A stretch of DNA of 64,000 nt, from NCBI RefSeq assembly GCF_000378205.1, contig NZ_KB899409.1, positions 124,001 through 188,000 of the forward strand. Direction: 5' to 3'. The stretch's first letter is position 1. Every line of letters starts with the position of its first letter. Positions 1-64,000 of the stretch are shown here, piece after piece. A program made the translations under genes and the position numbers. The stretch comes from Sediminispirochaeta bajacaliforniensis DSM 16054 (GTDB taxonomy: Bacteria > Spirochaetota > Spirochaetia > DSM-16054 > Sediminispirochaetaceae). The notes beneath the pieces were generated by a model, which made no database searches, was not told where the DNA came from, and saw only the letters and a list, made by a program, of their open reading frames with translations.

Positions 1-1893
1 AGCATAACTACGGATTTTTCCTATCCGCTTTTTATCGAAATTGCTTACGACCTTTCTCCTATACAGGCCATTCAAAGGGGCTCCTTTGCCCATGGCTTCA
101 CGCTTATGCTCTTTTTCCTTTTTATCATTATGATTCCCTTCATATATCTCTTGCAGAAATTATTTCTCAATCCACTTTCCGCAATCGAAGCAAATATCCA
201 CAAAATTGAGCGAGGAGAGCATCCTCGCAAACGCGATCACACCGGAGATAATGATCTTCAGGCAATCGACTCTGCAATCATCAAAATGGCCGAACGTATT
301 GACGAGCGAACGGGAGAACTTCAAAAAACCAGAATTTTTTTTCGCAATATCATCAATGCAATGCCTTCTGCCATCTTTATCGTGAATGAAACAGGTATGA
401 TCGAGAGTGGAAACGATACCGCAGCCTCAATGTTCGGAATGGAGAAAGGAACGATTGTGGGAATGGCCTTTGACAAGCTTCTTCCGGAAGTTTCACCTAT
501 GCTGGCCGACATCGCGAAAGGAACTTCACACAATAGCGTCGAAAGTCCCCGACTTCTAAAAATCAACAGGAACCAGAATGAACTACTTTTCGCCCTCTCG
601 ATTTTCACCGTCCAAGGTAAAAACTCCCAATGGGTTATTCGCCTTGACGACGTGACGGAAAGCAAACGCAAAGACGAGCAGATACGACAGGCTCAGCGTA
701 TGGAAACCATCGGCTATTTGGCAGGCGGACTTGCACATGATTTCAACAATATCCTCGGGGGTATCAGTGGGACGATCAGCCTGATGAAGCTTGAGCTGGA
801 AGAGGAGCCAAGCCCAAATCGGGATACAATCCTCCATCATCTCGAGACTATTTCGGATTCGGTATCCAGCGCCTCTCACATTGTGATGCAGATGCTTACG
901 CTGGCAAAAAAAAAGGGATCGGAGAAAAAGATTTTCGATCTGAATGAGATAGCCAGTCGTTCGGTAGAATTTCTACGAAACTCAACAGATAAAAGTGTCG
1001 AGATAGCTTTTACACCCTTCACAAGAGCGGCGATTTGCGAAGGATCGCCTTCTCAGATCGAGCAGGTGATTCTCAATCTCGGAATCAACGGTATTCATGC
1101 CATGACCACCATGAGGGAGAAAAAAGAAGAGTATGGCGGAAAACTTTCGATTTCCGTGGAGCGATCGATACTAAGCAAAGAATTCTTTGCGTCCCATCCC
1201 GAGAGCAACCGGGGAGGATATTGGAATATCAAGGTACGTGATACGGGAATCGGAATTCCGGAAGAAAATCGGCAAAAAATATTCGATCCCTTTTTCTCTA
1301 CAAAGAGCAGGGGACGGGGCACAGGTTTAGGTCTCACCATGGTCTACAACATCGTCCAGCAGCACGGAGGTATAATCGAAATAAAAAGCACCGCTGGGGA
1401 AGGAACAAGCTTTATCATTCATCTCCCCCTCCCCCATTCGGTCATGAACGGATCTCTGCCTATAGCCGATCATGGCTCTGGGCGCCCCAGGATGACCAAA
1501 GGATCGGGAACCGTTCTTTTCGTGGACGACGAAGAGATGCTTCTTTCCAACGGATCCGCTATGTTGCACGCCTGCGGCTATGAAGTAACGACCGCCTCCT
1601 CGGGCAAAAACGCCATGGAATTGCTTCGAAAAACCCCGGATCGCTACGATATTGCCGTCGTCGATATTATCATGCCTGAATTTAGTGGATTAGAATGTTT
1701 GAAAGCGATCCAGAAAGAGGCTCCATCGCTTCCGGTGATTCTTACAAGCGGAAATTCCGGGGACGAACAAATCAGTGAGGGAATAGAAGCGGGAGCCGCC
1801 GCTTTTTTGCCGAAACCTTATTCCATAGAGACACTAAGTTCTTTGATAGCAGATACCCTTAAACCTCGATTAATATCGAAAGATGAGTTATAA
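1..1893 (+). CDS. Hybrid sensor histidine kinase, 5' end outside window
   Basis: The frame is open from base 1, so the gene starts upstream of the window; 630 residues are visible. A membrane helix ends the sensor part (codons near 94-160), followed by a HAMP-like linker and a PAS domain. The HisKA box AGGLAHDFNNILGG has its phospho-His codon at 736. A HATPase domain follows (DTGIGIPEENRQKIFDPFF, then GTGLGLTMV). The C-terminal receiver starts near FVDDEE and has its phospho-Asp codon at 1663 (VVDIIMP). By family it autophosphorylates and passes phosphate to its own receiver. The signal is unknown. A stand-alone receiver gene follows 35 bases downstream and is a likely partner. Domain calls are secure; the ligand cannot be read. 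Confidence 0.9.
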   Translation, partial: SITTDFSYPLFIEIAYDLSPIQAIQRGSFAHGFTLMLFFLFIIMIPFIYLLQKLFLNPLSAIEANIHKIERGEHPRKRDHTGDNDLQAIDSAIIKMAERIDERTGELQKTRIFFRNIINAMPSAIFIVNETGMIESGNDTAASMFGMEKGTIVGMAFDKLLPEVSPMLADIAKGTSHNSVESPRLLKINRNQNELLFALSIFTVQGKNSQWVIRLDDVTESKRKDEQIRQAQRMETIGYLAGGLAHDFNNILGGISGTISLMKLELEEEPSPNRDTILHHLETISDSVSSASHIVMQMLTLAKKKGSEKKIFDLNEIASRSVEFLRNSTDKSVEIAFTPFTRAAICEGSPSQIEQVILNLGINGIHAMTTMREKKEEYGGKLSISVERSILSKEFFASHPESNRGGYWNIKVRDTGIGIPEENRQKIFDPFFSTKSRGRGTGLGLTMVYNIVQQHGGIIEIKSTAGEGTSFIIHLPLPHSVMNGSLPIADHGSGRPRMTKGSGTVLFVDDEEMLLSNGSAMLHACGYEVTTASSGKNAMELLRKTPDRYDIAVVDIIMPEFSGLECLKAIQKEAPSLPVILTSGNSGDEQISEGIEAGAAAFLPKPYSIETLSSLIADTLKPRLISKDEL

Positions 1894-1928
1894 TGTAGGA
1901 AATAAAAATTGTTCAAAGGAGAACAACA

Positions 1929-2297
1929 ATGGCGCAAATATTGATCGCCGATGATGAAATATATGTGCGCGATCTGATAAAAAGAAGTCTTGCACATGGC
2001 CCTCATTCGTTTTTTGAAGCCTCCGACGGAAATGAAACAACCAGAATTCTGGAAGCGTATCCCGTGGATCTTTTGATCATTGATATGGTAATGCCGCATA
2101 AGGGTGGGCTTGAAACGCTTATGGATCTGCGGCTTAAAAACGAAAACCTAAAAGTGATCGCCATTACCGGAAAAATTTCTACCGATCGCGATTCAATGAA
2201 GGGACTTGCCAGGCAGTTTCATATTGATGTGGTGTTCGAAAAACCCTTTGATATCTTCGAATTTACCCAATCGGTTGATTCGTTACTGAAAAAATAG
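1929..2297 (+). CDS. CheY-like single-domain response regulator
   Basis: This 122-residue protein is a receiver domain only. Acidic residues D8/D9, phospho-acceptor D52 (LLIIDMVMP), conserved T80 and K105 (FEKPFD) are all present. No output domain follows, so it should act by protein-protein contact or as a phosphate shuttle. The start is supported by the AAAGGAG-type site in the 35-base gap after the hybrid kinase. Close spacing suggests co-transcription with that kinase and a shared phosphorelay, which is an inference. It could equally serve another kinase. Confidence 0.9.
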   Translation: MAQILIADDEIYVRDLIKRSLAHGPHSFFEASDGNETTRILEAYPVDLLIIDMVMPHKGGLETLMDLRLKNENLKVIAITGKISTDRDSMKGLARQFHIDVVFEKPFDIFEFTQSVDSLLKK

Positions 2298-2328
2298 TAC
2301 ACAAGGTGCTTGCTTTTTCTTTATTTTT

Positions 2329-2359
2329 CGTTAACCATATAACCAATGAAGGTTAACAC
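2329..2359 (+). promoter_or_regulatory. BirA-type operator overlapping the birA start
   Basis: Half-sites CGTTAACC (2329-2336) and GGTTAACAC (2351-2359) form an inverted repeat with a 14-base spacer and a perfect 7-base core (GTTAACC/GGTTAAC). This fits the known bacterial BirA operator pattern TTGTTAACC-N14-16-GGTTAACAA with one mismatch per half. The birA ATG at 2346 lies inside the spacer, so BirA bound here would block its own operon. No good Shine-Dalgarno site precedes that ATG. Confidence 0.75.
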
Positions 2360-3284
2360 ATCACGAAACATTCTTCATATGCTCGGCGACCGGGAATGCA
2401 TCTCTGGTGAAACCATGGCAACACATCTGGGCTTAAGCAGAGTGGCCGTCTGGAAACAGATACAGCAGTTACGAGAGCGGGGGTATGTGATTGAATCAAG
2501 CTCGCGCGGTTATCGGCTGATCAAGCTTCCGGAAGAACCTCGAGCGGAACAATTTCCTTCGTCTTTTCCCTTCAAGGTGGAATATCGGCAGAAAACAGGC
2601 TCTACCATGGAAGATGCTCGAAAAGCAGAGGAGAGAATCGCCACCCTCTTTCTCGCGGGAGAGCAAAGTTCCGGACGCGGGAGAAAAAACAGGAGTTGGC
2701 AGAGCCCCGAGGGAGGTCTATACGCCAGCGTTCTTTTTTTTCCCGGCAGTGAGTACGGTGCCGCTTTCTTTTCGCCGATGAAGCTTGCCGCTTCCGTGGT
2801 CAACGTTCTTCGAAAAACATATCATATCCCGGCCCGAATATCCTGGCCTAACGATATTGTCGTAGGAGAACGAAAGATTGCGGGAATCATCACCGAGCTT
2901 CACGGCAAATACGATCTTGTCGACCGGCAGATTATTGGTATCGGAATCAATCTTCAACCCGTTCCGGGGGTCCCGCGTTCCGGCGCACTTCAGGAATTCG
3001 TCGATAGGAAAAAAAAACTACCATCTTCTGCGGATCTGGCGATGGGGATTTTTTCCGAATTTCATTCTCGAATGAATCGGTGGAGCCCACAGCAGACCAT
3101 TGCTGCATGGAAGGCTGCCTCAGCAACAATCGGCAGAAGAGTCCGAATTGAAAAAAGCTGGGGGACGGCGGTGACAGGTCGAGCAAAAGATATCGGAAGC
3201 GACGGCTCCCTCCTGATCGAATCGGACGAAGGATATGTAGAAGCGGTGAGGGAAGGCGACTGCATCATGCTTTCAGAACAATAA
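2346..3284 (+). CDS. birA: Bifunctional biotin operon repressor / biotin-protein ligase
   Basis: This 312-residue protein has the BirA layout. A winged helix-turn-helix occupies about residues 1-60 (SGETMATHLGLSRVAVWKQI). The biotin-AMP ligase domain has GRGRKNRSW at 110-118 and the WPND block at 167-170 with a following K177. A small C-terminal SH3-like part ends the protein. It activates biotin to biotinyl-AMP, attaches it to carboxylase subunits, and represses transcription when loaded. It is the first gene of birA-bioY-bioM-bioN, with a BirA box over its own start, so autorepression is likely. The start matches the expected HTH beginning although it lacks a clear ribosome binding site. 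Confidence 0.95.
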   Translation: MKVNTSRNILHMLGDRECISGETMATHLGLSRVAVWKQIQQLRERGYVIESSSRGYRLIKLPEEPRAEQFPSSFPFKVEYRQKTGSTMEDARKAEERIATLFLAGEQSSGRGRKNRSWQSPEGGLYASVLFFPGSEYGAAFFSPMKLAASVVNVLRKTYHIPARISWPNDIVVGERKIAGIITELHGKYDLVDRQIIGIGINLQPVPGVPRSGALQEFVDRKKKLPSSADLAMGIFSEFHSRMNRWSPQQTIAAWKAASATIGRRVRIEKSWGTAVTGRAKDIGSDGSLLIESDEGYVEAVREGDCIMLSEQ

Positions 3285-3300
3285 ACAGAAAGGAACTACA

Positions 3301-3876
3301 ATGGCTAACAACGACACGAACAAAGCAAGGCCTCTGGCCTCGATGGTATTTGCGGCCCTCTTTGCGGCACTCATATCGGCAGGAGCCTACATCATGATTC
3401 CCCTGGGCCCGGTCCCTCTGGTTATGCAGAACTTTTTTGTCTTTCTTACCGCCTTACTGCTGAGGCCCCGCGATGCGCTCTTTTCCATCCTCCTCTATCT
3501 GGCCATCGGTTCAGCAGGCCTGCCGGTCTTTTCAGGAGGTACCGGGGGCATTGCCCACTTCTTCGGCCCCACGGGAGGCTATTTGCTTGCCTATCTGCCG
3601 GCGATGATAGCGGGATCATTCATTGCCCATCTGCGTCGTGAAAAAGGCTCAAAAACAGCGGCTCTGATCATCAATTTCTCGGCAGCTTTGGTTGCGGCGC
3701 TTATTACCTACATAATTGGACTGCCCTGGCTTAAGATTGCAGCAGGTATCAGCTGGAAGGCGACCCTTGCAGCCGGGCTCTATCCCTTTATCATCGGGGA
3801 CCTACTAAAGATTTGTGCCGCTGCCGTGCTGGCCCTCCCCTTAAAAGAACGATTGGAAGAGATTCTCCATGACTGA
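3301..3876 (+). CDS. bioY: Biotin ECF transporter substrate-binding component BioY
   Basis: This 191-residue protein is very hydrophobic, with about six membrane helices. It has the BioY pattern near the N-terminus (IMIPLGPVPLVMQNFFVFLTA) and a glycine-rich loop (GGTGGIAHFFGPTGGYLL). BioY is the membrane S-component that binds biotin with high affinity. It lies 16 bases after birA, with an AGAAAGGAACTAC ribosome site, and its 3' end overlaps the ATPase gene by 8 bases. Transporter and repressor together make a biotin-responsive uptake operon. Confidence is high because the full ECF set follows directly. Confidence 0.95.
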   Translation: MANNDTNKARPLASMVFAALFAALISAGAYIMIPLGPVPLVMQNFFVFLTALLLRPRDALFSILLYLAIGSAGLPVFSGGTGGIAHFFGPTGGYLLAYLPAMIAGSFIAHLRREKGSKTAALIINFSAALVAALITYIIGLPWLKIAAGISWKATLAAGLYPFIIGDLLKICAAAVLALPLKERLEEILHD

Positions 3877-4639
3877 AACGGCAGAGGTGATACTCGAGCT
3901 TCAGAATGTCAGTCGCCGATTTCGCGACGGTACAACGGCGCTACGGGACGTATCTCTTAATTTCACCCGAGGATCCTTTACCCTCCTTCTTGGAACCAAC
4001 GGATCGGGGAAGTCGGTGCTTCTAAAGATCATTGCAGGCCTCTTGGAGCCTCAGGAAGGTTCGGTATTTCTGGAAGGAAAGCCCCTCTCCGATCATGGTC
4101 GGAGCCTCCACCAAAAAATTGGTTTTATCTTTCAAAATCCCGACAGCCAAATCGTCGGTCAGACCGTGGCGGAGGATGTTGCCTTCGGACCGAGAAATTT
4201 AGGATGTACTGAACCACAGATTATCGAACGTAGTGAGAAGGCTCTTGAAAAGACAGGACTGTTACATCTGAAAGATAAACGGCCTCACCTTCTTTCGGGA
4301 GGGGAAAAACGGAGGCTTGCAGTGGCGGGAGTGGAAGCGATGGAACCGGACATCGTACTTCTGGACGAACCATTCGGGAACCTTGATTATCCGGGGGCCA
4401 TTGAACTGCTCCGGATTCTCAAAGATCTCAAGGAAGGCGGACGGACCATCATCCTTGTGACACACGATTTGATGAAGAGCGCGGCCCTGGCGGATCGGGC
4501 CATCGTCCTGTCGAAGGGCAGTGTCGTGGAAAACGGTTCTCTGGAAACCATGAGAGAGCGGTTGAAAGGCTTCGGCATCAAACCTCCGCCTAAGGCCTTT
4601 CCCATCGAAAAATGTAGCTGGCTTGATGAAACAGCGTGA
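3869..4639 (+). CDS. bioM: ECF transporter ATPase (biotin, BioM/EcfA type)
   Basis: This 256-residue ABC ATPase has Walker A GTNGSGKS (42-49), the Q-loop region FIFQNPDSQIVG typical of ECF ATPases, signature LSGGE (142-146), Walker B ending LLDEP (163-167) and the H-loop VTHD. It hydrolyses ATP on the cytoplasmic face to drive uptake by the BioY-EcfT complex. It overlaps bioY by 8 bases and bioN by 14 bases, which implies translational coupling. Only one ATPase gene is present, so a homodimer as in bioMNY systems is likely. Confidence 0.93.
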   Translation: MTETAEVILELQNVSRRFRDGTTALRDVSLNFTRGSFTLLLGTNGSGKSVLLKIIAGLLEPQEGSVFLEGKPLSDHGRSLHQKIGFIFQNPDSQIVGQTVAEDVAFGPRNLGCTEPQIIERSEKALEKTGLLHLKDKRPHLLSGGEKRRLAVAGVEAMEPDIVLLDEPFGNLDYPGAIELLRILKDLKEGGRTIILVTHDLMKSAALADRAIVLSKGSVVENGSLETMRERLKGFGIKPPPKAFPIEKCSWLDETA

Positions 4640-5366
4640 ACTATTCAGGTTTCTGCCCGGCGATGATCCGGTCAGAGGCTTCGATCCGCGGTTGAAACTT
4701 CCGATGCTCTTGCTTTGCGCATTCAGCCTGGCAAAGCTTCCCCCTATGGCATACCTGCTATCCCTTTTGATACCTACCGCTGCAGCGGTATCTGCAAAGA
4801 TATCGCCGCTGAGAGCATTCAGGGAGAGCCGTGGCCTTTTGCTGATTGCCCTATTGCTCGTGGTCGCTACGGCCCTATCCGATGGGAGGCCGGACAAAGG
4901 CCATGTGGCAGAAGCGTTGCTCCAGGGCTGCCGCTTTCTTTCAATCGTATTCCTTGCCCATATCGCTGTTGAGACAACAAGTACCCAGCAGTTTGGGGCA
5001 GCGGTCTATGCCTATTTGGCCCCTATCTCTCCCCGCTTTGCTGCAAAGTGTGCACTCTCAATAGCCCTTACCATCCGCTTTCTGCCGATGATTTTTGAAT
5101 TGATAGACGAGATTGAAGAGGCAAAAACCGCTCGGGGGATTGCCGCGTGCCGCAATCCCATCCGGAGGATACGTACTACCGTAAATCCTCTGTTTACCTT
5201 GCTTCTGGAGCGGAGTCAGCAGCTGATTGAGGCTTTGGAATGCCGGGGAACGGGACGAGACGGTTCCAACATTCCACCCAGGCTCGGCCCCCTTGAAAAG
5301 AAAGCGATCATGTTGTTCGTACCTGCAGCCACATATCTGCTTTTCCTGATGCTCTGGTTTCGCTGA
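4626..5366 (+). CDS. bioN: ECF transporter transmembrane component (biotin, BioN/EcfT type)
   Basis: About 246 residues with five or so membrane helices. Two coupling motifs typical of EcfT proteins are visible: AKTARG in the middle and ALECRG near the C-terminus, the Ala-Arg-Gly signatures that contact the ATPases. It is the scaffold that joins BioY to the ATPase dimer. ATG at 4626 is preferred; an in-frame TTG sits one codon earlier. The gene overlaps the ATPase end by 14 bases. It is the last gene of the biotin operon and converges with argA on the other strand. Confidence 0.9.
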   Translation: MKQRELFRFLPGDDPVRGFDPRLKLPMLLLCAFSLAKLPPMAYLLSLLIPTAAAVSAKISPLRAFRESRGLLLIALLLVVATALSDGRPDKGHVAEALLQGCRFLSIVFLAHIAVETTSTQQFGAAVYAYLAPISPRFAAKCALSIALTIRFLPMIFELIDEIEEAKTARGIAACRNPIRRIRTTVNPLFTLLLERSQQLIEALECRGTGRDGSNIPPRLGPLEKKAIMLFVPAATYLLFLMLWFR

Positions 5367-5407
5367 TTCGTATTACGCCGACAGGTATCAAGGAGCTTGC
5401 AAGACTA

Positions 5408-6754
5408 TCACCGAAGTGTAGCATCGGCATTCTCATCCAGCGGATACACAAGGACCGAGGAGTTCCTTTCACAGTTGTATTGCTGACGCTTTCTCGCCGG
5501 TATCTCATCCAGTGATGCACGGCGAAAGCCCTGTTGCTCGAACCAGTCCGCAGTACGGGTCGTAAGAACAAATAACTGTCGCAGCCCCCTGTTTCTGGCC
5601 CGTTCGATCAAAAAAGAAACGAGGCGTCCTCCTATACCGGTACCATGATACTTTCGATTTACAGCCACCGCAGCAATTTCGGCCTGGTCATCCCCATAGG
5701 TATGAAGAGCCGCACAACCATGAACGATTCCGTCGACATCGAAGACAATGAAATCGTGATAGAACTGCTGGAGCGTCTGTTTGTCCCTGGGTACGAGGAT
5801 ACCTTCTTCCACGTAGGGGTCCATGATGCGCAGCACATCCGAAACATCCGATGCGCGCATATCACGAATGCTCTCGTAAAGATTCGTATGAACCATGGTA
5901 CCGACGCCCTGGTTGGAGAAAATCTCCTGAAGCAGCACCCCTTCACGCCGCCCGTCCAGGATGTGGACCCGGGAGATACCCTGATCGCAGGCCCTTCGGG
6001 CCAGATTGATACGGAAGAGCTCCCCGCTTTTTTCTGGATTGAGGTCGAGAAAATGAGCGGCGGTAGAGGCATCGATCCGGCTGATTCTTCCGTCACGGGA
6101 AATCCCGCATTCCGCAGGACAGTTGTAGTGATCGGCCGAAAGCTGAGCTTCGGTGGTGATGAAAAAGAGTTTTTCCGCCCCTAAAGCAACGGCGATTTGC
6201 AGTACAAGCTCATCGCTGGATAAATTGTAGGGCTTACCCGTCGAATTCCAACCGATGCAGGGGAAAATCGGAATCATCCCCATGGAGATGACCTCGCGAA
6301 CGGGATCGGTCAGAATCCGCTCAACGGTACCGGAATAATGGAAATCGATACCGTCTATGACACCGAGGCTTTTTGCCCTGACCCAATTGCCTACCACGGC
6401 GTTCACATCCTGGCCCGCCAATCCTGTCATCAATCGGTTGGAAACATCGAAGGCGGCCATGCGGGCAAAGGGAATCGTCTCTTCGGTCGTGATACGGATG
6501 CTGCGATGATATCCTGTCGTAAAGCCGTAACGGCTAATGATCTCATCGATACGTTCTCTGGCGCCTGGCACAAGCACCACGTTGATACCCAGCTGCTGAA
6601 GCAGGGCGATATCTTTTATTAGAAGAGGAAATTGAGGATGATCGATAACGGTACAATCAATCTTCACGACAAAAACGGCATCCCGATAGCGATGGGCATA
6701 GGAAAACCCCTGGCGCAGTAAATTCATGTCGTCCTGTGATTGAACGGTCTTCAT
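5408..6754 (-). CDS. argA: N-acetylglutamate synthase (amino-acid N-acetyltransferase)
   Basis: This 448-residue protein has the ArgA architecture: an amino-acid-kinase fold over about residues 1-290 (VVLVPGARERIDEIISRYG) and a GNAT acetyltransferase domain at about 300-448 (AAVAVNRKYHGTGIGGRLV). It makes N-acetyl-glutamate from glutamate and acetyl-CoA, the first step of arginine synthesis. Its ATG overlaps the stop of the upstream XdhC-type gene by 4 bases, so the two are translationally coupled. That partnership is unusual and no arginine gene is nearby. A catabolic role in acetylating another amino acid is possible but not shown. Confidence 0.9.
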   Translation of the reverse strand: MKTVQSQDDMNLLRQGFSYAHRYRDAVFVVKIDCTVIDHPQFPLLIKDIALLQQLGINVVLVPGARERIDEIISRYGFTTGYHRSIRITTEETIPFARMAAFDVSNRLMTGLAGQDVNAVVGNWVRAKSLGVIDGIDFHYSGTVERILTDPVREVISMGMIPIFPCIGWNSTGKPYNLSSDELVLQIAVALGAEKLFFITTEAQLSADHYNCPAECGISRDGRISRIDASTAAHFLDLNPEKSGELFRINLARRACDQGISRVHILDGRREGVLLQEIFSNQGVGTMVHTNLYESIRDMRASDVSDVLRIMDPYVEEGILVPRDKQTLQQFYHDFIVFDVDGIVHGCAALHTYGDDQAEIAAVAVNRKYHGTGIGGRLVSFLIERARNRGLRQLFVLTTRTADWFEQQGFRRASLDEIPARKRQQYNCERNSSVLVYPLDENADATLR

Positions 6755-7776
6755 CCCCGCTTGCTCCTTACTGTTTCGACAATTTCAGCCGCAACGGCAA
6801 GGGCAATCTCCTCGGGCTCTTTTGCACCGATATTAAGGCCGATGGGACCTCGAAGCAGGGCAAGGTCTGCGGCACTTATCCCTTGTTCCGCCAGCCGGTC
6901 CCGGCGAGCGGCGAGGGTCTTGCGGCTACCGAGCACCCCTGCATAAAAGCAGTCCGAGTCCAGGGCCCCGAAAATAGCCTGGTCATCTATTTTGCTGTCG
7001 TGAGACAAGGCGGCAACGGCAAAACGCTTGTCGATGCATAGTTTTTCGAAGGCGGGTTTCGGCCACATGTTCAATACGGCGTCCGCTTCGGGAAATCTGT
7101 CAGCTGAAAGAAAAGCCTCACGGGGATCGACGATGACGACACGCCAAGCAAGGGCTTTTGCAATACGGCTCAAGGCCACGGAAATATGGCCGCCGCCCAC
7201 GATGCAGAGATTGACCGGAGGAGGAGACATCATGGCAAACCAGTGTTCATCACGAATGCCCCGCTTCAACGCTTCAGAGGGAGCCTTAGCAATGAACGCT
7301 TTCAGGGCCCCCAATTGGGCAAGAGAAAGATCGGAAGAAAAGACAAGCTCATCGACACTCTCTCCGGCAAATAAAAGCCCGGCGGAAGCGGATTCTCCGT
7401 CCAGGGAAACTCCCCACAGAGCTCCTTTACCCTCTCGTATTAACTCGATGTATCGTTTTTCAACAAGCTCGGATCCCGGGTAGATCATGACCGATACGGT
7501 CCCCCCACAGGGGGATATGGTACCGAAAATGGGATCCTGCACCTCACAAAAGCTGAGAAGAAGAGGATCGCCCCCTTCGAGCAAGCGGACGGCCGCCCGC
7601 ATCACCTCTCCCTCGATACACCCACCGCTGACTGAACCGGTTATTGCTCCATCGGCGGAAACAAGCATAGTAGCCCCCACGCCTCTGACACCGGAACCGG
7701 CAATATCCACTACCGTCGCCAGGGCATGCCGATCCTCTAAGCGGGAGGAATCGGACAGCTCGATAATCTCTTTCAT
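6751..7776 (-). CDS. XdhC/CoxI family molybdenum-enzyme maturation protein
   Basis: This 341-residue protein has the XdhC/CoxI N-terminal domain (VVDIAGSGVRGVGATM, then GSVSGGCIEGEV) and a C-terminal Rossmann domain (LCIVGGGHISVAL). Family members bind the molybdenum cofactor, help its sulfuration and insert it into xanthine dehydrogenases. It should not be confused with the E. coli 2Fe-2S subunit also called XdhC. It lies about 19 kb from the xanthine dehydrogenase genes but is the obvious maturation factor for them. It sits 39 bases after the REC-GAF kinase and overlaps argA by 4 bases. Confidence 0.9.
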   Translation of the reverse strand: MKEIIELSDSSRLEDRHALATVVDIAGSGVRGVGATMLVSADGAITGSVSGGCIEGEVMRAAVRLLEGGDPLLLSFCEVQDPIFGTISPCGGTVSVMIYPGSELVEKRYIELIREGKGALWGVSLDGESASAGLLFAGESVDELVFSSDLSLAQLGALKAFIAKAPSEALKRGIRDEHWFAMMSPPPVNLCIVGGGHISVALSRIAKALAWRVVIVDPREAFLSADRFPEADAVLNMWPKPAFEKLCIDKRFAVAALSHDSKIDDQAIFGALDSDCFYAGVLGSRKTLAARRDRLAEQGISAADLALLRGPIGLNIGAKEPEEIALAVAAEIVETVRSKRG

Positions 7777-7815
7777 AACGTATAAGTATATCCGCAGAAA
7801 CCTAGCGGGTCTATA

Positions 7816-9459
7816 TCATGGTTCGGGCCGAAGGGGAATCGTCAGTGTAAACGAACTTCCCTTTCCGATTCCTTCGGATTCGACCGTCAACCTTCCGCCA
7901 TGGTCCGTTTCGATAATCTCTCGGGCAATGGCAAGTCCCAAGCCGCTGCCGCTTTCATCTTCCCGTGTTGTGAAAAAAGGTTCGAAAATGGTATCGATCA
8001 ACCGCGGATCAATACCGCTGCCGTTATCGCTAACCGTACAAAAGAGATACCCCTCGGACGATCCGCTCCTTACGATAATTTTTCCATCCTTGAGATTCTG
8101 TTTCTCCCGTATGGCCCTGGCCGCATTGGTAAGGAGATTGAGGAGGACCTGATTGATTCGCGCTCCATAGCAGTAGATGGGCGGAACCTCACCAAGTTCC
8201 AAGACAACCTCGGCGCTTTCGCCAGCAAAGGTGCGTATTAGAGCCAAGGTGGATCGAATCCCTTCATTGAGTTCGTACCATCCCTTGCGGGCCCCTATGT
8301 CGCCTCCTCCCGCAGAAAAACTGCGGATACTAGAGACAATCCCGACAATACGTTCAAGCCCCTGAACCGTCTCATCGATGATCTCACTCAGCTCTGGCCC
8401 CTCCTTTGAAAAACCTTCGCAACCGGGACTTGTAGATTCTTCACGAAGCTGGTTGATCGATTTTCCGAGGGTTCTGACATTCGATTCGACAAAAGAGAGG
8501 GGATTTGCTATCTCGTGAATGATGCCTGCCGACAGCATACCGATGGAGGCCAGTTTTTCTTTGCTGATCACAGAACTCTGCGCATGACGAAGTGAGGCCT
8601 CGGTCTCTTTTCTATGCCACCAGCCGCCAATCATCTCGGCCGCCATGCGTAAAAGCCTCCCATCGGCTCCGCTCCAAGGCCTGCGGGATTCTTCACGATC
8701 GAAAGCAATACATCCTGCTGCTCCCCCTTCGGGAAGGAAAATCGGCATGGCAAGATAATTGAGCGGCGGAGCAAAAAATATAAGCTGAGCCTCGCGGGAG
8801 CGGAGCCGAAGCAACTGATCCCTTCGCTCAGGGAGGAGGTGTAAAAGAGAGGGAAGCTCATCGCTCGGAATATTAATCTTCCCCTGATCGGAAGGAGGCC
8901 AGAGGGCCATATGCCGAACGATTCCTTCCCGGGGAAAAAGCTTAAGGAGCACCACCCTGTCGGCCTGAACAAAGGTCCCGAGCGAGTTTAATATAGCGGC
9001 GAAATCGGGATCGCCGGCTTCATGCAAACGACGATAGATCCCGGATATCATTTGTTCAAAGGCTATTCTCCGCCGAAAGCGTTTCTCAGCATCAATGCGG
9101 CTTTCCACAATCTCGATCGTGCTGAAAAAAACAAGCTCTTTAAACGGTTTCAAGAGAAATCCATAGGGACTGGTTTTACGCGCCCTTGCGGCAACTTGAG
9201 GATCCTCGGATGCGGTAAGATAAATTACGGGAATAGGCTTTTGCGCGGATACGGATTCCACGACATCGATGCCGTTACGCTCTCCTCCGAGAAAAATGTC
9301 GATCAGCATCAGGTCTATCTCGTCGATCATTTCCAAGATGGAGGATATTGCCGAATCGGCATCACCAAAGGACCCCACCACCTTATGATCACGGGAACGA
9401 AACAAGGACTCCAGATAAAGACGCGTCGTATTGGAATCCTCGACGAGAACAACATTCAT
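7816..9459 (-). CDS. Response regulator/histidine kinase (REC-GAF-HisKA-HATPase)
   Basis: The start is placed at ATG 9459 because AGGAGG lies 8 bases upstream; a longer reading to 9507 lacks this. In the 547-residue product the receiver covers about 1-118 with phospho-Asp D54 (LMLIDIFLGG) and K104. A GAF-like region follows at about 140-280. The HisKA box has phospho-His H315 (GIIHEIANPLSFVESN). The HATPase shows DNGSGIDP and GSGLGLAIA. An N-terminal receiver before a kinase suggests input from another kinase. There is no membrane segment, so it is cytoplasmic. It may be co-transcribed with the XdhC-type gene downstream. Confidence 0.9.
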   Translation of the reverse strand: MNVVLVEDSNTTRLYLESLFRSRDHKVVGSFGDADSAISSILEMIDEIDLMLIDIFLGGERNGIDVVESVSAQKPIPVIYLTASEDPQVAARARKTSPYGFLLKPFKELVFFSTIEIVESRIDAEKRFRRRIAFEQMISGIYRRLHEAGDPDFAAILNSLGTFVQADRVVLLKLFPREGIVRHMALWPPSDQGKINIPSDELPSLLHLLPERRDQLLRLRSREAQLIFFAPPLNYLAMPIFLPEGGAAGCIAFDREESRRPWSGADGRLLRMAAEMIGGWWHRKETEASLRHAQSSVISKEKLASIGMLSAGIIHEIANPLSFVESNVRTLGKSINQLREESTSPGCEGFSKEGPELSEIIDETVQGLERIVGIVSSIRSFSAGGGDIGARKGWYELNEGIRSTLALIRTFAGESAEVVLELGEVPPIYCYGARINQVLLNLLTNAARAIREKQNLKDGKIIVRSGSSEGYLFCTVSDNGSGIDPRLIDTIFEPFFTTREDESGSGLGLAIAREIIETDHGGRLTVESEGIGKGSSFTLTIPLRPEP

Positions 9460-9500
9460 GTGAAGAACCTCCTCTTCCATCATTATTATCCCTTCCACCG

Positions 9501-9528
9501 CTGTCAAGAAAAAGAGAGAACTTGACAG
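9501..9528. promoter_or_regulatory. Dyad CTGTCAAG-N12-CTTGACAG between divergent genes
   Basis: A perfect 8-base inverted repeat (9501-9508 and 9521-9528) sits between the kinase gene and the TetR-type gene. Each arm contains a TTGACA-like -35 hexamer, one for each direction. It may be a binding site for the TetR protein or simply two mirrored -35 boxes. Confidence 0.45.
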
Positions 9529-9550
9529 AAGGAAGTATGCCGCTTATGGT
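9522..9550 (+). promoter_or_regulatory. Promoter of the TetR-type gene
   Basis: TTGACA (9522-9527), a 17-base spacer and TATGGT (9545-9550). The expected transcription start is at or next to the ATG at 9557, so the mRNA may be leaderless. Confidence 0.55.
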
Positions 9551-9556
9551 TTTCCT

Positions 9557-10135
9557 ATGAGAAAGAGTAAGCGCGATTATGCAGATGTCGATAATCGCAG
9601 TCGTATCATCGATGCAGCAACCGAACTGTTCATAAAGCAGGGAGCCCAGGATACCAGTCTCTCTGATATCGCTCGCAGTCTGTCGATCAGCAAGGGAACG
9701 CTCTATTACTATTACTCCAGTAAGGCCGACCTTCTGTTCGATGTTTCCGAGAGCTACATGACGCGGATTTCCAATCGTCTGCTGGAATGGGCAAAGAATC
9801 TAAAAAAGCCGATGCCTGCCGACGAAGTTGTGGGAAAAGTGCTTAAAGAGTTGTTTTCGGCGGAGAATAGAGGAAAGCTTCACCTTTATCTTATTTATGA
9901 ATCAATAACAAATAACGATATGCTCAAAAAAAGGCTTATATCGGCCTATGACCAGTGGCTTGTCATGATTAAAGAGGGATTATCCGTTCTCATGAACGAT
10001 ACGGAAAAAGTGGCCGAATATGCGGAGTTGCTGCTCATCATGATTACAGGTGGCATCGTACACTCGACCCTCGGCTTCGGCCCGCAAAGGATCGACGGCA
10101 TTATGTCACTTATTTTTTCAGGGAATCCCGCCTAA
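9557..10135 (+). CDS. TetR family transcriptional regulator
   Basis: This 192-residue protein has a TetR-type helix-turn-helix at about residues 15-60 (ISKGTLYYYYSSKADLLFDV is the recognition helix region). The rest is an all-helical ligand and dimer domain without recognisable specificity. It would repress its own or neighbouring genes until a small molecule binds. No efflux pump or enzyme target lies next to it. The promoter gives little room for a leader, and a dyad overlaps the -35 box, consistent with autoregulation. The regulated pathway cannot be read from sequence. Confidence 0.9.
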   Translation: MRKSKRDYADVDNRSRIIDAATELFIKQGAQDTSLSDIARSLSISKGTLYYYYSSKADLLFDVSESYMTRISNRLLEWAKNLKKPMPADEVVGKVLKELFSAENRGKLHLYLIYESITNNDMLKKRLISAYDQWLVMIKEGLSVLMNDTEKVAEYAELLLIMITGGIVHSTLGFGPQRIDGIMSLIFSGNPA

Positions 10136-10144
10136 GCGGGATTC
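10123..10144. terminator. Perfect 9-bp hairpin at the end of the TetR-type gene
   Basis: GAATCCCGC, loop CTAA, GCGGGATTC. The loop contains the stop codon TAA of the TetR-type gene. The T-tract is poor on both sides, so it is a weak or shared terminator at best, facing the convergent thioredoxin gene. Confidence 0.45.
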
Positions 10145-10164
10145 TCCAAGCTCTACCGGCTCCT

Positions 10165-10518
10165 TCAGCCAAGCAATTCCTTATCGATAACCTCTTTGAA
10201 GGTATCCTTTGGTAATGCGCCCGCAGCCATCTGCGGCTTTCCCTCTTTAGGAATAAAAAGCAGGGAAGGAATGCTCTGGATCCCGAACGCCATGGAAAGT
10301 TCCTGCTCCGCCTCGGTATCGATCTTGAAAAAATTGACCTTTCCCTCATACTCCTGAGAAAGCTCCTCGATAATGGGAGCAACCATCTTACATGGTCCAC
10401 ACCAGTCCGCATAAAAGTCGATAACGGCCGGTAGCTCTCCCTGATATTCCCACTCTTTTTTGTTTTCATAATCAAAGATTTTTTCAAGAAAATCGGTTTT
10501 CGTTAGGTGTTCCGCCAT
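10165..10518 (-). CDS. trxA: Thioredoxin
   Basis: This 117-residue cytoplasmic protein has the thioredoxin fold and the active site WCGPCK (redox Cys at 40 and 43). The cis-proline region is IQSIPSLLFI. It reduces protein disulfides and recycles peroxidases and reductases. The start is supported by AAAGGAGCGG upstream. A small GCCTTC/GAAGGC hairpin lies just before the ribosome site at about 10533-10547. It is a single gene, divergent from the chemotaxis receptor and convergent with the TetR-type gene. It is slightly longer at the N-terminus than E. coli TrxA. Confidence 0.92.
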   Translation of the reverse strand: MAEHLTKTDFLEKIFDYENKKEWEYQGELPAVIDFYADWCGPCKMVAPIIEELSQEYEGKVNFFKIDTEAEQELSMAFGIQSIPSLLFIPKEGKPQMAAGALPKDTFKEVIDKELLG

Positions 10519-10613
10519 AATGTTTTCCGCTCCTTTGCCTTCGGTGAAGGCTCCTTTTGTATATATGGAAAGTAATATATTATATAGAAAGAATCAAGCA
10601 GAAAAATCTTTTC

Positions 10614-10642
10614 TTGATCCCCTTCCCTCTATTGAGTATACT
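10614..10642 (+). promoter_or_regulatory. Promoter of the chemotaxis receptor gene
   Basis: TTGATC (10614-10619), 17-base spacer, TATACT (10637-10642). It lies 22 bases before ATG 10665 and rules out the longer in-frame start at 10557. Confidence 0.6.
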
Positions 10643-10664
10643 TGCAGATCTCTGGGAGGCAAGT

Positions 10665-12578
10665 ATGAAAATAAAAACCCGTTTACTTATTTTGAATGCG
10701 CTCTTCATTGCAGGTATAATCGGAACAACTTTTATTATGCAATACGACCAGACGCTGCAAGCCGACATCCGCCAAACGGTTGAAACGGGTATCAACATCA
10801 AAGCGGAACTCTTCAGAAGCAATTCCATGACAAAGGAACTACTTTTGACCTCGAACATGAAAACTGGCTATAAGGTCTTTCAGGATCAATACAAGCAGTT
10901 TGAACAGCTTCTTGATCAATTTTTTCAGTCGGACCAGTTTCAGAAACTGGTTCTTTCCAATGCAGAGGGGAAGAGACAGGCCGAGGCCATGACCAATATC
11001 GCCGACTATGCCAAAAGAAAGGTGGGAGAGGTTGAAAAAACGCTTGACGCTCTGATGACTCGGTATCCCGCCTATTTCCCCGGTTTGTATGCCGCATACC
11101 AGTTCTACGGTGATGTCGATCTTAACGTGGCGAGTAATGAGGTAACGAACCTTACCATATACCTCGGAGATTCCTTTGAACGAACCCTTACACAGCTTAT
11201 CGACTATCTCAATAAGCAGGCGGCCGCCGTACAATTGCGCATACGTATTATAAGCAGAAGTACCATAGGCCTTTTATTAGTCTTAGTTCTTATCCTTTCT
11301 TTGGGAATGATCCGGAAACTAAGGAACCAGCTTGAGGGGTTGCATAAATCAATGCAAATCCTCGCTACCGGAGATTTCTCGCGCCGTCTTGTCGTGAAGG
11401 GAAACGATGAACTTGCGGGTCTGGCAAAGGCGATGAATCTTTTTATTGATGAATTTTCCTCGGTCATTGATGAGGTAAAAGACATTGCCGTAGAAAGCGC
11501 GGATCTTAAAAGTGAGGTCTCCAGTGCAACCAATGAGTCGGCGGCATCGGTACATCAAATGTCGGCAAATATTTCTTCGATGAGCCAGCAAATCAAGGAC
11601 CTTGTTGATAACCTCTCCACATCGGACAATGCAACGAGAGTCATCACCGACGGGATACGGGCATTGGCCGAGAAAATCGAGGATCAGTCGTCGGCAGTAA
11701 CGCAATCCTCCAGCAGCATTGAAGAAATGACCGCCAGTATCGAGAATGTGACGAAGATAGCCAATCAGCGACAGGAATCCTCCGAGTTGCTGGCCGAGAT
11801 CACCACCCGTGGAGGAGAACAGGTGGACGAAACCAACAAGCTGGTCGAGGAAAGTGTCGCCGATGTAAAAGAAATCCTCGAAGTCATTGAAATCATCAAC
11901 AATGTAGCCAGCCAGACCAACCTCCTCTCCATGAATGCTGCCATTGAGGCGGCCCATGCCGGAGAAGCAGGCCGGGGGTTCGCCGTGGTCGCCGAAGAGA
12001 TTCGTAAGCTTGCCGAATCTACAAACGAGAATTCAAAACGAATAAGAAAAACCATCACCACTATTGCGGACAGAATTAATCAGGTGCTTGAAGCCAGCAA
12101 CGAAAGTCGTGACTCCTATCAGAGAATTGAAAAGGAAACGCGAGAAAACAGCAAGGCAATGGCGGAAATTGCTTCCACCATGAAAGAACTATCACTGGGC
12201 AGCAATGAGATTATGAATGCCATGACCAGTCTCTCCTCCACGACACAGGATATTCAAGAAAATTCCGAGCAGATAAGCCAGAATACCGTTAAAGTCAGTA
12301 CTGCACTGTCAAGTATAACCATGATCGGTGATCAGGTTCGCGACGGTATTCAGGAAATCGAGTCGGGAGCCAAAGATATAAGCACCGCAATGACTCATGT
12401 GAACGACCTGAATGAAAAGAGTAGCAACTCAATCGATCAGTTACATCATCAGGTCGAACGCTTTAAGACTGCCTGTGAAAATGAAGACGACGCAAGTGAA
12501 CTCCTTGAGGGAGCGGTTGAACGGGTCTGCGTGTATGATGATGACGAAATTGAAAATAAAAAGTCTGATTCCGAATAA
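10665..12578 (+). CDS. Methyl-accepting chemotaxis protein
   Basis: The start at 10665 follows GGGAGG and a good promoter. The 637-residue product has an N-terminal membrane helix (about 8-26), a helical periplasmic sensor of about 160 residues, a second membrane helix near 195-215, and a HAMP domain. The cytoplasmic coiled coil contains the strongly conserved hairpin tip ([20 protein letters not shown], then [16 protein letters not shown]). It senses a ligand and controls CheA. The ligand is unknown. The C-terminus is acidic and lacks a CheR/CheB tether pentapeptide. It is a single-gene unit ending at a bidirectional terminator. Confidence 0.93.
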
Positions 12579-12600
12579 TTTCGAATCCTAAAAGCCATAG

Positions 12601-12644
12601 AAAAGCCGCCGGGGATGTTTTTTTCCCATCGGCGGCTTTTTTTC
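12601..12644. terminator. Bidirectional rho-independent terminator
   Basis: AAAAGCCGCC pairs with GGCGGCTTTT, with an inner GATG/CATC extension and T-tracts on both strands. It separates the convergent chemotaxis receptor and foldase genes. Confidence 0.85.
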
Positions 12645-12678
12645 TGCATTAAATTTGCAGCAATGCAACAAAAAGAAA

Positions 12679-13752
12679 TCAAATCTGGGGAAGATCAAGG
12701 AGTCTATTGATTTCCGATTTCTCTTTCTTCTGATCAAGGAAGGCCTTCACCAATTCGCCAAGCCGAAGCTTATAAAGATGATCTGAAATCTGGTTTTTAA
12801 CCTGATCAAAAGGAAGTGTTCCTTCCTCGTTTCTTGCCGTAAGCCGTATGAGGTGAAAGCCGAATTTCGTTCGTACAGGATCACTAACTTCTCCCACCTT
12901 CATAGAAAAGGCGGCCTCTTCAAAGGGCTTCACCATCTGGTCTCTTCCGAAAAAGCCGAGATCCCCCCCTTGTGAAGCGCTTGGCCCCTCCGATAGCTCT
13001 CTGGCAAGGTCGCTAAACTCTTCACCATTTTTGTAACGCTCCAGAGCCGCCTCCGCTTTTGCCTTTGCTGTGGCTACCTCTTCATCGGAAGCATCTTCAG
13101 CAACAGAAAACAGAATATGGCTGGCTCTAACACGCTCTGGCTGAACAAAATAGGAAGGATTATCATCGTAATAGGTTTTCGTATCTTCTTCAGTTACGGC
13201 GACCTGGCTTGCAAATCGATCGGAAACGAACTGCTGAACAACCAATGATTTTTTCAACTCCGTAAGGAAGTCCTGCTCGGAAACTCCCTGCTGTGCCAAA
13301 GCCTGATAATACTGTTCCTCCGAAGGAAACTGTCCTTTAATCTGCTGCAGCTGTTGATCGACCTTCGTCTGATCCGCTTCATACCCCTGCCCCTTCGCTT
13401 CCTGTGCAAGAAGTTCCTGATCAATCAGGCTTTCGAGGACCTGCCCCTTTAATTCGGCCATCTGCTCTTCAGGTACCGATATACCCTGCATAAGATACTG
13501 CTGTTGAACCACACTAAGCTGCTGCTGATACCTGTCCAGAGGAATGGCGACTCCGTTGACAATAGCCGCATTATCCGATGGGGACGCTACCTCAATGGGT
13601 GTACGTTCTTTTTGAGGGGTCTCTACACTTTCGGTTGCTTCAGGCGCAGGCTCGCTTGATTCTTTCTTTCCCCCCGCCCACATTAAAGAGGGAAATAGGA
13701 ACACCACTATTAGAAACAAGGAAAGAAAAAGCGGTTTTCGTGTAATCGTCAT
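12679..13752 (-). CDS. Exported peptidyl-prolyl isomerase, SurA/PrsA-like (parvulin)
   Basis: The start at 13752 is chosen because AAGGAGCG precedes it and a signal peptide begins there (FLSLFLIVVFLFPSLMWA); a longer reading to 13875 has neither. The mature part holds an acidic linker, a SurA-like N-terminal helical chaperone region, and one parvulin domain with VRASHILF, SQGGDLGFFGRDQMVKPFEE and VRTKFGFHLI. It would fold outer-membrane or periplasmic proteins. The promoter TTGGCC-17-TATATT (13783-13811) fits. It is a stand-alone gene. Whether it is membrane-released or lipid-anchored is not clear, because no lipobox is seen. Confidence 0.88.
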   Translation of the reverse strand: MTITRKPLFLSLFLIVVFLFPSLMWAGGKKESSEPAPEATESVETPQKERTPIEVASPSDNAAIVNGVAIPLDRYQQQLSVVQQQYLMQGISVPEEQMAELKGQVLESLIDQELLAQEAKGQGYEADQTKVDQQLQQIKGQFPSEEQYYQALAQQGVSEQDFLTELKKSLVVQQFVSDRFASQVAVTEEDTKTYYDDNPSYFVQPERVRASHILFSVAEDASDEEVATAKAKAEAALERYKNGEEFSDLARELSEGPSASQGGDLGFFGRDQMVKPFEEAAFSMKVGEVSDPVRTKFGFHLIRLTARNEEGTLPFDQVKNQISDHLYKLRLGELVKAFLDQKKEKSEINRLLDLPQI

Positions 13753-13782
13753 AGACGCTCCTTTGGCAATTGCTATTCGCCC

Positions 13783-13811
13783 AATATAACACGTTCTCTT
13801 TTCCAGGCCAA
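13783..13811 (-). promoter_or_regulatory. Promoter of the parvulin gene
   Basis: On the minus strand: TTGGCC, 17-base spacer, TATATT, about 30 bases before ATG 13752. Confidence 0.5.
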
Positions 13812-13832
13812 GGAGCTCCAACTCTTTCCTGA

Positions 13833-13866
13833 AAACAAAAAACCCTTCGCCAGCACGGCGAAGGGT
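13833..13866 (-). terminator. Rho-independent terminator of the small membrane protein gene
   Basis: A perfect 10-bp stem ACCCTTCGCC / GGCGAAGGGT (13842-13866) with a 5-base loop, followed on the minus strand by a T-run. Confidence 0.85.
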
Positions 13867-13886
13867 AAAACGCATAAAAAGCAGAA

Positions 13887-14093
13887 TCAGGCAGCCTTTC
13901 TCCGGCCTCTAAAATTGCCCGGCAGGATTGTCTCTTTATAATAGCGACGCCGCTGTTCAAGCAGGAAAAGGGCAGTGAGAGCAAAAGCACTCACGAGAAT
14001 ACCGATCTCGACAGAGACGACCGTGCTATCGATAATCGGCAAAAGAATCCCGATAAGAAGAGCCGCAAAAGAAACAGACATAAGCTTTTTCAT
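13887..14093 (-). CDS. Small membrane protein of unknown function
   Basis: The 68-residue product starts at ATG 14093, preceded by GGAGG; the upstream promoter (14155-14182) and downstream terminator make a complete single-gene unit. The sequence has two predicted membrane helices (MSVSFAALLIGILLPII and IGILVSAFALTALFLL) and then a strongly basic tail (LEQRRRYYKE, RGRRKAA). No family is recognised. The basic tail would lie in the cytoplasm and could bind lipid head groups, RNA or a partner. That it is real is supported by its signals; its function is open. Confidence 0.7.
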   Translation of the reverse strand: MKKLMSVSFAALLIGILLPIIDSTVVSVEIGILVSAFALTALFLLEQRRRYYKETILPGNFRGRRKAA

Positions 14094-14154
14094 GGTAAAA
14101 CCTCCACAACATATCGATTCGTAAAAAAAAGAACAATTCATTCGTTATGTGACC

Positions 14155-14182
14155 AATATACCAACATAGATAAAAAAGTCAA
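14155..14182 (-). promoter_or_regulatory. Promoter of the small membrane protein gene
   Basis: On the minus strand: TTGACT, 16-base spacer, TATATT, within a very AT-rich divergent region (14094-14360). Confidence 0.65.
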
Positions 14183-14334
14183 GTATCTCATCAAATATCT
14201 ATATTAATTTTTATCATATACTCATTTTATTATAGATTTTTTGCTATTTTTCAAATAATGATACATTTTTATCGTATTAAAAATCATGGCTGTCTGCAAG
14301 AGTAAAATGCTTGGGTATCCCTTTTATAATGTGT

Positions 14335-14351
14335 TATCTTATACCAAGATA
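14335..14351 (+). promoter_or_regulatory. TATCTT/AAGATA inverted repeat before the lipoprotein gene
   Basis: A 6-base inverted repeat with a 5-base centre lies between a TATAAT-like -10 box (14325-14330) and the AGGAGG ribosome site. It could be a small operator or mRNA hairpin. Confidence 0.35.
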
Positions 14352-14360
14352 GGAGGACCT

Positions 14361-15095
14361 ATGAAAACAAAATGGTTAACATCGGCGTCTTTAGCCGTCC
14401 TTTTTTCTCTCCTTATTGCAGGTTGTGCAGGAACGCCGGAACCCGAACCCGTTGCTCCGGAACCGGAAATGCAACAGCAACCGGCCGCGGAAGAAAAGCC
14501 TTTGCCGGAAGCGGAACGGGAAGAAGCAACACGTATCAGAGACATCATCATTGAAACCGGAACCGATAAAGCCGAGGTCGAAGGCTTTGCTTCTGCACAA
14601 GCCGACTTTGATGCAGCAGAAGCCGCTTACGGAAGCGACAATGAACAATCAAAGGCGCTTTTTCTCAAGGCCAAGGAAGGATTTCTGTCCATCCTGGAAA
14701 AGCGTTACGGTTCCCGATTGACCGAGGCAAGAGACTCCGCACAGGCTGAAAAAGAGAAAGCCGATAAGCTTTTTGCACCAAAGGCAGCATCACAGGCCTA
14801 TACTCAGGGAACTTCATATCAGGAAGAGGCGCAAAAGCAGAGGAGCAGCTTCCACTATCCAGCAGCAATCGAGGCTTATGAAAAGGCGGCAGAAGCCTTC
14901 AAAGAGTCGCAAGCCATTGCCGCGGAAAAACGGAAGAATGCCTTGGAGGCGATCAGGAATTCCGAAGCTACATATCAGAAAACCCAGGAAGAGGTGACCC
15001 AGCTTGAAAGCGATGTTCAAACCGAACGAAGCGAAAGCGAAGCCGAGGCGGAAGCAGAGGCAAGTACGATCGGCCAGGAGGAGGCAAGCGAATGA
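14361..15095 (+). CDS. Exported lipoprotein with coiled-coil repeats
   Basis: The start at 14361 follows AGGAGG and a signal peptide with lipobox LIAGC, so the protein should be lipid-anchored. The 244-residue product then has a Pro/Glu-rich linker and a long Ala/Glu/Lys-rich helical region with TPR-like repeats (AIEAYEKAAEAFKES). The C-terminal tail is very acidic. The 3' end overlaps a LysM-domain gene by 4 bases (ATGA), so the two probably act together at the cell envelope. No catalytic motif is visible. Similar lipoprotein/LysM pairs occur in spirochaetes, as best I recall. Confidence 0.75.
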   Translation: MKTKWLTSASLAVLFSLLIAGCAGTPEPEPVAPEPEMQQQPAAEEKPLPEAEREEATRIRDIIIETGTDKAEVEGFASAQADFDAAEAAYGSDNEQSKALFLKAKEGFLSILEKRYGSRLTEARDSAQAEKEKADKLFAPKAASQAYTQGTSYQEEAQKQRSSFHYPAAIEAYEKAAEAFKESQAIAAEKRKNALEAIRNSEATYQKTQEEVTQLESDVQTERSESEAEAEAEASTIGQEEASE

Positions 15096-15775
15096 AGCGC
15101 CATACGATTATTACAGTGCTGCTCCTTTCGATACTGACAATCCCCGGTTTTTCTCAAAACCTCTTTCAAAACGATGAACTTCGTCAGTCCCGCCAATTAC
15201 AGATCGAAGCCCAAAAGGCCTTAGACCAGGGAGATTACGAGCATTCTATTGAACTCTCACGCCGGGCCGACGAGCTTGCCGCAGAGGGAAAACGTAAAGC
15301 AGAGGAGATGGCCCTGGCCTACCGGGCAAATACCCTTCTCAATCGGGCAAAGGCAAGAATTGATTACGTACGCCTCATTGGAGCGGCGGAACGTGTAGCC
15401 GATCGATATGCAGAGGCACAAGAAGCCTATGCCAAGGCAAAGGAGGCTCTGGATCAGAAGGCCTACGAGCAAAGTATGACCGAATCCCAGAGGGTACTTA
15501 GCATCCTAGAAGGTATTGCTCCCCAGAGAGCGGGGAATGCAAAGGTTCTGCCGAAATACTATACGGTTCGACTAATCCCCAAACGAAGGGATTGTTTCTG
15601 GAGAATAGCCGAGTACGACTTTATCTACGGCGATCCCCATCAATGGAAAGAACTGTACAAGGCAAATAAGGACAAACTTGTCGATCCCGATAATCCATCC
15701 CTGATTCATCCCGGTTTGGTTTTAGAAATTCCATCTCTAAACGGCGAGGTCAGAAGAGGGACCTGGAAAGAATAG
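15092..15775 (+). CDS. Exported LysM-domain protein
   Basis: The 227-residue product has an N-terminal signal peptide (HTIITVLLLSILTIPGFS), a helical TPR-like middle with many Ala/Glu/Arg, and a C-terminal LysM-like module (YYTVRLIPKRRDCFWRIAEY, then WKELYKANKDKL and IHPGLVLEIP). LysM modules bind peptidoglycan glycan chains. It is translationally coupled to the lipoprotein gene before it and ends at a strong terminator. A structural role between outer membrane and peptidoglycan is likely; no enzyme domain is seen. Confidence 0.82.
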   Translation: MKRHTIITVLLLSILTIPGFSQNLFQNDELRQSRQLQIEAQKALDQGDYEHSIELSRRADELAAEGKRKAEEMALAYRANTLLNRAKARIDYVRLIGAAERVADRYAEAQEAYAKAKEALDQKAYEQSMTESQRVLSILEGIAPQRAGNAKVLPKYYTVRLIPKRRDCFWRIAEYDFIYGDPHQWKELYKANKDKLVDPDNPSLIHPGLVLEIPSLNGEVRRGTWKE

Positions 15776-15803
15776 GGATTGCAGAAGTACATGTTTTTTG
15801 CTG

Positions 15804-15836
15804 ACGGCGGTGTTTTTCTGCACCGCCGTTTTTTTC
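15804..15836 (+). terminator. Rho-independent terminator
   Basis: ACGGCGGTG (15804-15812) pairs with CACCGCCGT (15821-15829), followed by a T-run. It ends the lipoprotein/LysM operon. Confidence 0.88.
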
Positions 15837-15957
15837 TCCTCAGAGAAAATTTCTTCATGTCGATGTTCTGATACCTGTTATAGTGAAAGAGGCCCTGTTA
15901 CGGCATAAAATCCTTGTTTACGCTGACATATAACGTCTATACTATAGTGACGTCAAT

Positions 15958-17541
15958 ATGAAAGAAAACATTAAAACAACGGATATACGTTTTACAATTC
16001 TCGATATCTTCGACAGGGATGAGCTTCAGAAAATTCAGGATGCCTTTTCCAATGCTACAGGCCTTGCTTCCCTCATAACAAGTCCGGAGGGCACCCCAAT
16101 AAGTAAAGAAAGCAATTTCACCCAGCTCTGTAAAATGATACGAGGTACAACAATCGGGATGAAAAACTGCCGGTATTCGGATGCGCTCATTGGAAAAGGT
16201 AGCGACGGGCACCCGTCTATCCATGCATGCCTTAGTTGTGGCCTGCTGGATGCGGGAACTCCGATCATTGTCGGAGGTATTCATATTGCCAATTGGCTCA
16301 TCGGGCAGGTACGAACGAAAGAGACAGACGAAAAGGCAGTTGCCGCCTATGCAGACGATATCGGGGCCGACCGTGATGCGTTTATGAAGGCTTTCTCAGA
16401 GGTTCCCATGATCGAACTGAAACGATTTGATCAGATCGTCGAATCACTATCGGTCATTGCCGGAGATCTTTCTTTCAGGGCCTATAACAACGTCAAACAG
16501 CGTGAACTTTTCAGGCAGTGGTCACAGGTCGTCAAAGATCTTGAAAGCAGTAAAGCCCACAATATGGCCCTTCTTACAGCCCTTCCCGATCTTGTTCTCC
16601 TCCTGGACAGGGAAGGAACAATCCTGGACATTCGGGAAGGAGGCGCAACGAAAGCGTTAAAAGCGCCTGAAGAAATCATCTCGAAGCAGCTGCGAGAGGT
16701 TTTGCCCCCCTATCTAACCGAGTTGACCTTAGAAAAACTGGCGAACCTCTTCGAAACAAACCACAGGCAGGAGTACGACTATGAATTGGAGATTAATGGT
16801 GAAATTCGTGAATTTGAATGTCGGCTCGTTATAGGCGGGGCAAACGACGCCATTGCCGTCATCCGCGACATTAGCTCCATCCGCAGAGCCAACAGGGCCC
16901 TTGAATCGTCACTAAAGGAAAAGGAGCTTTTGATCAAAGAACTGTTTCATCGAACAAAAAACAACATGCAGCTTATCCAATCCTTGCTTGCCCTGCAGGC
17001 CTCCGACGCAGGTGACGAACAGGTTGCAACAGCACTCCAAAAGGCAGAAATGAAAATCCTGGCTATGTCTCTGGTGCATCAGCACCTTTACAGATCCCAG
17101 GACCTTTCAAGCATCGACCTAAAGAATTATCTTCAGGACCTGCTATCTCAGCTCTTTGATGCGCTGCTTCCGAACCAAGAGCATATCTCGGTCAGTTTCA
17201 GCTGTGCCCCCGTCCGAATATTGATCGACGTCGCCATTCCTATCGGACTCATCGTCAACGAATTAATAAGCAATGCAATCAAACACGCCTTCCCCAACGA
17301 TAGAACGGGAACAATAAGCCTCACCATGGAGCTGGTCAAGGAGCGAGGCTTCCATTTACACTTTTCAGACGACGGGAAAGGAGTAGCCAAAGACTTTTCA
17401 CCCGATAAGACAAAAAGCCTCGGACTCAAAACGGTGCAGGTGTTGGTCCAGCAGCTGGAAGGCCGCATCGAATGGGAAGGGGGACAAGGCCTTGCCTACG
17501 ATATATACTTCGAAAGCAAGGGATATCGCCCAAGGATCTGA
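15958..17541 (+). CDS. PocR-domain sensor histidine kinase (PocR-PAS-HisKA_2)
   Basis: The 527-residue cytoplasmic protein starts with a PocR domain (about 15-185) with four conserved cysteines C58, C71, C91 and C94 (HACLSCGL). A PAS-like region (about 200-310) follows. The HisKA_2 dimer helix has phospho-His H331 (ELFHRTKNNMQLIQSLLALQ). The ATPase has N-box VNELISNAIKHAF. PocR domains sense small molecules such as propanediol-type compounds in known regulators; the cysteines may bind metal or an iron-sulfur cluster. No response regulator is adjacent. A TGACGTCA palindrome sits just before the ATG and no clear ribosome site is seen. Confidence 0.88.
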   Translation: MKENIKTTDIRFTILDIFDRDELQKIQDAFSNATGLASLITSPEGTPISKESNFTQLCKMIRGTTIGMKNCRYSDALIGKGSDGHPSIHACLSCGLLDAGTPIIVGGIHIANWLIGQVRTKETDEKAVAAYADDIGADRDAFMKAFSEVPMIELKRFDQIVESLSVIAGDLSFRAYNNVKQRELFRQWSQVVKDLESSKAHNMALLTALPDLVLLLDREGTILDIREGGATKALKAPEEIISKQLREVLPPYLTELTLEKLANLFETNHRQEYDYELEINGEIREFECRLVIGGANDAIAVIRDISSIRRANRALESSLKEKELLIKELFHRTKNNMQLIQSLLALQASDAGDEQVATALQKAEMKILAMSLVHQHLYRSQDLSSIDLKNYLQDLLSQLFDALLPNQEHISVSFSCAPVRILIDVAIPIGLIVNELISNAIKHAFPNDRTGTISLTMELVKERGFHLHFSDDGKGVAKDFSPDKTKSLGLKTVQVLVQQLEGRIEWEGGQGLAYDIYFESKGYRPRI

Positions 17542-17564
17542 AAAGGATAAAAGAATATTCGAAG

Positions 17565-19076
17565 CTACTGCTCGGTACGCATCCTGTCGAACTGCTCCAC
17601 CCTGCTGGTCCCGCTTTCCACGAGGGTCATAGAAGAGACCCGAACAACCCTTGCCTGTTTGTGAAGTTCATTCATCGAAAGAACGCCGATATTACACATC
17701 GAAGCGCGTAATTTCGCTAAAGTCGTATCCATTTTCTCGCTTAAAGGGCCACCATAGGGAACATAAGCGTCGACACCTTCCTCGAAAAGCATGCCACTGC
17801 CCTCTTCGTCTTTATAGCGCTGCCAGTTCCGTGCTCGAACCGACCCCTCACCCCAGTAGGGCTTATACAGCATCCCGCGATAGTTGACCTTCTGGGTAGG
17901 ACTCTCCTCTGCCATGGCAAAGTATTTGCCCATCATGACGAAATCCGCACCAAGGGCAAGAGCCATAATGATATTGGTATCGTTATTAAGTCCGCCGTCG
18001 GAACAGATCGGAACATAGATACCGGTCTCCTCAAAATAGCGATCACGTTCGGCCGCAACCTCGACAACGGCGGAGGCCTGTCCTCTTCCGATTCCTTTCT
18101 GCTCCCGGGTGATACAGATCGATCCGCCGCCGATTCCTATCTTGACAAAATCAAGATCACCCTCTTCAACCAGGTAGCGGAAACCGTCTCCAGAAACGAC
18201 ATTTCCACCGCCGAGAACGATGGAACGACCGTAACGGGCACGCAGATCCCTGGCCGCAGCAACCTGCCATTCCGAATAGCCATCGGAAGAATCGAAGCAG
18301 AAAATATCGGCCTCCGCAGCAATGAGTGCCTCGGCCCGTTCCAGATAATCGTGGGTATTCAGGGCGGCTCCAACAAAGAGACGCTTGCGATTATCGGTAA
18401 GTTCGTAGGGGTTTGCCTTGTGGTCGAAATAATCCTTCCGAAAAACAAGAGAAGCAAGATTACCGTTTTTGTCGATAATCGGCAGACATTCCTTCTTTTC
18501 CCGATGAAGGATCCCCGTAGCCTCTTCAAGGGAGACCCCCTCAGGGGCCCAGACCAGTCGCTTTAGCGGGGTGAAATAATCTTTGACAGGCCGATCGGGA
18601 TCATCCTTAAATTCCCAATAATCCTTATCGGTCAAAATCCCCAGGAGCCTGGAATGGCGCCCACCATCCTCGGTAACGGCGATGGTGGAATGGCCGGTCC
18701 GCTTGCTGATGGCGATTGCCGCGGAAAGGGGATCATCGGGAGAAATATTTGAATCGGAATCTACAAAACCTGCCTTATGCTCCTTGACCTTTCGAACCAT
18801 CGCCGCCTGCTCTTCGATGGGCTGGCTGCAGAAGATAAAGGAACAACCACCCTTTCGGGCAAGGGCGATGGCAAGATCGGAACCGGAGACGGACTGCATG
18901 GCCGCACTGCTGAAGGGGATTTCAAGATATCTTGCCGGTTCCTCTTTTTCCGGACGATACTTTGCCGCAGGAACTCTCAAAGAAACATTGGAAGGAAGAT
19001 GTTCCTTCGTCGTCAGCCCGGGAAGAATCAGGTATTCGTCAAAGGTTCTGGAAATATCTTCCAGGATTTTTGCCAT
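17565..19076 (-). CDS. guaB: IMP dehydrogenase
   Basis: The 503-residue protein is a full IMPDH: a TIM-barrel core, two CBS domains at about residues 105-225, catalytic loop GGGSICITRE with Cys321, and the flap region near the C-terminus. It oxidises IMP to XMP with NAD, the committed step to GTP. The early sequence (LPGLTTKEHLPSNVSL) and the loop differ from the usual GPGSICTTR form, so it belongs to a divergent branch. The start is supported by AGGGAGG. It is next to, but 97 bases after, the M81 peptidase gene and may be separately transcribed. Confidence 0.93.
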   Translation of the reverse strand: MAKILEDISRTFDEYLILPGLTTKEHLPSNVSLRVPAAKYRPEKEEPARYLEIPFSSAAMQSVSGSDLAIALARKGGCSFIFCSQPIEEQAAMVRKVKEHKAGFVDSDSNISPDDPLSAAIAISKRTGHSTIAVTEDGGRHSRLLGILTDKDYWEFKDDPDRPVKDYFTPLKRLVWAPEGVSLEEATGILHREKKECLPIIDKNGNLASLVFRKDYFDHKANPYELTDNRKRLFVGAALNTHDYLERAEALIAAEADIFCFDSSDGYSEWQVAAARDLRARYGRSIVLGGGNVVSGDGFRYLVEEGDLDFVKIGIGGGSICITREQKGIGRGQASAVVEVAAERDRYFEETGIYVPICSDGGLNNDTNIIMALALGADFVMMGKYFAMAEESPTQKVNYRGMLYKPYWGEGSVRARNWQRYKDEEGSGMLFEEGVDAYVPYGGPLSEKMDTTLAKLRASMCNIGVLSMNELHKQARVVRVSSMTLVESGTSRVEQFDRMRTEQ

Positions 19077-19172
19077 GGCAGGCCTCCCTTGTTTTATTGA
19101 ATTTTCCGAACAGGGTACGTTTTTTTCTTTGAAAGCACAAGGGAGAGCGGCGGAAGTACAAGGAAAAAGATG

Positions 19173-20669
19173 CTATTTCCGTTCCCGACCTTCCTTGCCA
19201 ACTGACTTCGGCCTATAATGCAGCTCACGGTCGAGAGGAAAGATTGGTCGGGAAAGGTTCTTGTAGGGCAGACTTTCCAGAAGTTCGTTGCTGCTGCCTT
19301 TGCTCAGGGCCATTATCGATCGCTTCGCCCTTGCCTTGTGGTATGCGGTGAGATAGCCCAGCTTTACAACCACAACGCTATAATCTTCAGCCTCACATCC
19401 CAAGGCGGTAAACATATCGGGCGTGATGAAACCGATGTGCTTCGAAACGAGGATTAGGTCGACATGACCGACGCGTACCATGGCCATATTCGCGGCGAAG
19501 CGCTCCCAACCGGAGACAAGGGAACGGACCTTCCCGGATATGGGAAGCGGGGCACTTGTCTTTCGATCGAAAGCGGCGCCCACGCTTATATCAACGTTGC
19601 CGCCAACGCCGGCGGCAAAGCAGGCGCAGGTGGCCGCAGGATCGTAGATGCCCGCATAGACCACGGGCTTTTTCAGCGAGGCAAGACAGTCGCTTGCAAG
19701 TACCTTTTTGAGGAAGCCGGTACAATCTGCAGAAGATCCGGCGGTCGGGTTGTCTCCCGAATCGGAAAGATAGACAGGCCCCTCTACTTCCGTCGTCGCC
19801 CGACAGGCAAGGGCAATCGCTTCGTCCTCTTCCCGGGTGACGGTATGGAATTTGAACTGCTCCCGGCGTTGCCAAAAGGCATCAGCCAGTTCCTCGGCAA
19901 GTTTTCCCGCCTGCTCCCTGCCGTTCCTTGTAACGACAACCGCGGAAACCCCATTCTCCCGGCAATCGGCCCAGGGAAAACCGAGAAGATACGAGGCTGC
20001 CATCACCTCCTCTCGGGTTTCATACTCGCGCAGGAGATCGATAAGCTCATGCATCGGCTCCACACTGGTCTCGCTCTTTTCTCCTGCGATGAGGAGAGGA
20101 AGTTTACACCAGGCAATGGAGGGAACGGTTCCCTTTTCCAGAATTTCGATCAGCATGTTTGCCGCATGCTCGCCGGTCTCGAAACAATCGGTATGGGGTG
20201 CCTGTTTGTAGCCGGTAAAGGCATCGAGCCCATCCAGCATGGCATCGGTAATGGTGGCATGCATATCAAGGGAAGCCGTGATCGGAAGCGTGGGGAAAAG
20301 GGCACGGAGGTCCCGCAACAAATCTCCTTCGGCCTCCCCTATCTCCTCAACCCTCATGGAACCATGAAGTGAGAGTGCTATGCCGTCATAGGGGCCTGAG
20401 GCCTCGGCACGCTGCAAGAGTTCCCGCTTCAGATCGAGGTACAACTGTTTTTGGACCACACCGTTGGGAACGGCCCGGGCGACAAGTGCGGGAACGACCT
20501 CATAGCCGGCCGCCTGAAGCGTCCGGACGATCCCGCTGACGCTGTCGCTGTCGTTCAGAAAAGAAAAAAGTTCATCCCCCCGCTGCACGGAAAAATCTTC
20601 TTTCCCGGTAAGGATCGGATTAAAGGTATTTGATTCGTGATGGATTCCAGCCACTAATATCTTACGCAT
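19173..20669 (-). CDS. M81 family metallopeptidase (MlrC-like)
   Basis: The start at 20669 is chosen because AGGAG lies about 9 bases upstream and the family start MRKILVAGIHHESNTFNP follows. The roughly 498-residue product covers the MlrC N-terminal domain (DGIALSLHGSMRVEEIGEAE, SLDMHATIT) and C-terminal domain (SDSGDNPTAGSSAD). The family was named for microcystin/linear peptide breakdown and has a predicted zinc site. No signal peptide is seen, so it is cytoplasmic. It is the last gene of a sugar ABC/CutC/ROK operon, so the true substrate may be an imported glycopeptide or sugar derivative; that is inference. Confidence 0.85.
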   Translation of the reverse strand: MRKILVAGIHHESNTFNPILTGKEDFSVQRGDELFSFLNDSDSVSGIVRTLQAAGYEVVPALVARAVPNGVVQKQLYLDLKRELLQRAEASGPYDGIALSLHGSMRVEEIGEAEGDLLRDLRALFPTLPITASLDMHATITDAMLDGLDAFTGYKQAPHTDCFETGEHAANMLIEILEKGTVPSIAWCKLPLLIAGEKSETSVEPMHELIDLLREYETREEVMAASYLLGFPWADCRENGVSAVVVTRNGREQAGKLAEELADAFWQRREQFKFHTVTREEDEAIALACRATTEVEGPVYLSDSGDNPTAGSSADCTGFLKKVLASDCLASLKKPVVYAGIYDPAATCACFAAGVGGNVDISVGAAFDRKTSAPLPISGKVRSLVSGWERFAANMAMVRVGHVDLILVSKHIGFITPDMFTALGCEAEDYSVVVVKLGYLTAYHKARAKRSIMALSKGSSNELLESLPYKNLSRPIFPLDRELHYRPKSVGKEGRERK

Positions 20670-20703
20670 CGCATGACTCCTAAACATAGATTTGTATATA
20701 TCG

Positions 20704-21876
20704 TCATTGATCAATAAGGTTTGTCAAAAGTGAATTCCAAATTCTCACATTCTGCTCTCCGTTACCAACCTGAGGAATTGCATACAAGGTATTCAGCATG
20801 GCGGCAGAGGCCCCCGTCGCCGCATCATAAGCGGCATCCTCAAGAACCTCGACTCGTACCCCGTTGGCAGAGAGACGCCTCCATTGAGGGGCGAACTCCC
20901 CTTCCAGGACACCTGCGATGAGATCCTGTTCTCCGGCAAGATCTCCACCGATAAAAAGGGCCCGGGGATTGGTGATATGCATAATAAGGATCAGGGTTCC
21001 CAGCAGCTCGACGACAAGCTTCCGCCGAACGGCACGATCGGAGGCCACAAGCCTCATCTCCGCAAGAGAGAGCGAGAGCTGTCCCGGGACCTTCTCCTCC
21101 TGCCTGAAGAAAAGGCTCCGATATTCACCGGCACGATGGGTAAAGCCCTGATAGATTTCGCCGTTATAGACAAGGCCCATCCCGATACCGACCGAAGGGT
21201 AATTCTCCGGAAGCAACTCGCTGCGATGAAAACGCGGAAGCAGATAGATAAACGAATCGTGGTCGCCGCTACTCTCATACCAAAGATTTTTCCAGGCACA
21301 GCAATTTGCATCGTTTTCCACCAAAATCGGAAAGGAAAAGTTCTCCTCCAGAAAAGGGCCGAGGTTATGATGCTGAAGGTTGTGGGTCCAGCACTCTTCG
21401 ATGATGGGTCCGGAAGGATCGACCACCCCCGGGATGGCAACCCCTGCCCCGAGGACAGGGCCTTCCCCTCCCACGGATTCACGAACCTCTTTCAGCACAG
21501 CTGCAAAACGCCTTTCAAAGGTCTTTGCCTCACCGTCGTATTCCCGGTGGAAAGATCCGACAACCCTTCCACCTATGTCGGTAACCACGGCATTGTAGTA
21601 ATCGGCCTGCAAATCGAGACCTATCACCGTACCGTAATCATTGTTGAGTTCGATTCTGATCGCCTTACGCCCGCTCCCGTTCCCACCGATACCGGAGCTT
21701 TCCCGGACCAAGCCGGCTTGCAGCAACCTATTCATAATGTAGGTAACAGTGGATGGCTGGAGACCAAGCTCCTCCGCAATTCTACTTCTGGAGGTGCCAC
21801 CCTGCTTTCGCAGATAGTTAAGGATAAGAGAGCCATTTGCCGCTTTTTGGTATTTGCTGTTACCTACAATCTTCAT
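20704..21876 (-). CDS. ROK family transcriptional repressor
   Basis: The 390-residue protein has an N-terminal winged helix-turn-helix (about 15-60, SRIAEELGLQPSTVTYIMNR) and a ROK sugar-kinase-like body with ATP-type motif GLDLQ and GAGVAIPGVVDPSG. The usual zinc-site cysteine cluster of ROK proteins is not obvious. It should repress the sugar ABC operon in which it is encoded; a perfect 23-base palindrome at the operon promoter is the likely operator. It lies 21 bases after cutC. The inducer is unknown. Confidence 0.9.
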   Translation of the reverse strand: MKIVGNSKYQKAANGSLILNYLRKQGGTSRSRIAEELGLQPSTVTYIMNRLLQAGLVRESSGIGGNGSGRKAIRIELNNDYGTVIGLDLQADYYNAVVTDIGGRVVGSFHREYDGEAKTFERRFAAVLKEVRESVGGEGPVLGAGVAIPGVVDPSGPIIEECWTHNLQHHNLGPFLEENFSFPILVENDANCCAWKNLWYESSGDHDSFIYLLPRFHRSELLPENYPSVGIGMGLVYNGEIYQGFTHRAGEYRSLFFRQEEKVPGQLSLSLAEMRLVASDRAVRRKLVVELLGTLILIMHITNPRALFIGGDLAGEQDLIAGVLEGEFAPQWRRLSANGVRVEVLEDAAYDAATGASAAMLNTLYAIPQVGNGEQNVRIWNSLLTNLIDQ

Positions 21877-21897
21877 GATCTTCTCCGATCTCGTTTC

Positions 21898-22662
21898 CTA
21901 TTTTGAGCCGAGACTCCGGAGCCGTGTGACCATATCCCGGTCGGTAAAGCTGTTGACAAATTCCGGCTGCCTAAGGAGTCCGCCCATGTATACATCACCG
22001 GGACGGTAGGTCATGCCGCTCTCTCGCTCCCGATCGACAAAAACATGATACTCGCGGGCACCGGTAAGCTCAATGATTTTCTGCATATTCCGGGGGGTGA
22101 TACCATTGCCCGGCATGATGATGATACGCTCCTGTGCCCGATCAACAAGTTCACGTACCAGATCAACCCCCTCAAGCACCGTGGGAGCCTGCCCGCTGGT
22201 CAGAATACGGTTAAAGCCGAGATCGATGATAGTTTCAAGAGCATCGAAGGGATTTCGTGTCACATCGAAAGCACGGTGAAATGTAGCATTCATGGGACCG
22301 GCAAGCTCCCGAAGAAGTGCATTACGCTCGCTGTCGACCAGGCCGTCGGGCGTAAGAATACCAAAAACGACACCGTCGGCCCCGGCCTCTCTGGCAGCAA
22401 GAATATCTTCTTTCATAACCTCAAACTCGTAATCGCTGTAGAAAAAATCACCTCCGCGGGGTCTGATGATGACCTGAAGGCCAATATCGATCGCCTTTCT
22501 GGCGGCACGAATGGTACCGATGCTGGGCGTTGTGCCGCCCTGAAAGAGGTTGTCGCAGAGCTCAACCCTGTCGGCTCCGCCTTGTTGTGCATTAATTGAC
22601 GACTCGACAGAGTCCAGACATACCTCAATTGAAATTTCTTGTAAAATTTGTTGTGTGTCCAT
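21898..22662 (-). CDS. cutC: CutC family protein
   Basis: The start at 22662 follows AAGGAG, about 8-9 bases upstream; a longer reading would run into the permease gene. The roughly 254-residue product is a complete CutC TIM barrel (ISIEVCLDSVESSINAQQGG, GADRVELCDNL, MIRPRGGDF-like IIRPRGGDFFYSD, TFHRAFDV, RILTSGQAP). The family was first linked to copper handling, but its enzymatic role is unsettled. Its place inside a sugar ABC operon with a ROK regulator points to sugar metabolism instead. It sits 19 bases after the permease. Confidence 0.9.
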   Translation of the reverse strand: MDTQQILQEISIEVCLDSVESSINAQQGGADRVELCDNLFQGGTTPSIGTIRAARKAIDIGLQVIIRPRGGDFFYSDYEFEVMKEDILAAREAGADGVVFGILTPDGLVDSERNALLRELAGPMNATFHRAFDVTRNPFDALETIIDLGFNRILTSGQAPTVLEGVDLVRELVDRAQERIIIMPGNGITPRNMQKIIELTGAREYHVFVDRERESGMTYRPGDVYMGGLLRQPEFVNSFTDRDMVTRLRSLGSK

Positions 22663-22681
22663 GTAAGAGAAACTCCTTATG

Positions 22682-23524
22682 CTATTCCTTGAGTGCACCT
22701 TCACCAAAACCCTTGATAACCATATTATGTGCCCCGATGTAAAAGAGAATCATGGGAATCGTGCCGATGACCAAGGCGGCAAACTGCATGCCGTAGTTCA
22801 CGTTGAGCCTTCCCGCAAAGGCATTGATGGATACGGGAAGACTTCGCATATGCTCGCCGCTGGTGAGAATAAACACAAGGATAAATTCATTCCAGTTGCG
22901 AAGAAAGGTGAGAACGGTAATGGTCGCCATCACCGGTGTCGATACAATAATGATCACTTTGAGAAAAATCTGGATGTAACTGGCTCCGTCGATCACCGCC
23001 GCCTCGATCAAAGAATCTGGAATCCCCCGGATGTAGGAGGTGGCAAGAAGTACAGCCATGGGGAGGCCGAAGGCGATATAGGGCAGAATCACACCAATTC
23101 TGGTGTCGTAGAGTCCCATGCGTGTTTCCATGATAAAAAGCGGTGCAATAACCGAATTCACCGTAATCAAAAGCCCCAGGGTAAAGGCGGCATAATACCA
23201 CTTTGCCGAAGCATAGTTGAACTTCGTCAGTGCAAATCCCGCCGCGAGGGAAAAAAGAACGGTGAAGAAGGTTCCTATCCCCGTGTAGAGGATACTGTTG
23301 ATTGCGGCAATTCCCATATGGCCGATACTCCAGGCATCCTGGTAGTTTTTAAAAGTCGGTTCCTTGGGAAGAGCGAGGGGGTACATCATGATCTCTCCCT
23401 GAAGTTTAAAGGAGGAATAGAGCATCCAGAGGAGAGGCATAAGCGTAATAAGCGTAAAGAAAATCAAAAAAACATATGCGAACAAGCGCCATCCGGCGGA
23501 AATATCCCGGTTCAGTTTCTGCAT
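22682..23524 (-). CDS. Carbohydrate ABC transporter permease (MalG type)
   Basis: The 280-residue protein has six predicted membrane helices and the inner-membrane permease EAA-type loop (SLIEAAVIDGASYIQIFLKV). It begins with a MalG-like N-terminus (AYVFLIFFTLITLMPLLWML). It forms the channel together with the upstream MalF-type permease. It lies 11 bases after that gene. No ATPase gene is in this operon, so a shared ATPase of the MsmK/UgpC type encoded elsewhere must energise it. Confidence 0.92.
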   Translation of the reverse strand: MQKLNRDISAGWRLFAYVFLIFFTLITLMPLLWMLYSSFKLQGEIMMYPLALPKEPTFKNYQDAWSIGHMGIAAINSILYTGIGTFFTVLFSLAAGFALTKFNYASAKWYYAAFTLGLLITVNSVIAPLFIMETRMGLYDTRIGVILPYIAFGLPMAVLLATSYIRGIPDSLIEAAVIDGASYIQIFLKVIIIVSTPVMATITVLTFLRNWNEFILVFILTSGEHMRSLPVSINAFAGRLNVNYGMQFAALVIGTIPMILFYIGAHNMVIKGFGEGALKE

Positions 23525-23535
23525 AACACATCCCC

Positions 23536-24423
23536 CTATTCGTATTTTTTCTGGTATCGGCCGTAGAGCGAGCGGGAGAGTGTGATCAAGCCCACACTCA
23601 GAATCACAATGATCACAGAAACGGCGCTTCCATAACCGTAGTTGTTGTAGGTGAAGGTGTGTTTATAGAGGTAGATCGACATGACACTGGTATAATTCAC
23701 CGGCCCTCCCCCTGTCATGGCATAGACAAGATCGAAGCTTTTCAAACTTCCGGAAATGGCGAAAATCGAACTGGTGAAAATCACATTGGCCAGGGCAGGG
23801 ATAACAATTCTGGTAAGAATCGCCGATTCCGATGCCCCGTCGATCTTGGCCGCTTCGATAACCGATTGGGGAATTCTCTGCATATTGGCCAAAAACATGA
23901 CCATATACAGGCTGGTATGCATCCACAGAAGCACAAAAAGAATCGGAATCATGGCCCATTGGGGACTCTCGAATATGGTCACCACATAGTCCGGATTGTC
24001 TGTGATCATCCTCATAAAAATGGTGAAGATACCCACCGGGGAGAAAATCCGGTTCCACAAAAGTGCGACGACAACCGCGGAAATGGTTATAGGAAGAAAT
24101 ATCATCATCTCGAAAAAGCGGGTGGCCCTGACCAGCTTCCGATAAAGCAGATAGGCAAGTAAGATTCCAAGGGGAATCTGCCCCAAAATCGAGATCAACA
24201 TGATCTGAATATTGTGCCACAGAGCCTGGAGAAACTCCGGATCGGTAAAAATCGAGATGTAGTTTTTCACCCCGATAAACCCCACAAGGGCGAAGTTCTT
24301 CCATTTGGTAAACGAGAGTAGTGTGCTGACACCTATCGGAAAGATAATGATCGACAGGTAAATCAACAAAGCGGGTAAAAGTAGAATAAAGAAGCTAAGC
24401 TTTTTATCTTTCGACTCGATCAT
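23536..24423 (-). CDS. Carbohydrate ABC transporter permease (MalF type)
   Basis: The 295-residue protein has six predicted membrane helices and the EAA loop QSVIEAAKIDGASESAILTR, the contact site for the ATPase. The N-terminus (LSFFILLLPALLIYLSIIIF) is typical of the MalF/UgpA group without the long periplasmic insert. It pairs with the MalG-type permease 11 bases downstream and follows the binding-protein gene by 16 bases. Confidence 0.92.
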   Translation of the reverse strand: MIESKDKKLSFFILLLPALLIYLSIIIFPIGVSTLLSFTKWKNFALVGFIGVKNYISIFTDPEFLQALWHNIQIMLISILGQIPLGILLAYLLYRKLVRATRFFEMMIFLPITISAVVVALLWNRIFSPVGIFTIFMRMITDNPDYVVTIFESPQWAMIPILFVLLWMHTSLYMVMFLANMQRIPQSVIEAAKIDGASESAILTRIVIPALANVIFTSSIFAISGSLKSFDLVYAMTGGGPVNYTSVMSIYLYKHTFTYNNYGYGSAVSVIIVILSVGLITLSRSLYGRYQKKYE

Positions 24424-24439
24424 TATCTTCCCCCTTTAT

Positions 24440-25768
24440 TTAGTTACCAAGCCGGTTGGAATCGTTTTCCTTTACCCAGGCTTCGTACTTTTCGGCGACC
24501 TCCTTCGGGGTCATATTACCGAACATCATCGCCTGAATGGAAGGATTAAGGACGCCCATACCTTCACCATCCATCTTTGCATCGATCACATAGCCCATGG
24601 GAGTATTTTCCTGAAAATCGGCATATGCGATCTGAAGACGCGGAAGATCATACTGGGAGTAGTCGAGCTTACAGGTGGGAATCTCTCCATACTTTAAGCG
24701 AATGGCAGCCCCTTCGGGACCGTTGTAAAACTTCAGAAAGGTAAGGGCAGCCTCAAGTTTTGCAGGATCATCCGCAAGTTCCTTGTTGATGCCAAAGCCC
24801 TCGGAAGGAACGGCAACACTGGTACCATGATCGACAGCCCCCGCTATCTCGGGGAACACCCCCATATAGACCGCATTCTGAAAATCCTGAGGCAGTGAAG
24901 TGGTCATGGCAGAGGTTCTCCAGCCCGCATCGATCAAATAGACAGACTTGCCCTGGTAAAACTCCTGATCGGCCTCGGTATTGGACATCTGGTTTACGCC
25001 GGGGCTGAAGACGCCCTTATCCACCATCTCTTTTACGATTTCAAGCGAGCGAACAAAGGGTTCATCGGTAAAGGAGGCCTTGCCAACCATTGCCTTTTGG
25101 AACCACTCTTTGCCTCCCATCCTATCGACAAGGGCGCTTAAAAGCCACGAATTGACGGGCCACTGGTCCTTGTTTCCGAGAGAAACGGGATAATAGCCTG
25201 CCTTCTTGATGGTGTCGACCTGGGAAAGAAGCTCTTTATAGCTTTTGGGAAAGGAGAGACCAAGCTCATTGAGAATTTTCGTATTGGCATACATCACATG
25301 GCAGACTGCCATGGAAGGTGGAATGGTGTAGATCTCCCCTTCACTCCCCTGCGCTTCCCACGCCGCGGGATTAAAGGATTTCATGAAGGCATCATCCAGG
25401 TAGGCTCGAAGGTCCAGAACCTTCCCGGTTTCGGTAATATATGCAGTCCGCTTCCCCACATAGGTGGTAAAGACATCGGGCATGCGGCCGGAAGCAGCCA
25501 TGGCCTGAAATTTTTGATGAAACGATTCGCCGGTGGCATATTCATGCTTGAATTCAATCTCGGGATGTGCCGCGGCAAAGGCTTTCATCACCTCATTGTG
25601 TCCTTCGTACTGCGGGTTTGCCGGGTCGATCTGAAAATAGGTGGAAAGAACAATCTTTCCGTTTCCCTTTTCCTGGTCACCTCCTGCCCAGGCAAGCGTA
25701 GATGAAAGTAGCAAGATCAGTCCGGCCAAAGCCAGTGATCGCACTCTCTTACGTGCAGTTTCTGTCAT
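24440..25768 (-). CDS. ABC transporter extracellular sugar-binding protein
   Basis: The 442-residue protein has a basic N-terminus, a hydrophobic signal segment (LALAGLILLLSSTLAWAGG) and a family 1 solute-binding body (GRMPDVFTTYVGKRTAYI, GFGINKELADDP). It captures a carbohydrate in the periplasm for the two permeases that follow. The ATG is preceded by AAGGAGG, and the operon promoter and palindrome lie 13-62 bases upstream. As first gene of the operon it is probably the most abundant product. The sugar cannot be deduced. Confidence 0.93.
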   Translation of the reverse strand: MTETARKRVRSLALAGLILLLSSTLAWAGGDQEKGNGKIVLSTYFQIDPANPQYEGHNEVMKAFAAAHPEIEFKHEYATGESFHQKFQAMAASGRMPDVFTTYVGKRTAYITETGKVLDLRAYLDDAFMKSFNPAAWEAQGSEGEIYTIPPSMAVCHVMYANTKILNELGLSFPKSYKELLSQVDTIKKAGYYPVSLGNKDQWPVNSWLLSALVDRMGGKEWFQKAMVGKASFTDEPFVRSLEIVKEMVDKGVFSPGVNQMSNTEADQEFYQGKSVYLIDAGWRTSAMTTSLPQDFQNAVYMGVFPEIAGAVDHGTSVAVPSEGFGINKELADDPAKLEAALTFLKFYNGPEGAAIRLKYGEIPTCKLDYSQYDLPRLQIAYADFQENTPMGYVIDAKMDGEGMGVLNPSIQAMMFGNMTPKEVAEKYEAWVKENDSNRLGN

Positions 25769-25780
25769 AGAAACCTCCTT

Positions 25781-25803
25781 ATTAATTCATTCAATGAATT
25801 AAT
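25781..25803 (-). promoter_or_regulatory. Perfect 23-base palindrome, likely ROK operator
   Basis: ATTAATTCATT, central C, AATGAATTAAT. It overlaps the end of the -10 box and the expected transcription start, a roadblock position. AT-rich palindromes of this sort are known for XylR/NagC-type ROK repressors, and the operon encodes one. Confidence 0.75.
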
Positions 25804-25830
25804 TAAACAAGAAAAAACCGGTGCTGTCAA
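25802..25830 (-). promoter_or_regulatory. Strong promoter of the sugar ABC operon
   Basis: On the minus strand: TTGACA, 17-base spacer, TTTAAT. One mismatch from consensus overall. Confidence 0.8.
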
Positions 25831-25925
25831 GGATTTTTCGCACGTTTTACTGTCCCGAATAGTGGTGATACACCGCTTAAAGCCTACACAGCCTTCTCAA
25901 CGATCATTAACATTCTCCGCTGCGA

Positions 25926-25953
25926 CAAAAAAACCGGAGCCAAAAGGCTCCGG
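25926..25953 (-). terminator. Terminator of the purine catabolic operon
   Basis: CCGGAGCC, loop AAAA, GGCTCCGG (25934-25953), followed on the minus strand by an eight-base T-run. It lies just after ygeW. Confidence 0.9.
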
Positions 25954-25978
25954 CACGATATCCCATCGGTGAAGGTGA

Positions 25979-27175
25979 TTAATAGATGCGCTTGCGGGCG
26001 TCGGTTAAAAGGCCAAGAAGCTTTTCCGAAGGATTGCGGAACTTTGCAAGAAAAATCATTGCCGCAATAATATAGGGCTTAAAAGAGGCCTGCTTGTAAA
26101 GAGGATCCCGGTAGCGGTCGAAAACCGATGCCGCAACCTCACCCTTTTCACAGGAAACGCCGGAGATGTCGGCAGGAAGACAGTGCATATACAAAGCTTT
26201 TCCCTCCCGAGTGGTCGACATCAGTTCTTCGGTACATTCCCAGTCGGTAAACTGGGCATTCTGGGCAAGACAACGCTTTTCCAGCTCCTTGAGCGCCTGC
26301 TGATCACCGGTCTCAACAATCTTGGTCCGTTCTTCCATGACGCTAAAAGGAGCCCAGCTTTTCGGGTAGACAATATCGGCATCCTTAAATGCATCGGCCA
26401 TTGAGTTAACCTTGGAGAAGGAGCCTCCGCTCTTTTGAGCATTCTTGGAAGCAACCCCTTCCATCTCGGGCATGACATTATAGCCTTCCGGATGAGCAAG
26501 GACCACATCCATACCAAAGCGGGTAAAGAGTCCGATGATCCCTTGAGGAACGGAGAGTGGCTTGCCGTAGGAGGGGCTGTAGGCCCAGGTCATGGCAAGC
26601 TTTTTTCCCTTGAGGTTTTCAACACCGCCGAACTCATTGATGACATGAAGGGCATCGGCCATGGCCTGGGTCGGATGGTCTATGTCACACTGAAGGTTGA
26701 CAAGGGTGGGACGCTGCTCAAGCACCCCGTCGTAGTGTCCGTCTTCCACGGCCTGGGCAACCTCTTTCATGTAGGTATGTCCCTTGCCAATGTACATGTC
26801 GTCACGAATACCGATGACATCTGCCATAAAGCTGATCATATTTGCCGTTTCCCGAACCGTTTCACCGTGGGCAATCTGACTCTTTCCCTCGTCAAGGTCC
26901 TGTACCTCGAGGCCGAGAAGATTACAGGCGCTGGCAAAGCTGAAGCGGGTACGGGTCGAATTATCCCGAAAAAGGCTGATGGCAAGACCACTATCGAAGA
27001 CCCGGCTCGATATGTTGTTTTCCCTCATGCCGCGAAGGATTTCGGCAACCTCAAAGGTGGCCCGAATTTCATCGTCACTGTGCTTCCAGGTGTGGAAAAA
27101 ATCCTTCAGATACATTTTCTCGGTTCTAAGGGTCGAGAGGGATCTGATCATCTCCTCGATTCCAATTTTGTCCAT
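25979..27175 (-). CDS. ygeW: Knotted carbamoyltransferase YgeW
   Basis: The 398-residue protein has the carbamoyl-phosphate motif STRTR (73-77, in LFRDNSTRTRFSF) and a C-terminal HCLPAD block, so it belongs to the aspartate/ornithine carbamoyltransferase superfamily. Length and the inserted loop fit the YgeW group. YgeW is part of the selenium-linked purine catabolic set. Acting backward it could release carbamoyl phosphate from a ureido intermediate, giving ATP; that direction is an inference. It is the last gene of the minus-strand supercluster and has a GGAGG ribosome site. Confidence 0.9.
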   Translation of the reverse strand: MDKIGIEEMIRSLSTLRTEKMYLKDFFHTWKHSDDEIRATFEVAEILRGMRENNISSRVFDSGLAISLFRDNSTRTRFSFASACNLLGLEVQDLDEGKSQIAHGETVRETANMISFMADVIGIRDDMYIGKGHTYMKEVAQAVEDGHYDGVLEQRPTLVNLQCDIDHPTQAMADALHVINEFGGVENLKGKKLAMTWAYSPSYGKPLSVPQGIIGLFTRFGMDVVLAHPEGYNVMPEMEGVASKNAQKSGGSFSKVNSMADAFKDADIVYPKSWAPFSVMEERTKIVETGDQQALKELEKRCLAQNAQFTDWECTEELMSTTREGKALYMHCLPADISGVSCEKGEVAASVFDRYRDPLYKQASFKPYIIAAMIFLAKFRNPSEKLLGLLTDARKRIY

Positions 27176-27269
27176 GTAAACTGTTCCTCCAAAAATTATT
27201 CTCTCTCTATTTCAGTATGATATTCGCCCCGCCATAAGGAGGGGCAATGCGAGCGCTATTAGCCGAATC

Positions 27270-30140
27270 TTAGAGCTTTCCCAGAGCCCGAAGCACCTTC
27301 TCCGGTGTAAAGGGCCAGTCCCGGATCCAAACCCCGACGGCATCGTGGATTGCCGAAGCAAGGGCGGGAGAGGCACCGTTCAGGCTGATCTCCGATACGG
27401 ATTTTCCGCCGAAGGGGCCGTAGGCGTCGTCGGTAAAGACCAAATGTGCGCCGAACTCCTCAGGTAAGTCAGTAATCATGGGGATGCCGTAGTCCCTCAG
27501 GGTCGGGTTGGTTAGGACGCCCTCTTTATCGATCACCATCTCTTCCCACAAGCTGTGGGCGATCGATTTAAAGGCACCCCCGTAAATCTGTCCGAGAGCA
27601 AGTTCCGGGTTGATGGGAGTCCCACAGTCCTGAAGGGCGTGATACTTTTGCACCTTTACCTCGCCGGTACGGGTATTGACCGCGACCTGACAGAAATGGG
27701 CCCCATAGGGAAAGGCAAAATCCTCGCTGGTGAAGCTTGCGTAGCCTACCAGCTGACCTGAACCGAGCCCTGCCTGCGTGTCCTGGGCAATCTCCTTGTA
27801 GCTCACCTTCCCCTTCCTTCCGACAACCATACCGGGGCGTTCAACGGCAAGATCCTCCAGGGATTCACCGAGCATCCTCGATGCGGCCTGCAGAATTTTT
27901 TCTTTTAAATCCTCGGCCGCCTTGAGGGAAGCGTTGCCGGAAAAGAAGGTTCCGCTTGAGGCATAGGCGCCGGTGTCGAAGGGTGTTGTATCGGTATCGC
28001 CGGAAAGGATCGAAACCTGCTCCATATCCACCTTCAAGGTCTCGGCAGCCACCTTCACCGAAACCGTATCAAGGCCGGTTCCGAGGTCGGCACCGCCGGA
28101 GTGGATCATGAAGCTTCCGTCGGCAAGCATTTTGACATCGGCACAGGAATGATCCAGACCGGGAAGTCCCGACCCCTGCTGAATGATGGCAAGCCCCTGA
28201 CCGATGCGAATATCGGGATCCGCAGGCTGATTCTTTTTTCCCCAGCCTATCAGATCCGCTCCCTCCTCCAGAGCAGGGCCAAGACCGCAGCTGCCGACCG
28301 GCGCAGGAGTACCCTCCCGTCCCTCACCGAGACAGCGAAGGATTTCCAGCATGGCCCCCTCTTTGACCCGTACCTTTTCCACAAGTTTGAGGTGATCAAT
28401 CTTCAACTCATCGGCGAGTTCCGCCAGAGCCATTTGCAGGGCAAAGGAGCCTTTAGGTGCTCCGTAGCCCTGGTAGGCACCGGTTATGGGGATATTGGTA
28501 TAATAGGTGACAACATCGAATTTAAAGTTGTCGCACATCACCAAGGGAAGACTCTTGGAACAGGCATTCATCGGAACGGTGAGACAATGATTGCCGAAGC
28601 ATCCGCTGTTTGCAAGCACCCGCATGTAGACTGCAGTGAGGGTACCGTCGCGTTTTGCCCCCAGCTTGACCCGGACCTTCATGGGAAAGCGGCTGGAATT
28701 GCTGGTAAACTCCTCTTCCCGGGTGTAATGATAGAAGACCGATCTACCGGTACTCCAGGTGGCAAAGGCGGCGACCTCTTCGAGAACGATATCCTGCTTC
28801 GATCCGTAACCGCCGCCGACACGTTCCTTGATCACCCTAACCTGGTTTTCACTGACACCGAGGATCGTGGAAACAATCCGGCGAAGATGCCAGGGAACCT
28901 GGGTAGAGGCGTGGATAACAAGTCGCTCCCCATCCATCTGGGTATAGACAACATGGGTCTCCAGAGGGGCCTGTTGCACCTGGCTGGTCTCATATTCTCG
29001 GTCGATGACCACATCGGCTTGAGCAAAGCCGCTGTCGACATCTCCGATCCCGCCTGTCACACTAGCGGCAATATTATGACGAGGATCACCGTGGATTGGA
29101 AACTGATAGATGATCTTACCGTCCCGGGGATTTGCCCCTTTGTTGTAGGAATCCAGGTCGTCGGGAGCTCCCGCCACATACTCAACGGTTCCACCGTGGA
29201 TGACGGGTGCGCCTTCGGCAGCGGCTTCTTCGATGGTAAATACAGGCTCCAGTACCTCATATTCGACCTCGATAAGGCCCAAGGCCTTGTCGGCGATCTC
29301 CCCGTTTTCGGCAACAACTGCAGCGACACGGTCACCTACATGCATAAGCTTCTGATTGAACATCCGTCTGTCATAGGGAGAGGGCTCGGGAAAGCCCTGA
29401 CCGGCGAAGGTGTACCAAACATCGGGACAGTTTTTATAGGTGATGACCATGACGACCCCGGGCAAGGCCTCGGCCTTACTGGTATCGATACTGGTAATAT
29501 ATGCATGGGCATGAGGGCTCTTGAGCATTTTGAGGATGCAGGCATCCTGTTCCACAAAATCCTCGACAAAGGCCTTGCGGGCGGTAACCAATTTGGCACC
29601 GTCCACCTTTTTTCTCACCTTCCCGACCACATCGAGGTCTTCCCGAAACTCGGGAGCGATCTGTGTGGTATAGCCAGGCTCTTTCATCCGTCGGGATGCG
29701 AGTTCCACAGCCTTGAAAAACTGCTGATACCCGGTGGCACGATTATAGATCCCGGAAAGTGCGTCTATCACCTCCACTCGGGAAGGATCGGGACTCCGTT
29801 CGAGGAGATCGGCAAGGGCGAGAGCCGCGGCAGGGCTGTTGTAACCAGACTGGACTACCCCCGCATCTATCATCGATTCCTGGACGATCGAAAGCTTTTT
29901 TCCTTTCACCAGAGACTCGGCGGTCCGGATCGTCCGCCCCCCTACCTGGGCTGCAATCATGAGATTGGCATAGGCAGGTTTTCCATCCACGAGGATGAGA
30001 TCGCTACCGGCGAAACCCTCGCCGTCATCACTGTCACGAACAGAGAGCATGCCGAGGCGATAAAGCAATTCGCGTAGGTTCTCGCCGGGATGTGTAAAAA
30101 GTCGTTTCTCAACCCCGTTTAGGGTGAATGTCAATTCCAT
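27270..30140 (-). CDS. xdhD: Molybdenum hydroxylase catalytic subunit XdhD
   Basis: The 956-residue protein has the same length and layout as E. coli XdhD. An N-terminal domain (about 1-150) looks like a xanthine-oxidase 2Fe-2S domain (VDGKPAYANLMIAAQ, ATGYQQFFKAVELA) but all cluster cysteines are gone; the first Cys is residue 201. The molybdopterin body follows with GGGYGSKQDIVLEE, AYQGYGAPKGSFALQ, SGGADLGTGLDTVSVK and active-site GGKSVSEI. It should hydroxylate a purine or related heterocycle. Electrons must leave through another subunit or YgfK. It is 5 bases after ygfM. Confidence 0.92.
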   Translation of the reverse strand: MELTFTLNGVEKRLFTHPGENLRELLYRLGMLSVRDSDDGEGFAGSDLILVDGKPAYANLMIAAQVGGRTIRTAESLVKGKKLSIVQESMIDAGVVQSGYNSPAAALALADLLERSPDPSRVEVIDALSGIYNRATGYQQFFKAVELASRRMKEPGYTTQIAPEFREDLDVVGKVRKKVDGAKLVTARKAFVEDFVEQDACILKMLKSPHAHAYITSIDTSKAEALPGVVMVITYKNCPDVWYTFAGQGFPEPSPYDRRMFNQKLMHVGDRVAAVVAENGEIADKALGLIEVEYEVLEPVFTIEEAAAEGAPVIHGGTVEYVAGAPDDLDSYNKGANPRDGKIIYQFPIHGDPRHNIAASVTGGIGDVDSGFAQADVVIDREYETSQVQQAPLETHVVYTQMDGERLVIHASTQVPWHLRRIVSTILGVSENQVRVIKERVGGGYGSKQDIVLEEVAAFATWSTGRSVFYHYTREEEFTSNSSRFPMKVRVKLGAKRDGTLTAVYMRVLANSGCFGNHCLTVPMNACSKSLPLVMCDNFKFDVVTYYTNIPITGAYQGYGAPKGSFALQMALAELADELKIDHLKLVEKVRVKEGAMLEILRCLGEGREGTPAPVGSCGLGPALEEGADLIGWGKKNQPADPDIRIGQGLAIIQQGSGLPGLDHSCADVKMLADGSFMIHSGGADLGTGLDTVSVKVAAETLKVDMEQVSILSGDTDTTPFDTGAYASSGTFFSGNASLKAAEDLKEKILQAASRMLGESLEDLAVERPGMVVGRKGKVSYKEIAQDTQAGLGSGQLVGYASFTSEDFAFPYGAHFCQVAVNTRTGEVKVQKYHALQDCGTPINPELALGQIYGGAFKSIAHSLWEEMVIDKEGVLTNPTLRDYGIPMITDLPEEFGAHLVFTDDAYGPFGGKSVSEISLNGASPALASAIHDAVGVWIRDWPFTPEKVLRALGKL

Positions 30141-30145
30141 TGCGT

Positions 30146-30937
30146 TTACCCCCTATCCCCGGCAGCGATACAGGCCGTAAAAAGATCCATAGCACTAACG
30201 CCTGCAATGTAACGTTTATATTCTGCAGAACCGAGATAATCGGAAACCGGCTTTATCGCGTTTTCAAGGTGCTGAGGAAGCCTTTCAAGAGCCTCGGGTT
30301 CCGAAGCCAAAAGCGTCTCTACCGATTTCACTCGCCGGGGACTTCCCGGAAGCCCTCCGACGACAAAACGAACACCCTTCTCAGGAACTTCGGTAAAGGC
30401 ACAGGCCATGACAAAAACGGGAGAGCCCTGGGAGGTCCTGGTAAGCCTTGCGGTTCGCAACAGTCGCTTCGGATCAGGGACGATGATATTCATGATCAAA
30501 CCCTGCTTATCGGAAAGCCACTGCTCCAGGGATACTGTTTCTCCCGATGACATCTCAAGGAGGGCATCGTAGGCAAGCAACACAGGGATGAGATAACTGT
30601 CCCGGCGATCGGAGGCAATATTGCCTCCGGCCGTCGCCATGTGACGCAGGGGACGGCTTGCGGCCTGACCGGCAGCATGGCGAAGAGGATCAGGCAGGGA
30701 ACCTTCTTCCGCTATCTGCTGAAGCGATATACCAGCTCCAATGATAAGGGAAGAAGCCGACGTTTCGATCCTTTTCGGCGTTACAGCGGAAATGTCAATT
30801 GCGATACTCCCGGAAACAGACGAGTGAAGCCTGTTCACCTCACTCCCGCCGGCGAGAAAAAAGGCCTCGCTTCCATACCGATTTTTTAACTTCAGAGCCT
30901 CTTCGGCCCGAGATGGTTTCACGTATTCTCCTACCAT
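30146..30937 (-). CDS. ygfM: FAD-binding subunit YgfM of a molybdenum hydroxylase
   Basis: The start at 30937 follows AGGGAGG; a longer frame would overlap the upstream gene. The roughly 263-residue product is a PCMH-type FAD domain protein (FFLAGGSEVNRLHSS, ATAGGNIASDRRDSYLIPVL). Length and position match E. coli YgfM, next to XdhD. It would accept electrons from XdhD or an iron-sulfur partner and pass them to an acceptor. The FAD-loop is more divergent than in the second FAD subunit of this cluster (32312-33169), so the two are not redundant copies. Confidence 0.85.
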   Translation of the reverse strand: MVGEYVKPSRAEEALKLKNRYGSEAFFLAGGSEVNRLHSSVSGSIAIDISAVTPKRIETSASSLIIGAGISLQQIAEEGSLPDPLRHAAGQAASRPLRHMATAGGNIASDRRDSYLIPVLLAYDALLEMSSGETVSLEQWLSDKQGLIMNIIVPDPKRLLRTARLTRTSQGSPVFVMACAFTEVPEKGVRFVVGGLPGSPRRVKSVETLLASEPEALERLPQHLENAIKPVSDYLGSAEYKRYIAGVSAMDLFTACIAAGDRG

Positions 30938-30947
30938 ATCCACCTCC

Positions 30948-32309
30948 CTATCGCTCCTCGAGAAGCCTGGCAGCAATGGCATTGGCCTTCCCGGTCAGCT
31001 CTCTTTCGTCAAAACCGACAAGGCAGCCCTCATCGACGACCACCTCGCCGTTCACGATGGTGTAGGCGGTCCCATGGTCGTAACCGGAGAAAAGCAACGC
31101 GGCAAGGGGATCGGAAAGGGCCCCGGCATATTCGAGCCGATCGACATTCCAGATAGCCATATCGGCCGCCATCCCCTCTTCAAGCCTTCCCACCTTTTCG
31201 TAACCAAGTAACCTTGCACCGTTTTCCGAGGCGATCTTGAAGGTCTGTTTTGCGGTAAGGGCACCGCTTCCGTACTTGACCCGCTGGAGCAGCATGGCCT
31301 GACGGGCCTCTCCCAAAAGATCGCTGGTATCGTTACTGGCAGAGCCATCCACCCCAAGGGCGACATTTATCCCCCGCGGCAGCATCTCCGAAACCCGACA
31401 GATACCGCTTCCCAGGCGCATATTGCTGGCTGGACAGTGGGCGATGTGGCTGCCGGTTTGGGCCAAAATATCGAGTTCCTCATCGTTAAAATGGATACCG
31501 TGGGCAAAAAAGACATCATCACCGAGAAAATCGCAGTCGGCCATCACCAGTACCGGGCGTCTGCCGTAGACCTGAACACAAAAATCATTTTCATCCAGGG
31601 TCTCGGCAAGGTGGGTGTGCAGGCGAACCCCATGCTGCCTCGCAAGGGCCGCAGAATCTTTCATGAGCTGTTCGGTTACGCTAAAGGGGCTACAAGGGGC
31701 CAGAACAACCTTGCGCATAGAAAAATCGCTTCTGTCGTGATATTGGGAGATGACCCGCTCGCTGTCGGCCAAGATAACCTCTTCGGTCTGCACCACCGAG
31801 TCGGGGGGCAACCCCCCATCCTTTTTCGAGAGGCTCATGGATCCCCGGGTCGGTGAGAAGCGCATACCGAGGGTTTCGGCCGCCTCGAACTGAAGCCCCA
31901 TGAGGTCACCGGCAAAATTATTGGGGTAGAGGTAGTGGTGATCGGTAGTAAGGGTACAGCCGGTCTTCAGAAGCTCGGCCATGGCGAGAAGGCTTGAGTA
32001 GTAGACAGCCTCTTCGTCAATGTGCTTCCAGACCTCGTAGAGATAGACCAGCCAGTCGAAAAGTTTGGCGTTCTGCACCGCCGGAATATTTCGTGTCAGG
32101 GTTTGGTAAAAGTGGTGATGGGTATTTACCAGACCGGGAACCACCACATGGGTGGAACAGTCAATAACCCGGTCGGCCCCGGCAGGATCGATCTTCGGGG
32201 CGATCGATGCAATTTTGTTGCCGTCGACCAACATATCATAACCGCGAAGCCCTTCGGCCTGGCCTCCGGGATGCAGGTAATAGATATCCTTTAAAAGCAG
32301 TTTTGCCAT
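30948..32309 (-). CDS. Amidohydrolase, 8-oxoguanine/guanine deaminase-like
   Basis: The 453-residue protein is a metal-dependent amidohydrolase of the ATZ/TRZ-like group. Metal motif THHHF (63-67) follows the N-terminal beta sandwich; later metal residues lie in LHTHLAET, FFAHGIHF and LGVDGSASNDTSD. The pattern NTHHHFYQTLTRN is typical of 8-oxoguanine and related triazine/purine deaminases. It would convert an amino-purine to the oxo form, feeding the hydroxylases. It is distinct from SsnA in the same operon. Start ATG 32309 lies 2 bases past the xdhB stop; guanine deaminase is the main alternative. Confidence 0.85.
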   Translation of the reverse strand: MAKLLLKDIYYLHPGGQAEGLRGYDMLVDGNKIASIAPKIDPAGADRVIDCSTHVVVPGLVNTHHHFYQTLTRNIPAVQNAKLFDWLVYLYEVWKHIDEEAVYYSSLLAMAELLKTGCTLTTDHHYLYPNNFAGDLMGLQFEAAETLGMRFSPTRGSMSLSKKDGGLPPDSVVQTEEVILADSERVISQYHDRSDFSMRKVVLAPCSPFSVTEQLMKDSAALARQHGVRLHTHLAETLDENDFCVQVYGRRPVLVMADCDFLGDDVFFAHGIHFNDEELDILAQTGSHIAHCPASNMRLGSGICRVSEMLPRGINVALGVDGSASNDTSDLLGEARQAMLLQRVKYGSGALTAKQTFKIASENGARLLGYEKVGRLEEGMAADMAIWNVDRLEYAGALSDPLAALLFSGYDHGTAYTIVNGEVVVDEGCLVGFDERELTGKANAIAARLLEER

Positions 32310-32311
32310 GG

Positions 32312-33169
32312 TCAGGAGACTCCTTTCTTCAGTTCGTCATCGATAAATAGTTCCAGAAGATTGAGGGCAACCCTTTTTCGATAGGCTGCGGTGGAACGCT
32401 GATCGTCTATAGGCACGATCATGGCACCATAGGATTGCAGGAGGCGCTCGCGAAGCTCTTCAAGCTCGCCGGATCCCGCCCCGGCCAGGAGCCTTTCAGA
32501 CTCAAGGCTACGAACAACCGTCGGACCAACAGCACCGACGGCAATCCTGACATCATCGATCCGGCCGCCCTTGATCTTGGCGAGGCCGCAGAAGCTCAGT
32601 TTCGAAAGGGCGTTTGCCTTTCTCGTTCCCACCTTGCGATAAAAAGTAAGCGTCCAATCGAGAGCGGGGACAATGATGGCCGACACAATCTCATCATCGG
32701 CGAGGGCTGTTCGGCCCGGCCCCGTCACAAAATCAATGACGGGAATCTGTCGTTCACCGGAAAGGCTTTTACAGACGACAGAGGCTCCAAGAGCATAGAG
32801 GGCGCAAATCGAATCTCCGGCAGGAGATGCGTTGCAGAGGTTCCCGGCCATGGTGCCGACATTTCGCAAGGCTGGTGCGGCGATTCCCCGGATTGCTTCG
32901 GCAAGAAGGGCCGGGGTGCCGGGATACTCCATGATTTCGGTCAGGGTGGCACCCGCACCGTAGATAATCTTTCCACTGCTTAGCTCAATGTTTTGGAGTT
33001 CCTTCAAATGGCCCAAAAAGAGCACGGATTTTGGAAAAGCAGGAAGCGTCCCCGCCCAGCTTTTGTAGCGAACCATGAGGTCCGTACCTCCGGCAAAGGG
33101 AAGAGCCCCGCTATTTTTCCGTAATTCGAGCGCCTCGCGGAGGGTTTGAGGTTTGTATCCCGTTACCAT
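32312..33169 (-). CDS. xdhB: Xanthine dehydrogenase FAD-binding subunit
   Basis: The start at 33169 follows GGGGAGGGGG and overlaps the 2Fe-2S gene by 7 bases. The roughly 285-residue product has a PCMH FAD domain with LPFAGGTDLMVRYKS and TMAGNLCNASPAGDSICALYA, both close to consensus, and a C-terminal CO-dehydrogenase flavoprotein domain. It carries electrons from the 2Fe-2S subunit to NAD or another acceptor. With the genes before it, it forms a complete three-subunit xanthine dehydrogenase. Confidence 0.92.
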   Translation of the reverse strand: MVTGYKPQTLREALELRKNSGALPFAGGTDLMVRYKSWAGTLPAFPKSVLFLGHLKELQNIELSSGKIIYGAGATLTEIMEYPGTPALLAEAIRGIAAPALRNVGTMAGNLCNASPAGDSICALYALGASVVCKSLSGERQIPVIDFVTGPGRTALADDEIVSAIIVPALDWTLTFYRKVGTRKANALSKLSFCGLAKIKGGRIDDVRIAVGAVGPTVVRSLESERLLAGAGSGELEELRERLLQSYGAMIVPIDDQRSTAAYRKRVALNLLELFIDDELKKGVS

Positions 33170-33636
33170 AGCCCCCTCCCCTTTTTCGCGGCAAGCAAAA
33201 CCCCGCGAACAATCATGTCGTAACCGGTACAACGACAGAGGTTACCGGAAAGCCCTTCCCGCACCTCTGCCTCGCTCGGATCGGGATTCTTGCGCAAAAG
33301 AGACTCGGTTGCCATCATCATTCCGGGCGTACAGAAACCACACTGAACAGCCCCGCTTTCCGCAAAGGCCTCGACGATGCACTTACCCCGATCCGTGTCC
33401 CGGAGTCCTTCCGGGGTTACGATCTCGCATCCCGCAACGGTAGCCACGGGGATCAGACATGAATTAACAATCTTTCCGTCCTTGAGAACGGAACAGGCTC
33501 CGCACTCACCCTCTCCACAGCCCTCTTTGACGCCGGTAAGGCCGAGATCTTCACGAAGCAGATCAAGTAGGCGCAGAAGCGGATCGGCTTCCACGCTTAC
33601 CGGTTCCCCGTTTAATGTAAAAGATACCAAGCTCAT
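33163..33636 (-). CDS. xdhC: Xanthine dehydrogenase 2Fe-2S subunit
   Basis: The start at 33636 is fixed by a near-perfect GGAGGTGATC site and a 4-base overlap with the catalytic subunit. The 157-residue product carries two 2Fe-2S clusters: plant-ferredoxin type C40, C45, C48, C60 and the second at C99, C102, C134, C136 (CGFCTPG and GNLCRCTGY). It bridges the molybdenum and FAD subunits. It is the only intact 2Fe-2S hydroxylase subunit in the cluster and may also serve XdhD, which lost its own clusters. Confidence 0.95.
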
Positions 33637-35768
33637 CCTTCGATCACCTCCATCAGATATTCCGGCGTGACCGGAATCCGGTCTATAGGCTTGTCGATCG
33701 CCCACTGAACCGCATCGGCATAGGCAGGAGCGGCGCCGTCGAAAACCAGCTCTCCCGCCCCCTTTGCTCCAAAGGGACCGTAGGGATAGGGATTGTCTAC
33801 CAATTGGTTGTGGATGGATGGGAAGTCCATGGAGGTCGGAATGACATAATCGGCCATGGTATGCTGGCGAAAGCGTCCGTTTACCGCCTCCAGCTTTTCA
33901 AGGCTGGCATAACCGAGCCCCTGGATGATACCGCCATGAGCCTGCCCTTCAACCACCCTCTCGTCGATGGCCGTTCCCACATCAAAAACCGACCAGATTC
34001 CCTTTGTGGAAACCTCATAGGTAACAGGATCAACCTCCACTTCGACAACGTTAATGCCCCAGCCGAAAGAGGGATATGCATCCCCCTGAAGATCATCCTG
34101 GTTCCATTCCAGTCCGGGAGGCGGGGCGTAACGGTGGGAAACCTCGACCATTTTCCCCGGCTTCCAGGCGGCTTTCAACTTCTTTGCACATTCCTGGACC
34201 AGAAAACCCACAACCGCAATGGAGCGAGAGGCACAGGTCGGGCCGGAATCGGGGACACGGTCGGTATCGGGATTATCATAACCGACATCATCCACCGGCA
34301 GGCCGAGAACCTGGGCAGCGATCTTACGAAAGGTGGTTTGGAGTCCCTGCCCCATCTCTACGTTACTCACCAACAGGTCAACCTTTCCGTCACGCCTTCC
34401 CCGCATGGTAACAAGGCCCTTTATGATCGCCTGTTCTCCATTACCGGTAAAACCGCTGCCGTGATTAAAAATCGATATGCCGATTCCCCGAAGGGCCCCA
34501 CGACTATACTCGGAGGCCTTTCGATCGTAGTCGGAGGCTTCTTTGATCTTTTGGAGCATCTCCGGCAGCTTGACATCCTCTTTGATCTTGCCGTTGGTGA
34601 CGGTTACACCACCCTTTTCCGTAAAATAACGCTCTTTAAAGGTAAGCTCATCGGCGCCAAGCTGCCGTGCAAGATGGCTCATATGCATCTCAACCGCAAA
34701 AAGCCCCTGGGGCGCCCCGAAACCGCGGTAGGCATCGCTGGGCACATTGTTCGTGGCAATGGCCCTGCCCCGAATCTTGACGTTGGGAATGTCGTAGACA
34801 CTGTTGGAGCTGAAAATCGCCCTCTGAAGAACGACAAGCGAGCAGCTCTCGTAGGCCCCAGCGTTTATCTGTACATCGATATCCATACCGATGATTTTCC
34901 CATCTTTGTCCAGGGCCGTTCGGAAACGGGTTGTACTGGGATGCCGTTTGGGGGTAAAGCTGATGTCCTCGATGCGGTCGAGAACCAGCTGAACAGGCTT
35001 TCCTATCTTGTGTACCGCAACGGCGACAGGGGTGGCCATCACATCGGGGAAGTGCTCCTTGCCGCCGAAAGCGCCTCCGGTAACAGCCTGCTTCACCCTC
35101 ACCTCGTCGGAAGAAAGGCCTAAACAATGCGCAACGGCCTTTCGAATATAAAAGGGACACTGGCTTGAGGCGTAAAAGGTAATCTTCCCCTCTTCCAGGG
35201 TTCCGATGACCCCCTGAGGCTCCATGTAGATATGTTCCTGATAGCCGGTGCTGATCTCATCTTCGATGATTTGATCGGCAGCGGCAAAGGCGGCGTCGGG
35301 TTCTCCCTTTACCAGATGGTAATCGGCATAGAGATTATCATCACCGTATAGCGGCCCCCCTTTGAGTGCCAGGGCCTCCTCCAGCGTGAAAGCAGGATCG
35401 AGATCCTCGTAGACTACCTCGATTCCTTTCAGGATTTCCAGCACCCTTTGTCGATCAGGCCCTACAACCAGGCCGATGGCTTCTCCGATATAACGGACCC
35501 GGCCGTCGGCGAATACGGGCCAATCTTTTTTGATCATTAAGACTTCATTGGTGCCACCAGAGGGGATATCGTTTTTATCTATGAAAAAATAGCCCTCGGG
35601 TAGCGTTGGGACATGTATCTCAAGGATCTTTGCCCTGGCGCGATCCGAGCGGAGAACCCTGGCGTATAAGAGTCCCGGAAACTGGAGATCTGAGACATAC
35701 TTGGCAGCTCCGGTACTCTTTGCGGTGGCATCGACTCGCGTCACGGCCTTACTGATGTTTGCATTCAT
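33633..35768 (-). CDS. xdhA: Xanthine dehydrogenase molybdenum-binding subunit
   Basis: The 711-residue protein covers the N-terminal a/b-hammerhead (SKAVTRVDATAKSTGAAKYV) and the molybdopterin-binding region. Cofactor and active-site motifs include GGAFGGKEHFPD, AYRGFGAPQGLFAVE, VEMGQGLQTTFRKIA and GPFGAKGAGELVFDG, the last holding the catalytic Glu. It hydroxylates hypoxanthine or xanthine. It overlaps the 2Fe-2S gene by 4 bases. A terminator-like hairpin 43 bases upstream separates it from ygeY, so its expression may be tuned apart from ygfK-ssnA-ygeY. Confidence 0.93.
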   Translation of the reverse strand: MNANISKAVTRVDATAKSTGAAKYVSDLQFPGLLYARVLRSDRARAKILEIHVPTLPEGYFFIDKNDIPSGGTNEVLMIKKDWPVFADGRVRYIGEAIGLVVGPDRQRVLEILKGIEVVYEDLDPAFTLEEALALKGGPLYGDDNLYADYHLVKGEPDAAFAAADQIIEDEISTGYQEHIYMEPQGVIGTLEEGKITFYASSQCPFYIRKAVAHCLGLSSDEVRVKQAVTGGAFGGKEHFPDVMATPVAVAVHKIGKPVQLVLDRIEDISFTPKRHPSTTRFRTALDKDGKIIGMDIDVQINAGAYESCSLVVLQRAIFSSNSVYDIPNVKIRGRAIATNNVPSDAYRGFGAPQGLFAVEMHMSHLARQLGADELTFKERYFTEKGGVTVTNGKIKEDVKLPEMLQKIKEASDYDRKASEYSRGALRGIGISIFNHGSGFTGNGEQAIIKGLVTMRGRRDGKVDLLVSNVEMGQGLQTTFRKIAAQVLGLPVDDVGYDNPDTDRVPDSGPTCASRSIAVVGFLVQECAKKLKAAWKPGKMVEVSHRYAPPPGLEWNQDDLQGDAYPSFGWGINVVEVEVDPVTYEVSTKGIWSVFDVGTAIDERVVEGQAHGGIIQGLGYASLEKLEAVNGRFRQHTMADYVIPTSMDFPSIHNQLVDNPYPYGPFGAKGAGELVFDGAAPAYADAVQWAIDKPIDRIPVTPEYLMEVIEG

Positions 35769-35810
35769 TCAAGACCTACCCTTCTTCCTCCCGGACGGAG
35801 GTTAGCGTCG

Positions 35811-35842
35811 AAAAGCCCGTCCGTCGTCATCGGCGGACGGGC
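35811..35842 (-). terminator. Terminator-like hairpin inside the purine operon
   Basis: GCCCGTCCG (35815-35823) pairs with CGGACGGGC (35834-35842), with four T on the minus strand after the stem. It lies between ygeY and xdhA and may reduce transcription of the distal genes. Confidence 0.65.
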
Positions 35843-35856
35843 ATACAATTCTATAC

Positions 35857-35873
35857 ACTAGTAATATACTAGT
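35857..35873. promoter_or_regulatory. Palindrome ACTAGTA-ATA-TACTAGT at the ygeY stop
   Basis: A perfect 7-base inverted repeat with a 3-base centre covers the ygeY TAG stop codon, 88 bases before xdhA. It might be an operator for the distal xdh genes. Confidence 0.35.
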
Positions 35874-37089
35874 TTTTCCCCTCAAGTACATAGGGAAGCA
35901 TGGCATAAAAAGCCGAACAGATCTCAAGATCATCTACCCTGGTGATCTCATTAGGGGCGTGGGCCTGTGCCTCATCCCCGGGGCCGAAGCCGATGGCCGG
36001 AATTTTATGGCGTCCGGTAGTGGCAACGGCATTTGTGGAAAACGTCCACTTATCGACAACCGGCTCCTTGTTCCAGAGCTCCTTATAAGCGCTCACACCT
36101 GCCTGGACCAGTGTATGGTCCTCGGGAATTTTCCATGTGGGAAAGTACAGCTCCTGATGATAGTCCAGCTTCTTCCAGCCGAACTCTTCGTACATGGGCA
36201 TCTCGACCTGTACCTTATCCTCGCTCTCGCCGATGGCCTCGGAAATGTACTTTTTCACCTGGGCGATGGCAAGTTCCTTGTCCTCACCCCAGGTCAGGCG
36301 CCGGTCAAGGTAGAGCATAGCCTGATCGGGAACCGCGCACTGGCTTGGGCCCTTTACATCAATCTGGCTTACCACGACGGTTCCCTTTCCGAGAAAATTA
36401 TCGTCGTCGGGCTGGAGATCTGCATTGAGCTTTTCCATGGCAAGGGCGGCACGAGCTGCCTTGTAGGCGGCACTTTCACCCCGCTCAGGGGCGGAACCAT
36501 GGCTGGAAACCCCTTTGAGGCGCACCATCATCTCCATCCTTCCCCGGTGTCCGCGGTAGATACGGCAGCTGGTCGGTTCGGTAGAGACAAAGAGGTCCGG
36601 CTTGAACTTCTCTTCTTCGATAAGGTACTTCCAGCACATACCATCGCAATCCTCTTCCATGACGGTAAAGGTAAAGTAGATGGTGTATTCACCGCTGTAG
36701 CCAAGTTCCTTCAGAATTCGACCAGCGGCAATCATGCTGGCGGCTCCACCCTTCTGATCACTTGTACCGCGACCGTGAATCAGGCCATCCTTGATAAGGC
36801 CGGAAAAGGGATCGAGTTTCCACTGGTCGGGGTCGCCAACCTCTACGGTATCGATATGGGCGTCGAAGGCAATGGTCTTAGGTCCGTTTCCAACCCTGCC
36901 GATCACGCTTCCAAGACCGTCGATACGAACCTCGTCGAAACCGGCATCCTGGCACATCTGGACAATCTTTCGGCAGACTGCCTCTTCATCCCCACTGTAA
37001 CTTTTGATCTTTACCATTTCGCTCAGGACTTGTGCCGTATAGTCACGGTATTCCTTCGCTTTTTTTAGAATATCGTCACGAACTCCCAT
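35869..37089 (-). CDS. ygeY: YgeY family M20 metallohydrolase
   Basis: The start at 37089 follows GAGGAG; a longer reading runs into ssnA. The roughly 406-residue product is an M20 peptidase/deacylase with metal ligands in FDAHIDTVEVGD (H78, D80), GRGTSDQKGG (D111) and the Glu pair E145/E146. Its dimerisation domain is also present. YgeY is a marker of the selenium-linked purine operon. It is expected to cleave an amide or ureido bond in an intermediate rather than a peptide; this is from family context, and the exact substrate is not visible. Confidence 0.92.
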   Translation of the reverse strand: MGVRDDILKKAKEYRDYTAQVLSEMVKIKSYSGDEEAVCRKIVQMCQDAGFDEVRIDGLGSVIGRVGNGPKTIAFDAHIDTVEVGDPDQWKLDPFSGLIKDGLIHGRGTSDQKGGAASMIAAGRILKELGYSGEYTIYFTFTVMEEDCDGMCWKYLIEEEKFKPDLFVSTEPTSCRIYRGHRGRMEMMVRLKGVSSHGSAPERGESAAYKAARAALAMEKLNADLQPDDDNFLGKGTVVVSQIDVKGPSQCAVPDQAMLYLDRRLTWGEDKELAIAQVKKYISEAIGESEDKVQVEMPMYEEFGWKKLDYHQELYFPTWKIPEDHTLVQAGVSAYKELWNKEPVVDKWTFSTNAVATTGRHKIPAIGFGPGDEAQAHAPNEITRVDDLEICSAFYAMLPYVLEGKN

Positions 37090-37127
37090 ATTAATTCTCC
37101 TCTGTCGTTCTATATTCGCCGTCTTTT

Positions 37128-38462
37128 TCAATCGGCTAATCTGTCTATGTTCTTCCAGACCCGCATTGTCGCCTTGCGGGCTTCGGCATACAGTGCCTCT
37201 GCATCAAAGGGGAAGCGGCCATCTTCCAGCACCACGCGGCCGTTAACAAGTACGGTTTTGACATCACCGCTTGTCATACCGAAGGCCATGTGCCCAGCGA
37301 TATTTTCGGGGGCAAGCGGCGTCGGGCTAAGATAGTCGGCAATAACGATATCCGCCTTGTAGCCGGCTTCCAGGCGGCCGTACTTTTCATCGAAATAGCG
37401 CTCCAGGATAGCGTTTCCGTTGTAGAGAAACCTCAGATAATCATCCGGCCAGAGCGGGCCGCCTGCATCCTTGTGCTTGAAGTAGGCGAACTTAAACTCC
37501 TCGAACATGTTTGCGCCGATCCCGTCGGTTCCCAGGGCAAGATTCTTGTACTTCGGCAGATTGACATTGTAGCCGACCCCGTTGTTCATGTTGCTTCGGG
37601 CGTTATGCACAAGATAGGCATCGGCCTCGTTGATAAGCCGAATATCCTCATCGGAAAGGTAGATGCCGTGGACCAAAAGCGCCTTCTCGTTAAGGAGACC
37701 GTGGTCGGCAAGCCGACGGCCGAGATCCTTGTTGAAACGCAGGTGAGAATCACTGACATCGTAGCGCCCCTCGGCAACATGAAGGTGAATTCCCCGGCCG
37801 GTTACATCGACCGCTTCCTTCATTGCAACAAGCCCTGCGTCGGGAAGGGTAAAGGGGGCATGTCCTCCGATGGCCGCCTCCACAAGATGATCGCCCCTGC
37901 CGCTTTTCTTCTCTTCGTCGATAAGCTTGGCAAATTCGATATTCTCCTCGATCCCCTGTTCCATGCCCTCAAGGCCGTTTCGATCCGTGGTCTCGTAACA
38001 GGTCATACCCCGAAGGCCCACCTTTTCGAAGGACTTCTTCAAGGTGGCAAGGCTTCCCTTGATATAACTGGGACTTGCATGGTGATCGATGACCGCAGTG
38101 GTTCCGGACTTGATGGCATCCATAGAGCAAATGAGTCCGGAATAGTAGACCGACTCCTCGTCCAGGGCCCGATCAAGGAGCCACCAGAGGTTCCGAAGGG
38201 TCGAGACAAAGTCCGGGGTCGGACCGACCTTGGCCATGACCCCACGGGATAGGCCGCTGTAGTAGTGATGATGGCTGCAGACAAGGCCCGGATAGACCAG
38301 TCTGCCCGATGCATCGATCACCTTCTCCGCCCGGTCCCGATACGCTACTCCGGCATTTTCCCCCACGGCGAGTATGGTATCACCGTCGATAACGATATCG
38401 GCCTTCTCCCAAACCCTGGGAGGGTTAAACTGCATTGCCTGAGCATCTTTAATAATGATCAC
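37128..38462 (-). CDS. ssnA: Putative aminohydrolase SsnA
   Basis: The 444-residue protein starts with GTG, preceded by GGGAG. The N-terminal and metal region PGLVCSHHHYYSGLSRGVMA and the stretch SVYYSGLICSMDAIKSGTTA fit E. coli SsnA closely. Later metal residues lie in IHLHVAEG, LLVHGIYL and LGTDGIGANM. It is a zinc or iron amidohydrolase that probably deaminates or hydrolyses a purine breakdown product. It sits 3 bases after ygfK and upstream of ygeY, the conserved gene order of this system. Confidence 0.93.
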   Translation of the reverse strand: MIIIKDAQAMQFNPPRVWEKADIVIDGDTILAVGENAGVAYRDRAEKVIDASGRLVYPGLVCSHHHYYSGLSRGVMAKVGPTPDFVSTLRNLWWLLDRALDEESVYYSGLICSMDAIKSGTTAVIDHHASPSYIKGSLATLKKSFEKVGLRGMTCYETTDRNGLEGMEQGIEENIEFAKLIDEEKKSGRGDHLVEAAIGGHAPFTLPDAGLVAMKEAVDVTGRGIHLHVAEGRYDVSDSHLRFNKDLGRRLADHGLLNEKALLVHGIYLSDEDIRLINEADAYLVHNARSNMNNGVGYNVNLPKYKNLALGTDGIGANMFEEFKFAYFKHKDAGGPLWPDDYLRFLYNGNAILERYFDEKYGRLEAGYKADIVIADYLSPTPLAPENIAGHMAFGMTSGDVKTVLVNGRVVLEDGRFPFDAEALYAEARKATMRVWKNIDRLAD

Positions 38463-38465
38463 TGG

Positions 38466-41400
38466 TTATTCTCCCACTGCCGTAAGCAGATAATTGTATT
38501 CACTTGCCACCTTTCCGATCACAGCCGAAACCCTTCTGTCCACAAAGCCGCCGGAAATCCTACCCTCTTTGTCTATCGAGTATTCGGTAACCTGTCCGTT
38601 TTGGCGCAGGAAGAGCCTTCCTTCCTGGATGAAAAAGCCGGGATTGGACGAATTCTCGAAATCGTCTTTTCTGTTGTAGATGGTGAACTTGTCTCGATAG
38701 GGCCTGCCGTCGTGGGGGCAGAAGGTCGCACAGTTTCCGCACTCGTTGCAGTAGGCATCTATGTGGAGGATCTGCGCCGGATCGTGAAAATCGGCCAACT
38801 CAGGGCTCTCTATGACGATGTTTGCCCGGTTGGGGCACACTTCCACACACTTGTTACAGACGTAGTTGCACTCCAGACACCTCGCGGCCTCCCGTTCTGC
38901 GAATTTCGCATCGCCCGCGGCCTTCACATCTTCGGATTCGAGAATCTTTCCCTTTCGCTGAAGCAAAACAGCTGCACGATCGCCGGATTCGGGAAGCCGT
39001 ATCTCGTGCTTCCACTGGCTGTCGGCAGAACGGCAGATCGAATCGGCTGCTTTTCGCCCTGCGGCGACACAGCGGACAATGGTAGAAGGCCCGCTCTGAG
39101 CGTCTCCGCCAAGGTATACCCGCGGAATTTTCGTTTCCAGGGTAGAGGCATCCACCTCGGGCCATCCGTCAGGGCCAAGGGGAAGTCCCATATCACGGAG
39201 GGCCTGTGCATCGACGGTTTCCCCAATGGCAGTGATGATGGTATCGGCCTCGATGGTTTCGGTCTTTGCAGTGGCAACCGGTCTGCGTCGTCCCGAGGCG
39301 TCCATGTTGCCGAGCTCCATCACCCGGCAGGTGACACTGCCGTCGGCATCGAAGGACTCGGGGTTACGGAGAAAATGGAACTCCACGCCGTCCTCAACGG
39401 CCATATCATATTCTTCCAGGTCGGCGGGCATCTGCTCCCTGGTTCTGCGGTAGAGGACCGAAACCTTCTCCACACCGGGGACCTGAAGGGCCGCCCGGGC
39501 GCTGTCCATTGCGGTATTTCCCCCGCCCACGACAACAACACGCCGTCCCAGTTTCACATTCTCAGGGGCGTTTCGGAACTCCCACAGGAAGTCAAGGGAT
39601 TCCAGGACCCTGTTGTCGGAGCCGTCGAGGGCCATTACGTTACCCTTCTCCGCTCCTACCCCGAGAAAGATAAACTCAAACCCCTTTGCAATCAGTCCGT
39701 CGATGGTGACGGACTTGGAATTGATATTAAACTCAAACTCAACGCCGTGGGATTTGATGAACTCCACATCCTTTTCAATGGCGGAAAGGGGAAGACGGAA
39801 ATGGGGAATGACATGACGCACAACCCCGCCGGCAGAGTCGTGTTTCTCAAAAACCTTTACATCAAACCCTTCCCGTGCAAGGAAGTAGGCGGCGGATAAT
39901 CCGGCAGGACCTGCCCCGACTACCGCAACTTTCCGGCCGTTCTTCCTGGTCGCCGTGTTGTGGCGGCGAATATACTCATCCCAGCCGTTGTCGGCTGCGA
40001 TTCGTTTCATTTCTCGGATCTTTACCGCCCCTTCGTAGTCAAGCCGTGTACAGTTATACTGACACTGATGGTCGCAGATCTGGCCGGTGATGTTGGGAAG
40101 GGCGTTTTTTTCATAGATAAGATCCAGGGCCTCGCTGTAGCGACCTTCGCCGGTGAGCCTGACATACTCGGGAACATCCTGTCCGATGGGGCAGCCGATG
40201 GTACAGGGAGCCACATAACAGTCGAACAGCGGCAGCGGCCGGTGGGTTTCTATCCGGCTCTTTCCCCTGAAATCTTTCACCGCATTCTGCGCCGAAAGGG
40301 CCTGCTGTGCCATCTTCTTTACCGCCCCGACATCGACCGTACCCTTTTCCCACCCTGAAGAGGCGTCGGTGAGGGCCGAAAGTTCAGCCATTCTGAAATA
40401 ACCGCCGGGTTTGAGCATATCCGTTGCCAAGGTGATGGGACGGATTCCAGCCTCGAAAATGGCCTTCACATTAAAGGCGGAGGCACCACCGGCGTAGCTG
40501 ATGGGCATCGTTCCGTCAAACTCCTCTGAGATGAGGGCCGCGAGATTAATGGTCAGGGGATAAAGGGCCCTGCCGGACATATACATTTCGTCTCCGGGCA
40601 GTGCCCCCTGGTCGTTGACCGATCCGAGGGTATTGGAAAGCTTAACCCCAAAGGTCAGCCCTTCTTTTTCCGCCAGCCCCTTAAGCCGCAGAAGCATCTC
40701 CTTGGCGGCCTCCCACTGAAGATCATGGCCGAAAGCTTCTCGGCTTAGGTGCAAATAAGAGTAGCCCATACCATCCAATATTTCCCGTACCCTGTCATAG
40801 CCCAGAAGGGTCGGGTTGAGTTTGACATAGGTGGGGATCTTCTTTTCTGTGAGCATGTAGCTGCAGATCGCCTCGATTTCGTCTGGTGGGCAGCCGTGCA
40901 TAGTCGAAAGGGTCACCGAAGGAGTGATCTTCGAACCGATTCTCTTCGATATCCCCTGTAAAGCAGGAAACCGAGCTTCCAGATCGGTGCCTGCATACAA
41001 AGCGCCGTCGCTAAGGACAGCCTCAAGGCTCTCAAGCTGTTCCTTGAATCGCGCATCATGTGAAGAATCAATCATCCTCTCGATAAATTGATCCATCCGT
41101 TCCGTTTTGATGCCGGCGAGATCATAGCCGACACTCATATTAAAGATAAAAGAGGGCCCCTTACCGTCGCCAAGTTCAAACAACTCCTCAAGCACGTGAA
41201 GAAGCAACCACGCCTTTACATATTCATCGTATGCCTTGGTGAGGGTGTACTCGGTGGACCACTCGGTGTTGTAACATTCATCTCTTGCATCGATACATGG
41301 TTTTGCAATCTCAAGGGTATCCATGATCTGAACAGTCTTCAGCTCCATAAAACGGCCACCGGAAAGATATGCGGCAATAATATTCTGAGCGAGCTGAGTG

Positions 41401-41585
41401 TGAGGCCCGGCGGCAGGTCCCATGGGAGAACTACAGCTTCCGTGAAAAACGGAAATCCGTTTTCCCGACGACGGTCGGTAAAATCGTGAAACAGGTATAC
41501 CGAATATCGACTGTGACTTCCTATATTCTCCAAAAACTCTCTCTACCAGCTCCCGCAAGGGAACAGGCCGCATGATATCTCCCAT
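38466..41585 (-). CDS. ygfK: Putative selenate reductase-type flavoprotein YgfK
   Basis: ATG 41585 follows AAGGGG; an in-frame GTG lies two codons earlier. The roughly 1039-residue product has a dihydroorotate-dehydrogenase-like N-terminal half (GPAAGPHTQLAQNIIAAYL, TLSTMHGCPPDEIEAIC). A GltD-like half follows with cluster cysteines in CYVAPCTIGCP and CDHQCQYNC, an FAD motif VVGAGPAGLSAAYF and an NAD(P)H motif VVVGGGNTAMDSARAA. Two 4Fe-4S motifs close it (CNKCVEVCP, CNECGNCATFCP). It should shuttle electrons between pyridine nucleotides and the hydroxylases or reduce a pathway intermediate. It is the first gene after the divergent promoter. Confidence 0.94.
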   Translation of the reverse strand: MGDIMRPVPLRELVERVFGEYRKSQSIFGIPVSRFYRPSSGKRISVFHGSCSSPMGPAAGPHTQLAQNIIAAYLSGGRFMELKTVQIMDTLEIAKPCIDARDECYNTEWSTEYTLTKAYDEYVKAWLLLHVLEELFELGDGKGPSFIFNMSVGYDLAGIKTERMDQFIERMIDSSHDARFKEQLESLEAVLSDGALYAGTDLEARFPALQGISKRIGSKITPSVTLSTMHGCPPDEIEAICSYMLTEKKIPTYVKLNPTLLGYDRVREILDGMGYSYLHLSREAFGHDLQWEAAKEMLLRLKGLAEKEGLTFGVKLSNTLGSVNDQGALPGDEMYMSGRALYPLTINLAALISEEFDGTMPISYAGGASAFNVKAIFEAGIRPITLATDMLKPGGYFRMAELSALTDASSGWEKGTVDVGAVKKMAQQALSAQNAVKDFRGKSRIETHRPLPLFDCYVAPCTIGCPIGQDVPEYVRLTGEGRYSEALDLIYEKNALPNITGQICDHQCQYNCTRLDYEGAVKIREMKRIAADNGWDEYIRRHNTATRKNGRKVAVVGAGPAGLSAAYFLAREGFDVKVFEKHDSAGGVVRHVIPHFRLPLSAIEKDVEFIKSHGVEFEFNINSKSVTIDGLIAKGFEFIFLGVGAEKGNVMALDGSDNRVLESLDFLWEFRNAPENVKLGRRVVVVGGGNTAMDSARAALQVPGVEKVSVLYRRTREQMPADLEEYDMAVEDGVEFHFLRNPESFDADGSVTCRVMELGNMDASGRRRPVATAKTETIEADTIITAIGETVDAQALRDMGLPLGPDGWPEVDASTLETKIPRVYLGGDAQSGPSTIVRCVAAGRKAADSICRSADSQWKHEIRLPESGDRAAVLLQRKGKILESEDVKAAGDAKFAEREAARCLECNYVCNKCVEVCPNRANIVIESPELADFHDPAQILHIDAYCNECGNCATFCPHDGRPYRDKFTIYNRKDDFENSSNPGFFIQEGRLFLRQNGQVTEYSIDKEGRISGGFVDRRVSAVIGKVASEYNYLLTAVGE

Positions 41586-41645
41586 ACGCACCCCTTATTA
41601 CGTTGAAATAGAATAAAGCTGACTTTTGTGTCCCGGTCTGACTTT

Positions 41646-41673
41646 ATTGTACCGTGTTTCATTCTGTTGTCAA
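41646..41673 (-). promoter_or_regulatory. Promoter of the ygfK operon
   Basis: On the minus strand: TTGACA, 16-base spacer, TACAAT. The expected leader is about 54 bases. Confidence 0.75.
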
Positions 41674-41714
41674 CAACGAATGCAACAATTTGCAACATTT
41701 TTTACGCTCGTATC

Positions 41715-41743
41715 TTGACGTGGGGGACAGGGTGTAGTATAGA
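41715..41743 (+). promoter_or_regulatory. Promoter P1 of the PLP enzyme gene
   Basis: TTGACG, 17-base spacer, TATAGA. Confidence 0.7.
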
Positions 41744-41821
41744 TGAAGTAGGGTTGGAATTTGAGAAATACGAAAGTTTCACTTAGATATTTCAATTTTT
41801 CCGATCTTTATGCTGTAGTGA

Positions 41822-41850
41822 TTGCGTAAATGTACAGGTTATTGTATCTT
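41822..41850 (+). promoter_or_regulatory. Possible promoter P2 of the PLP enzyme gene
   Basis: TTGCGT, 17-base spacer, TATCTT, about 65 bases before the start codon. It is weaker than P1. Confidence 0.4.
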
Positions 41851-41915
41851 TTAGGCGATTGGCTCGCTTTGAAGTTCCAGTAACCAAAAAAACATCATAA
41901 CGAGAGGGATACGAA

Positions 41916-43379
41916 ATGATCGATCTGACCATGCACGAGGACGTAAAAAAGAAAAATGTTCAAAGATGTCGTGAACGAGGCATCATTCTGCCCACCTTTG
42001 CCCAAATGAAAGATCCTTCAAAAATTCCGGCTTCTGTCCGTGAAAAACTAAAAGAGGTTGGCCTGTGGGACATCAATCCCCTCAACCTTTTCCGCATCAC
42101 CTGGAAAAACGAGCCGACCAAGGATGGAGGAACCTTCGGAGGGGTCAACTACATTGAGATTCCCAAAGAAATAACCGGGGTCAAAGCACGGGTCTTTGCG
42201 ATTGTAGGGAAATGGTTTCCCACCGGAGCCCATAAGGTAGGAGCCACGTACGGTTGTCTTGCTCCCGCCCTCATAACCGGAAATTTCGACTCTACAAAGC
42301 AGAAGGCTGTTTGGCCCTCTACCGGCAACTACTGCCGCGGCGGCGCATATAACTCCGACCTTCTCGCCTGTGATTCCATCGCCATCCTCCCTGAAGAGAT
42401 GAGTGCCGAAAGGTTTAACTGGCTTAAAAAGGTGGCAGGAGAGGTTATTGCCACTCCCGGTTGTGAAAGTAACGTTAAGGAGATTTTCGACAAGTGCCAT
42501 GAGCTGACTTCCCAGCGTGGCGATGCCATCGTTATTTTCAACCAGTTTGATGAGTTCGGGAACTATCTCTGGCATTATGAAGTAACAGGAAATGCCATCG
42601 AAGAGATCGTGAAAAAAGAGATGGGGCCGAAGAGTCGGTTTAAGGGCTATTTCTCCACCACCGGTTCTGCGGGCACCATCGGTGCGGGAGATTATCTGAA
42701 GCAGAAATTTCCAGAATTGAAGATCGCGGCAGGGGAAGCACTTCAGTGCCCGACCCTGCTAAGTAACGGTTTCGGCGGGCATAGAATCGAAGGGATCGGC
42801 GACAAGCATGTGCCCTGGATCCATAACGTACGGAATACCGATATGGTCATCGCCATCGACGATGACGATTCCATGGATCTGCTCAGACTTTTCAACGAGC
42901 CGGCAGGCCAGGAATATATGAAGAAAATCGGAATCCCTGCCTCTTTCGTCGATAACGCCGAGCTTCTTGGAATCAGCGGCATTGCTAATGTCCTCGGTGC
43001 CATTAAGATGGCGAAATACTACGAGATGGACGAGGATGATGTTGTGGTAACCGTCCTTACCGACTCCTTCGAGATGTACCCCAGCAGAATCAAAGAGATG
43101 CAAGAGCGGGACGGCGAACTGGATACTGTAAAGGCGGCGCAGATTTACCACGGCAGCCTTGAGAAGCAGGGCATCGACAACATGATGGAGCTCGGTTACC
43201 GGGACCGCCTGCGGGTCCACAACCTCAAATACTACACGTGGGTCGAGCAGCAGGGAAAGACCTATGCCCAGATCAATGCTCAGTGGTACGACAGGGACTA
43301 CTGGACAAATATCCAGGCCCTTACTCCTAAAATCGATAAGCTGATCGAAGAGTTCAACGCCGAAGTCGGCCTTATCTAA
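41916..43379 (+). CDS. Fold-type II PLP enzyme of unknown substrate, purine cluster
   Basis: The 487-residue protein has the fold-type II (cysteine synthase/threonine synthase) hallmarks: PLP lysine K107 in PTGAHKVGATYG, asparagine loop STGNYCRGG (135 on), and phosphate-binding loop STTGSAGTIGAGDYL. It is longer than usual cysteine synthase (about 310) and than E. coli YgeX (about 400), with an N-terminal extension. It is divergent from ygfK, so it belongs to the purine system. It might perform the diaminopropionate ammonia-lyase step normally done by YgeX, or act on another amino-acid-like breakdown product. Function is an inference; the fold is clear. Confidence 0.8.
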   Translation: MIDLTMHEDVKKKNVQRCRERGIILPTFAQMKDPSKIPASVREKLKEVGLWDINPLNLFRITWKNEPTKDGGTFGGVNYIEIPKEITGVKARVFAIVGKWFPTGAHKVGATYGCLAPALITGNFDSTKQKAVWPSTGNYCRGGAYNSDLLACDSIAILPEEMSAERFNWLKKVAGEVIATPGCESNVKEIFDKCHELTSQRGDAIVIFNQFDEFGNYLWHYEVTGNAIEEIVKKEMGPKSRFKGYFSTTGSAGTIGAGDYLKQKFPELKIAAGEALQCPTLLSNGFGGHRIEGIGDKHVPWIHNVRNTDMVIAIDDDDSMDLLRLFNEPAGQEYMKKIGIPASFVDNAELLGISGIANVLGAIKMAKYYEMDEDDVVVTVLTDSFEMYPSRIKEMQERDGELDTVKAAQIYHGSLEKQGIDNMMELGYRDRLRVHNLKYYTWVEQQGKTYAQINAQWYDRDYWTNIQALTPKIDKLIEEFNAEVGLI

Positions 43380-43390
43380 GCGATTTCACA

Positions 43391-43422
43391 AAAAAAGGCC
43401 GGCACTGTGCCGGCCTTTTTTT
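43391..43422 (+). terminator. Rho-independent terminator
   Basis: GGCCGGC, loop ACTGT, GCCGGCC (43397-43415), flanked by A-run and T-run. It lies between the two PLP enzyme genes and may work in both directions. Confidence 0.88.
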
Positions 43423-43471
43423 CGTCTCAAAGAACGTTTACGCAAAAAGGATTATTCAAGAGGAGCCTTCC

Positions 43472-44692
43472 ATGGAGTTTCATTACATATGTAACGACTG
43501 CGGAGCAGAATACGACTCGAAACATATCATCTACCGCTGCCCGGCCTGCAGCGGAAAGGCAGCAGAGGGAGAGATGCAACGGGGAAACCTGCGTACCATC
43601 ATCGATCCTGCCTATCTTAAAAGCCTGGCGGACAAAAAAAACCTTTCGCCCTTTGACTTCTTTCCCTATGAGATCCCCACACCCCAGGCATATCCGGTAG
43701 GGAATACTCCCCTTCTCGGTCCCGAGCGGCTGAGAAAAAGATATAAGGTCCCCAGGCTGTTTTTGAAAAACGACGGCATGAACCCTTCCGGTTCCTTTAA
43801 AGATAGGGCAAGCCAGCTTGTGGTGGGGCAGGCCCTCCACTTCGGGGAACAAAAGGTTGCCCTCGCTTCGACGGGGAATGCAGGCAGTGCCATGGCCTGT
43901 GCGGGAGCCGCCTACGGGTTGGAGATCATACTGTTTGTTCCGGAAACGGCGCCGAGGAACAAATTGATGCAGTCGGTGCTTTACGGAGCAACGGTAGTTC
44001 CGGTAAAGGGAACCTATGATGATGCCTTCGGACTTTCCATCGAGTTTACCGAAAAACATGGGGGCATCAATCGGAACACCGCCTACAATCCTATGACCGT
44101 CGAAGGCAAAAAGAGCGTGGCCATCGAACTCTTCCTGCAGTTTGCAAGGCGTGCACCCGAATATGTCTATGTGCCGGTGGGGGATGGAGTAATCTACAGC
44201 GGCGTGGTTAAGGGCTTCAAGGACCTCCTCGATGCAGGATTAATCGAACGCTTGCCGAAGGTTATCTGCGTTCAATCGACAAAAAGCAACGCAATAGCCC
44301 AAGCCTGGGAAAGCGGTGAGGCAAAAACCATCCCGGCGGCAACGACGAAGGCCGATTCCATCAGCGTGGCAAGCCCCGCCAACGGCCGCATGGCTGTTGA
44401 CTTTATCAACGAGTGTAAGGGCTGGGCAAGCCAGGTGAGTGACGAGGCTATCATCGAAGCGGAGCTTGAACTCTGCAAAGAGGCAGGCCTTTTTGCAGAA
44501 CCGGCAGCCTCGGCAGCATGGGCCGGATACAAACAAGATCTGGCTTCAGGCAAGATCACTCCAGAAGCGGAAGCGGTCGTCCTTCTTACCGGCATAGGCT
44601 TTAAGGATATGAAGGCTGTGGAAGATACGATAAAGATGCCCAACAGCGTCGAACCGAAGCTCGACGCTGTTGAGGCCTTTTTGTTCAAATAG
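43472..44692 (+). CDS. Threonine synthase-like PLP enzyme with zinc ribbon
   Basis: The 406-residue protein has an N-terminal zinc ribbon (C7, C10, C23, C26), PLP lysine K110 in NPSGSFKDRAS, loop ASTGNAGSAMA and glycine loop VPVGDGVIYSG. This is the threonine synthase pattern, which makes threonine from O-phosphohomoserine. No other threonine gene is near, and it follows the purine-cluster PLP enzyme, so it may instead eliminate or replace a side group of a diaminopropionate-like compound. It has an AGAGGAG ribosome site. A perfect 12-bp inverted repeat lies within the last 20 codons. Confidence 0.82.
   Translation: MEFHYICNDCGAEYDSKHIIYRCPACSGKAAEGEMQRGNLRTIIDPAYLKSLADKKNLSPFDFFPYEIPTPQAYPVGNTPLLGPERLRKRYKVPRLFLKNDGMNPSGSFKDRASQLVVGQALHFGEQKVALASTGNAGSAMACAGAAYGLEIILFVPETAPRNKLMQSVLYGATVVPVKGTYDDAFGLSIEFTEKHGGINRNTAYNPMTVEGKKSVAIELFLQFARRAPEYVYVPVGDGVIYSGVVKGFKDLLDAGLIERLPKVICVQSTKSNAIAQAWESGEAKTIPAATTKADSISVASPANGRMAVDFINECKGWASQVSDEAIIEAELELCKEAGLFAEPAASAAWAGYKQDLASGKITPEAEAVVLLTGIGFKDMKAVEDTIKMPNSVEPKLDAVEAFLFK
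44641..44672 (+). other. Terminator-like perfect inverted repeat inside a gene end
   Basis: CAACAGCGTCGA and TCGACGCTGTTG form a 12-bp stem with an 8-base loop inside the 3' end of the threonine synthase-like gene, with five T at 44678-44682 before its stop codon. Confidence 0.55.
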
Positions 44693-44715
44693 GTTCAAAT
44701 AACCGTTGGTGAAGT

Positions 44716-44751
44716 AAAGCGGCCTGTGTGATCGGTAGCGAAGGCCGCTTT
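44716..44751. terminator. Hairpin between convergent genes
   Basis: AAAGCGGCC (44716-44724) pairs with GGCCGCTTT (44743-44751) around an 18-base loop. There is no clear T-run, so its use as a terminator is uncertain. Confidence 0.45.
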
Positions 44752-44799
44752 GCCATCGACAACTTCAATCCCGACAAATTCAGTAAAAAAACATCATCA

Positions 44800-45762
44800 T
44801 TACGACACGATCTTTTGCGTCGGATGGTCGAGGAGAAAAGAACATACCGCCTCCACCGAAGGAATATGACCGCAAGCCCCGATGTGGGTGGCATTTATCG
44901 CTGCTGCGGCCTGGGCAAAGGCAGCACACTCTTCCGGCGGATACCCTTTCAGAATGCCGTAGGAAAAGGCAGCCACAAACGTGTCGCCACAGCCGGTGGT
45001 ATCAAGCACTTTTATATCCGTAAAAGCGGGGATTTGCCCTCTCACACCGTCGATATCGATATAACACCCCTGAGAACCCAATTTAATTACGACGTTACCG
45101 GCCCCACGATCACGAAGTTTCCGGCACATTTCGGCAGGATCACCAGCCCCTGTCACCGCGGAGGCTTCCTCAAGGCTCGGCATCAAATAGTCGATATGCG
45201 GCAAAAGAACATCAAGGACTTCATCGGCAGCTCCTTCGGTATCGCAGGTCATATCCGCCACCGTAATCACTCCATGTCTTTTAGCCTCGGCGAGCAAGCT
45301 TCCGGCCCCATGACGGTCAAATTCCGGCATAACGAAAAGGCTGCCGATTGACAAGAGTCGGGCCTTTTTTACCGCCTCCAGACTATATGCGTTTGGAACA
45401 TAGTTCTTACCGCAACCGCGATCGAAAAGGAAATTCCGCTGTCCTTCCCTGCCGACCAAAACGAGAGAGGACATGGTGGTATCGTGTTCATACCTCTGGA
45501 GATACTCGGTACAAATCCCCTTCTCCGATAGGAGCCCGGAGAGATTTTCGGCCTTCCAATCATTCCCCACGCAGCTAAAAAGTGCTGCCGACAGCCCCAA
45601 AGAAGAGGCGGTAATCGCCTGGTTTGCAGCATCCCCCCCGATGCCGAGGGAAATAGTATCGACCGGCGTGCTATCCACCTGAAAGACATGGGGGCCGATG
45701 TTTCCGGTCACAACGATATCCAGACAGGTAATTCCGGCGCAGATCATTTCGAACTCAGACAT
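44800..45762 (-). CDS. PfkB family sugar kinase
   Basis: The 320-residue protein has the ribokinase/PfkB fold: N-terminal GIGGDAANQAITASSLG and C-terminal signature DTTGCGDTFVAAFSYG. The usual catalytic GAGD reads GCGD here; the Asp base is kept. It should phosphorylate a sugar or sugar phosphate with ATP. It lies 24 bases after a class II aldolase gene and follows the kinase/aldolase logic of ketose or tagatose-like catabolism. No transporter is adjacent. A nucleoside kinase role cannot be excluded given the nearby purine genes. Confidence 0.87.
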   Translation of the reverse strand: MSEFEMICAGITCLDIVVTGNIGPHVFQVDSTPVDTISLGIGGDAANQAITASSLGLSAALFSCVGNDWKAENLSGLLSEKGICTEYLQRYEHDTTMSSLVLVGREGQRNFLFDRGCGKNYVPNAYSLEAVKKARLLSIGSLFVMPEFDRHGAGSLLAEAKRHGVITVADMTCDTEGAADEVLDVLLPHIDYLMPSLEEASAVTGAGDPAEMCRKLRDRGAGNVVIKLGSQGCYIDIDGVRGQIPAFTDIKVLDTTGCGDTFVAAFSYGILKGYPPEECAAFAQAAAAINATHIGACGHIPSVEAVCSFLLDHPTQKIVS

Positions 45763-45786
45763 TTATAGCCCTTCCATCCGGAACAC

Positions 45787-46638
45787 TCACGCCTTTCCGG
45801 CGCTTCCGAAAACCTGCATCCGCTCTTCCACTGTTTTTTGAAAGGCGTTCATCATGGTCCAGGATATGGCAGCCATATCTGCATAGCCGTCGTTGAGTTC
45901 CTTCATATAGGCGTTCAGCGCATGAAAAACCGAGACACTCGAGCCGGTGTAGAAATTTATCTTGCAAATCCCAAGAGAAACGGCCTTTCTGAAATCGTCG
46001 TCGGAAATGCCCGATCCCCCGTGAAGGACAAGAGGAACCGCAGATGCAGCCGCTATATCGGCCAAAAGATCAAACTGAAGATTCGGCTCGCCCTTGTAAA
46101 AACCGTGAACATTCCCAATAGAAACCGCAAGGGCATCCACCCCGGTAGCATCCACATAGGGCCTTACCTTCCGTAGATCGGTGTAGTTGGCCGCAACGGC
46201 AACCCCTTCACCCGCCTCGGAACCACCGATGACACCGAGTTCCCCCTCGAGAGAAACACCCACGCTGTGTGCCATATCAGCATACTGCTTCGTGAGTCTG
46301 ATGTTATCCTCATATGAATACTTCGTCGCATCAAACATGACGGAGCTAAAACCGCATCGCAGGGCCGTCATCAATGCCTTTTCCGTCAACCCGTGATCAA
46401 GATTCACGACGACAGGTACCGTTGCTTCCTTTGCCGAGTGGATGATGGCGGGATAGAGCCTCAGGATGTCGACATCCTCAAAGGAGATCTCCGCAATATT
46501 TATGATAACAGGGGAGCGTTGTGCCTCCGCTGCCTTCAGAAGAGGAGACAAACAGAGGCCGTTGGTGATATTGAAGGCCCCGACCGCATAGTTTCCCCGC
46601 TTTGCTCTTTCCAAAACATCTTTCAGTGTAACCAGCAT
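45787..46638 (-). CDS. Class II fructose/tagatose-bisphosphate-type aldolase
   Basis: The start at 46638 follows GAGGTTGAAG. The roughly 283-residue product is a zinc-dependent aldolase: YAVGAFNITN near the N-terminus, metal and base residues in VNLDHGLT and EGELGVIGGSE, then SIGNVHGFYKGEP and LHGGSGISDDD. It splits a ketose bisphosphate to dihydroxyacetone phosphate and an aldehyde. The PfkB kinase gene is 24 bases downstream. The exact ketose (fructose, tagatose or other) cannot be read from the motifs. A possible promoter TTGCGA-18-TATGAT lies at 46665-46694. Confidence 0.9.
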   Translation of the reverse strand: MLVTLKDVLERAKRGNYAVGAFNITNGLCLSPLLKAAEAQRSPVIINIAEISFEDVDILRLYPAIIHSAKEATVPVVVNLDHGLTEKALMTALRCGFSSVMFDATKYSYEDNIRLTKQYADMAHSVGVSLEGELGVIGGSEAGEGVAVAANYTDLRKVRPYVDATGVDALAVSIGNVHGFYKGEPNLQFDLLADIAAASAVPLVLHGGSGISDDDFRKAVSLGICKINFYTGSSVSVFHALNAYMKELNDGYADMAAISWTMMNAFQKTVEERMQVFGSAGKA

Positions 46639-46664
46639 CTTCAACCTCACTGATATTTTTCCCC

Positions 46665-46694
46665 ATCATACATGACTATCACCACGATTCGCAA
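46665..46694 (-). promoter_or_regulatory. Possible promoter of the aldolase-kinase pair
   Basis: On the minus strand: TTGCGA, 18-base spacer, TATGAT. Confidence 0.4.
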
Positions 46695-46700
46695 CACTAT

Positions 46701-46742
46701 AAAAAGAAGGCTTCCGCCTGCCCAAAGGGGAAAGCGGAAGCC
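46701..46742 (-). terminator. Terminator of the large lipoprotein operon
   Basis: GGCTTCCGC (46709-46717) pairs with GCGGAAGCC (46734-46742); the minus strand then reads TTCTTTTT. Confidence 0.8.
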
Positions 46743-46771
46743 GTAAGAAGATGGCGGACCATATCGTGGGA

Positions 46772-48802
46772 TCAGGGCAGTTGTGATATGTCGATATTCA
46801 TGGCCGCAGCAAGCCTTTCCTTATCTGCCAAAAGCGGTGCAAAAAGCTCTTGCCTTGAGCGCATGTGATAAAGGGCAAGGTTCCAGTCGGGCTCGGGAAC
46901 CGTTACAAGGGCCTTGACGGCATCCTCTGTATAACCATTCACGGCACGGCCGAGCGCCCAAAGCATGGCAAGGGCCGCCCTGTTCCTGCCGTTGTCCTCG
47001 ACAGCCCCCGACTCCATAAGGGAGACGGCCGTGGCATAGGCTTGGGAAGAAAGATCGATCTGTTTCATACCAAGCAGATGATACGCAAGCTCGATATCTA
47101 TGAGAAAGCGGTCCTGTCCACCACCATCCGCAGCCTCGGGTGCGCCCCTCTCGGCCTGAGAATAAAGTTGAAAGAGAATGCGATCGGCGAGAGCAGGAGT
47201 GATGCCATAATCCTCCGCCACCGCGGGAAAAGCGGAGGTAAGACCGAATTCCCAGAAATCATACGCATTGTTCTCAAAAAGCGAGGGAAGGGCAGACGTC
47301 TCAAGGTCGACAAGGTCCATGGAAAGGAGTTCGAGGCCACGCAGAAACTCATCGATCGCCTCGACTCGTTCCGTAGGAGGCTTATTGATCAGATAAGGAC
47401 CACAGTCAAAGCTTGTTCCCGGAGCAAGGGAGGCATCTTTTTTCGGTACTATATAGGAGAAACCATCCCCTCCCCCGTACCATAATTTCAGGCCTATTGC
47501 CCCGATGCCGTTGGTTTCGTAGTAGTTTGGAACAATGGTCCTTGCAATAGAGGGAATATAGGTCTTTCCGTTTGTATAAGAAACGTCGACGGCATTAGAC
47601 CAAAGCTCAAGCAAAAGCCCGGACTCGTCGTAGCACTGGCTGACGGGATAGGTCCGATCACGGTACCAGAGAAGATCACCCTTGGCATCAAGAAGCCCCT
47701 TCGAAAGCCAATATCCGCTAAACAAAAGATTTCCGGCACCGTCGATGAGGAGGGTGTCGTCACTCTCGAATAAACCGGAAAGCAAATCTTTCGCCCCTTT
47801 CGGATGGGATTCCGGCTTGATGCTCCAGAACAGGGGAAGAGCCTTGCCGTCAAGAAGCGAATAGGTCATCAGGTCGGCATCTTGTGCCGGATCAAAGTCG
47901 TCGGCAAAAAGCCTGGCATAGCTCGCGCAGTACAAGAGACTCTTTTCATCATCGCTGAACCGAAAAGCGGGGCCGCCGGCAGGTGTGTGGACATCGGCAT
48001 GGCGAAACGAGAGAAAAACCGCTCCGCTATTGTTGTCCCATATCACCATTTCCATCCCCTCGCTGTAGAATTGTTGGGGAGAACTCATGGTGGGAAGAAT
48101 CTTTGCTGCACTGTATCGTCCGAACGGACTGATACCGGTATAAGAAGGAAGATACGAGGCAAAAGGTCGTATGGGTATGGAGGAAGAGATCTGTGTAAGC
48201 ATGGATAAATCGTGGCCGAAACGGTCACTCAACTCTCCAACTATCGGGGGCTTGTGAAAATTGATAAGGGCCCTCCCTGTTGTCGGTGAGTATATTCCAC
48301 CTGTATCGCTATCAGATGAGCTATTACGAGCGAAGCCGACGCCGGAAGCGGTAACGGCAAGCTCCGGGGACAACACCTGAATCTCGTCCCAAATAGGAGG
48401 AGAGTCGAAGGGCAACGCCAGGGGGCCGGCGTAGGGCTTATGCTTCAGTACGGTCTTGATCTTCTTTGTCTGAGCAAGCTTTCCCGTATGAAGTTCATAT
48501 TTCTGGAACCAGATGTAGTCAAACTCTTGGACCGACGCTTCGGGAACGAGGGTAAGATAGTACCACCTTCTCCCCTTTTCATCGGCAACAATCATGGAAC
48601 TGGCGACCCGAAGGCTTTCGCATAGATCGTCTTTCGGGATGGAAAGCACAAGTTTGGCAGGCTCTCCAGGCGTTACCGTTTCCGGAGAAGATCCCGAAGC
48701 GGTAAGCTCTTGCAGCGCAGTACAAGAGACGACAAGTAAAGAAAGCGACGCCAGGATGAGAATGATTCCCTTTTTGCAGAAACTTCCTCGGTTCGATCTC
48801 AT
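46772..48802 (-). CDS. Large exported lipoprotein of unknown function
   Basis: The start at 48802 follows AAGGAGATATACG; longer readings lack this. The roughly 676-residue product has a signal peptide with lipobox VVSC (near residue 27), so it should be lipid-anchored. The body is rich in short beta-type segments and Trp/Tyr with repeated patterns like LLIDGAGNLLFSGYW and GDLLWYRDR, which suggests a beta-propeller or tachylectin-like N-terminal two thirds. The last part (from about 530) is helical. No family is recognised. It shares an operon with the small secreted protein gene 17 bases upstream and may act with it on the cell surface. Confidence 0.7.
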   Translation of the reverse strand: MRSNRGSFCKKGIILILASLSLLVVSCTALQELTASGSSPETVTPGEPAKLVLSIPKDDLCESLRVASSMIVADEKGRRWYYLTLVPEASVQEFDYIWFQKYELHTGKLAQTKKIKTVLKHKPYAGPLALPFDSPPIWDEIQVLSPELAVTASGVGFARNSSSDSDTGGIYSPTTGRALINFHKPPIVGELSDRFGHDLSMLTQISSSIPIRPFASYLPSYTGISPFGRYSAAKILPTMSSPQQFYSEGMEMVIWDNNSGAVFLSFRHADVHTPAGGPAFRFSDDEKSLLYCASYARLFADDFDPAQDADLMTYSLLDGKALPLFWSIKPESHPKGAKDLLSGLFESDDTLLIDGAGNLLFSGYWLSKGLLDAKGDLLWYRDRTYPVSQCYDESGLLLELWSNAVDVSYTNGKTYIPSIARTIVPNYYETNGIGAIGLKLWYGGGDGFSYIVPKKDASLAPGTSFDCGPYLINKPPTERVEAIDEFLRGLELLSMDLVDLETSALPSLFENNAYDFWEFGLTSAFPAVAEDYGITPALADRILFQLYSQAERGAPEAADGGGQDRFLIDIELAYHLLGMKQIDLSSQAYATAVSLMESGAVEDNGRNRAALAMLWALGRAVNGYTEDAVKALVTVPEPDWNLALYHMRSRQELFAPLLADKERLAAAMNIDISQLP

Positions 48803-48819
48803 CGTATATCTCCTTTCTC

Positions 48820-49182
48820 CTACAGACGCGGCCATACCGCGCTTGCCTTTGCTTCGCTGGTCCATCCACTTCCGATATAGCCCTGCCAATCGGGAAGAAA
48901 GTACTGGGATGGTGCTCCCTCCAGATCCACCTTAATAAGTTGGGTAAAGTAATCAAAACGCATGTTGACCTGCGATATTTTTACAATGCGAATCCGCTTT
49001 GCGGTATACCAGTTGCCGTTTCGCTTTTCGACAACTTCATAAAAACCGTGTGCGAAGTTTACGGAGACCCCCCTATCCCCAGAATGGTTGATAAAACTGA
49101 CGGCGTTACTATTCTGAGCATAGCAAAAGCTTCCAAGGCCTAAAGCGAGAAAGAGTACCAGTAAATAGATTTTCGTTCTCAT
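48820..49182 (-). CDS. Small secreted protein of unknown function
   Basis: The start at 49182 follows GAGGAG. The 120-residue product has a signal peptide (LLVLFLALGLGSFCYAQ) and a compact mature domain of about 100 residues rich in Tyr, Phe and Trp. It looks like a beta-sheet domain (SVNFAHGFYEVVEKRNGNWY). No family is recognised. It lies 17 bases before the large lipoprotein gene and shares promoter TCGACC-17-CATAAT (49222-49250). A joint envelope function is likely, but nothing tells which. Confidence 0.7.
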   Translation of the reverse strand: MRTKIYLLVLFLALGLGSFCYAQNSNAVSFINHSGDRGVSVNFAHGFYEVVEKRNGNWYTAKRIRIVKISQVNMRFDYFTQLIKVDLEGAPSQYFLPDWQGYIGSGWTSEAKASAVWPRL

Positions 49183-49221
49183 ACAGTGCTCCTCTATAAA
49201 AGAGTGTGATGACATGTTGTT

Positions 49222-49250
49222 ATTATGTGACCGAAGAAGAGGAGGGTCGA
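49222..49250 (-). promoter_or_regulatory. Promoter of the secreted protein/lipoprotein pair
   Basis: On the minus strand: TCGACC, 17-base spacer, CATAAT. Confidence 0.5.
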
Positions 49251-49297
49251 GAAACAGAAAAGTAGTATTTTCGTTACAAAAATGTTACAGAGACAAG

Positions 49298-49326
49298 GCG
49301 ACAGCCCATCTATTGTTTGGTACAAT
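49298..49326 (+). promoter_or_regulatory. Possible promoter of the hybrid kinase gene
   Basis: GCGACA, 17-base spacer, TACAAT. The expected transcription start is at the A of ATG 49332, so the mRNA may be leaderless. Confidence 0.4.
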
Positions 49327-49331
49327 TTATC

Positions 49332-51515
49332 ATGGATGTTGGAGCAGTATGCCCCGTAACCGGCCTCGCGATCTTTGAGCCGAAGCACTGGTTTTACAGA
49401 AGTTCAAACAGCAACTATACCGGGCGTCTCTATTTGGTGGGAGAGCACGTTATGGTTTGGCAACCCAAAGGGGTTCCCGCCTTGGAGGATGGGGAGGGTG
49501 TCACCAGGCACATCTACCGGGCTATCGATGAGGTTTTTGCTCCAGGAACCACATTCCATGCCTTTTTTGATTACTCAGGTCTGGAAAATCCTCCCATCGC
49601 CAACAGGCTCAGAGTATTGAAAAACCTACGTGAAACAGCAGGGAAACTCAAGCGTATCTATTTCTACGGCATGAATAGAACGGTCCGAACCATCGTACGG
49701 CTATCGGTTCAGATATCAGGCCTCTCTGAGAAAATCATCATCTGCAGAGATTATCGCCAGGCCATCGAATTTGTGAACGAATACACCAAAAAGCTCGGCA
49801 AGCAGGAATCGCTCCTGCCTGTATATCAGCAGAGCGAAATCAGAAAGTTGGTGGAGATCATAGGCACCATTGTCTGGAACAGGGATTATGATGTTCTCAT
49901 TCCCGAATTGCCCGGCGAACATCCCCTCTCGGAACTCTACAATGCCCTGGATGTGATGCGCCACGATTTGCAACAGTTAGACGAACAAAACAGAGACGCC
50001 ATGCAGCGTCTGGAGGAAGCGAATCGCGCAAAAAGCGATTTTCTCGCCAATGTTTCCCATGAAATCCGCACTCCAATAGGGGGAATCATAGGGGCTGTAG
50101 AGCTGCTTCAGAATACCGCATTGAATGATGAACAGCAGCATTTTCTGCAGATTCTTCAAGGCTCCTCGGAGGCCTTGATGAGCGGGGTAAACGACGTCCT
50201 TGATCTTTCCAAGCTGGAGCTGGGAGCGATGGAGATCGTTCCCAGACCAACCAATCTTTCCGTTCTCCTGACCGAACTTGCCACCATATTTCGTCCCCGA
50301 TGCCGCAAAAAAGGGTTGGAGCTTTTCCTTACGTGCGAAGTGGATGAAAAGCAGGAATATCTGGTCGATCCCATCAGGCTTCGGCAGATCTTGATGAATC
50401 TTCTCCACAATGCCCTGAAATTTACCCCGAAGGGAAGCATACGCCTTGATTGCAGATCTACGGGGATACAAAAAGAAGACGGGGAATTAATGTACCGCCA
50501 TGACTTCTCGGTACAGGATACCGGCATCGGCATTCCTCAGGAAAAGATAGAAACGATATTTGAGAAGTTTACCCAGATTCACAATACCGAGGTCCAGAAT
50601 TTCGGAGGTAGCGGGCTGGGCTTGCATATCGCCGCCGCACTTGTTGCCAAACAGGGAGGGACACTTGAGGTCGAGAGCAAAGCGGGAAAGGGCAGCAGGT
50701 TTTTCTTTACCCTGCTGCTGCCGAAAAGCGAAGAGAAGAGGCCATGGAACCAGGAACCAGAGACAATAAGAAAAACGTTTTTTGGTAAGGTCCTGCTTGC
50801 AGAAGACGACGAGGCGAACCGGTTTATCATCAGCTCCCTGCTGAATAGTTACGGCTGCGAGGTCCAACAGGTGGAAAACGGACGCCTTGCCCTTGATTGT
50901 ATCGAGCATGAGCGCTTCGACATTGCATTCATGGACTGTCAGATGCCGATCCTAAGCGGAAGGGAGGCAGTGGAGATACTCAGAAAACGAAATGATGCCA
51001 TAGGGGATATGCCCGTAGTTGCAGTAACCGCCTATGCAGCTGAAGATACGGAACTTCTCACAAACGATGGCTTTGATGCAATCATCGCAAAGCCGGTGAG
51101 GGGAAGAGACCTGGAACCGATTCTCCGGCTCTTTTTGGAAGAACGACCGATCGGTCCGGAAGGTTTCCCCTCCCCTCCCCCCTGGGAGCAGCGGCGCTGG
51201 GAGTTGATAAGCACCGAACTTATCCGTAACGTGCCGCATGAGCTGCAACGGCTTGAGGCCGTATTGTCGAAAGAGGATGAGGAAAAGGAAGCGGAGATGA
51301 TCAGCCACAGCCTAAAGGGATTTTTTAGAACGATGTTGTATCATCATCCTAATCCCGTTCTGCTCTCCCTGGCTGAAGAACTCGATAAGCGTGTTCATGA
51401 GGGCCGGCGAAGCGAAGGAATAGAGATCTGCCGCAGGATAAGCAGAGCGATAAAAGGATATAGGGAAGGAGAAGGTGCCGATCGTGAAAACCAAGATCTT
51501 GATTGTAGAGGATGA
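49332..51515 (+). CDS. Hybrid sensor kinase with novel N-terminal domain, REC and HPt
   Basis: ATG 49332 is preferred; an in-frame TTG at 49317 is possible. Neither has a ribosome site. In the 727-residue product the first 155 residues form a compact domain I do not recognise (STAS-like or similar). A coiled linker follows, then HisKA with H243 (NVSHEIRTPIGG), HATPase (DTGIGIPQEKIETIFEKFTQ, GSGLGLHIA) and a receiver from about 490 (VLLAEDDEANRF, phospho-Asp in FMDCQMP). An HPt-like end has HSLKG. There is no membrane helix. The 3' end overlaps an OmpR-type regulator, its likely output. Confidence 0.88.
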   Translation: MDVGAVCPVTGLAIFEPKHWFYRSSNSNYTGRLYLVGEHVMVWQPKGVPALEDGEGVTRHIYRAIDEVFAPGTTFHAFFDYSGLENPPIANRLRVLKNLRETAGKLKRIYFYGMNRTVRTIVRLSVQISGLSEKIIICRDYRQAIEFVNEYTKKLGKQESLLPVYQQSEIRKLVEIIGTIVWNRDYDVLIPELPGEHPLSELYNALDVMRHDLQQLDEQNRDAMQRLEEANRAKSDFLANVSHEIRTPIGGIIGAVELLQNTALNDEQQHFLQILQGSSEALMSGVNDVLDLSKLELGAMEIVPRPTNLSVLLTELATIFRPRCRKKGLELFLTCEVDEKQEYLVDPIRLRQILMNLLHNALKFTPKGSIRLDCRSTGIQKEDGELMYRHDFSVQDTGIGIPQEKIETIFEKFTQIHNTEVQNFGGSGLGLHIAAALVAKQGGTLEVESKAGKGSRFFFTLLLPKSEEKRPWNQEPETIRKTFFGKVLLAEDDEANRFIISSLLNSYGCEVQQVENGRLALDCIEHERFDIAFMDCQMPILSGREAVEILRKRNDAIGDMPVVAVTAYAAEDTELLTNDGFDAIIAKPVRGRDLEPILRLFLEERPIGPEGFPSPPPWEQRRWELISTELIRNVPHELQRLEAVLSKEDEEKEAEMISHSLKGFFRTMLYHHPNPVLLSLAEELDKRVHEGRRSEGIEICRRISRAIKGYREGEGADRENQDLDCRG

Positions 51516-52188
51516 ATCGTACACCGGTGCCCAGATGAAACAGGCCCTGGGCCATCCGCTCCTCGGAGAGTCGGAAGTATCGCTTGCTCCGGATGGAAAA
51601 ACCGCTTTGTATCTACTATCGGAAACCTTTTTTGATCTGGTGCTCCTCGACGTCGTTCTTCCCGATATTGATGGTTTCAAGATCGCAAAAGAGCTGAAAG
51701 AGCGCAACATTCCCTTTTTCATGATCTCTTCAAGGGACCTTCCCAGCGATGCCATCCTCGGATTTCAGGCCGGAGCCGAGGATTATCTAAGAAAACCTGT
51801 CGACAGCGAAGAACTTGCAGTAAGGGTTGCCCATTTTCTCTCACGCAATACGCTCTTCGACGGCAAGAAGGAGGGGACGCTACGATTGGGACAATGGACC
51901 ATCGACATGAAGCAGCAGCGGGTCCGAATCGACCAGACAGATGCGCCGCTGACTCCCATCGAATTAAAACTCCTTCTTCTTCTTGCAAAAAGGGCCGGTT
52001 CCTATACATCCACCGAGGAGCTTGCAAAAGGCCTCTGGCCGGAGGCCCCGCCCAATGACCTGGCACTGGCTGTTCGCGTACATATCCGCCGTCTTCGGAC
52101 AAAGCTGGAACAGGATCCCAAGGCTCCCCGCTATATCATCAACAAATGGGGCGCCGGTTATCGGCTGCATATCGAACAGGAATCCTAA
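51475..52188 (+). CDS. OmpR/PhoB family response regulator
   Basis: The 237-residue protein has a receiver (about 5-115; acidic EDES at the start, phospho-Asp in LVLLDVVLPDIDG, Lys in LRKPVDS) and a C-terminal winged helix DNA-binding domain (LTPIELKLLLLLAKRAGSYT, VHIRRLRTKLEQDP). It starts with GTG inside the end of the hybrid kinase gene; GTG 51475 or GTG 51484 are both possible after AAGGAG. The overlap shows that kinase and regulator form one system, a phosphorelay through the kinase's receiver and HPt. Target genes are unknown. Confidence 0.92.
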   Translation: MPIVKTKILIVEDESYTGAQMKQALGHPLLGESEVSLAPDGKTALYLLSETFFDLVLLDVVLPDIDGFKIAKELKERNIPFFMISSRDLPSDAILGFQAGAEDYLRKPVDSEELAVRVAHFLSRNTLFDGKKEGTLRLGQWTIDMKQQRVRIDQTDAPLTPIELKLLLLLAKRAGSYTSTEELAKGLWPEAPPNDLALAVRVHIRRLRTKLEQDPKAPRYIINKWGAGYRLHIEQES

Positions 52189-52277
52189 ACACATTTCCGC
52201 ACCGATGAAGGTACAGCAATGTACCGATCCGGGCCAGCACTGCACACACGTAGACGCCCCGGCCTGAGATATCCTGA

Positions 52278-53048
52278 TCACAACTGTGCGATGCTCCTGG
52301 GAATGACGGCATAATCCCTACCATCCCTGATGATCCTGGTCTCAACGCCGTACACATTTCGTATGAGTTCGGGATTGAGGATATCTTCGGGAGCACCCGA
52401 TGCTTCGATATGCCCCTCATGCAGCAACACCACATGATCGGCACAGCGGGCCGCCTGAGAGAGGCTGTGAATGGTCATAACCGTTGCTATATTATGCTCT
52501 TTCGTAAAGAACGTAATTCTGTCCAGCATCTGAAGCTCGTTTTTGATATCAAGGCTGTTTGTCGGTTCATCCAGAAGAAGGACGCGAGGGCTGCCGACCA
52601 GCGTCTGGGCCAGGGATGTCATCTGCTGCTGCCCGCCGCTCAGTTCGTCGACATAGCGGGTTGCAAGATGAGCAATGCCGAGCTTGTTCAGAATCGACAT
52701 AACCTGGTCGAGGTCCTCATCCCCTAGGCGCCAGGAAAGATCATCCAGACGGCCAAGAAGTACAAACTCAAATGCAGTCATCCGGGTCCGCATATCATGG
52801 TACTGAGGCAGATAGCCGATAAGGCGGTGCCACCTTGCCCTGTTCTTTCTGTTTTTGACACAGTCGTCCCATCTTACGATTCCCGTTGCCCCCTCCATAT
52901 GGGAAAGGCATTTCAGGAGGGTCGATTTTCCGGCCGCATTCGGGCCGATTAAAGCCGTAATCTTTCCGGGAAGGGCGGTCATGGTAATCCCGCGGAGAAC
53001 AGGAACGGCCGGCGTGTAGGCAAAGGTCAAATTTTCTGTAACAAGCAT
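52278..53048 (-). CDS. ABC transporter ATPase (iron/cobalamin type, FecE-like)
   Basis: ATG 53048 shares one base with the permease stop (TGATG) and follows AAGGAGG; a GTG one codon earlier is less likely. The 256-residue product has Walker A GPNAAGKST, signature LSGGQQQMTSLAQTL, Walker B VLLLDEPTN and the H-loop MTIHSLSQAA. The family imports chelated iron, heme or cobalamin. It is the last gene of a four-gene operon with a FecCD permease, a binding protein and a methyltransferase. Confidence 0.92.
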   Translation of the reverse strand: MLVTENLTFAYTPAVPVLRGITMTALPGKITALIGPNAAGKSTLLKCLSHMEGATGIVRWDDCVKNRKNRARWHRLIGYLPQYHDMRTRMTAFEFVLLGRLDDLSWRLGDEDLDQVMSILNKLGIAHLATRYVDELSGGQQQMTSLAQTLVGSPRVLLLDEPTNSLDIKNELQMLDRITFFTKEHNIATVMTIHSLSQAARCADHVVLLHEGHIEASGAPEDILNPELIRNVYGVETRIIRDGRDYAVIPRSIAQL

Positions 53049-54112
53049 CACCGAAACCTCCTTCCCGGCTTAAGGAGCAGCACCAGCAAAAAGGGCACAC
53101 CGATGAACGAGGTTATCACCCCCGGGGGAAAAATGGTTCCCGGAATGATGAGCTTGCTCAGAATAGACGCCAGGGAAAGCAGCAGCGAACCGCAAAGAAA
53201 AGAGGCAGGAAGGAAAAAGCGTTGGTCCTCCCCTGTGAACATGCGGGCGATATGGGGACCTGCCAGGCCGATGAAGCCTATGGTTCCGGTAAAAGCGACG
53301 ATGGTACCTGTCAAGAGCGAAATCAGAACCAGTATCCGCATTCTCAGATGCCCCACATTGATGCCGAGGCTGACGGCTTTTGCGTCTCCCAGCCTGAGAG
53401 CCGTCAGTTTCCAGGCCTCCTTTGCAAACAGAGGAAGGACAATGCCGCATACCAGAGCCGTTACCCCCAATCGGGGCCAGGTCGTTTTTGTCAGGCTGCC
53501 GAACAGCCAGAAAACGATGGCCTGCAGCTGTTCTTCAGCGGCAAAAAATTCAAGCACGGCAATACCGGACTGAAAGAGAAACAGTACGGCTATCCCCGCC
53601 AAAACCATGGTCTCGGAACTCAGCTCCCTTCTTCCGTTCAAGGCCAGCACCAGCGCACTGGTCAGGAGGGAAAACAGAAAGGCATTGGCAGGAATCAAAA
53701 CCGGCCCTGCCCACGGTAGTATGCCGACGCCGAGCACAATGGCGAGGGCGGCCCCAAACCCGGCGGCTGCGGACACCCCCATGGTAAAGGGGCTGGCCAA
53801 AGGATTATGCAAGATAGTCTGCATTTCGGCTCCCGCCGCCGAAAGCCCCCCGCCCGCCAGTATCGCCATGAGGGCAACGGGCAGCCTCAGACGCCAGATG
53901 ATGAAACCGGACATTTGATCCTCATGCCCCGGCCTCAACAGGGATCGGATAACCGTCTTTAGGGAAAGAGGTACCGGCCCCGTCACGATATCTCCCATCA
54001 ATAACAGCATGATGACCAGAAGCAGAACCGTAAGCATGATTTTCTTTCTGCCTGTAATGATCCGGTATAGTGCCCGTGAAGGAGATACCCCTTTCTTATC
54101 TGTTTCAGTCAT
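53048..54112 (-). CDS. ABC transporter permease (FecCD family)
   Basis: The start at 54112 overlaps the binding-protein stop by 8 bases; much longer in-frame starts run deep into that gene and are rejected. The roughly 354-residue product has about ten membrane helices and FecCD landmarks (RLPVALMAILAGGGLSAAGA, NPLASPFTMGVSAAAGFGAA, GTIGFIGLAGPHIAR). It forms the channel for an iron-siderophore, heme or cobalamin-like ligand. The charged tail starts MTETDKKGVSPSR. Confidence 0.92.
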   Translation of the reverse strand: MTETDKKGVSPSRALYRIITGRKKIMLTVLLLVIMLLLMGDIVTGPVPLSLKTVIRSLLRPGHEDQMSGFIIWRLRLPVALMAILAGGGLSAAGAEMQTILHNPLASPFTMGVSAAAGFGAALAIVLGVGILPWAGPVLIPANAFLFSLLTSALVLALNGRRELSSETMVLAGIAVLFLFQSGIAVLEFFAAEEQLQAIVFWLFGSLTKTTWPRLGVTALVCGIVLPLFAKEAWKLTALRLGDAKAVSLGINVGHLRMRILVLISLLTGTIVAFTGTIGFIGLAGPHIARMFTGEDQRFFLPASFLCGSLLLSLASILSKLIIPGTIFPPGVITSFIGVPFLLVLLLKPGRRFR

Positions 54113-55283
54113 CGAGTCCCAACATCCATACACCGCTGTAGGGAACCGGCATGAACCGTTCATGGAATTCTCTGAAGTTTTCTGCGGGATCGACGTCGGC
54201 AAACAGTTCGGGGTGGAGCCAGCAGGCGACCGCCTGTATTCCGGCAAAATTGTAGATTCTGAAAGAGAATCCGTGAAACAAACCGTAGACTCGTTTATTT
54301 TGTACGGCCTTGAGAAACTCCCATCCCTCGCGGTGTGTGAAATTCTCAAGCAGGACACGGGAAGAGGCCTCTTCGGCATGATAGCCGAGCCGCATGGATG
54401 TTTCATTGGCCGGCCAGTAGGAGCCGCTGATTATGATGGCATCGGGATCGGCTTCCAGAAGGTATTCCGGATTGATGGGACCGGTGTTCTGAATGATCCC
54501 ATCGGCAATATTGGTTCCGCCGCCGGTGGCAATAAGCGCTCCCAGCCCCTGAGTCGATGAATAGGTGTTGCCGTATTCCGAAGATCCCTTTGAGCCGGAT
54601 TCAATGTATGCCGTTACGTTTCGGACTTCGGACTCGTTCAAGCGATCGGTCACCACCTGTATCTGATGTTCATAATAATCGGTGATTTCCTTTGCCCGCT
54701 CCTGCTTACCGAGAAGTTGCCCGATGATAAGGGTACTGGGTACAGGATGTTTGAAGGGATCGATATAGTAGTCGATATATACGACGGGAATGCCTGCCTG
54801 GGCAAGGGATTCAATGTCAGCGTCTATGCCGTCCTGGGATTGCAGCCACAAAGGGAAGACAACCACATCGGGAGCCAGACCGACGACGGTTTCCAGACTA
54901 AATGTTCCCTTATAGTGGTAACCGATATCCCTGATTTCATCAATTTGGGGAAAAGCCTCTTTATAGGTACGGTAGGTATCCATATCGTATAGTTTCAGAT
55001 CGGATCCCCAGCCGCATATCCTGTCAAACACCTCGGCCCCACCGACTGCGGCAAATTCATGCAGATGGCGGGATGATGCAAGAACGATACGCTCTGCCGG
55101 CAGCTTTACATTCACGACCCTTCCTGCAAGATCGGTTATGGGAGTAGCTGCCTGCATTTCCGCTGTAGATGACTGTAGTTCCGTTGCACCACCGGCAAAA
55201 AGGGACAGGGCCGCGGTCAGCATAAGAATCGCAGCAACGACAGCATGAAGAAGGGTTTTTCTCACACATGATACTATATTCAT
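54105..55283 (-). CDS. ABC transporter substrate-binding protein (iron/cobalamin type)
   Basis: The 392-residue protein has an N-terminal signal segment (VVAAILMLTAALSLFAGG) and a FepB/BtuF-like body (DLAGRVVNVKLPAERIVLAS, LAPDVVVFPLW, NTGPINPEYLLEADPDAIII). No lipobox is evident. It binds a metal complex outside the membrane for the FecCD permease. Its ATG overlaps the methyltransferase stop by 4 bases. The methyltransferase neighbour hints that the ligand may be a modified metallophore or corrinoid, but this is inference. Confidence 0.9.
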   Translation of the reverse strand: MNIVSCVRKTLLHAVVAAILMLTAALSLFAGGATELQSSTAEMQAATPITDLAGRVVNVKLPAERIVLASSRHLHEFAAVGGAEVFDRICGWGSDLKLYDMDTYRTYKEAFPQIDEIRDIGYHYKGTFSLETVVGLAPDVVVFPLWLQSQDGIDADIESLAQAGIPVVYIDYYIDPFKHPVPSTLIIGQLLGKQERAKEITDYYEHQIQVVTDRLNESEVRNVTAYIESGSKGSSEYGNTYSSTQGLGALIATGGGTNIADGIIQNTGPINPEYLLEADPDAIIISGSYWPANETSMRLGYHAEEASSRVLLENFTHREGWEFLKAVQNKRVYGLFHGFSFRIYNFAGIQAVACWLHPELFADVDPAENFREFHERFMPVPYSGVWMLGLDD

Positions 55284-56029
55284 TCTTTTACTCCTTTGAT
55301 TAATTCGGTGGCGGGGGCAAGGGAAAGCCGGTAGAGCAGCGGCATATTCCGTGCCCGTATCCTTCGTATCTCATGAAGGGTTTCTCGTGTGATGTCGGAC
55401 AAACCGCATTGCCGAAACTGTTCTACGGCTTGTTCAGGTTCAACACCCCGACGAAAGGGAAGCTGACTGCTGACCTCTTCGCTATAGCCCAGATCGGAGG
55501 GCTTTGTCCTGTTGTACAGGATGAGACCGGCCTTGCGGCATACGGCTTTCAGGCGACCGGTAAGGCCGTTGCTATGCCACAGTCCGTCGATACAGAGCAC
55601 GCAGCCACCGGGTTTTAGTACGCGTTTCCACTCCAGTACCGCCCGATTGGGATGAGGAAGGGTCCACAAAAGCCACCTGGATACGACAAAATCGAATGAT
55701 TCACTTTCAAAAGGCAGGTTCTCGGCATCGCCAATCACAAAATTGAGATTCAGATTAAGAGCGGCCGCTTTCTCCCGGGCCCTGTCCAGCATCTCCCGGG
55801 TCAAATCCAGGGCAGTAATACGGTGCCCCTTCTGTGCCAAAAGAAGCGAGAAAAAACCTGTCCCAGCTCCGACATCGAGAATTTCCGCCCGATTGGGAGG
55901 GATATAGCGGCCGAGGACCGCTTCATAGGCCTGTATCTCTTCCTCTTCTTTTCTTGAAGCAGGAAACCGGTCGTACGTAGCACTTCGTCCGCGCCAGTAC
56001 GCTTGGATGTGCGATTTTACATCAGACAT
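55280..56029 (-). CDS. Class I SAM-dependent methyltransferase
   Basis: The start at 56029 follows GGAG with 5-base spacing; a longer start is less well supported. The 249-residue product has SAM motif LDVGAGTGFFSLLLA, acidic ALDLTREM, and FDFVVSRWLLWTLPHP. The N-terminus (HIQAYWRGRSATYDRFPASR) is typical of UbiE-like small-molecule methyltransferases. It is first in an operon with an iron/cobalamin-type importer, so its substrate may be a metallophore or corrinoid. The mRNA leader can pair with the ribosome site, which implies translational control. Confidence 0.87.
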   Translation of the reverse strand: MSDVKSHIQAYWRGRSATYDRFPASRKEEEEIQAYEAVLGRYIPPNRAEILDVGAGTGFFSLLLAQKGHRITALDLTREMLDRAREKAAALNLNLNFVIGDAENLPFESESFDFVVSRWLLWTLPHPNRAVLEWKRVLKPGGCVLCIDGLWHSNGLTGRLKAVCRKAGLILYNRTKPSDLGYSEEVSSQLPFRRGVEPEQAVEQFRQCGLSDITRETLHEIRRIRARNMPLLYRLSLAPATELIKGVKE

Positions 56030-56334
56030 GAGAACTCCGATCTTCACGTAAAAATGTTAGTAAGGAGTTCGTCTCCGATAGAGTCCCTTCATGGGAACCT
56101 TTGAGGGAAAACTTTCTACAATGGCTCAGGCCTTTTTATCCTGAATGGGGCTTCATGCCTTGCACTACTATATAATGCCGCTTTTCCGAAAGTCAATCCA
56201 TGGAACATTCGACTGTGTAATGCCTTATGATGAAAGAAAGATTGACGATATTATAGTACTCAAGGCAAGGGGAGTGTCTGCAACGAGCAATTTGCCTTCC
56301 ACAATCAGCTTGCCTTCCCGCATAAAGATGGGGT
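56030..56334 (-). promoter_or_regulatory. Intergenic leader with a ribosome-site-hiding hairpin
   Basis: This 305-base gene-free stretch carries the operon promoter and a leader of about 130 bases on the minus strand. GAACTCC (plus 56064-56070) pairs perfectly with GGAGTTC (plus 56032-56038), which contains the Shine-Dalgarno GGAG. A second copy of ATCGGAG (plus 56073-56079) can pair with the same CTCC. No known riboswitch class was recognised. On the plus strand before the RNase D-like gene I see only a weak -10-like site. Confidence 0.5.
56169..56196 (-). promoter_or_regulatory. Promoter of the methyltransferase/ABC operon
   Basis: On the minus strand: TTGACT, 16-base spacer, TATATA. Confidence 0.6.
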
Positions 56335-57201
56335 ATGGTGGCTTCAATGAGTGAGCATATTCGGTTTCTTGACAGTGACCAGGCCACTTCGGCCTGGCTT
56401 GATGATATCAAGGCGAGGGGAGTTCGTGAGATCGCCGTGGACATCGAGGGGGAGTTCAACCTCCACCGCTACGGCGAGCATCTTTGCCTGGTCCAGGTAT
56501 GGGACGGCGAAGTTCTTGCCGTTGTCGATCCCCTGGCTGTGGACCTTGCCCTGGTCAGAGAGATATTCGAGTCCGGCTCCTTTCGAAAGATTGTCTACGA
56601 TTGCAGCAGCGACAGAACCCTGCTCTATCGAAGGTACGGTATATATTTCAACGAGGTGTGCGATCTCATGCCTGCGGTGGTTCTGCTTGATTTCCAGAAA
56701 AAGGGGCTTGCTTCGGTGCTCTCTTCGGTCCTGCATATCGAGGAAAAGCCGAAGAAAAAGTTTCAGCAGTACGATTGGATGAGCCGCCCCATCGATGGCG
56801 ATGCCCTGGAATATGCCGCCGCCGACGTACTTCACCTTTTCACGCTCAAGGAGGAGCTTTTCAGGCGCCTGGAAAAAGAGGGGCTCAGCAATGAGTACGA
56901 GCGGCAGAACAGCGAGGTGACGAGCCGCCCGATTGACAAGGAGGGTACACCCGGCCTTTTCAAGAAAAAGCGTTTTCTCTGTATGCCCAAGAGCGGTAGG
57001 GACCAATTCTCACGCCTTTTTTCCATACGGGATGAGTATGCACGAGAGCTTGATCTGCCGCCCAACAGAGTGGTCTCAAACGATGAGCTCTTTTTGCTTG
57101 CCGCTTCACGATTGAAACCGAATGGGATCCGGCTGCCGAAACGGATGCATCCGAGCCGGGCCCAGGAGCTTCGTCACCGTTTCACGGAAGCCTTGAGCTA
57201 A
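56335..57201 (+). CDS. RNase D-like 3'-5' exonuclease
   Basis: The 288-residue protein has a DEDD-type exonuclease domain: AVDIEGEFNLHRYGE (metal Asp/Glu), KIVYDCSSDRTLLYRR and EYAAADVLHLF with the Tyr of the DEDDy group. A helical C-terminal region (from about 205) resembles an HRDC domain. RNase D trims 3' ends of tRNA and other RNAs. Either ATG 56335 (GGGG upstream) or ATG 56347 could be the start. It is a single gene followed by a large structured element. Confidence 0.87.
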   Translation: MVASMSEHIRFLDSDQATSAWLDDIKARGVREIAVDIEGEFNLHRYGEHLCLVQVWDGEVLAVVDPLAVDLALVREIFESGSFRKIVYDCSSDRTLLYRRYGIYFNEVCDLMPAVVLLDFQKKGLASVLSSVLHIEEKPKKKFQQYDWMSRPIDGDALEYAAADVLHLFTLKEELFRRLEKEGLSNEYERQNSEVTSRPIDKEGTPGLFKKKRFLCMPKSGRDQFSRLFSIRDEYARELDLPPNRVVSNDELFLLAASRLKPNGIRLPKRMHPSRAQELRHRFTEALS

Positions 57202-57202
57202 A

Positions 57203-57307
57203 GGGGGGAGCGCAATAGCCGACCCCTTCGCCCGGCGGAGCGGAGAAGCGGAGCCGGAAAAAGCGAAGGGGAAGATGCGGCTATGAAGCGCGGGGGCACT
57301 CCCCCGC
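57203..57307. repeat. 105-base structured inverted-repeat element
   Basis: Nested pairing arms fold the stretch into one long hairpin: GGGGGAG/CTCCCCC (57204-57210 with 57299-57305), GCGC/GCGC, ATAGCCG/CGGCTAT (57215-57221 with 57278-57284), CCCCTTCGC/GCGAAGGGG (57223-57231 with 57263-57271) and CCGGC/GCCGG. A second, local hairpin GCGGGGG/CCCCCGC at 57290-57307 competes with the outer stem. It begins 2 bases after the RNase D-like stop. It could be a REP-like repeat, a terminator complex or a structured RNA. Confidence 0.6.
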
Positions 57308-57349
57308 CCAATAGGTCAAAATTCTACCAAGGAAGACAAAAAGTTCCGA

Positions 57350-57378
57350 TTGTTCGTCTCCTCTTGGTGCGGGTACAA
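57350..57378 (+). promoter_or_regulatory. Promoter of the second sugar ABC operon
   Basis: TTGTTC, 17-base spacer, TACAAT, about 33 bases before ATG 57411. Confidence 0.55.
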
Positions 57379-57410
57379 TTTTTGTATACGAACCATACAG
57401 GAGGAATCAC

Positions 57411-58712
57411 ATGAAGCGTCTACTGCTGCCGTTGCTGATCTGCACGCTGGTATCCGTCTCGCTTTTTGCAAACGGAGGCCAGGAACAGGCGGCCGAAGAG
57501 GGGCCCATAGAACTAGTGTTCTGGACCCATGAAGATCCAAACAGGACGGTTATCGAAGAGCGATACATCCAGGAATTCGAGGCCGCAAACCCCGAAATCA
57601 CCATCAAACGGGTCACCCATTCGTCCACTAAGATCCAGGAGCTGGTGCTTACCGCCTTTGCAGCAAATCAGGGGCCCGATATCTTCAATATGTCCATCGA
57701 GGATGAGTACGCCTACATCGCCAACGGGCGGCTTTCACCGGTCGATCCGAAAGCAGTCGGGTATGATAACCTGACGGCACTGAAAGATGCCTACATTCCG
57801 AAAGTGCTTGATCCCGTCATCATGGATGGTAAGATCTACGGTTTGCCTTTGGAACTGACCAACTGGTGCATCTACATCAACAAGAATGTGTTTCGCGATG
57901 CCGGACTTGATCCGGAGACCGATTATCCCAAGACGTGGGAAGAGGTCGCCGATGTTTCGGAGAAGCTGATTATTCGCAATGGCGATATCATTACCCGCCG
58001 GGGTTTCGATTTTCGTTATCCCTACTATTTGGTTTCGATGGTGCCCATGGTGGAGCAGCTGGGCGGAAAGCTGATCAGCGATGACGGAAAGACCGCTATT
58101 GTCGGGGAAGAGGCGTGGATCGAGTTCCTCAACTATATGAAGGCATGGGGACCGAACGGACGAAATCTCGGGGCCCCGACCTACAAAAACGCCCGAAAAC
58201 TTTTCAACTACGACAATAACGATATTGCCATGGCTATGACCGGGCTCTATCAGCAGGGGCGGATCAAGGCGGACGATCCGGAATTCTACGACAGCGGGAA
58301 CTGGATGGTGGTCCCCTATCCCCAGTTTGCCAATGCCAAGAACGAGGTGGCAGGCTGCTATTACGGCCACTATTACATGGTAAATGGGCAAACATCATCG
58401 AGGCGCCAGGAGGCCGCGTGGAAGTTCATCGGCTATATGCTGGGCCACGGAGAGGAGTACTTAACCACCGTCAATATCATCCAGCCTACTAAAAAGCTCA
58501 TGGAGTCGGAGACCTTTAAAAACATGCCCTACTCCAGCGTTTTCAGCAACGATATGGAAAAGGGTCACATTGTCTATTACGGCGAAAACAGCGCTAAGAT
58601 GCAGGAGCTGATCAAGCAGGCCGTCGAATCGGTCATGCTCAGCGGCGTCTCCAGCGAAAAGGCCTATGCAACCCTCAAGGCCGAGGCCCAGGAACTTCTC
58701 GACGAGGAGTAA
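57411..58712 (+). CDS. ABC transporter extracellular sugar-binding protein
   Basis: The 433-residue protein starts after GGAGG and has a signal peptide (LLPLLICTLVSVSLFANGG). The body is a family 1 solute-binding protein (LVFWTHEDPNRTVIEERYIQ, NQGPDIFNMSIEDEY, WCIYINKNVFRDAGLDPETD). It brings a carbohydrate to the two permeases downstream. A YesM/YesN-type system and nagA are encoded convergently nearby, which hints at amino sugars or host/plant polysaccharide fragments; the ligand itself is not readable. Confidence 0.93.
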   Translation: MKRLLLPLLICTLVSVSLFANGGQEQAAEEGPIELVFWTHEDPNRTVIEERYIQEFEAANPEITIKRVTHSSTKIQELVLTAFAANQGPDIFNMSIEDEYAYIANGRLSPVDPKAVGYDNLTALKDAYIPKVLDPVIMDGKIYGLPLELTNWCIYINKNVFRDAGLDPETDYPKTWEEVADVSEKLIIRNGDIITRRGFDFRYPYYLVSMVPMVEQLGGKLISDDGKTAIVGEEAWIEFLNYMKAWGPNGRNLGAPTYKNARKLFNYDNNDIAMAMTGLYQQGRIKADDPEFYDSGNWMVVPYPQFANAKNEVAGCYYGHYYMVNGQTSSRRQEAAWKFIGYMLGHGEEYLTTVNIIQPTKKLMESETFKNMPYSSVFSNDMEKGHIVYYGENSAKMQELIKQAVESVMLSGVSSEKAYATLKAEAQELLDEE

Positions 58713-58803
58713 TCCTTTGTATGCTCGGGCGAAGGGAAGGAGTGGAAGGCTTTTCCACCTTCCCCGCCCGTTTCTTTCAATTCTTTATCCGGAGTATAAT
58801 CAG

Positions 58804-59715
58804 ATGTCCCGACATCACGCATCATCGCCGCTGAAGCGGCATCAGGACCGCTGGGGGATGATTTTTGTCCTGCCGGCGATCCTCTTTTTTAGTCTTTTCA
58901 GCTTCTACCCGATCATCAACGCCCTTTTCACGAGCTTGTTTCGAAAAAAGGTGCTGAGCCTCAAGCCGCCGACCTTCATCGGCCTTGAGAACTATCATTA
59001 CCTGCTCACTTCCGCCGATTTCTGGAACTCGATCAGGGCAACCATCGTCTTTACCCTGGGGACCTTTATTCCCCTCCTGGTGGCAAGCCTGATTCTCGCC
59101 GTGCTCATCACCCAGATGAGGCGGGGGCAAAAGTTTCTGCAGATGGCCTACTACAGCCCGGCGGTACTATCGTCGGTGGTGGCGGCTGCTATTTGGCTTT
59201 TGATCTTCGACCCGAGAGGGCTTGCCAACCAGTGGGTGAATTTCGTCATGAATACCCCGGGGGTCGATCATAAGTGGTTTGCAGATGCCACCATGGTCCA
59301 GATGGCAACCATGCTGGTCTATTTCTGGAAGTATGTAGGTTACTTCGTCATCATTTTTATCTCGGGGATCGCATCCATTCCGCCGACGCTTTACGAGGCG
59401 GCAAGGATCGACGGCTCAAGCAGCTGGCAGTCATTCTGGAGGATCACCCTCCCACTCTTAAAACCGACGGTGGTACTGGTATCCATTATGTCGATGCTGC
59501 AGTGCCTGAAGACCTTCAGCACCCAGTACCTCTTTACCCAGTCAGGGGCTCCCCAGGGACCGATCAACGTCATCACCATGAATATCTACAATACGGGAAT
59601 TAGGGATCAGCGGATCGGGAGAGCCAGCGCCATGAGTATCATCCTCTTTGCCATCATGCTCTTCTTTACCTGGCTCCAGTTCTCCACCTCCAAAAGCGAT
59701 GAGGTAAGTTACTAA
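58804..59715 (+). CDS. Carbohydrate ABC transporter permease (MalF type)
   Basis: The start at 58804 follows GGAG; longer frames lie inside the upstream gene. The roughly 303-residue product has six membrane helices and the EAA loop TLYEAARIDGSSSWQSFWRI. Its N-terminal part (MIFVLPAILFFSLFSFYPI) is typical. It pairs with the next permease, whose ATG shares one base with this stop (TAATG). There is no ATPase gene in the operon. Confidence 0.92.
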   Translation: MSRHHASSPLKRHQDRWGMIFVLPAILFFSLFSFYPIINALFTSLFRKKVLSLKPPTFIGLENYHYLLTSADFWNSIRATIVFTLGTFIPLLVASLILAVLITQMRRGQKFLQMAYYSPAVLSSVVAAAIWLLIFDPRGLANQWVNFVMNTPGVDHKWFADATMVQMATMLVYFWKYVGYFVIIFISGIASIPPTLYEAARIDGSSSWQSFWRITLPLLKPTVVLVSIMSMLQCLKTFSTQYLFTQSGAPQGPINVITMNIYNTGIRDQRIGRASAMSIILFAIMLFFTWLQFSTSKSDEVSY

Positions 59716-60554
59716 TGAACAGAATATCTCTACCCGGCGTTCTCGCCCGCATCATTCTCGCCCTTGCCCTGATCTTTGTCGCAGCTCCCCTTGTTTTCAT
59801 GATTACGGCAAGTCTCATGCCCGCATCCGATATCGTAAAGATGCCCTATCGCTGGATACCAAAGCATCTTCATGTGGAGAATTTCGTCCATGCCGTTGCG
59901 GGAAACGACGGAAGTTTCATCTTTATTCGCAATATCTTCAACAGCCTGGTTGTCGCTTCGGTCGTCAGTATTACCACGGTGCTCATCAGCAGCCTGACCG
60001 GCTACAGCCTCTCGAAGTTCTCCTATCGGGGACGCGATCTTGTCTTTCTTATGATCATGGCGACCATGATGATCCCCTTTGAGGCGATCATGATACCGCT
60101 GTATATGGTCATTACCAAGATGGGATTGCAAAACAGCTATCAGGGCCTGATTCTTCCCTTTCTGGTGAACGCCTTCGGGGTCTTTATGATGCGACAATAC
60201 CTGATAACCTTTCCGAATGAGTTCATCGACGCGGCACGGGTCGACGGCATGAGCGAATTTGCCATCTATCGTCAGGTGATTCTGCCAAATACCGGGCCTG
60301 CCATTGCAACCTTGGCCATCTTGGCCTTTCGCTCTCAATGGGACAACCTGCTTTGGCCGCTTCTGATCGCCCAGACCGAGAAGATGAAGACCATTCCCCT
60401 CTATATTGTGAAATTTACCGCCGAAATGCACACCGACGAGGGTGCAATGATGGCGGTGGCATTGATCGCAAGTGTTCCGATGTTTATTTTGTTTTTTGCC
60501 CTAAGCAACTACTTTGTCAGCGGGGCGGCAGTGTACTCAAGCAGGAAGGGCTAA
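59715..60554 (+). CDS. Carbohydrate ABC transporter permease (MalG type)
   Basis: The 279-residue protein has six membrane helices, an N-terminal segment LALALIFVAAPLVFMITASL and EAA loop EFIDAARVDGMSEFAIYRQV. It forms the other half of the transport channel. It overlaps the previous gene by one base and is 3 bases before the HAD hydrolase gene, so all four genes form one operon. Confidence 0.92.
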   Translation: MNRISLPGVLARIILALALIFVAAPLVFMITASLMPASDIVKMPYRWIPKHLHVENFVHAVAGNDGSFIFIRNIFNSLVVASVVSITTVLISSLTGYSLSKFSYRGRDLVFLMIMATMMIPFEAIMIPLYMVITKMGLQNSYQGLILPFLVNAFGVFMMRQYLITFPNEFIDAARVDGMSEFAIYRQVILPNTGPAIATLAILAFRSQWDNLLWPLLIAQTEKMKTIPLYIVKFTAEMHTDEGAMMAVALIASVPMFILFFALSNYFVSGAAVYSSRKG

Positions 60555-60557
60555 AGC

Positions 60558-61145
60558 ATGCTGATCATATTCGATATGGGAAATGTCGTCAGCAGCAATG
60601 TTGAGGTCCTTCCACAGATAGCCGAAAAAACAGGAATCGAGCTTGCCGATTTGAGAAGGGTCTGTGGGGATGAGTTTTGGGGCCTGAGTACGGGGAGGAT
60701 CGATACCCGGGAGTTCTGGAGGATTTTTACAAAACACTACGGTATCGAGGTGAAAGAAGATTATCTCTCAACCCTGTTCAAGCCGGTGGTCGATGCCTCC
60801 ATGGTCGATGTAATCGATCGCTTGAGGCGGACAGGTCACCGCGTGGTATGCGGGACCAATACCATAGCCTCCCATTACGAACACCACGTGAAGGCGGGCG
60901 ATTACGGGGTCTTCGACAAGGTTTATGCCAGCCACATCATGGGTCTGGCAAAGCCGGATCCGCAGTTTTTTCGCTACATCCTGAAAAAAGAGGGGGCTAC
61001 GGCAGCAGAGACACGTTTCACCGACGATCTGGAAGAAAATGTTAAGGCGGCACAGGGGATAGGAATACGCTCTCACCGTTTTACCGGAAGGGCCGGCTTA
61101 GAATCCTTCCTTGCCGTTTCGGCCATCGACGTTTTGGATGCGTGA
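60558..61145 (+). CDS. HAD family hydrolase (HAD-IA, phosphatase type)
   Basis: The 195-residue protein has motif I IIFDMGNVVSSN near the N-terminus (nucleophile Asp, though the usual DxD second Asp is replaced by Gly), motif II VVCGTNT, motif III Lys in GLAKPDPQFF and motif IV TDDLEENV. With D-M-G instead of D-x-D it may be a poor phosphatase or use another reaction type. It ends the sugar ABC operon and could dephosphorylate a sugar phosphate. Its last 48 bases overlap the convergent regulator gene. Confidence 0.87.
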   Translation: MLIIFDMGNVVSSNVEVLPQIAEKTGIELADLRRVCGDEFWGLSTGRIDTREFWRIFTKHYGIEVKEDYLSTLFKPVVDASMVDVIDRLRRTGHRVVCGTNTIASHYEHHVKAGDYGVFDKVYASHIMGLAKPDPQFFRYILKKEGATAAETRFTDDLEENVKAAQGIGIRSHRFTGRAGLESFLAVSAIDVLDA

Positions 61146-61880
61146 ACGATACAGGGTCGGGGAGAGACCGAAGCTGCGCTTAAAGGTCCGGGCAAAATAG
61201 CCCTGGTCACGAAATCCGCACAGTGAAGCAATCTCCCCTACCCTCAAACGCTGGTCGCCAAGCAGTTCAACTGCGGCCCTCAGCCTGTAGGAGGTCAACA
61301 TCTCTACAAAGGTACGATTTCTCAGATCCCGGATGATTCTCGAAAGGTAGCTTTCGCTCAATCCCAGTTCCGATGCCGCGGCGGAGAGGGAAATATCTTC
61401 CCGGTAGCGTCTGCGGATAAAATCCTCGGCTGCTACGACATGGCGTTCTCTGCTGTCGTAATTTTCCATATCATAGGGGATCAGGGAAGCGGGGACGGTG
61501 TCGGGAAGAGGAGGCTTACCGGCAAGTAAGAGCTGACATCTTCTCAAGGCCCCTTCAAGCTCTGCATCATCGATGGGCTTAAGAAGAAAATCGACGACGC
61601 CAAGGCGGATGGCACGTCGTGCATAGTCAAACTCGTCATGACCGGTAATGACAATCGCGACCCGGGGAGAGGTGCGCTGCAAGAGGTCAAGTCCGCTGCC
61701 GGCGGGCAGCCGTATGTCCGTTACGACAAGGTCGGGACGATGCTCCTGATAGAGAGCCTCTGCTTCCTCTTCGGTTCCGGCCTCTGCGACAACCCTGAAA
61801 CCGTGGCGCTCCCAGGGAACGGTTTCGACAAGCTCCTGCCGGAGATAGGGTTCGTCCTCGACAATCAGCACCGAATACAT
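61098..61880 (-). CDS. YesN-type response regulator (REC plus AraC helix-turn-helix)
   Basis: ATG 61880 follows GGAGGAGTG and shares one base with the kinase stop. The 260-residue product has a receiver (EDEPY, phospho-Asp D55 in LVVTDIRLP, Lys in LLKPIDD) and a C-terminal AraC-type double helix-turn-helix (LSESYLSRIIRDLRNRTFVE and CGFRDQGYFARTFKRSFGLS). It should control the divergent or nearby sugar ABC operon in answer to the kinase encoded upstream. The last 16 codons overlap the HAD gene on the other strand. Confidence 0.92.
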   Translation of the reverse strand: MYSVLIVEDEPYLRQELVETVPWERHGFRVVAEAGTEEEAEALYQEHRPDLVVTDIRLPAGSGLDLLQRTSPRVAIVITGHDEFDYARRAIRLGVVDFLLKPIDDAELEGALRRCQLLLAGKPPLPDTVPASLIPYDMENYDSRERHVVAAEDFIRRRYREDISLSAAASELGLSESYLSRIIRDLRNRTFVEMLTSYRLRAAVELLGDQRLRVGEIASLCGFRDQGYFARTFKRSFGLSPTLYRSRIQNVDGRNGKEGF

Positions 61881-63595
61881 CACTCCTCCAAGGGGAAAAG
61901 AAAGGTGACGAGGGTTCCTCCATCCGGCGGGGATTCTATGGAAAAGCCGCCCCTATTCTGATAGAGCAGCTCCATACGTCTGCGAACATTTGCAATGCCG
62001 ACCCGATCGGATTCCTCAATAACCTGCCGTAAACGGCCGGGCTCGATCCCCGGACCATCGTCTCTGATTGTAATGATAACATGGTCGGCCGCCTTCCGGG
62101 CACAAATCGTGAGCTCCAGCGGTTTTAGTGAGCTGTCAAGGGCGTGGACCACCGCATTTTCAACAATCGGCTGCAAAATAAGCCGGGGAACGGAAAAATC
62201 GGCAAGCTCCTCCGGGATAAGGAATCGGGCATAAAGACGCTCACCGAAACGATAGTGTTGGATGGCAATATAGCTTTTGAGAATATCGATACTTTCGCGA
62301 AGAGGAACGAAAGCCCCGTCGCCACCGACGGCGGCTCGAAAAAGCCGTCCCAGGCCCGTAGTAATATCAACGATTTCGGGAACGCCACGCAACTTTGCGA
62401 TGGACTTGATGGTGCCGAGGGTATTATAGAGGAAATGCGGATTGATCTGAGCCTGCAGGGCCTTGCGTTCGGCCGCCTGAAGGGCGCGCTCCTCCTCCCG
62501 GGTACGCTCCACCAACTCGTCGAGCCGCTCCACCATGCGGTTGTAGCTGGTGACGAGAAGCCCAAGCTCATCATGGCGCTTTGTTTCGGGGAGTTTCGGG
62601 GGAACCCCTTCGGTGATCAACTCCATGGCAGCAACGACTGCATGGACAGGGGTTCCAATCTGCCTGCTGATGCGCCAGGCGGTCAGTACCACGGTGACGA
62701 TGAGGACAAGGAGTATCCAGAGACCGATTTCCCAGAGCGGCTTCAGGGCAAGGCGATACTGATCGGAGTGGACGGTCCCCAGCAAAACAAGAGAGGTATC
62801 GGCAACGGCCCTGGGAATAACCAATAGACTTCCCTCCATGATTGTTTTGCCCTCCGCAATCATGCTCCGTTCGGCCTCGCCCATAAAGGTGAGTTCGGGA
62901 AAGTGATCAAAGGTCCCGTCTCTCTCCGGACGGAAGAAATCAAAGGCCTTCAGCCGCTCCTGGTCGATGAGGATCATGGAATCAAAAACGGGTTGCGCCC
63001 CTGCCGATATCAGGGCAGAGGCAAGAACATCGACCACCACATAACCACCGGGAATATCCCGCAAAAACGAGCAGGCGACCCGTTCTCCCCGCTCGGAAAG
63101 AAAGGGATCGAGGTAGAGGTAGGTGCGATCGGGATTGGGTCTGCTCTCGGAAAAAATACCCTCCATATTTTCGTAATAGGAGAGGTCGTATCGATGGGGA
63201 AGCTGATGGGTGGAATAGGAAATCTGCCCCCCGGATCCGAGAATATGGACCGAGGTTTCGTAGAGATGGCCGCCGATCTCGGCGTAAAGGGATTGGTAAA
63301 GCTCTTTGAGCCATGCGGAGTCCCGGGCTTTTTCTTCCAGACTAAAGGCATCGAGGACAATCGGGAGCTTGGAAACCGAGTATGCGATATGACGATAGAT
63401 ATCCAGCTGATCGGCCAGGGCCGAGGCGGCGATGGCCGCCGCATCTCTACCACGCTGGCTGTTGGCTCTGAGAATGGCGCGAAGGCTGGAGGCGTAGAAG
63501 CTGATACTTGCAGCGGCAAGGGGAAGAATTCCGACGAGAAAGAACGAGATCAAAAGACGGGTGAAATAGGCCTGCCGCTTCTCCCGTCTTCTCAT
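61880..63595 (-). CDS. YesM-type sensor histidine kinase
   Basis: The 571-residue protein has an N-terminal membrane helix (LLISFFLVGILPLAAASISF), a large extracellular sensor of about 260 residues (Cache-like), a second membrane helix (LWEIGLWILLVLIVTVVLTA), a HAMP-like linker and a His_kinase domain with phospho-His in INPHFLYNTLGTIKSIAKL. The HATPase shows IRDDGPGIEPGRL and GIANVRRRMEL. YesM-type kinases sense carbohydrates outside the cell. It overlaps nagA at the 5' side by 4 bases and the regulator by one base. Confidence 0.92.
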   Translation of the reverse strand: MRRREKRQAYFTRLLISFFLVGILPLAAASISFYASSLRAILRANSQRGRDAAAIAASALADQLDIYRHIAYSVSKLPIVLDAFSLEEKARDSAWLKELYQSLYAEIGGHLYETSVHILGSGGQISYSTHQLPHRYDLSYYENMEGIFSESRPNPDRTYLYLDPFLSERGERVACSFLRDIPGGYVVVDVLASALISAGAQPVFDSMILIDQERLKAFDFFRPERDGTFDHFPELTFMGEAERSMIAEGKTIMEGSLLVIPRAVADTSLVLLGTVHSDQYRLALKPLWEIGLWILLVLIVTVVLTAWRISRQIGTPVHAVVAAMELITEGVPPKLPETKRHDELGLLVTSYNRMVERLDELVERTREEERALQAAERKALQAQINPHFLYNTLGTIKSIAKLRGVPEIVDITTGLGRLFRAAVGGDGAFVPLRESIDILKSYIAIQHYRFGERLYARFLIPEELADFSVPRLILQPIVENAVVHALDSSLKPLELTICARKAADHVIITIRDDGPGIEPGRLRQVIEESDRVGIANVRRRMELLYQNRGGFSIESPPDGGTLVTFLFPLEE

Positions 63596-64000
63596 GTGAT
63601 CTTATCCGCTTTGAACGCAAGATCCCCTCCGATGAAGGTCATCAGGGGACGAAAGTTGTGGTCAAAAACGGCGATATCGGCTTGGTAACTGGGAATGAGA
63701 AGCCCCCTGCGGGAGAAGCCGAAGATGCGGGCAGGATTACTCCCCGCCATCTGGACCGCATGCTCCAGAGGTACGCCCCATTCGGTGAGGTTGGCGATCC
63801 CCTTCAGCATGGTCAGGGAACTCCCGGCAATGGTCCCGTCCTCGAGGCGGAAAACACCGTCGATGTCGGAAATTTTCATACCGTTGGCCCTGCCCTCAGA
63901 CTTGCCGGTCCCGGCGAGGGCAAGAGCATCGGTAACAAGAACAACCTTGCTGACAGGCTTGTCGCGTAAGAGGAGTTTTATCAGTCCGGGATGGACATGA
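63592..64000 (-). CDS. nagA: N-acetylglucosamine-6-phosphate deacetylase, 5' end outside window
   Basis: The frame is open to the window edge, so only the last 135 or so residues are visible. The stretch HVHPGLIKLLLR, VTDALALAG and MAGSNPARIFGF, with the C-terminal beta sandwich GLLIPSYQADIAVFD, fits NagA of the amidohydrolase superfamily. It removes acetate from GlcNAc-6-phosphate. Its stop overlaps the sensor kinase start by 4 bases, tying amino-sugar breakdown to that kinase. The metal-binding N-terminal part lies beyond the window. Confidence 0.85.
   Translation of the reverse strand, partial: HVHPGLIKLLLRDKPVSKVVLVTDALALAGTGKSEGRANGMKISDIDGVFRLEDGTIAGSSLTMLKGIANLTEWGVPLEHAVQMAGSNPARIFGFSRRGLLIPSYQADIAVFDHNFRPLMTFIGGDLAFKADKIT

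Follow-up and report, generated by a model that had tools for sequence, protein, structure and literature searches.

How is the translation of a methyltransferase and ABC transporter operon in Sediminispirochaeta bajacaliforniensis controlled, and what does this operon take up? Its leader can pair with its own Shine-Dalgarno (SD) sequence, and a preliminary description read this as a translational switch in an importer operon. In this study, we analysed the locus within the window, i.e., the whole 64,000-nt stretch of contig NZ_KB899409.1, and compared it with the sister genome (G001) and with other genomes of the class.

The operon and its transporter

On the minus strand the operon has the order methyltransferase, substrate-binding protein (SBP), FecCD permease, ATPase. 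The class I SAM methyltransferase gene (55280-56029) starts at ATG 56029, matches Methyltransf_11 and scores under all NCBIfam cutoffs. GTG 56047 lies in the same frame and has no SD. Used as a probe of the genome contigs, the methyltransferase retrieved distant relatives only. It is followed by the SBP gene (54105-55283, Peripla_BP_2 domain match), the FecCD-type permease gene (53048-54112, FecCD 270 bits) and the ABC transporter ATPase gene (52278-53051, profile matches). The permease start at 54112 was placed from the length of its homologue in genome G162; the mechanical ORF starts at 54406 and is thereby ~98 codons too long (54112-54406, minus strand), overlapping the SBP gene. An RNase D-like gene, starting at 56335 or 56350, is divergent from the operon. 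On the plus strand, a short near-repeat (TCAAGGCAAGGGGAGT and TCAAGGCGAGGGGAGT, 56259-56275 and 56406-56422) lies upstream of and inside this gene.

An iron or corrinoid-type ligand had been proposed for the operon, but gene linkage indicates nickel and the nickel-pincer nucleotide (NPN) instead. Of 395 class genomes, only six have close relatives of the SBP; each of these six carries larE, as against 63 of 297 genomes overall. In G162 (L232, G162:C48), larC, larB and the genes for SBP, permease and ATPase follow one another on one strand. The window proteins share 67% (SBP), 74% (permease) and 63% (ATPase) identity with these homologues, and LarB and LarC of G162 score above the curated cutoffs. 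G008 has a related transporter set with two methyltransferases in a span of ~18 kb, together with a LarA-family epimerase gene, larC, larE and larB. The region (G008:C1:703507-721733, L225/L226) holds three FecCD-type ABC systems besides the two methyltransferases and the lar genes, and resembles a nickel-pincer island. The FecCD-type NiuBDE system of Helicobacter is a nickel importer (PMC5140060). Like the window transporter it has a FecCD permease, a Peripla_BP_2-type SBP and an ATPase, and it is annotated as iron transport and moves nickel (PMC5140060). Unlike NiuBDE, the window operon contains a methyltransferase gene and shows linkage to lar genes, from which we infer nickel as the substrate. 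Based on the lar linkage (G162, G008, larE in six of six genomes) and the NiuBDE precedent, the operon is likely to import nickel, or a complex of it, in connection with the NPN cofactor.

The leader and its possible pairing with the SD

A candidate sigma-70-type promoter, TTGACT-N18-TATAGT, is located at 56167-56196 on the minus strand; the 400 bp scanned contained 2 such sites against 0.5 expected, and both hexamers are intact in the sister genome. From its position, transcription is predicted to start near 56160, giving a leader of ~130 nt. Reading the leader as a decayed ferredoxin-like N-terminus (FSLKGS...LLTFLRED) was dropped, as Pfam and NCBIfam gave it no support.

The reported 7-bp pairing over the SD is exact (7/7): on the minus strand, GAACTCC (56070-56064), the anti-SD arm, pairs across a loop of 25 nt with GGAGTTC (56038-56032), which includes the methyltransferase SD, GGAG. 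At 56067-56060 the arm overlaps CUCCUUAC, the portion kept in the lar leader described below. When the ~60 nt preceding the SD are dinucleotide-shuffled, a perfect anti-SD arm of at least 7 bp arises in 2.6% of cases, and an equal or longer one is found at 4 of 158 SD-bearing starts of the 248-kb contig. Many such pairings are therefore expected per genome, and the SD pairing, taken alone, is a weak signal, little above chance. The whole leader folds no better than its shuffles either (z -0.49 and -0.24). In the sister genome, 58 nt from CGGAG through the start codon are identical. However, such identity is common in the contig, since the 60-nt start window is unchanged at 35 of 156 starts and 29% of the bases aligned with the sister lie in identical runs of at least 58, and thus it is no sign of selection. 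The motif ATCGGAG had been said to occur twice, which holds for the window (56079-56073 and 56041-56035); the upstream copy, however, is ACCGGAG in the sister, so that CGGAG alone is kept.

Two hairpins can be drawn upstream of the SD. H1, GGUUCC-CAUGAA-GGGACU (56082-56099, minus strand), was recognised from sequence and alignment and has as counterparts UGUUCC-CAUGAA-GGAACG in the sister and GGUACC-AAGAA-GGACC in the lar leader; three changes between the species keep its stem paired, in a comparison of two sequences only. H2, GGAG-ACGAA-CUCC (56064-56076, minus strand; GGAG-AUGAA-CUCC in the lar leader), is suggested by sequence and folding, and would represent the SD-free state. By leader sequence and folding, either of two pairings that exclude each other is possible, and one of them covers the SD.

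A related leader precedes larE-larC

A 146-nt leader query was compared by BLAST with 297 genomes of the class. Beyond the orthologue in the sister, it matched a second site in G001 (E 0.004), and the reverse search from this site recovered the window leader from each of the two genomes, at E 0.0016 and 0.0056. E-values of this size arise about once per 300 genomes searched, and therefore the similarity was tested within the genome. For comparison, 1.1 Mb of G001 supplied 1,624 upstream regions of SD-bearing ORFs; the window leader scored 44 with the second site and no more than 28-29 with the other non-self regions. The second site is the leader of larE-larC, genes of the NPN cofactor; LarE reaches 313 bits with TIGR00268 (cutoff 150) and LarC 151 with TIGR00299 (cutoff 90). 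A DUF3842 gene lies upstream of this leader. Other BLAST matches (G013, G157, G200) were discarded, their number being as expected for ~300 genomes; the one in G013 is antisense within a hypD-like gene.

Some 63 nt of the two leaders (56060-56123 in the window, minus strand) align nearly gap-free, as found by BLAST, alignment and covariance model. This common block includes GGAG-AYGAA-CUCCUUAC and ends in GGAGAYGAACTCCTTAC. On its 3' side the window and lar leaders diverge, yet in both, seven pairs can form with the leader's own SD region, GAACUCC/GGAGUUC in the window leader and CUCCUUA/UAAGGAG in the lar leader (UAGGGAG in G001). In both, CUCC also has the same alternative partner, the GGAG located five bases 5' of it. 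The folding energies of the two states differ by ~0.4-3 kcal/mol in all four leaders, and the SD-paired state is favoured in three. By sequence comparison, the similarity between the leaders of the two operons is well supported. The translational-switch layout put forward in the preliminary description is plausible and gains support, as a paralogous leader shows the same alternative CUCC pairings; what stands is the possibility of pairing.

The SD of the lar leader belongs to an ORF of ~20 codons, MSWETFTASPATAPREMREE (L114 1580-1642); its stop codon and the larE start overlap (ATGA), which suggests that the two are translationally coupled. A neighbouring frame upstream has TGA in G001 and AGA in the genome of the window (G000).

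Distribution and loop motif

Searched with a covariance model of the common block, 395 genomes yielded no leaders other than the window and lar leaders of the two congeneric species; the common pairs are invariant in the four sequences, and the covariance check found no further leaders in these genomes. A match in G154 (E 0.07) was rejected as AT-rich and lacking H2. As the preliminary description had stated, no known riboswitch class is recognised: Rfam 15 gave 0 matches at the gathering threshold in the whole window. A relaxed Rfam search of the window, lar and G131 larE leaders returned chance-level, non-riboswitch matches, apart from wcaG, which was far under threshold and inside a coding region.

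The lar leader can form three AUGAA-loop hairpins, CGGA-AUGAA-UCCG, AUCCG-AUGAA-CGGAU and GGGAG-AUGAA-CUCC. A survey of 215-nt upstream regions (1,619 in all) showed three hairpins with one and the same pentaloop in the lar leader only; three other regions have two. A genome-wide set of AYGAA hairpin pairs was rejected, as the lar leader alone qualifies within the 1.1 Mb of G001 examined. In G131, a member of another family (L227/L129, G131:C138), two tandem 7-pair AUGAA hairpins, CGCUGCC-AUGAA-GGCAGCG and GCGAAAG-AUGAA-CUUUCGU, lie within the 82 nt before the larE ATG; ~60 other larE upstream regions contained no AUGAA hairpins. The lar leader and G131 together are suggestive of AUGAA hairpins as a lar-linked feature.

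The pattern GGAGAYGAACTCC at first looked enriched, with hits in 92 of the 297 class genomes, but was set aside. Apart from the two leaders, the inspected loci fall within open reading frames, for example in an E-M-N-S stretch of chemoreceptor-like proteins; the excess is therefore codon-driven and the reversed control unfair. Likewise, GGAGATGAACTCC is about three times commoner than its reversed control in the 297 Spirochaetia-class genomes, apparently through codon usage in coding regions.

Discussion

We favour, at a probability of about one half, a genus-restricted RNA leader that acts on translation in a two-operon nickel/NPN set, and we infer its RNA form, switching, signal and direction. 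According to this model, a cis element of ~63 nt in the mRNA would set translation initiation at both operons. In one state, GGAG-AYGAA-CUCC would form and leave the SD free; in the other, CUCC would pair with the SD and initiation would be blocked. A signal, either a small ligand or a protein, would probably act at H1 and the U-rich stretch that precedes it. As the SD-paired default is favoured in folding, the signal would switch the genes on by stabilising H1/H2, although the energies are too close to decide. What speaks against an RNA switch is that the SD pairing is near chance, that the leaders fold no better than their shuffles, that the common pairs show no covariation, and that the element is confined to two operons in one genus.

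The main rival, which we consider rather unlikely, places the signal on the DNA: a nickel-responsive repressor would bind downstream of the promoter on two dyads about two helical turns apart, and the SD hairpin would be incidental. The block does contain two dyads, TTCC-N6-GGAA and GGAG-N5-CTCC, with loop starts separated by 20 bp in the window leader and 19 bp in the lar leader; two operons of a single pathway would be natural targets, and an SD pairing near chance is what an incidental hairpin would give. However, an operator accounts poorly for the spacing of the block, as its distances to the predicted promoters differ (about 44 and 70 bp in window and lar) and those from its end to the start codon are similar (31 and 23 nt). 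Nor would it explain that the 3' end of the block is the anti-SD sequence and that the spacer AYGAA is asymmetric and conserved. It is improbable, to a slightly greater degree, that there is no switch at all, the SD pairing being chance and the likeness of the leaders an old duplication without present role. The 2.6% chance rate and the unremarkable folding energies fit this well, but the duplication predates the split of the species and ~63 nt have been kept at about 70-75% in both of them while the flanks diverged beyond recognition, and the duplicated block precedes two functionally linked operons.

Leader-peptide attenuation, in which a translating ribosome would cover the anti-SD arm and free the SD, appears very improbable. 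An ORF suited to it exists at 56092-56057 (ATG AAG GGA CTC TAT CGG AGA CGA ACT CCT TAC TAA, MKGLYRRRTPY), with a counterpart, MKERYRRRTPY, in the sister; it contains three Arg codons and terminates shortly 3' of CUCC. It lacks a convincing SD, however, a weak AAAGG being absent from the sister, and two of the three codon changes are non-synonymous. As its ATG is AAG in the lar leader, the peptide is not common to both operons.

Among known RNA systems, the RNA leader that we favour resembles translational riboswitches and other SD-sequestering leaders, in which an anti-SD arm has two alternative partners, the SD and an arm upstream. Unlike these riboswitches, the window leader matches no Rfam family, and the role of a ligand is predicted only. 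With the NiCo (czcD) and cobalamin riboswitches it shares a metal or corrinoid gene context, but neither family was matched by the window or lar leader, relaxed thresholds included. Guanidine-II loops are ACGR tetraloops, whereas those of the window and lar leaders are pentaloops (AYGAA/ANGAA), found in a nickel gene context and not beside guanidine export. The guanidine-II (mini-ykkC) riboswitch is alike in its small tandem hairpins with like loops, and alternative pairing of its anti-SD sequence with the SD has been put forward (PMC7544219). The Rfam mini-ykkC model gave no match to the leader in a relaxed cmscan up to E 10.

Conclusions

It is tempting to speculate that the two leaders belong to a new riboswitch class that senses nickel, NPN or a precursor, with joint control of cofactor synthesis and metal import at the level of translation, although we regard this as unlikely. 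If it were true, tandem AUGAA-pentaloop hairpins would characterise the class; the lar leader has three of them, and G131 has two of 7 bp before larE. No description of RNA-level control of NPN synthesis was found in the literature searched. In this genus, the common leader is probably a control element of nickel use not described before, and as it precedes both the lar genes and the lar-linked FecCD transporter operon, it provides a concrete two-operon set for testing. In summary, the common leader reassigns a transporter of 'iron/siderophore-type' to probable nickel uptake and could lead to an RNA sensor of nickel or NPN.
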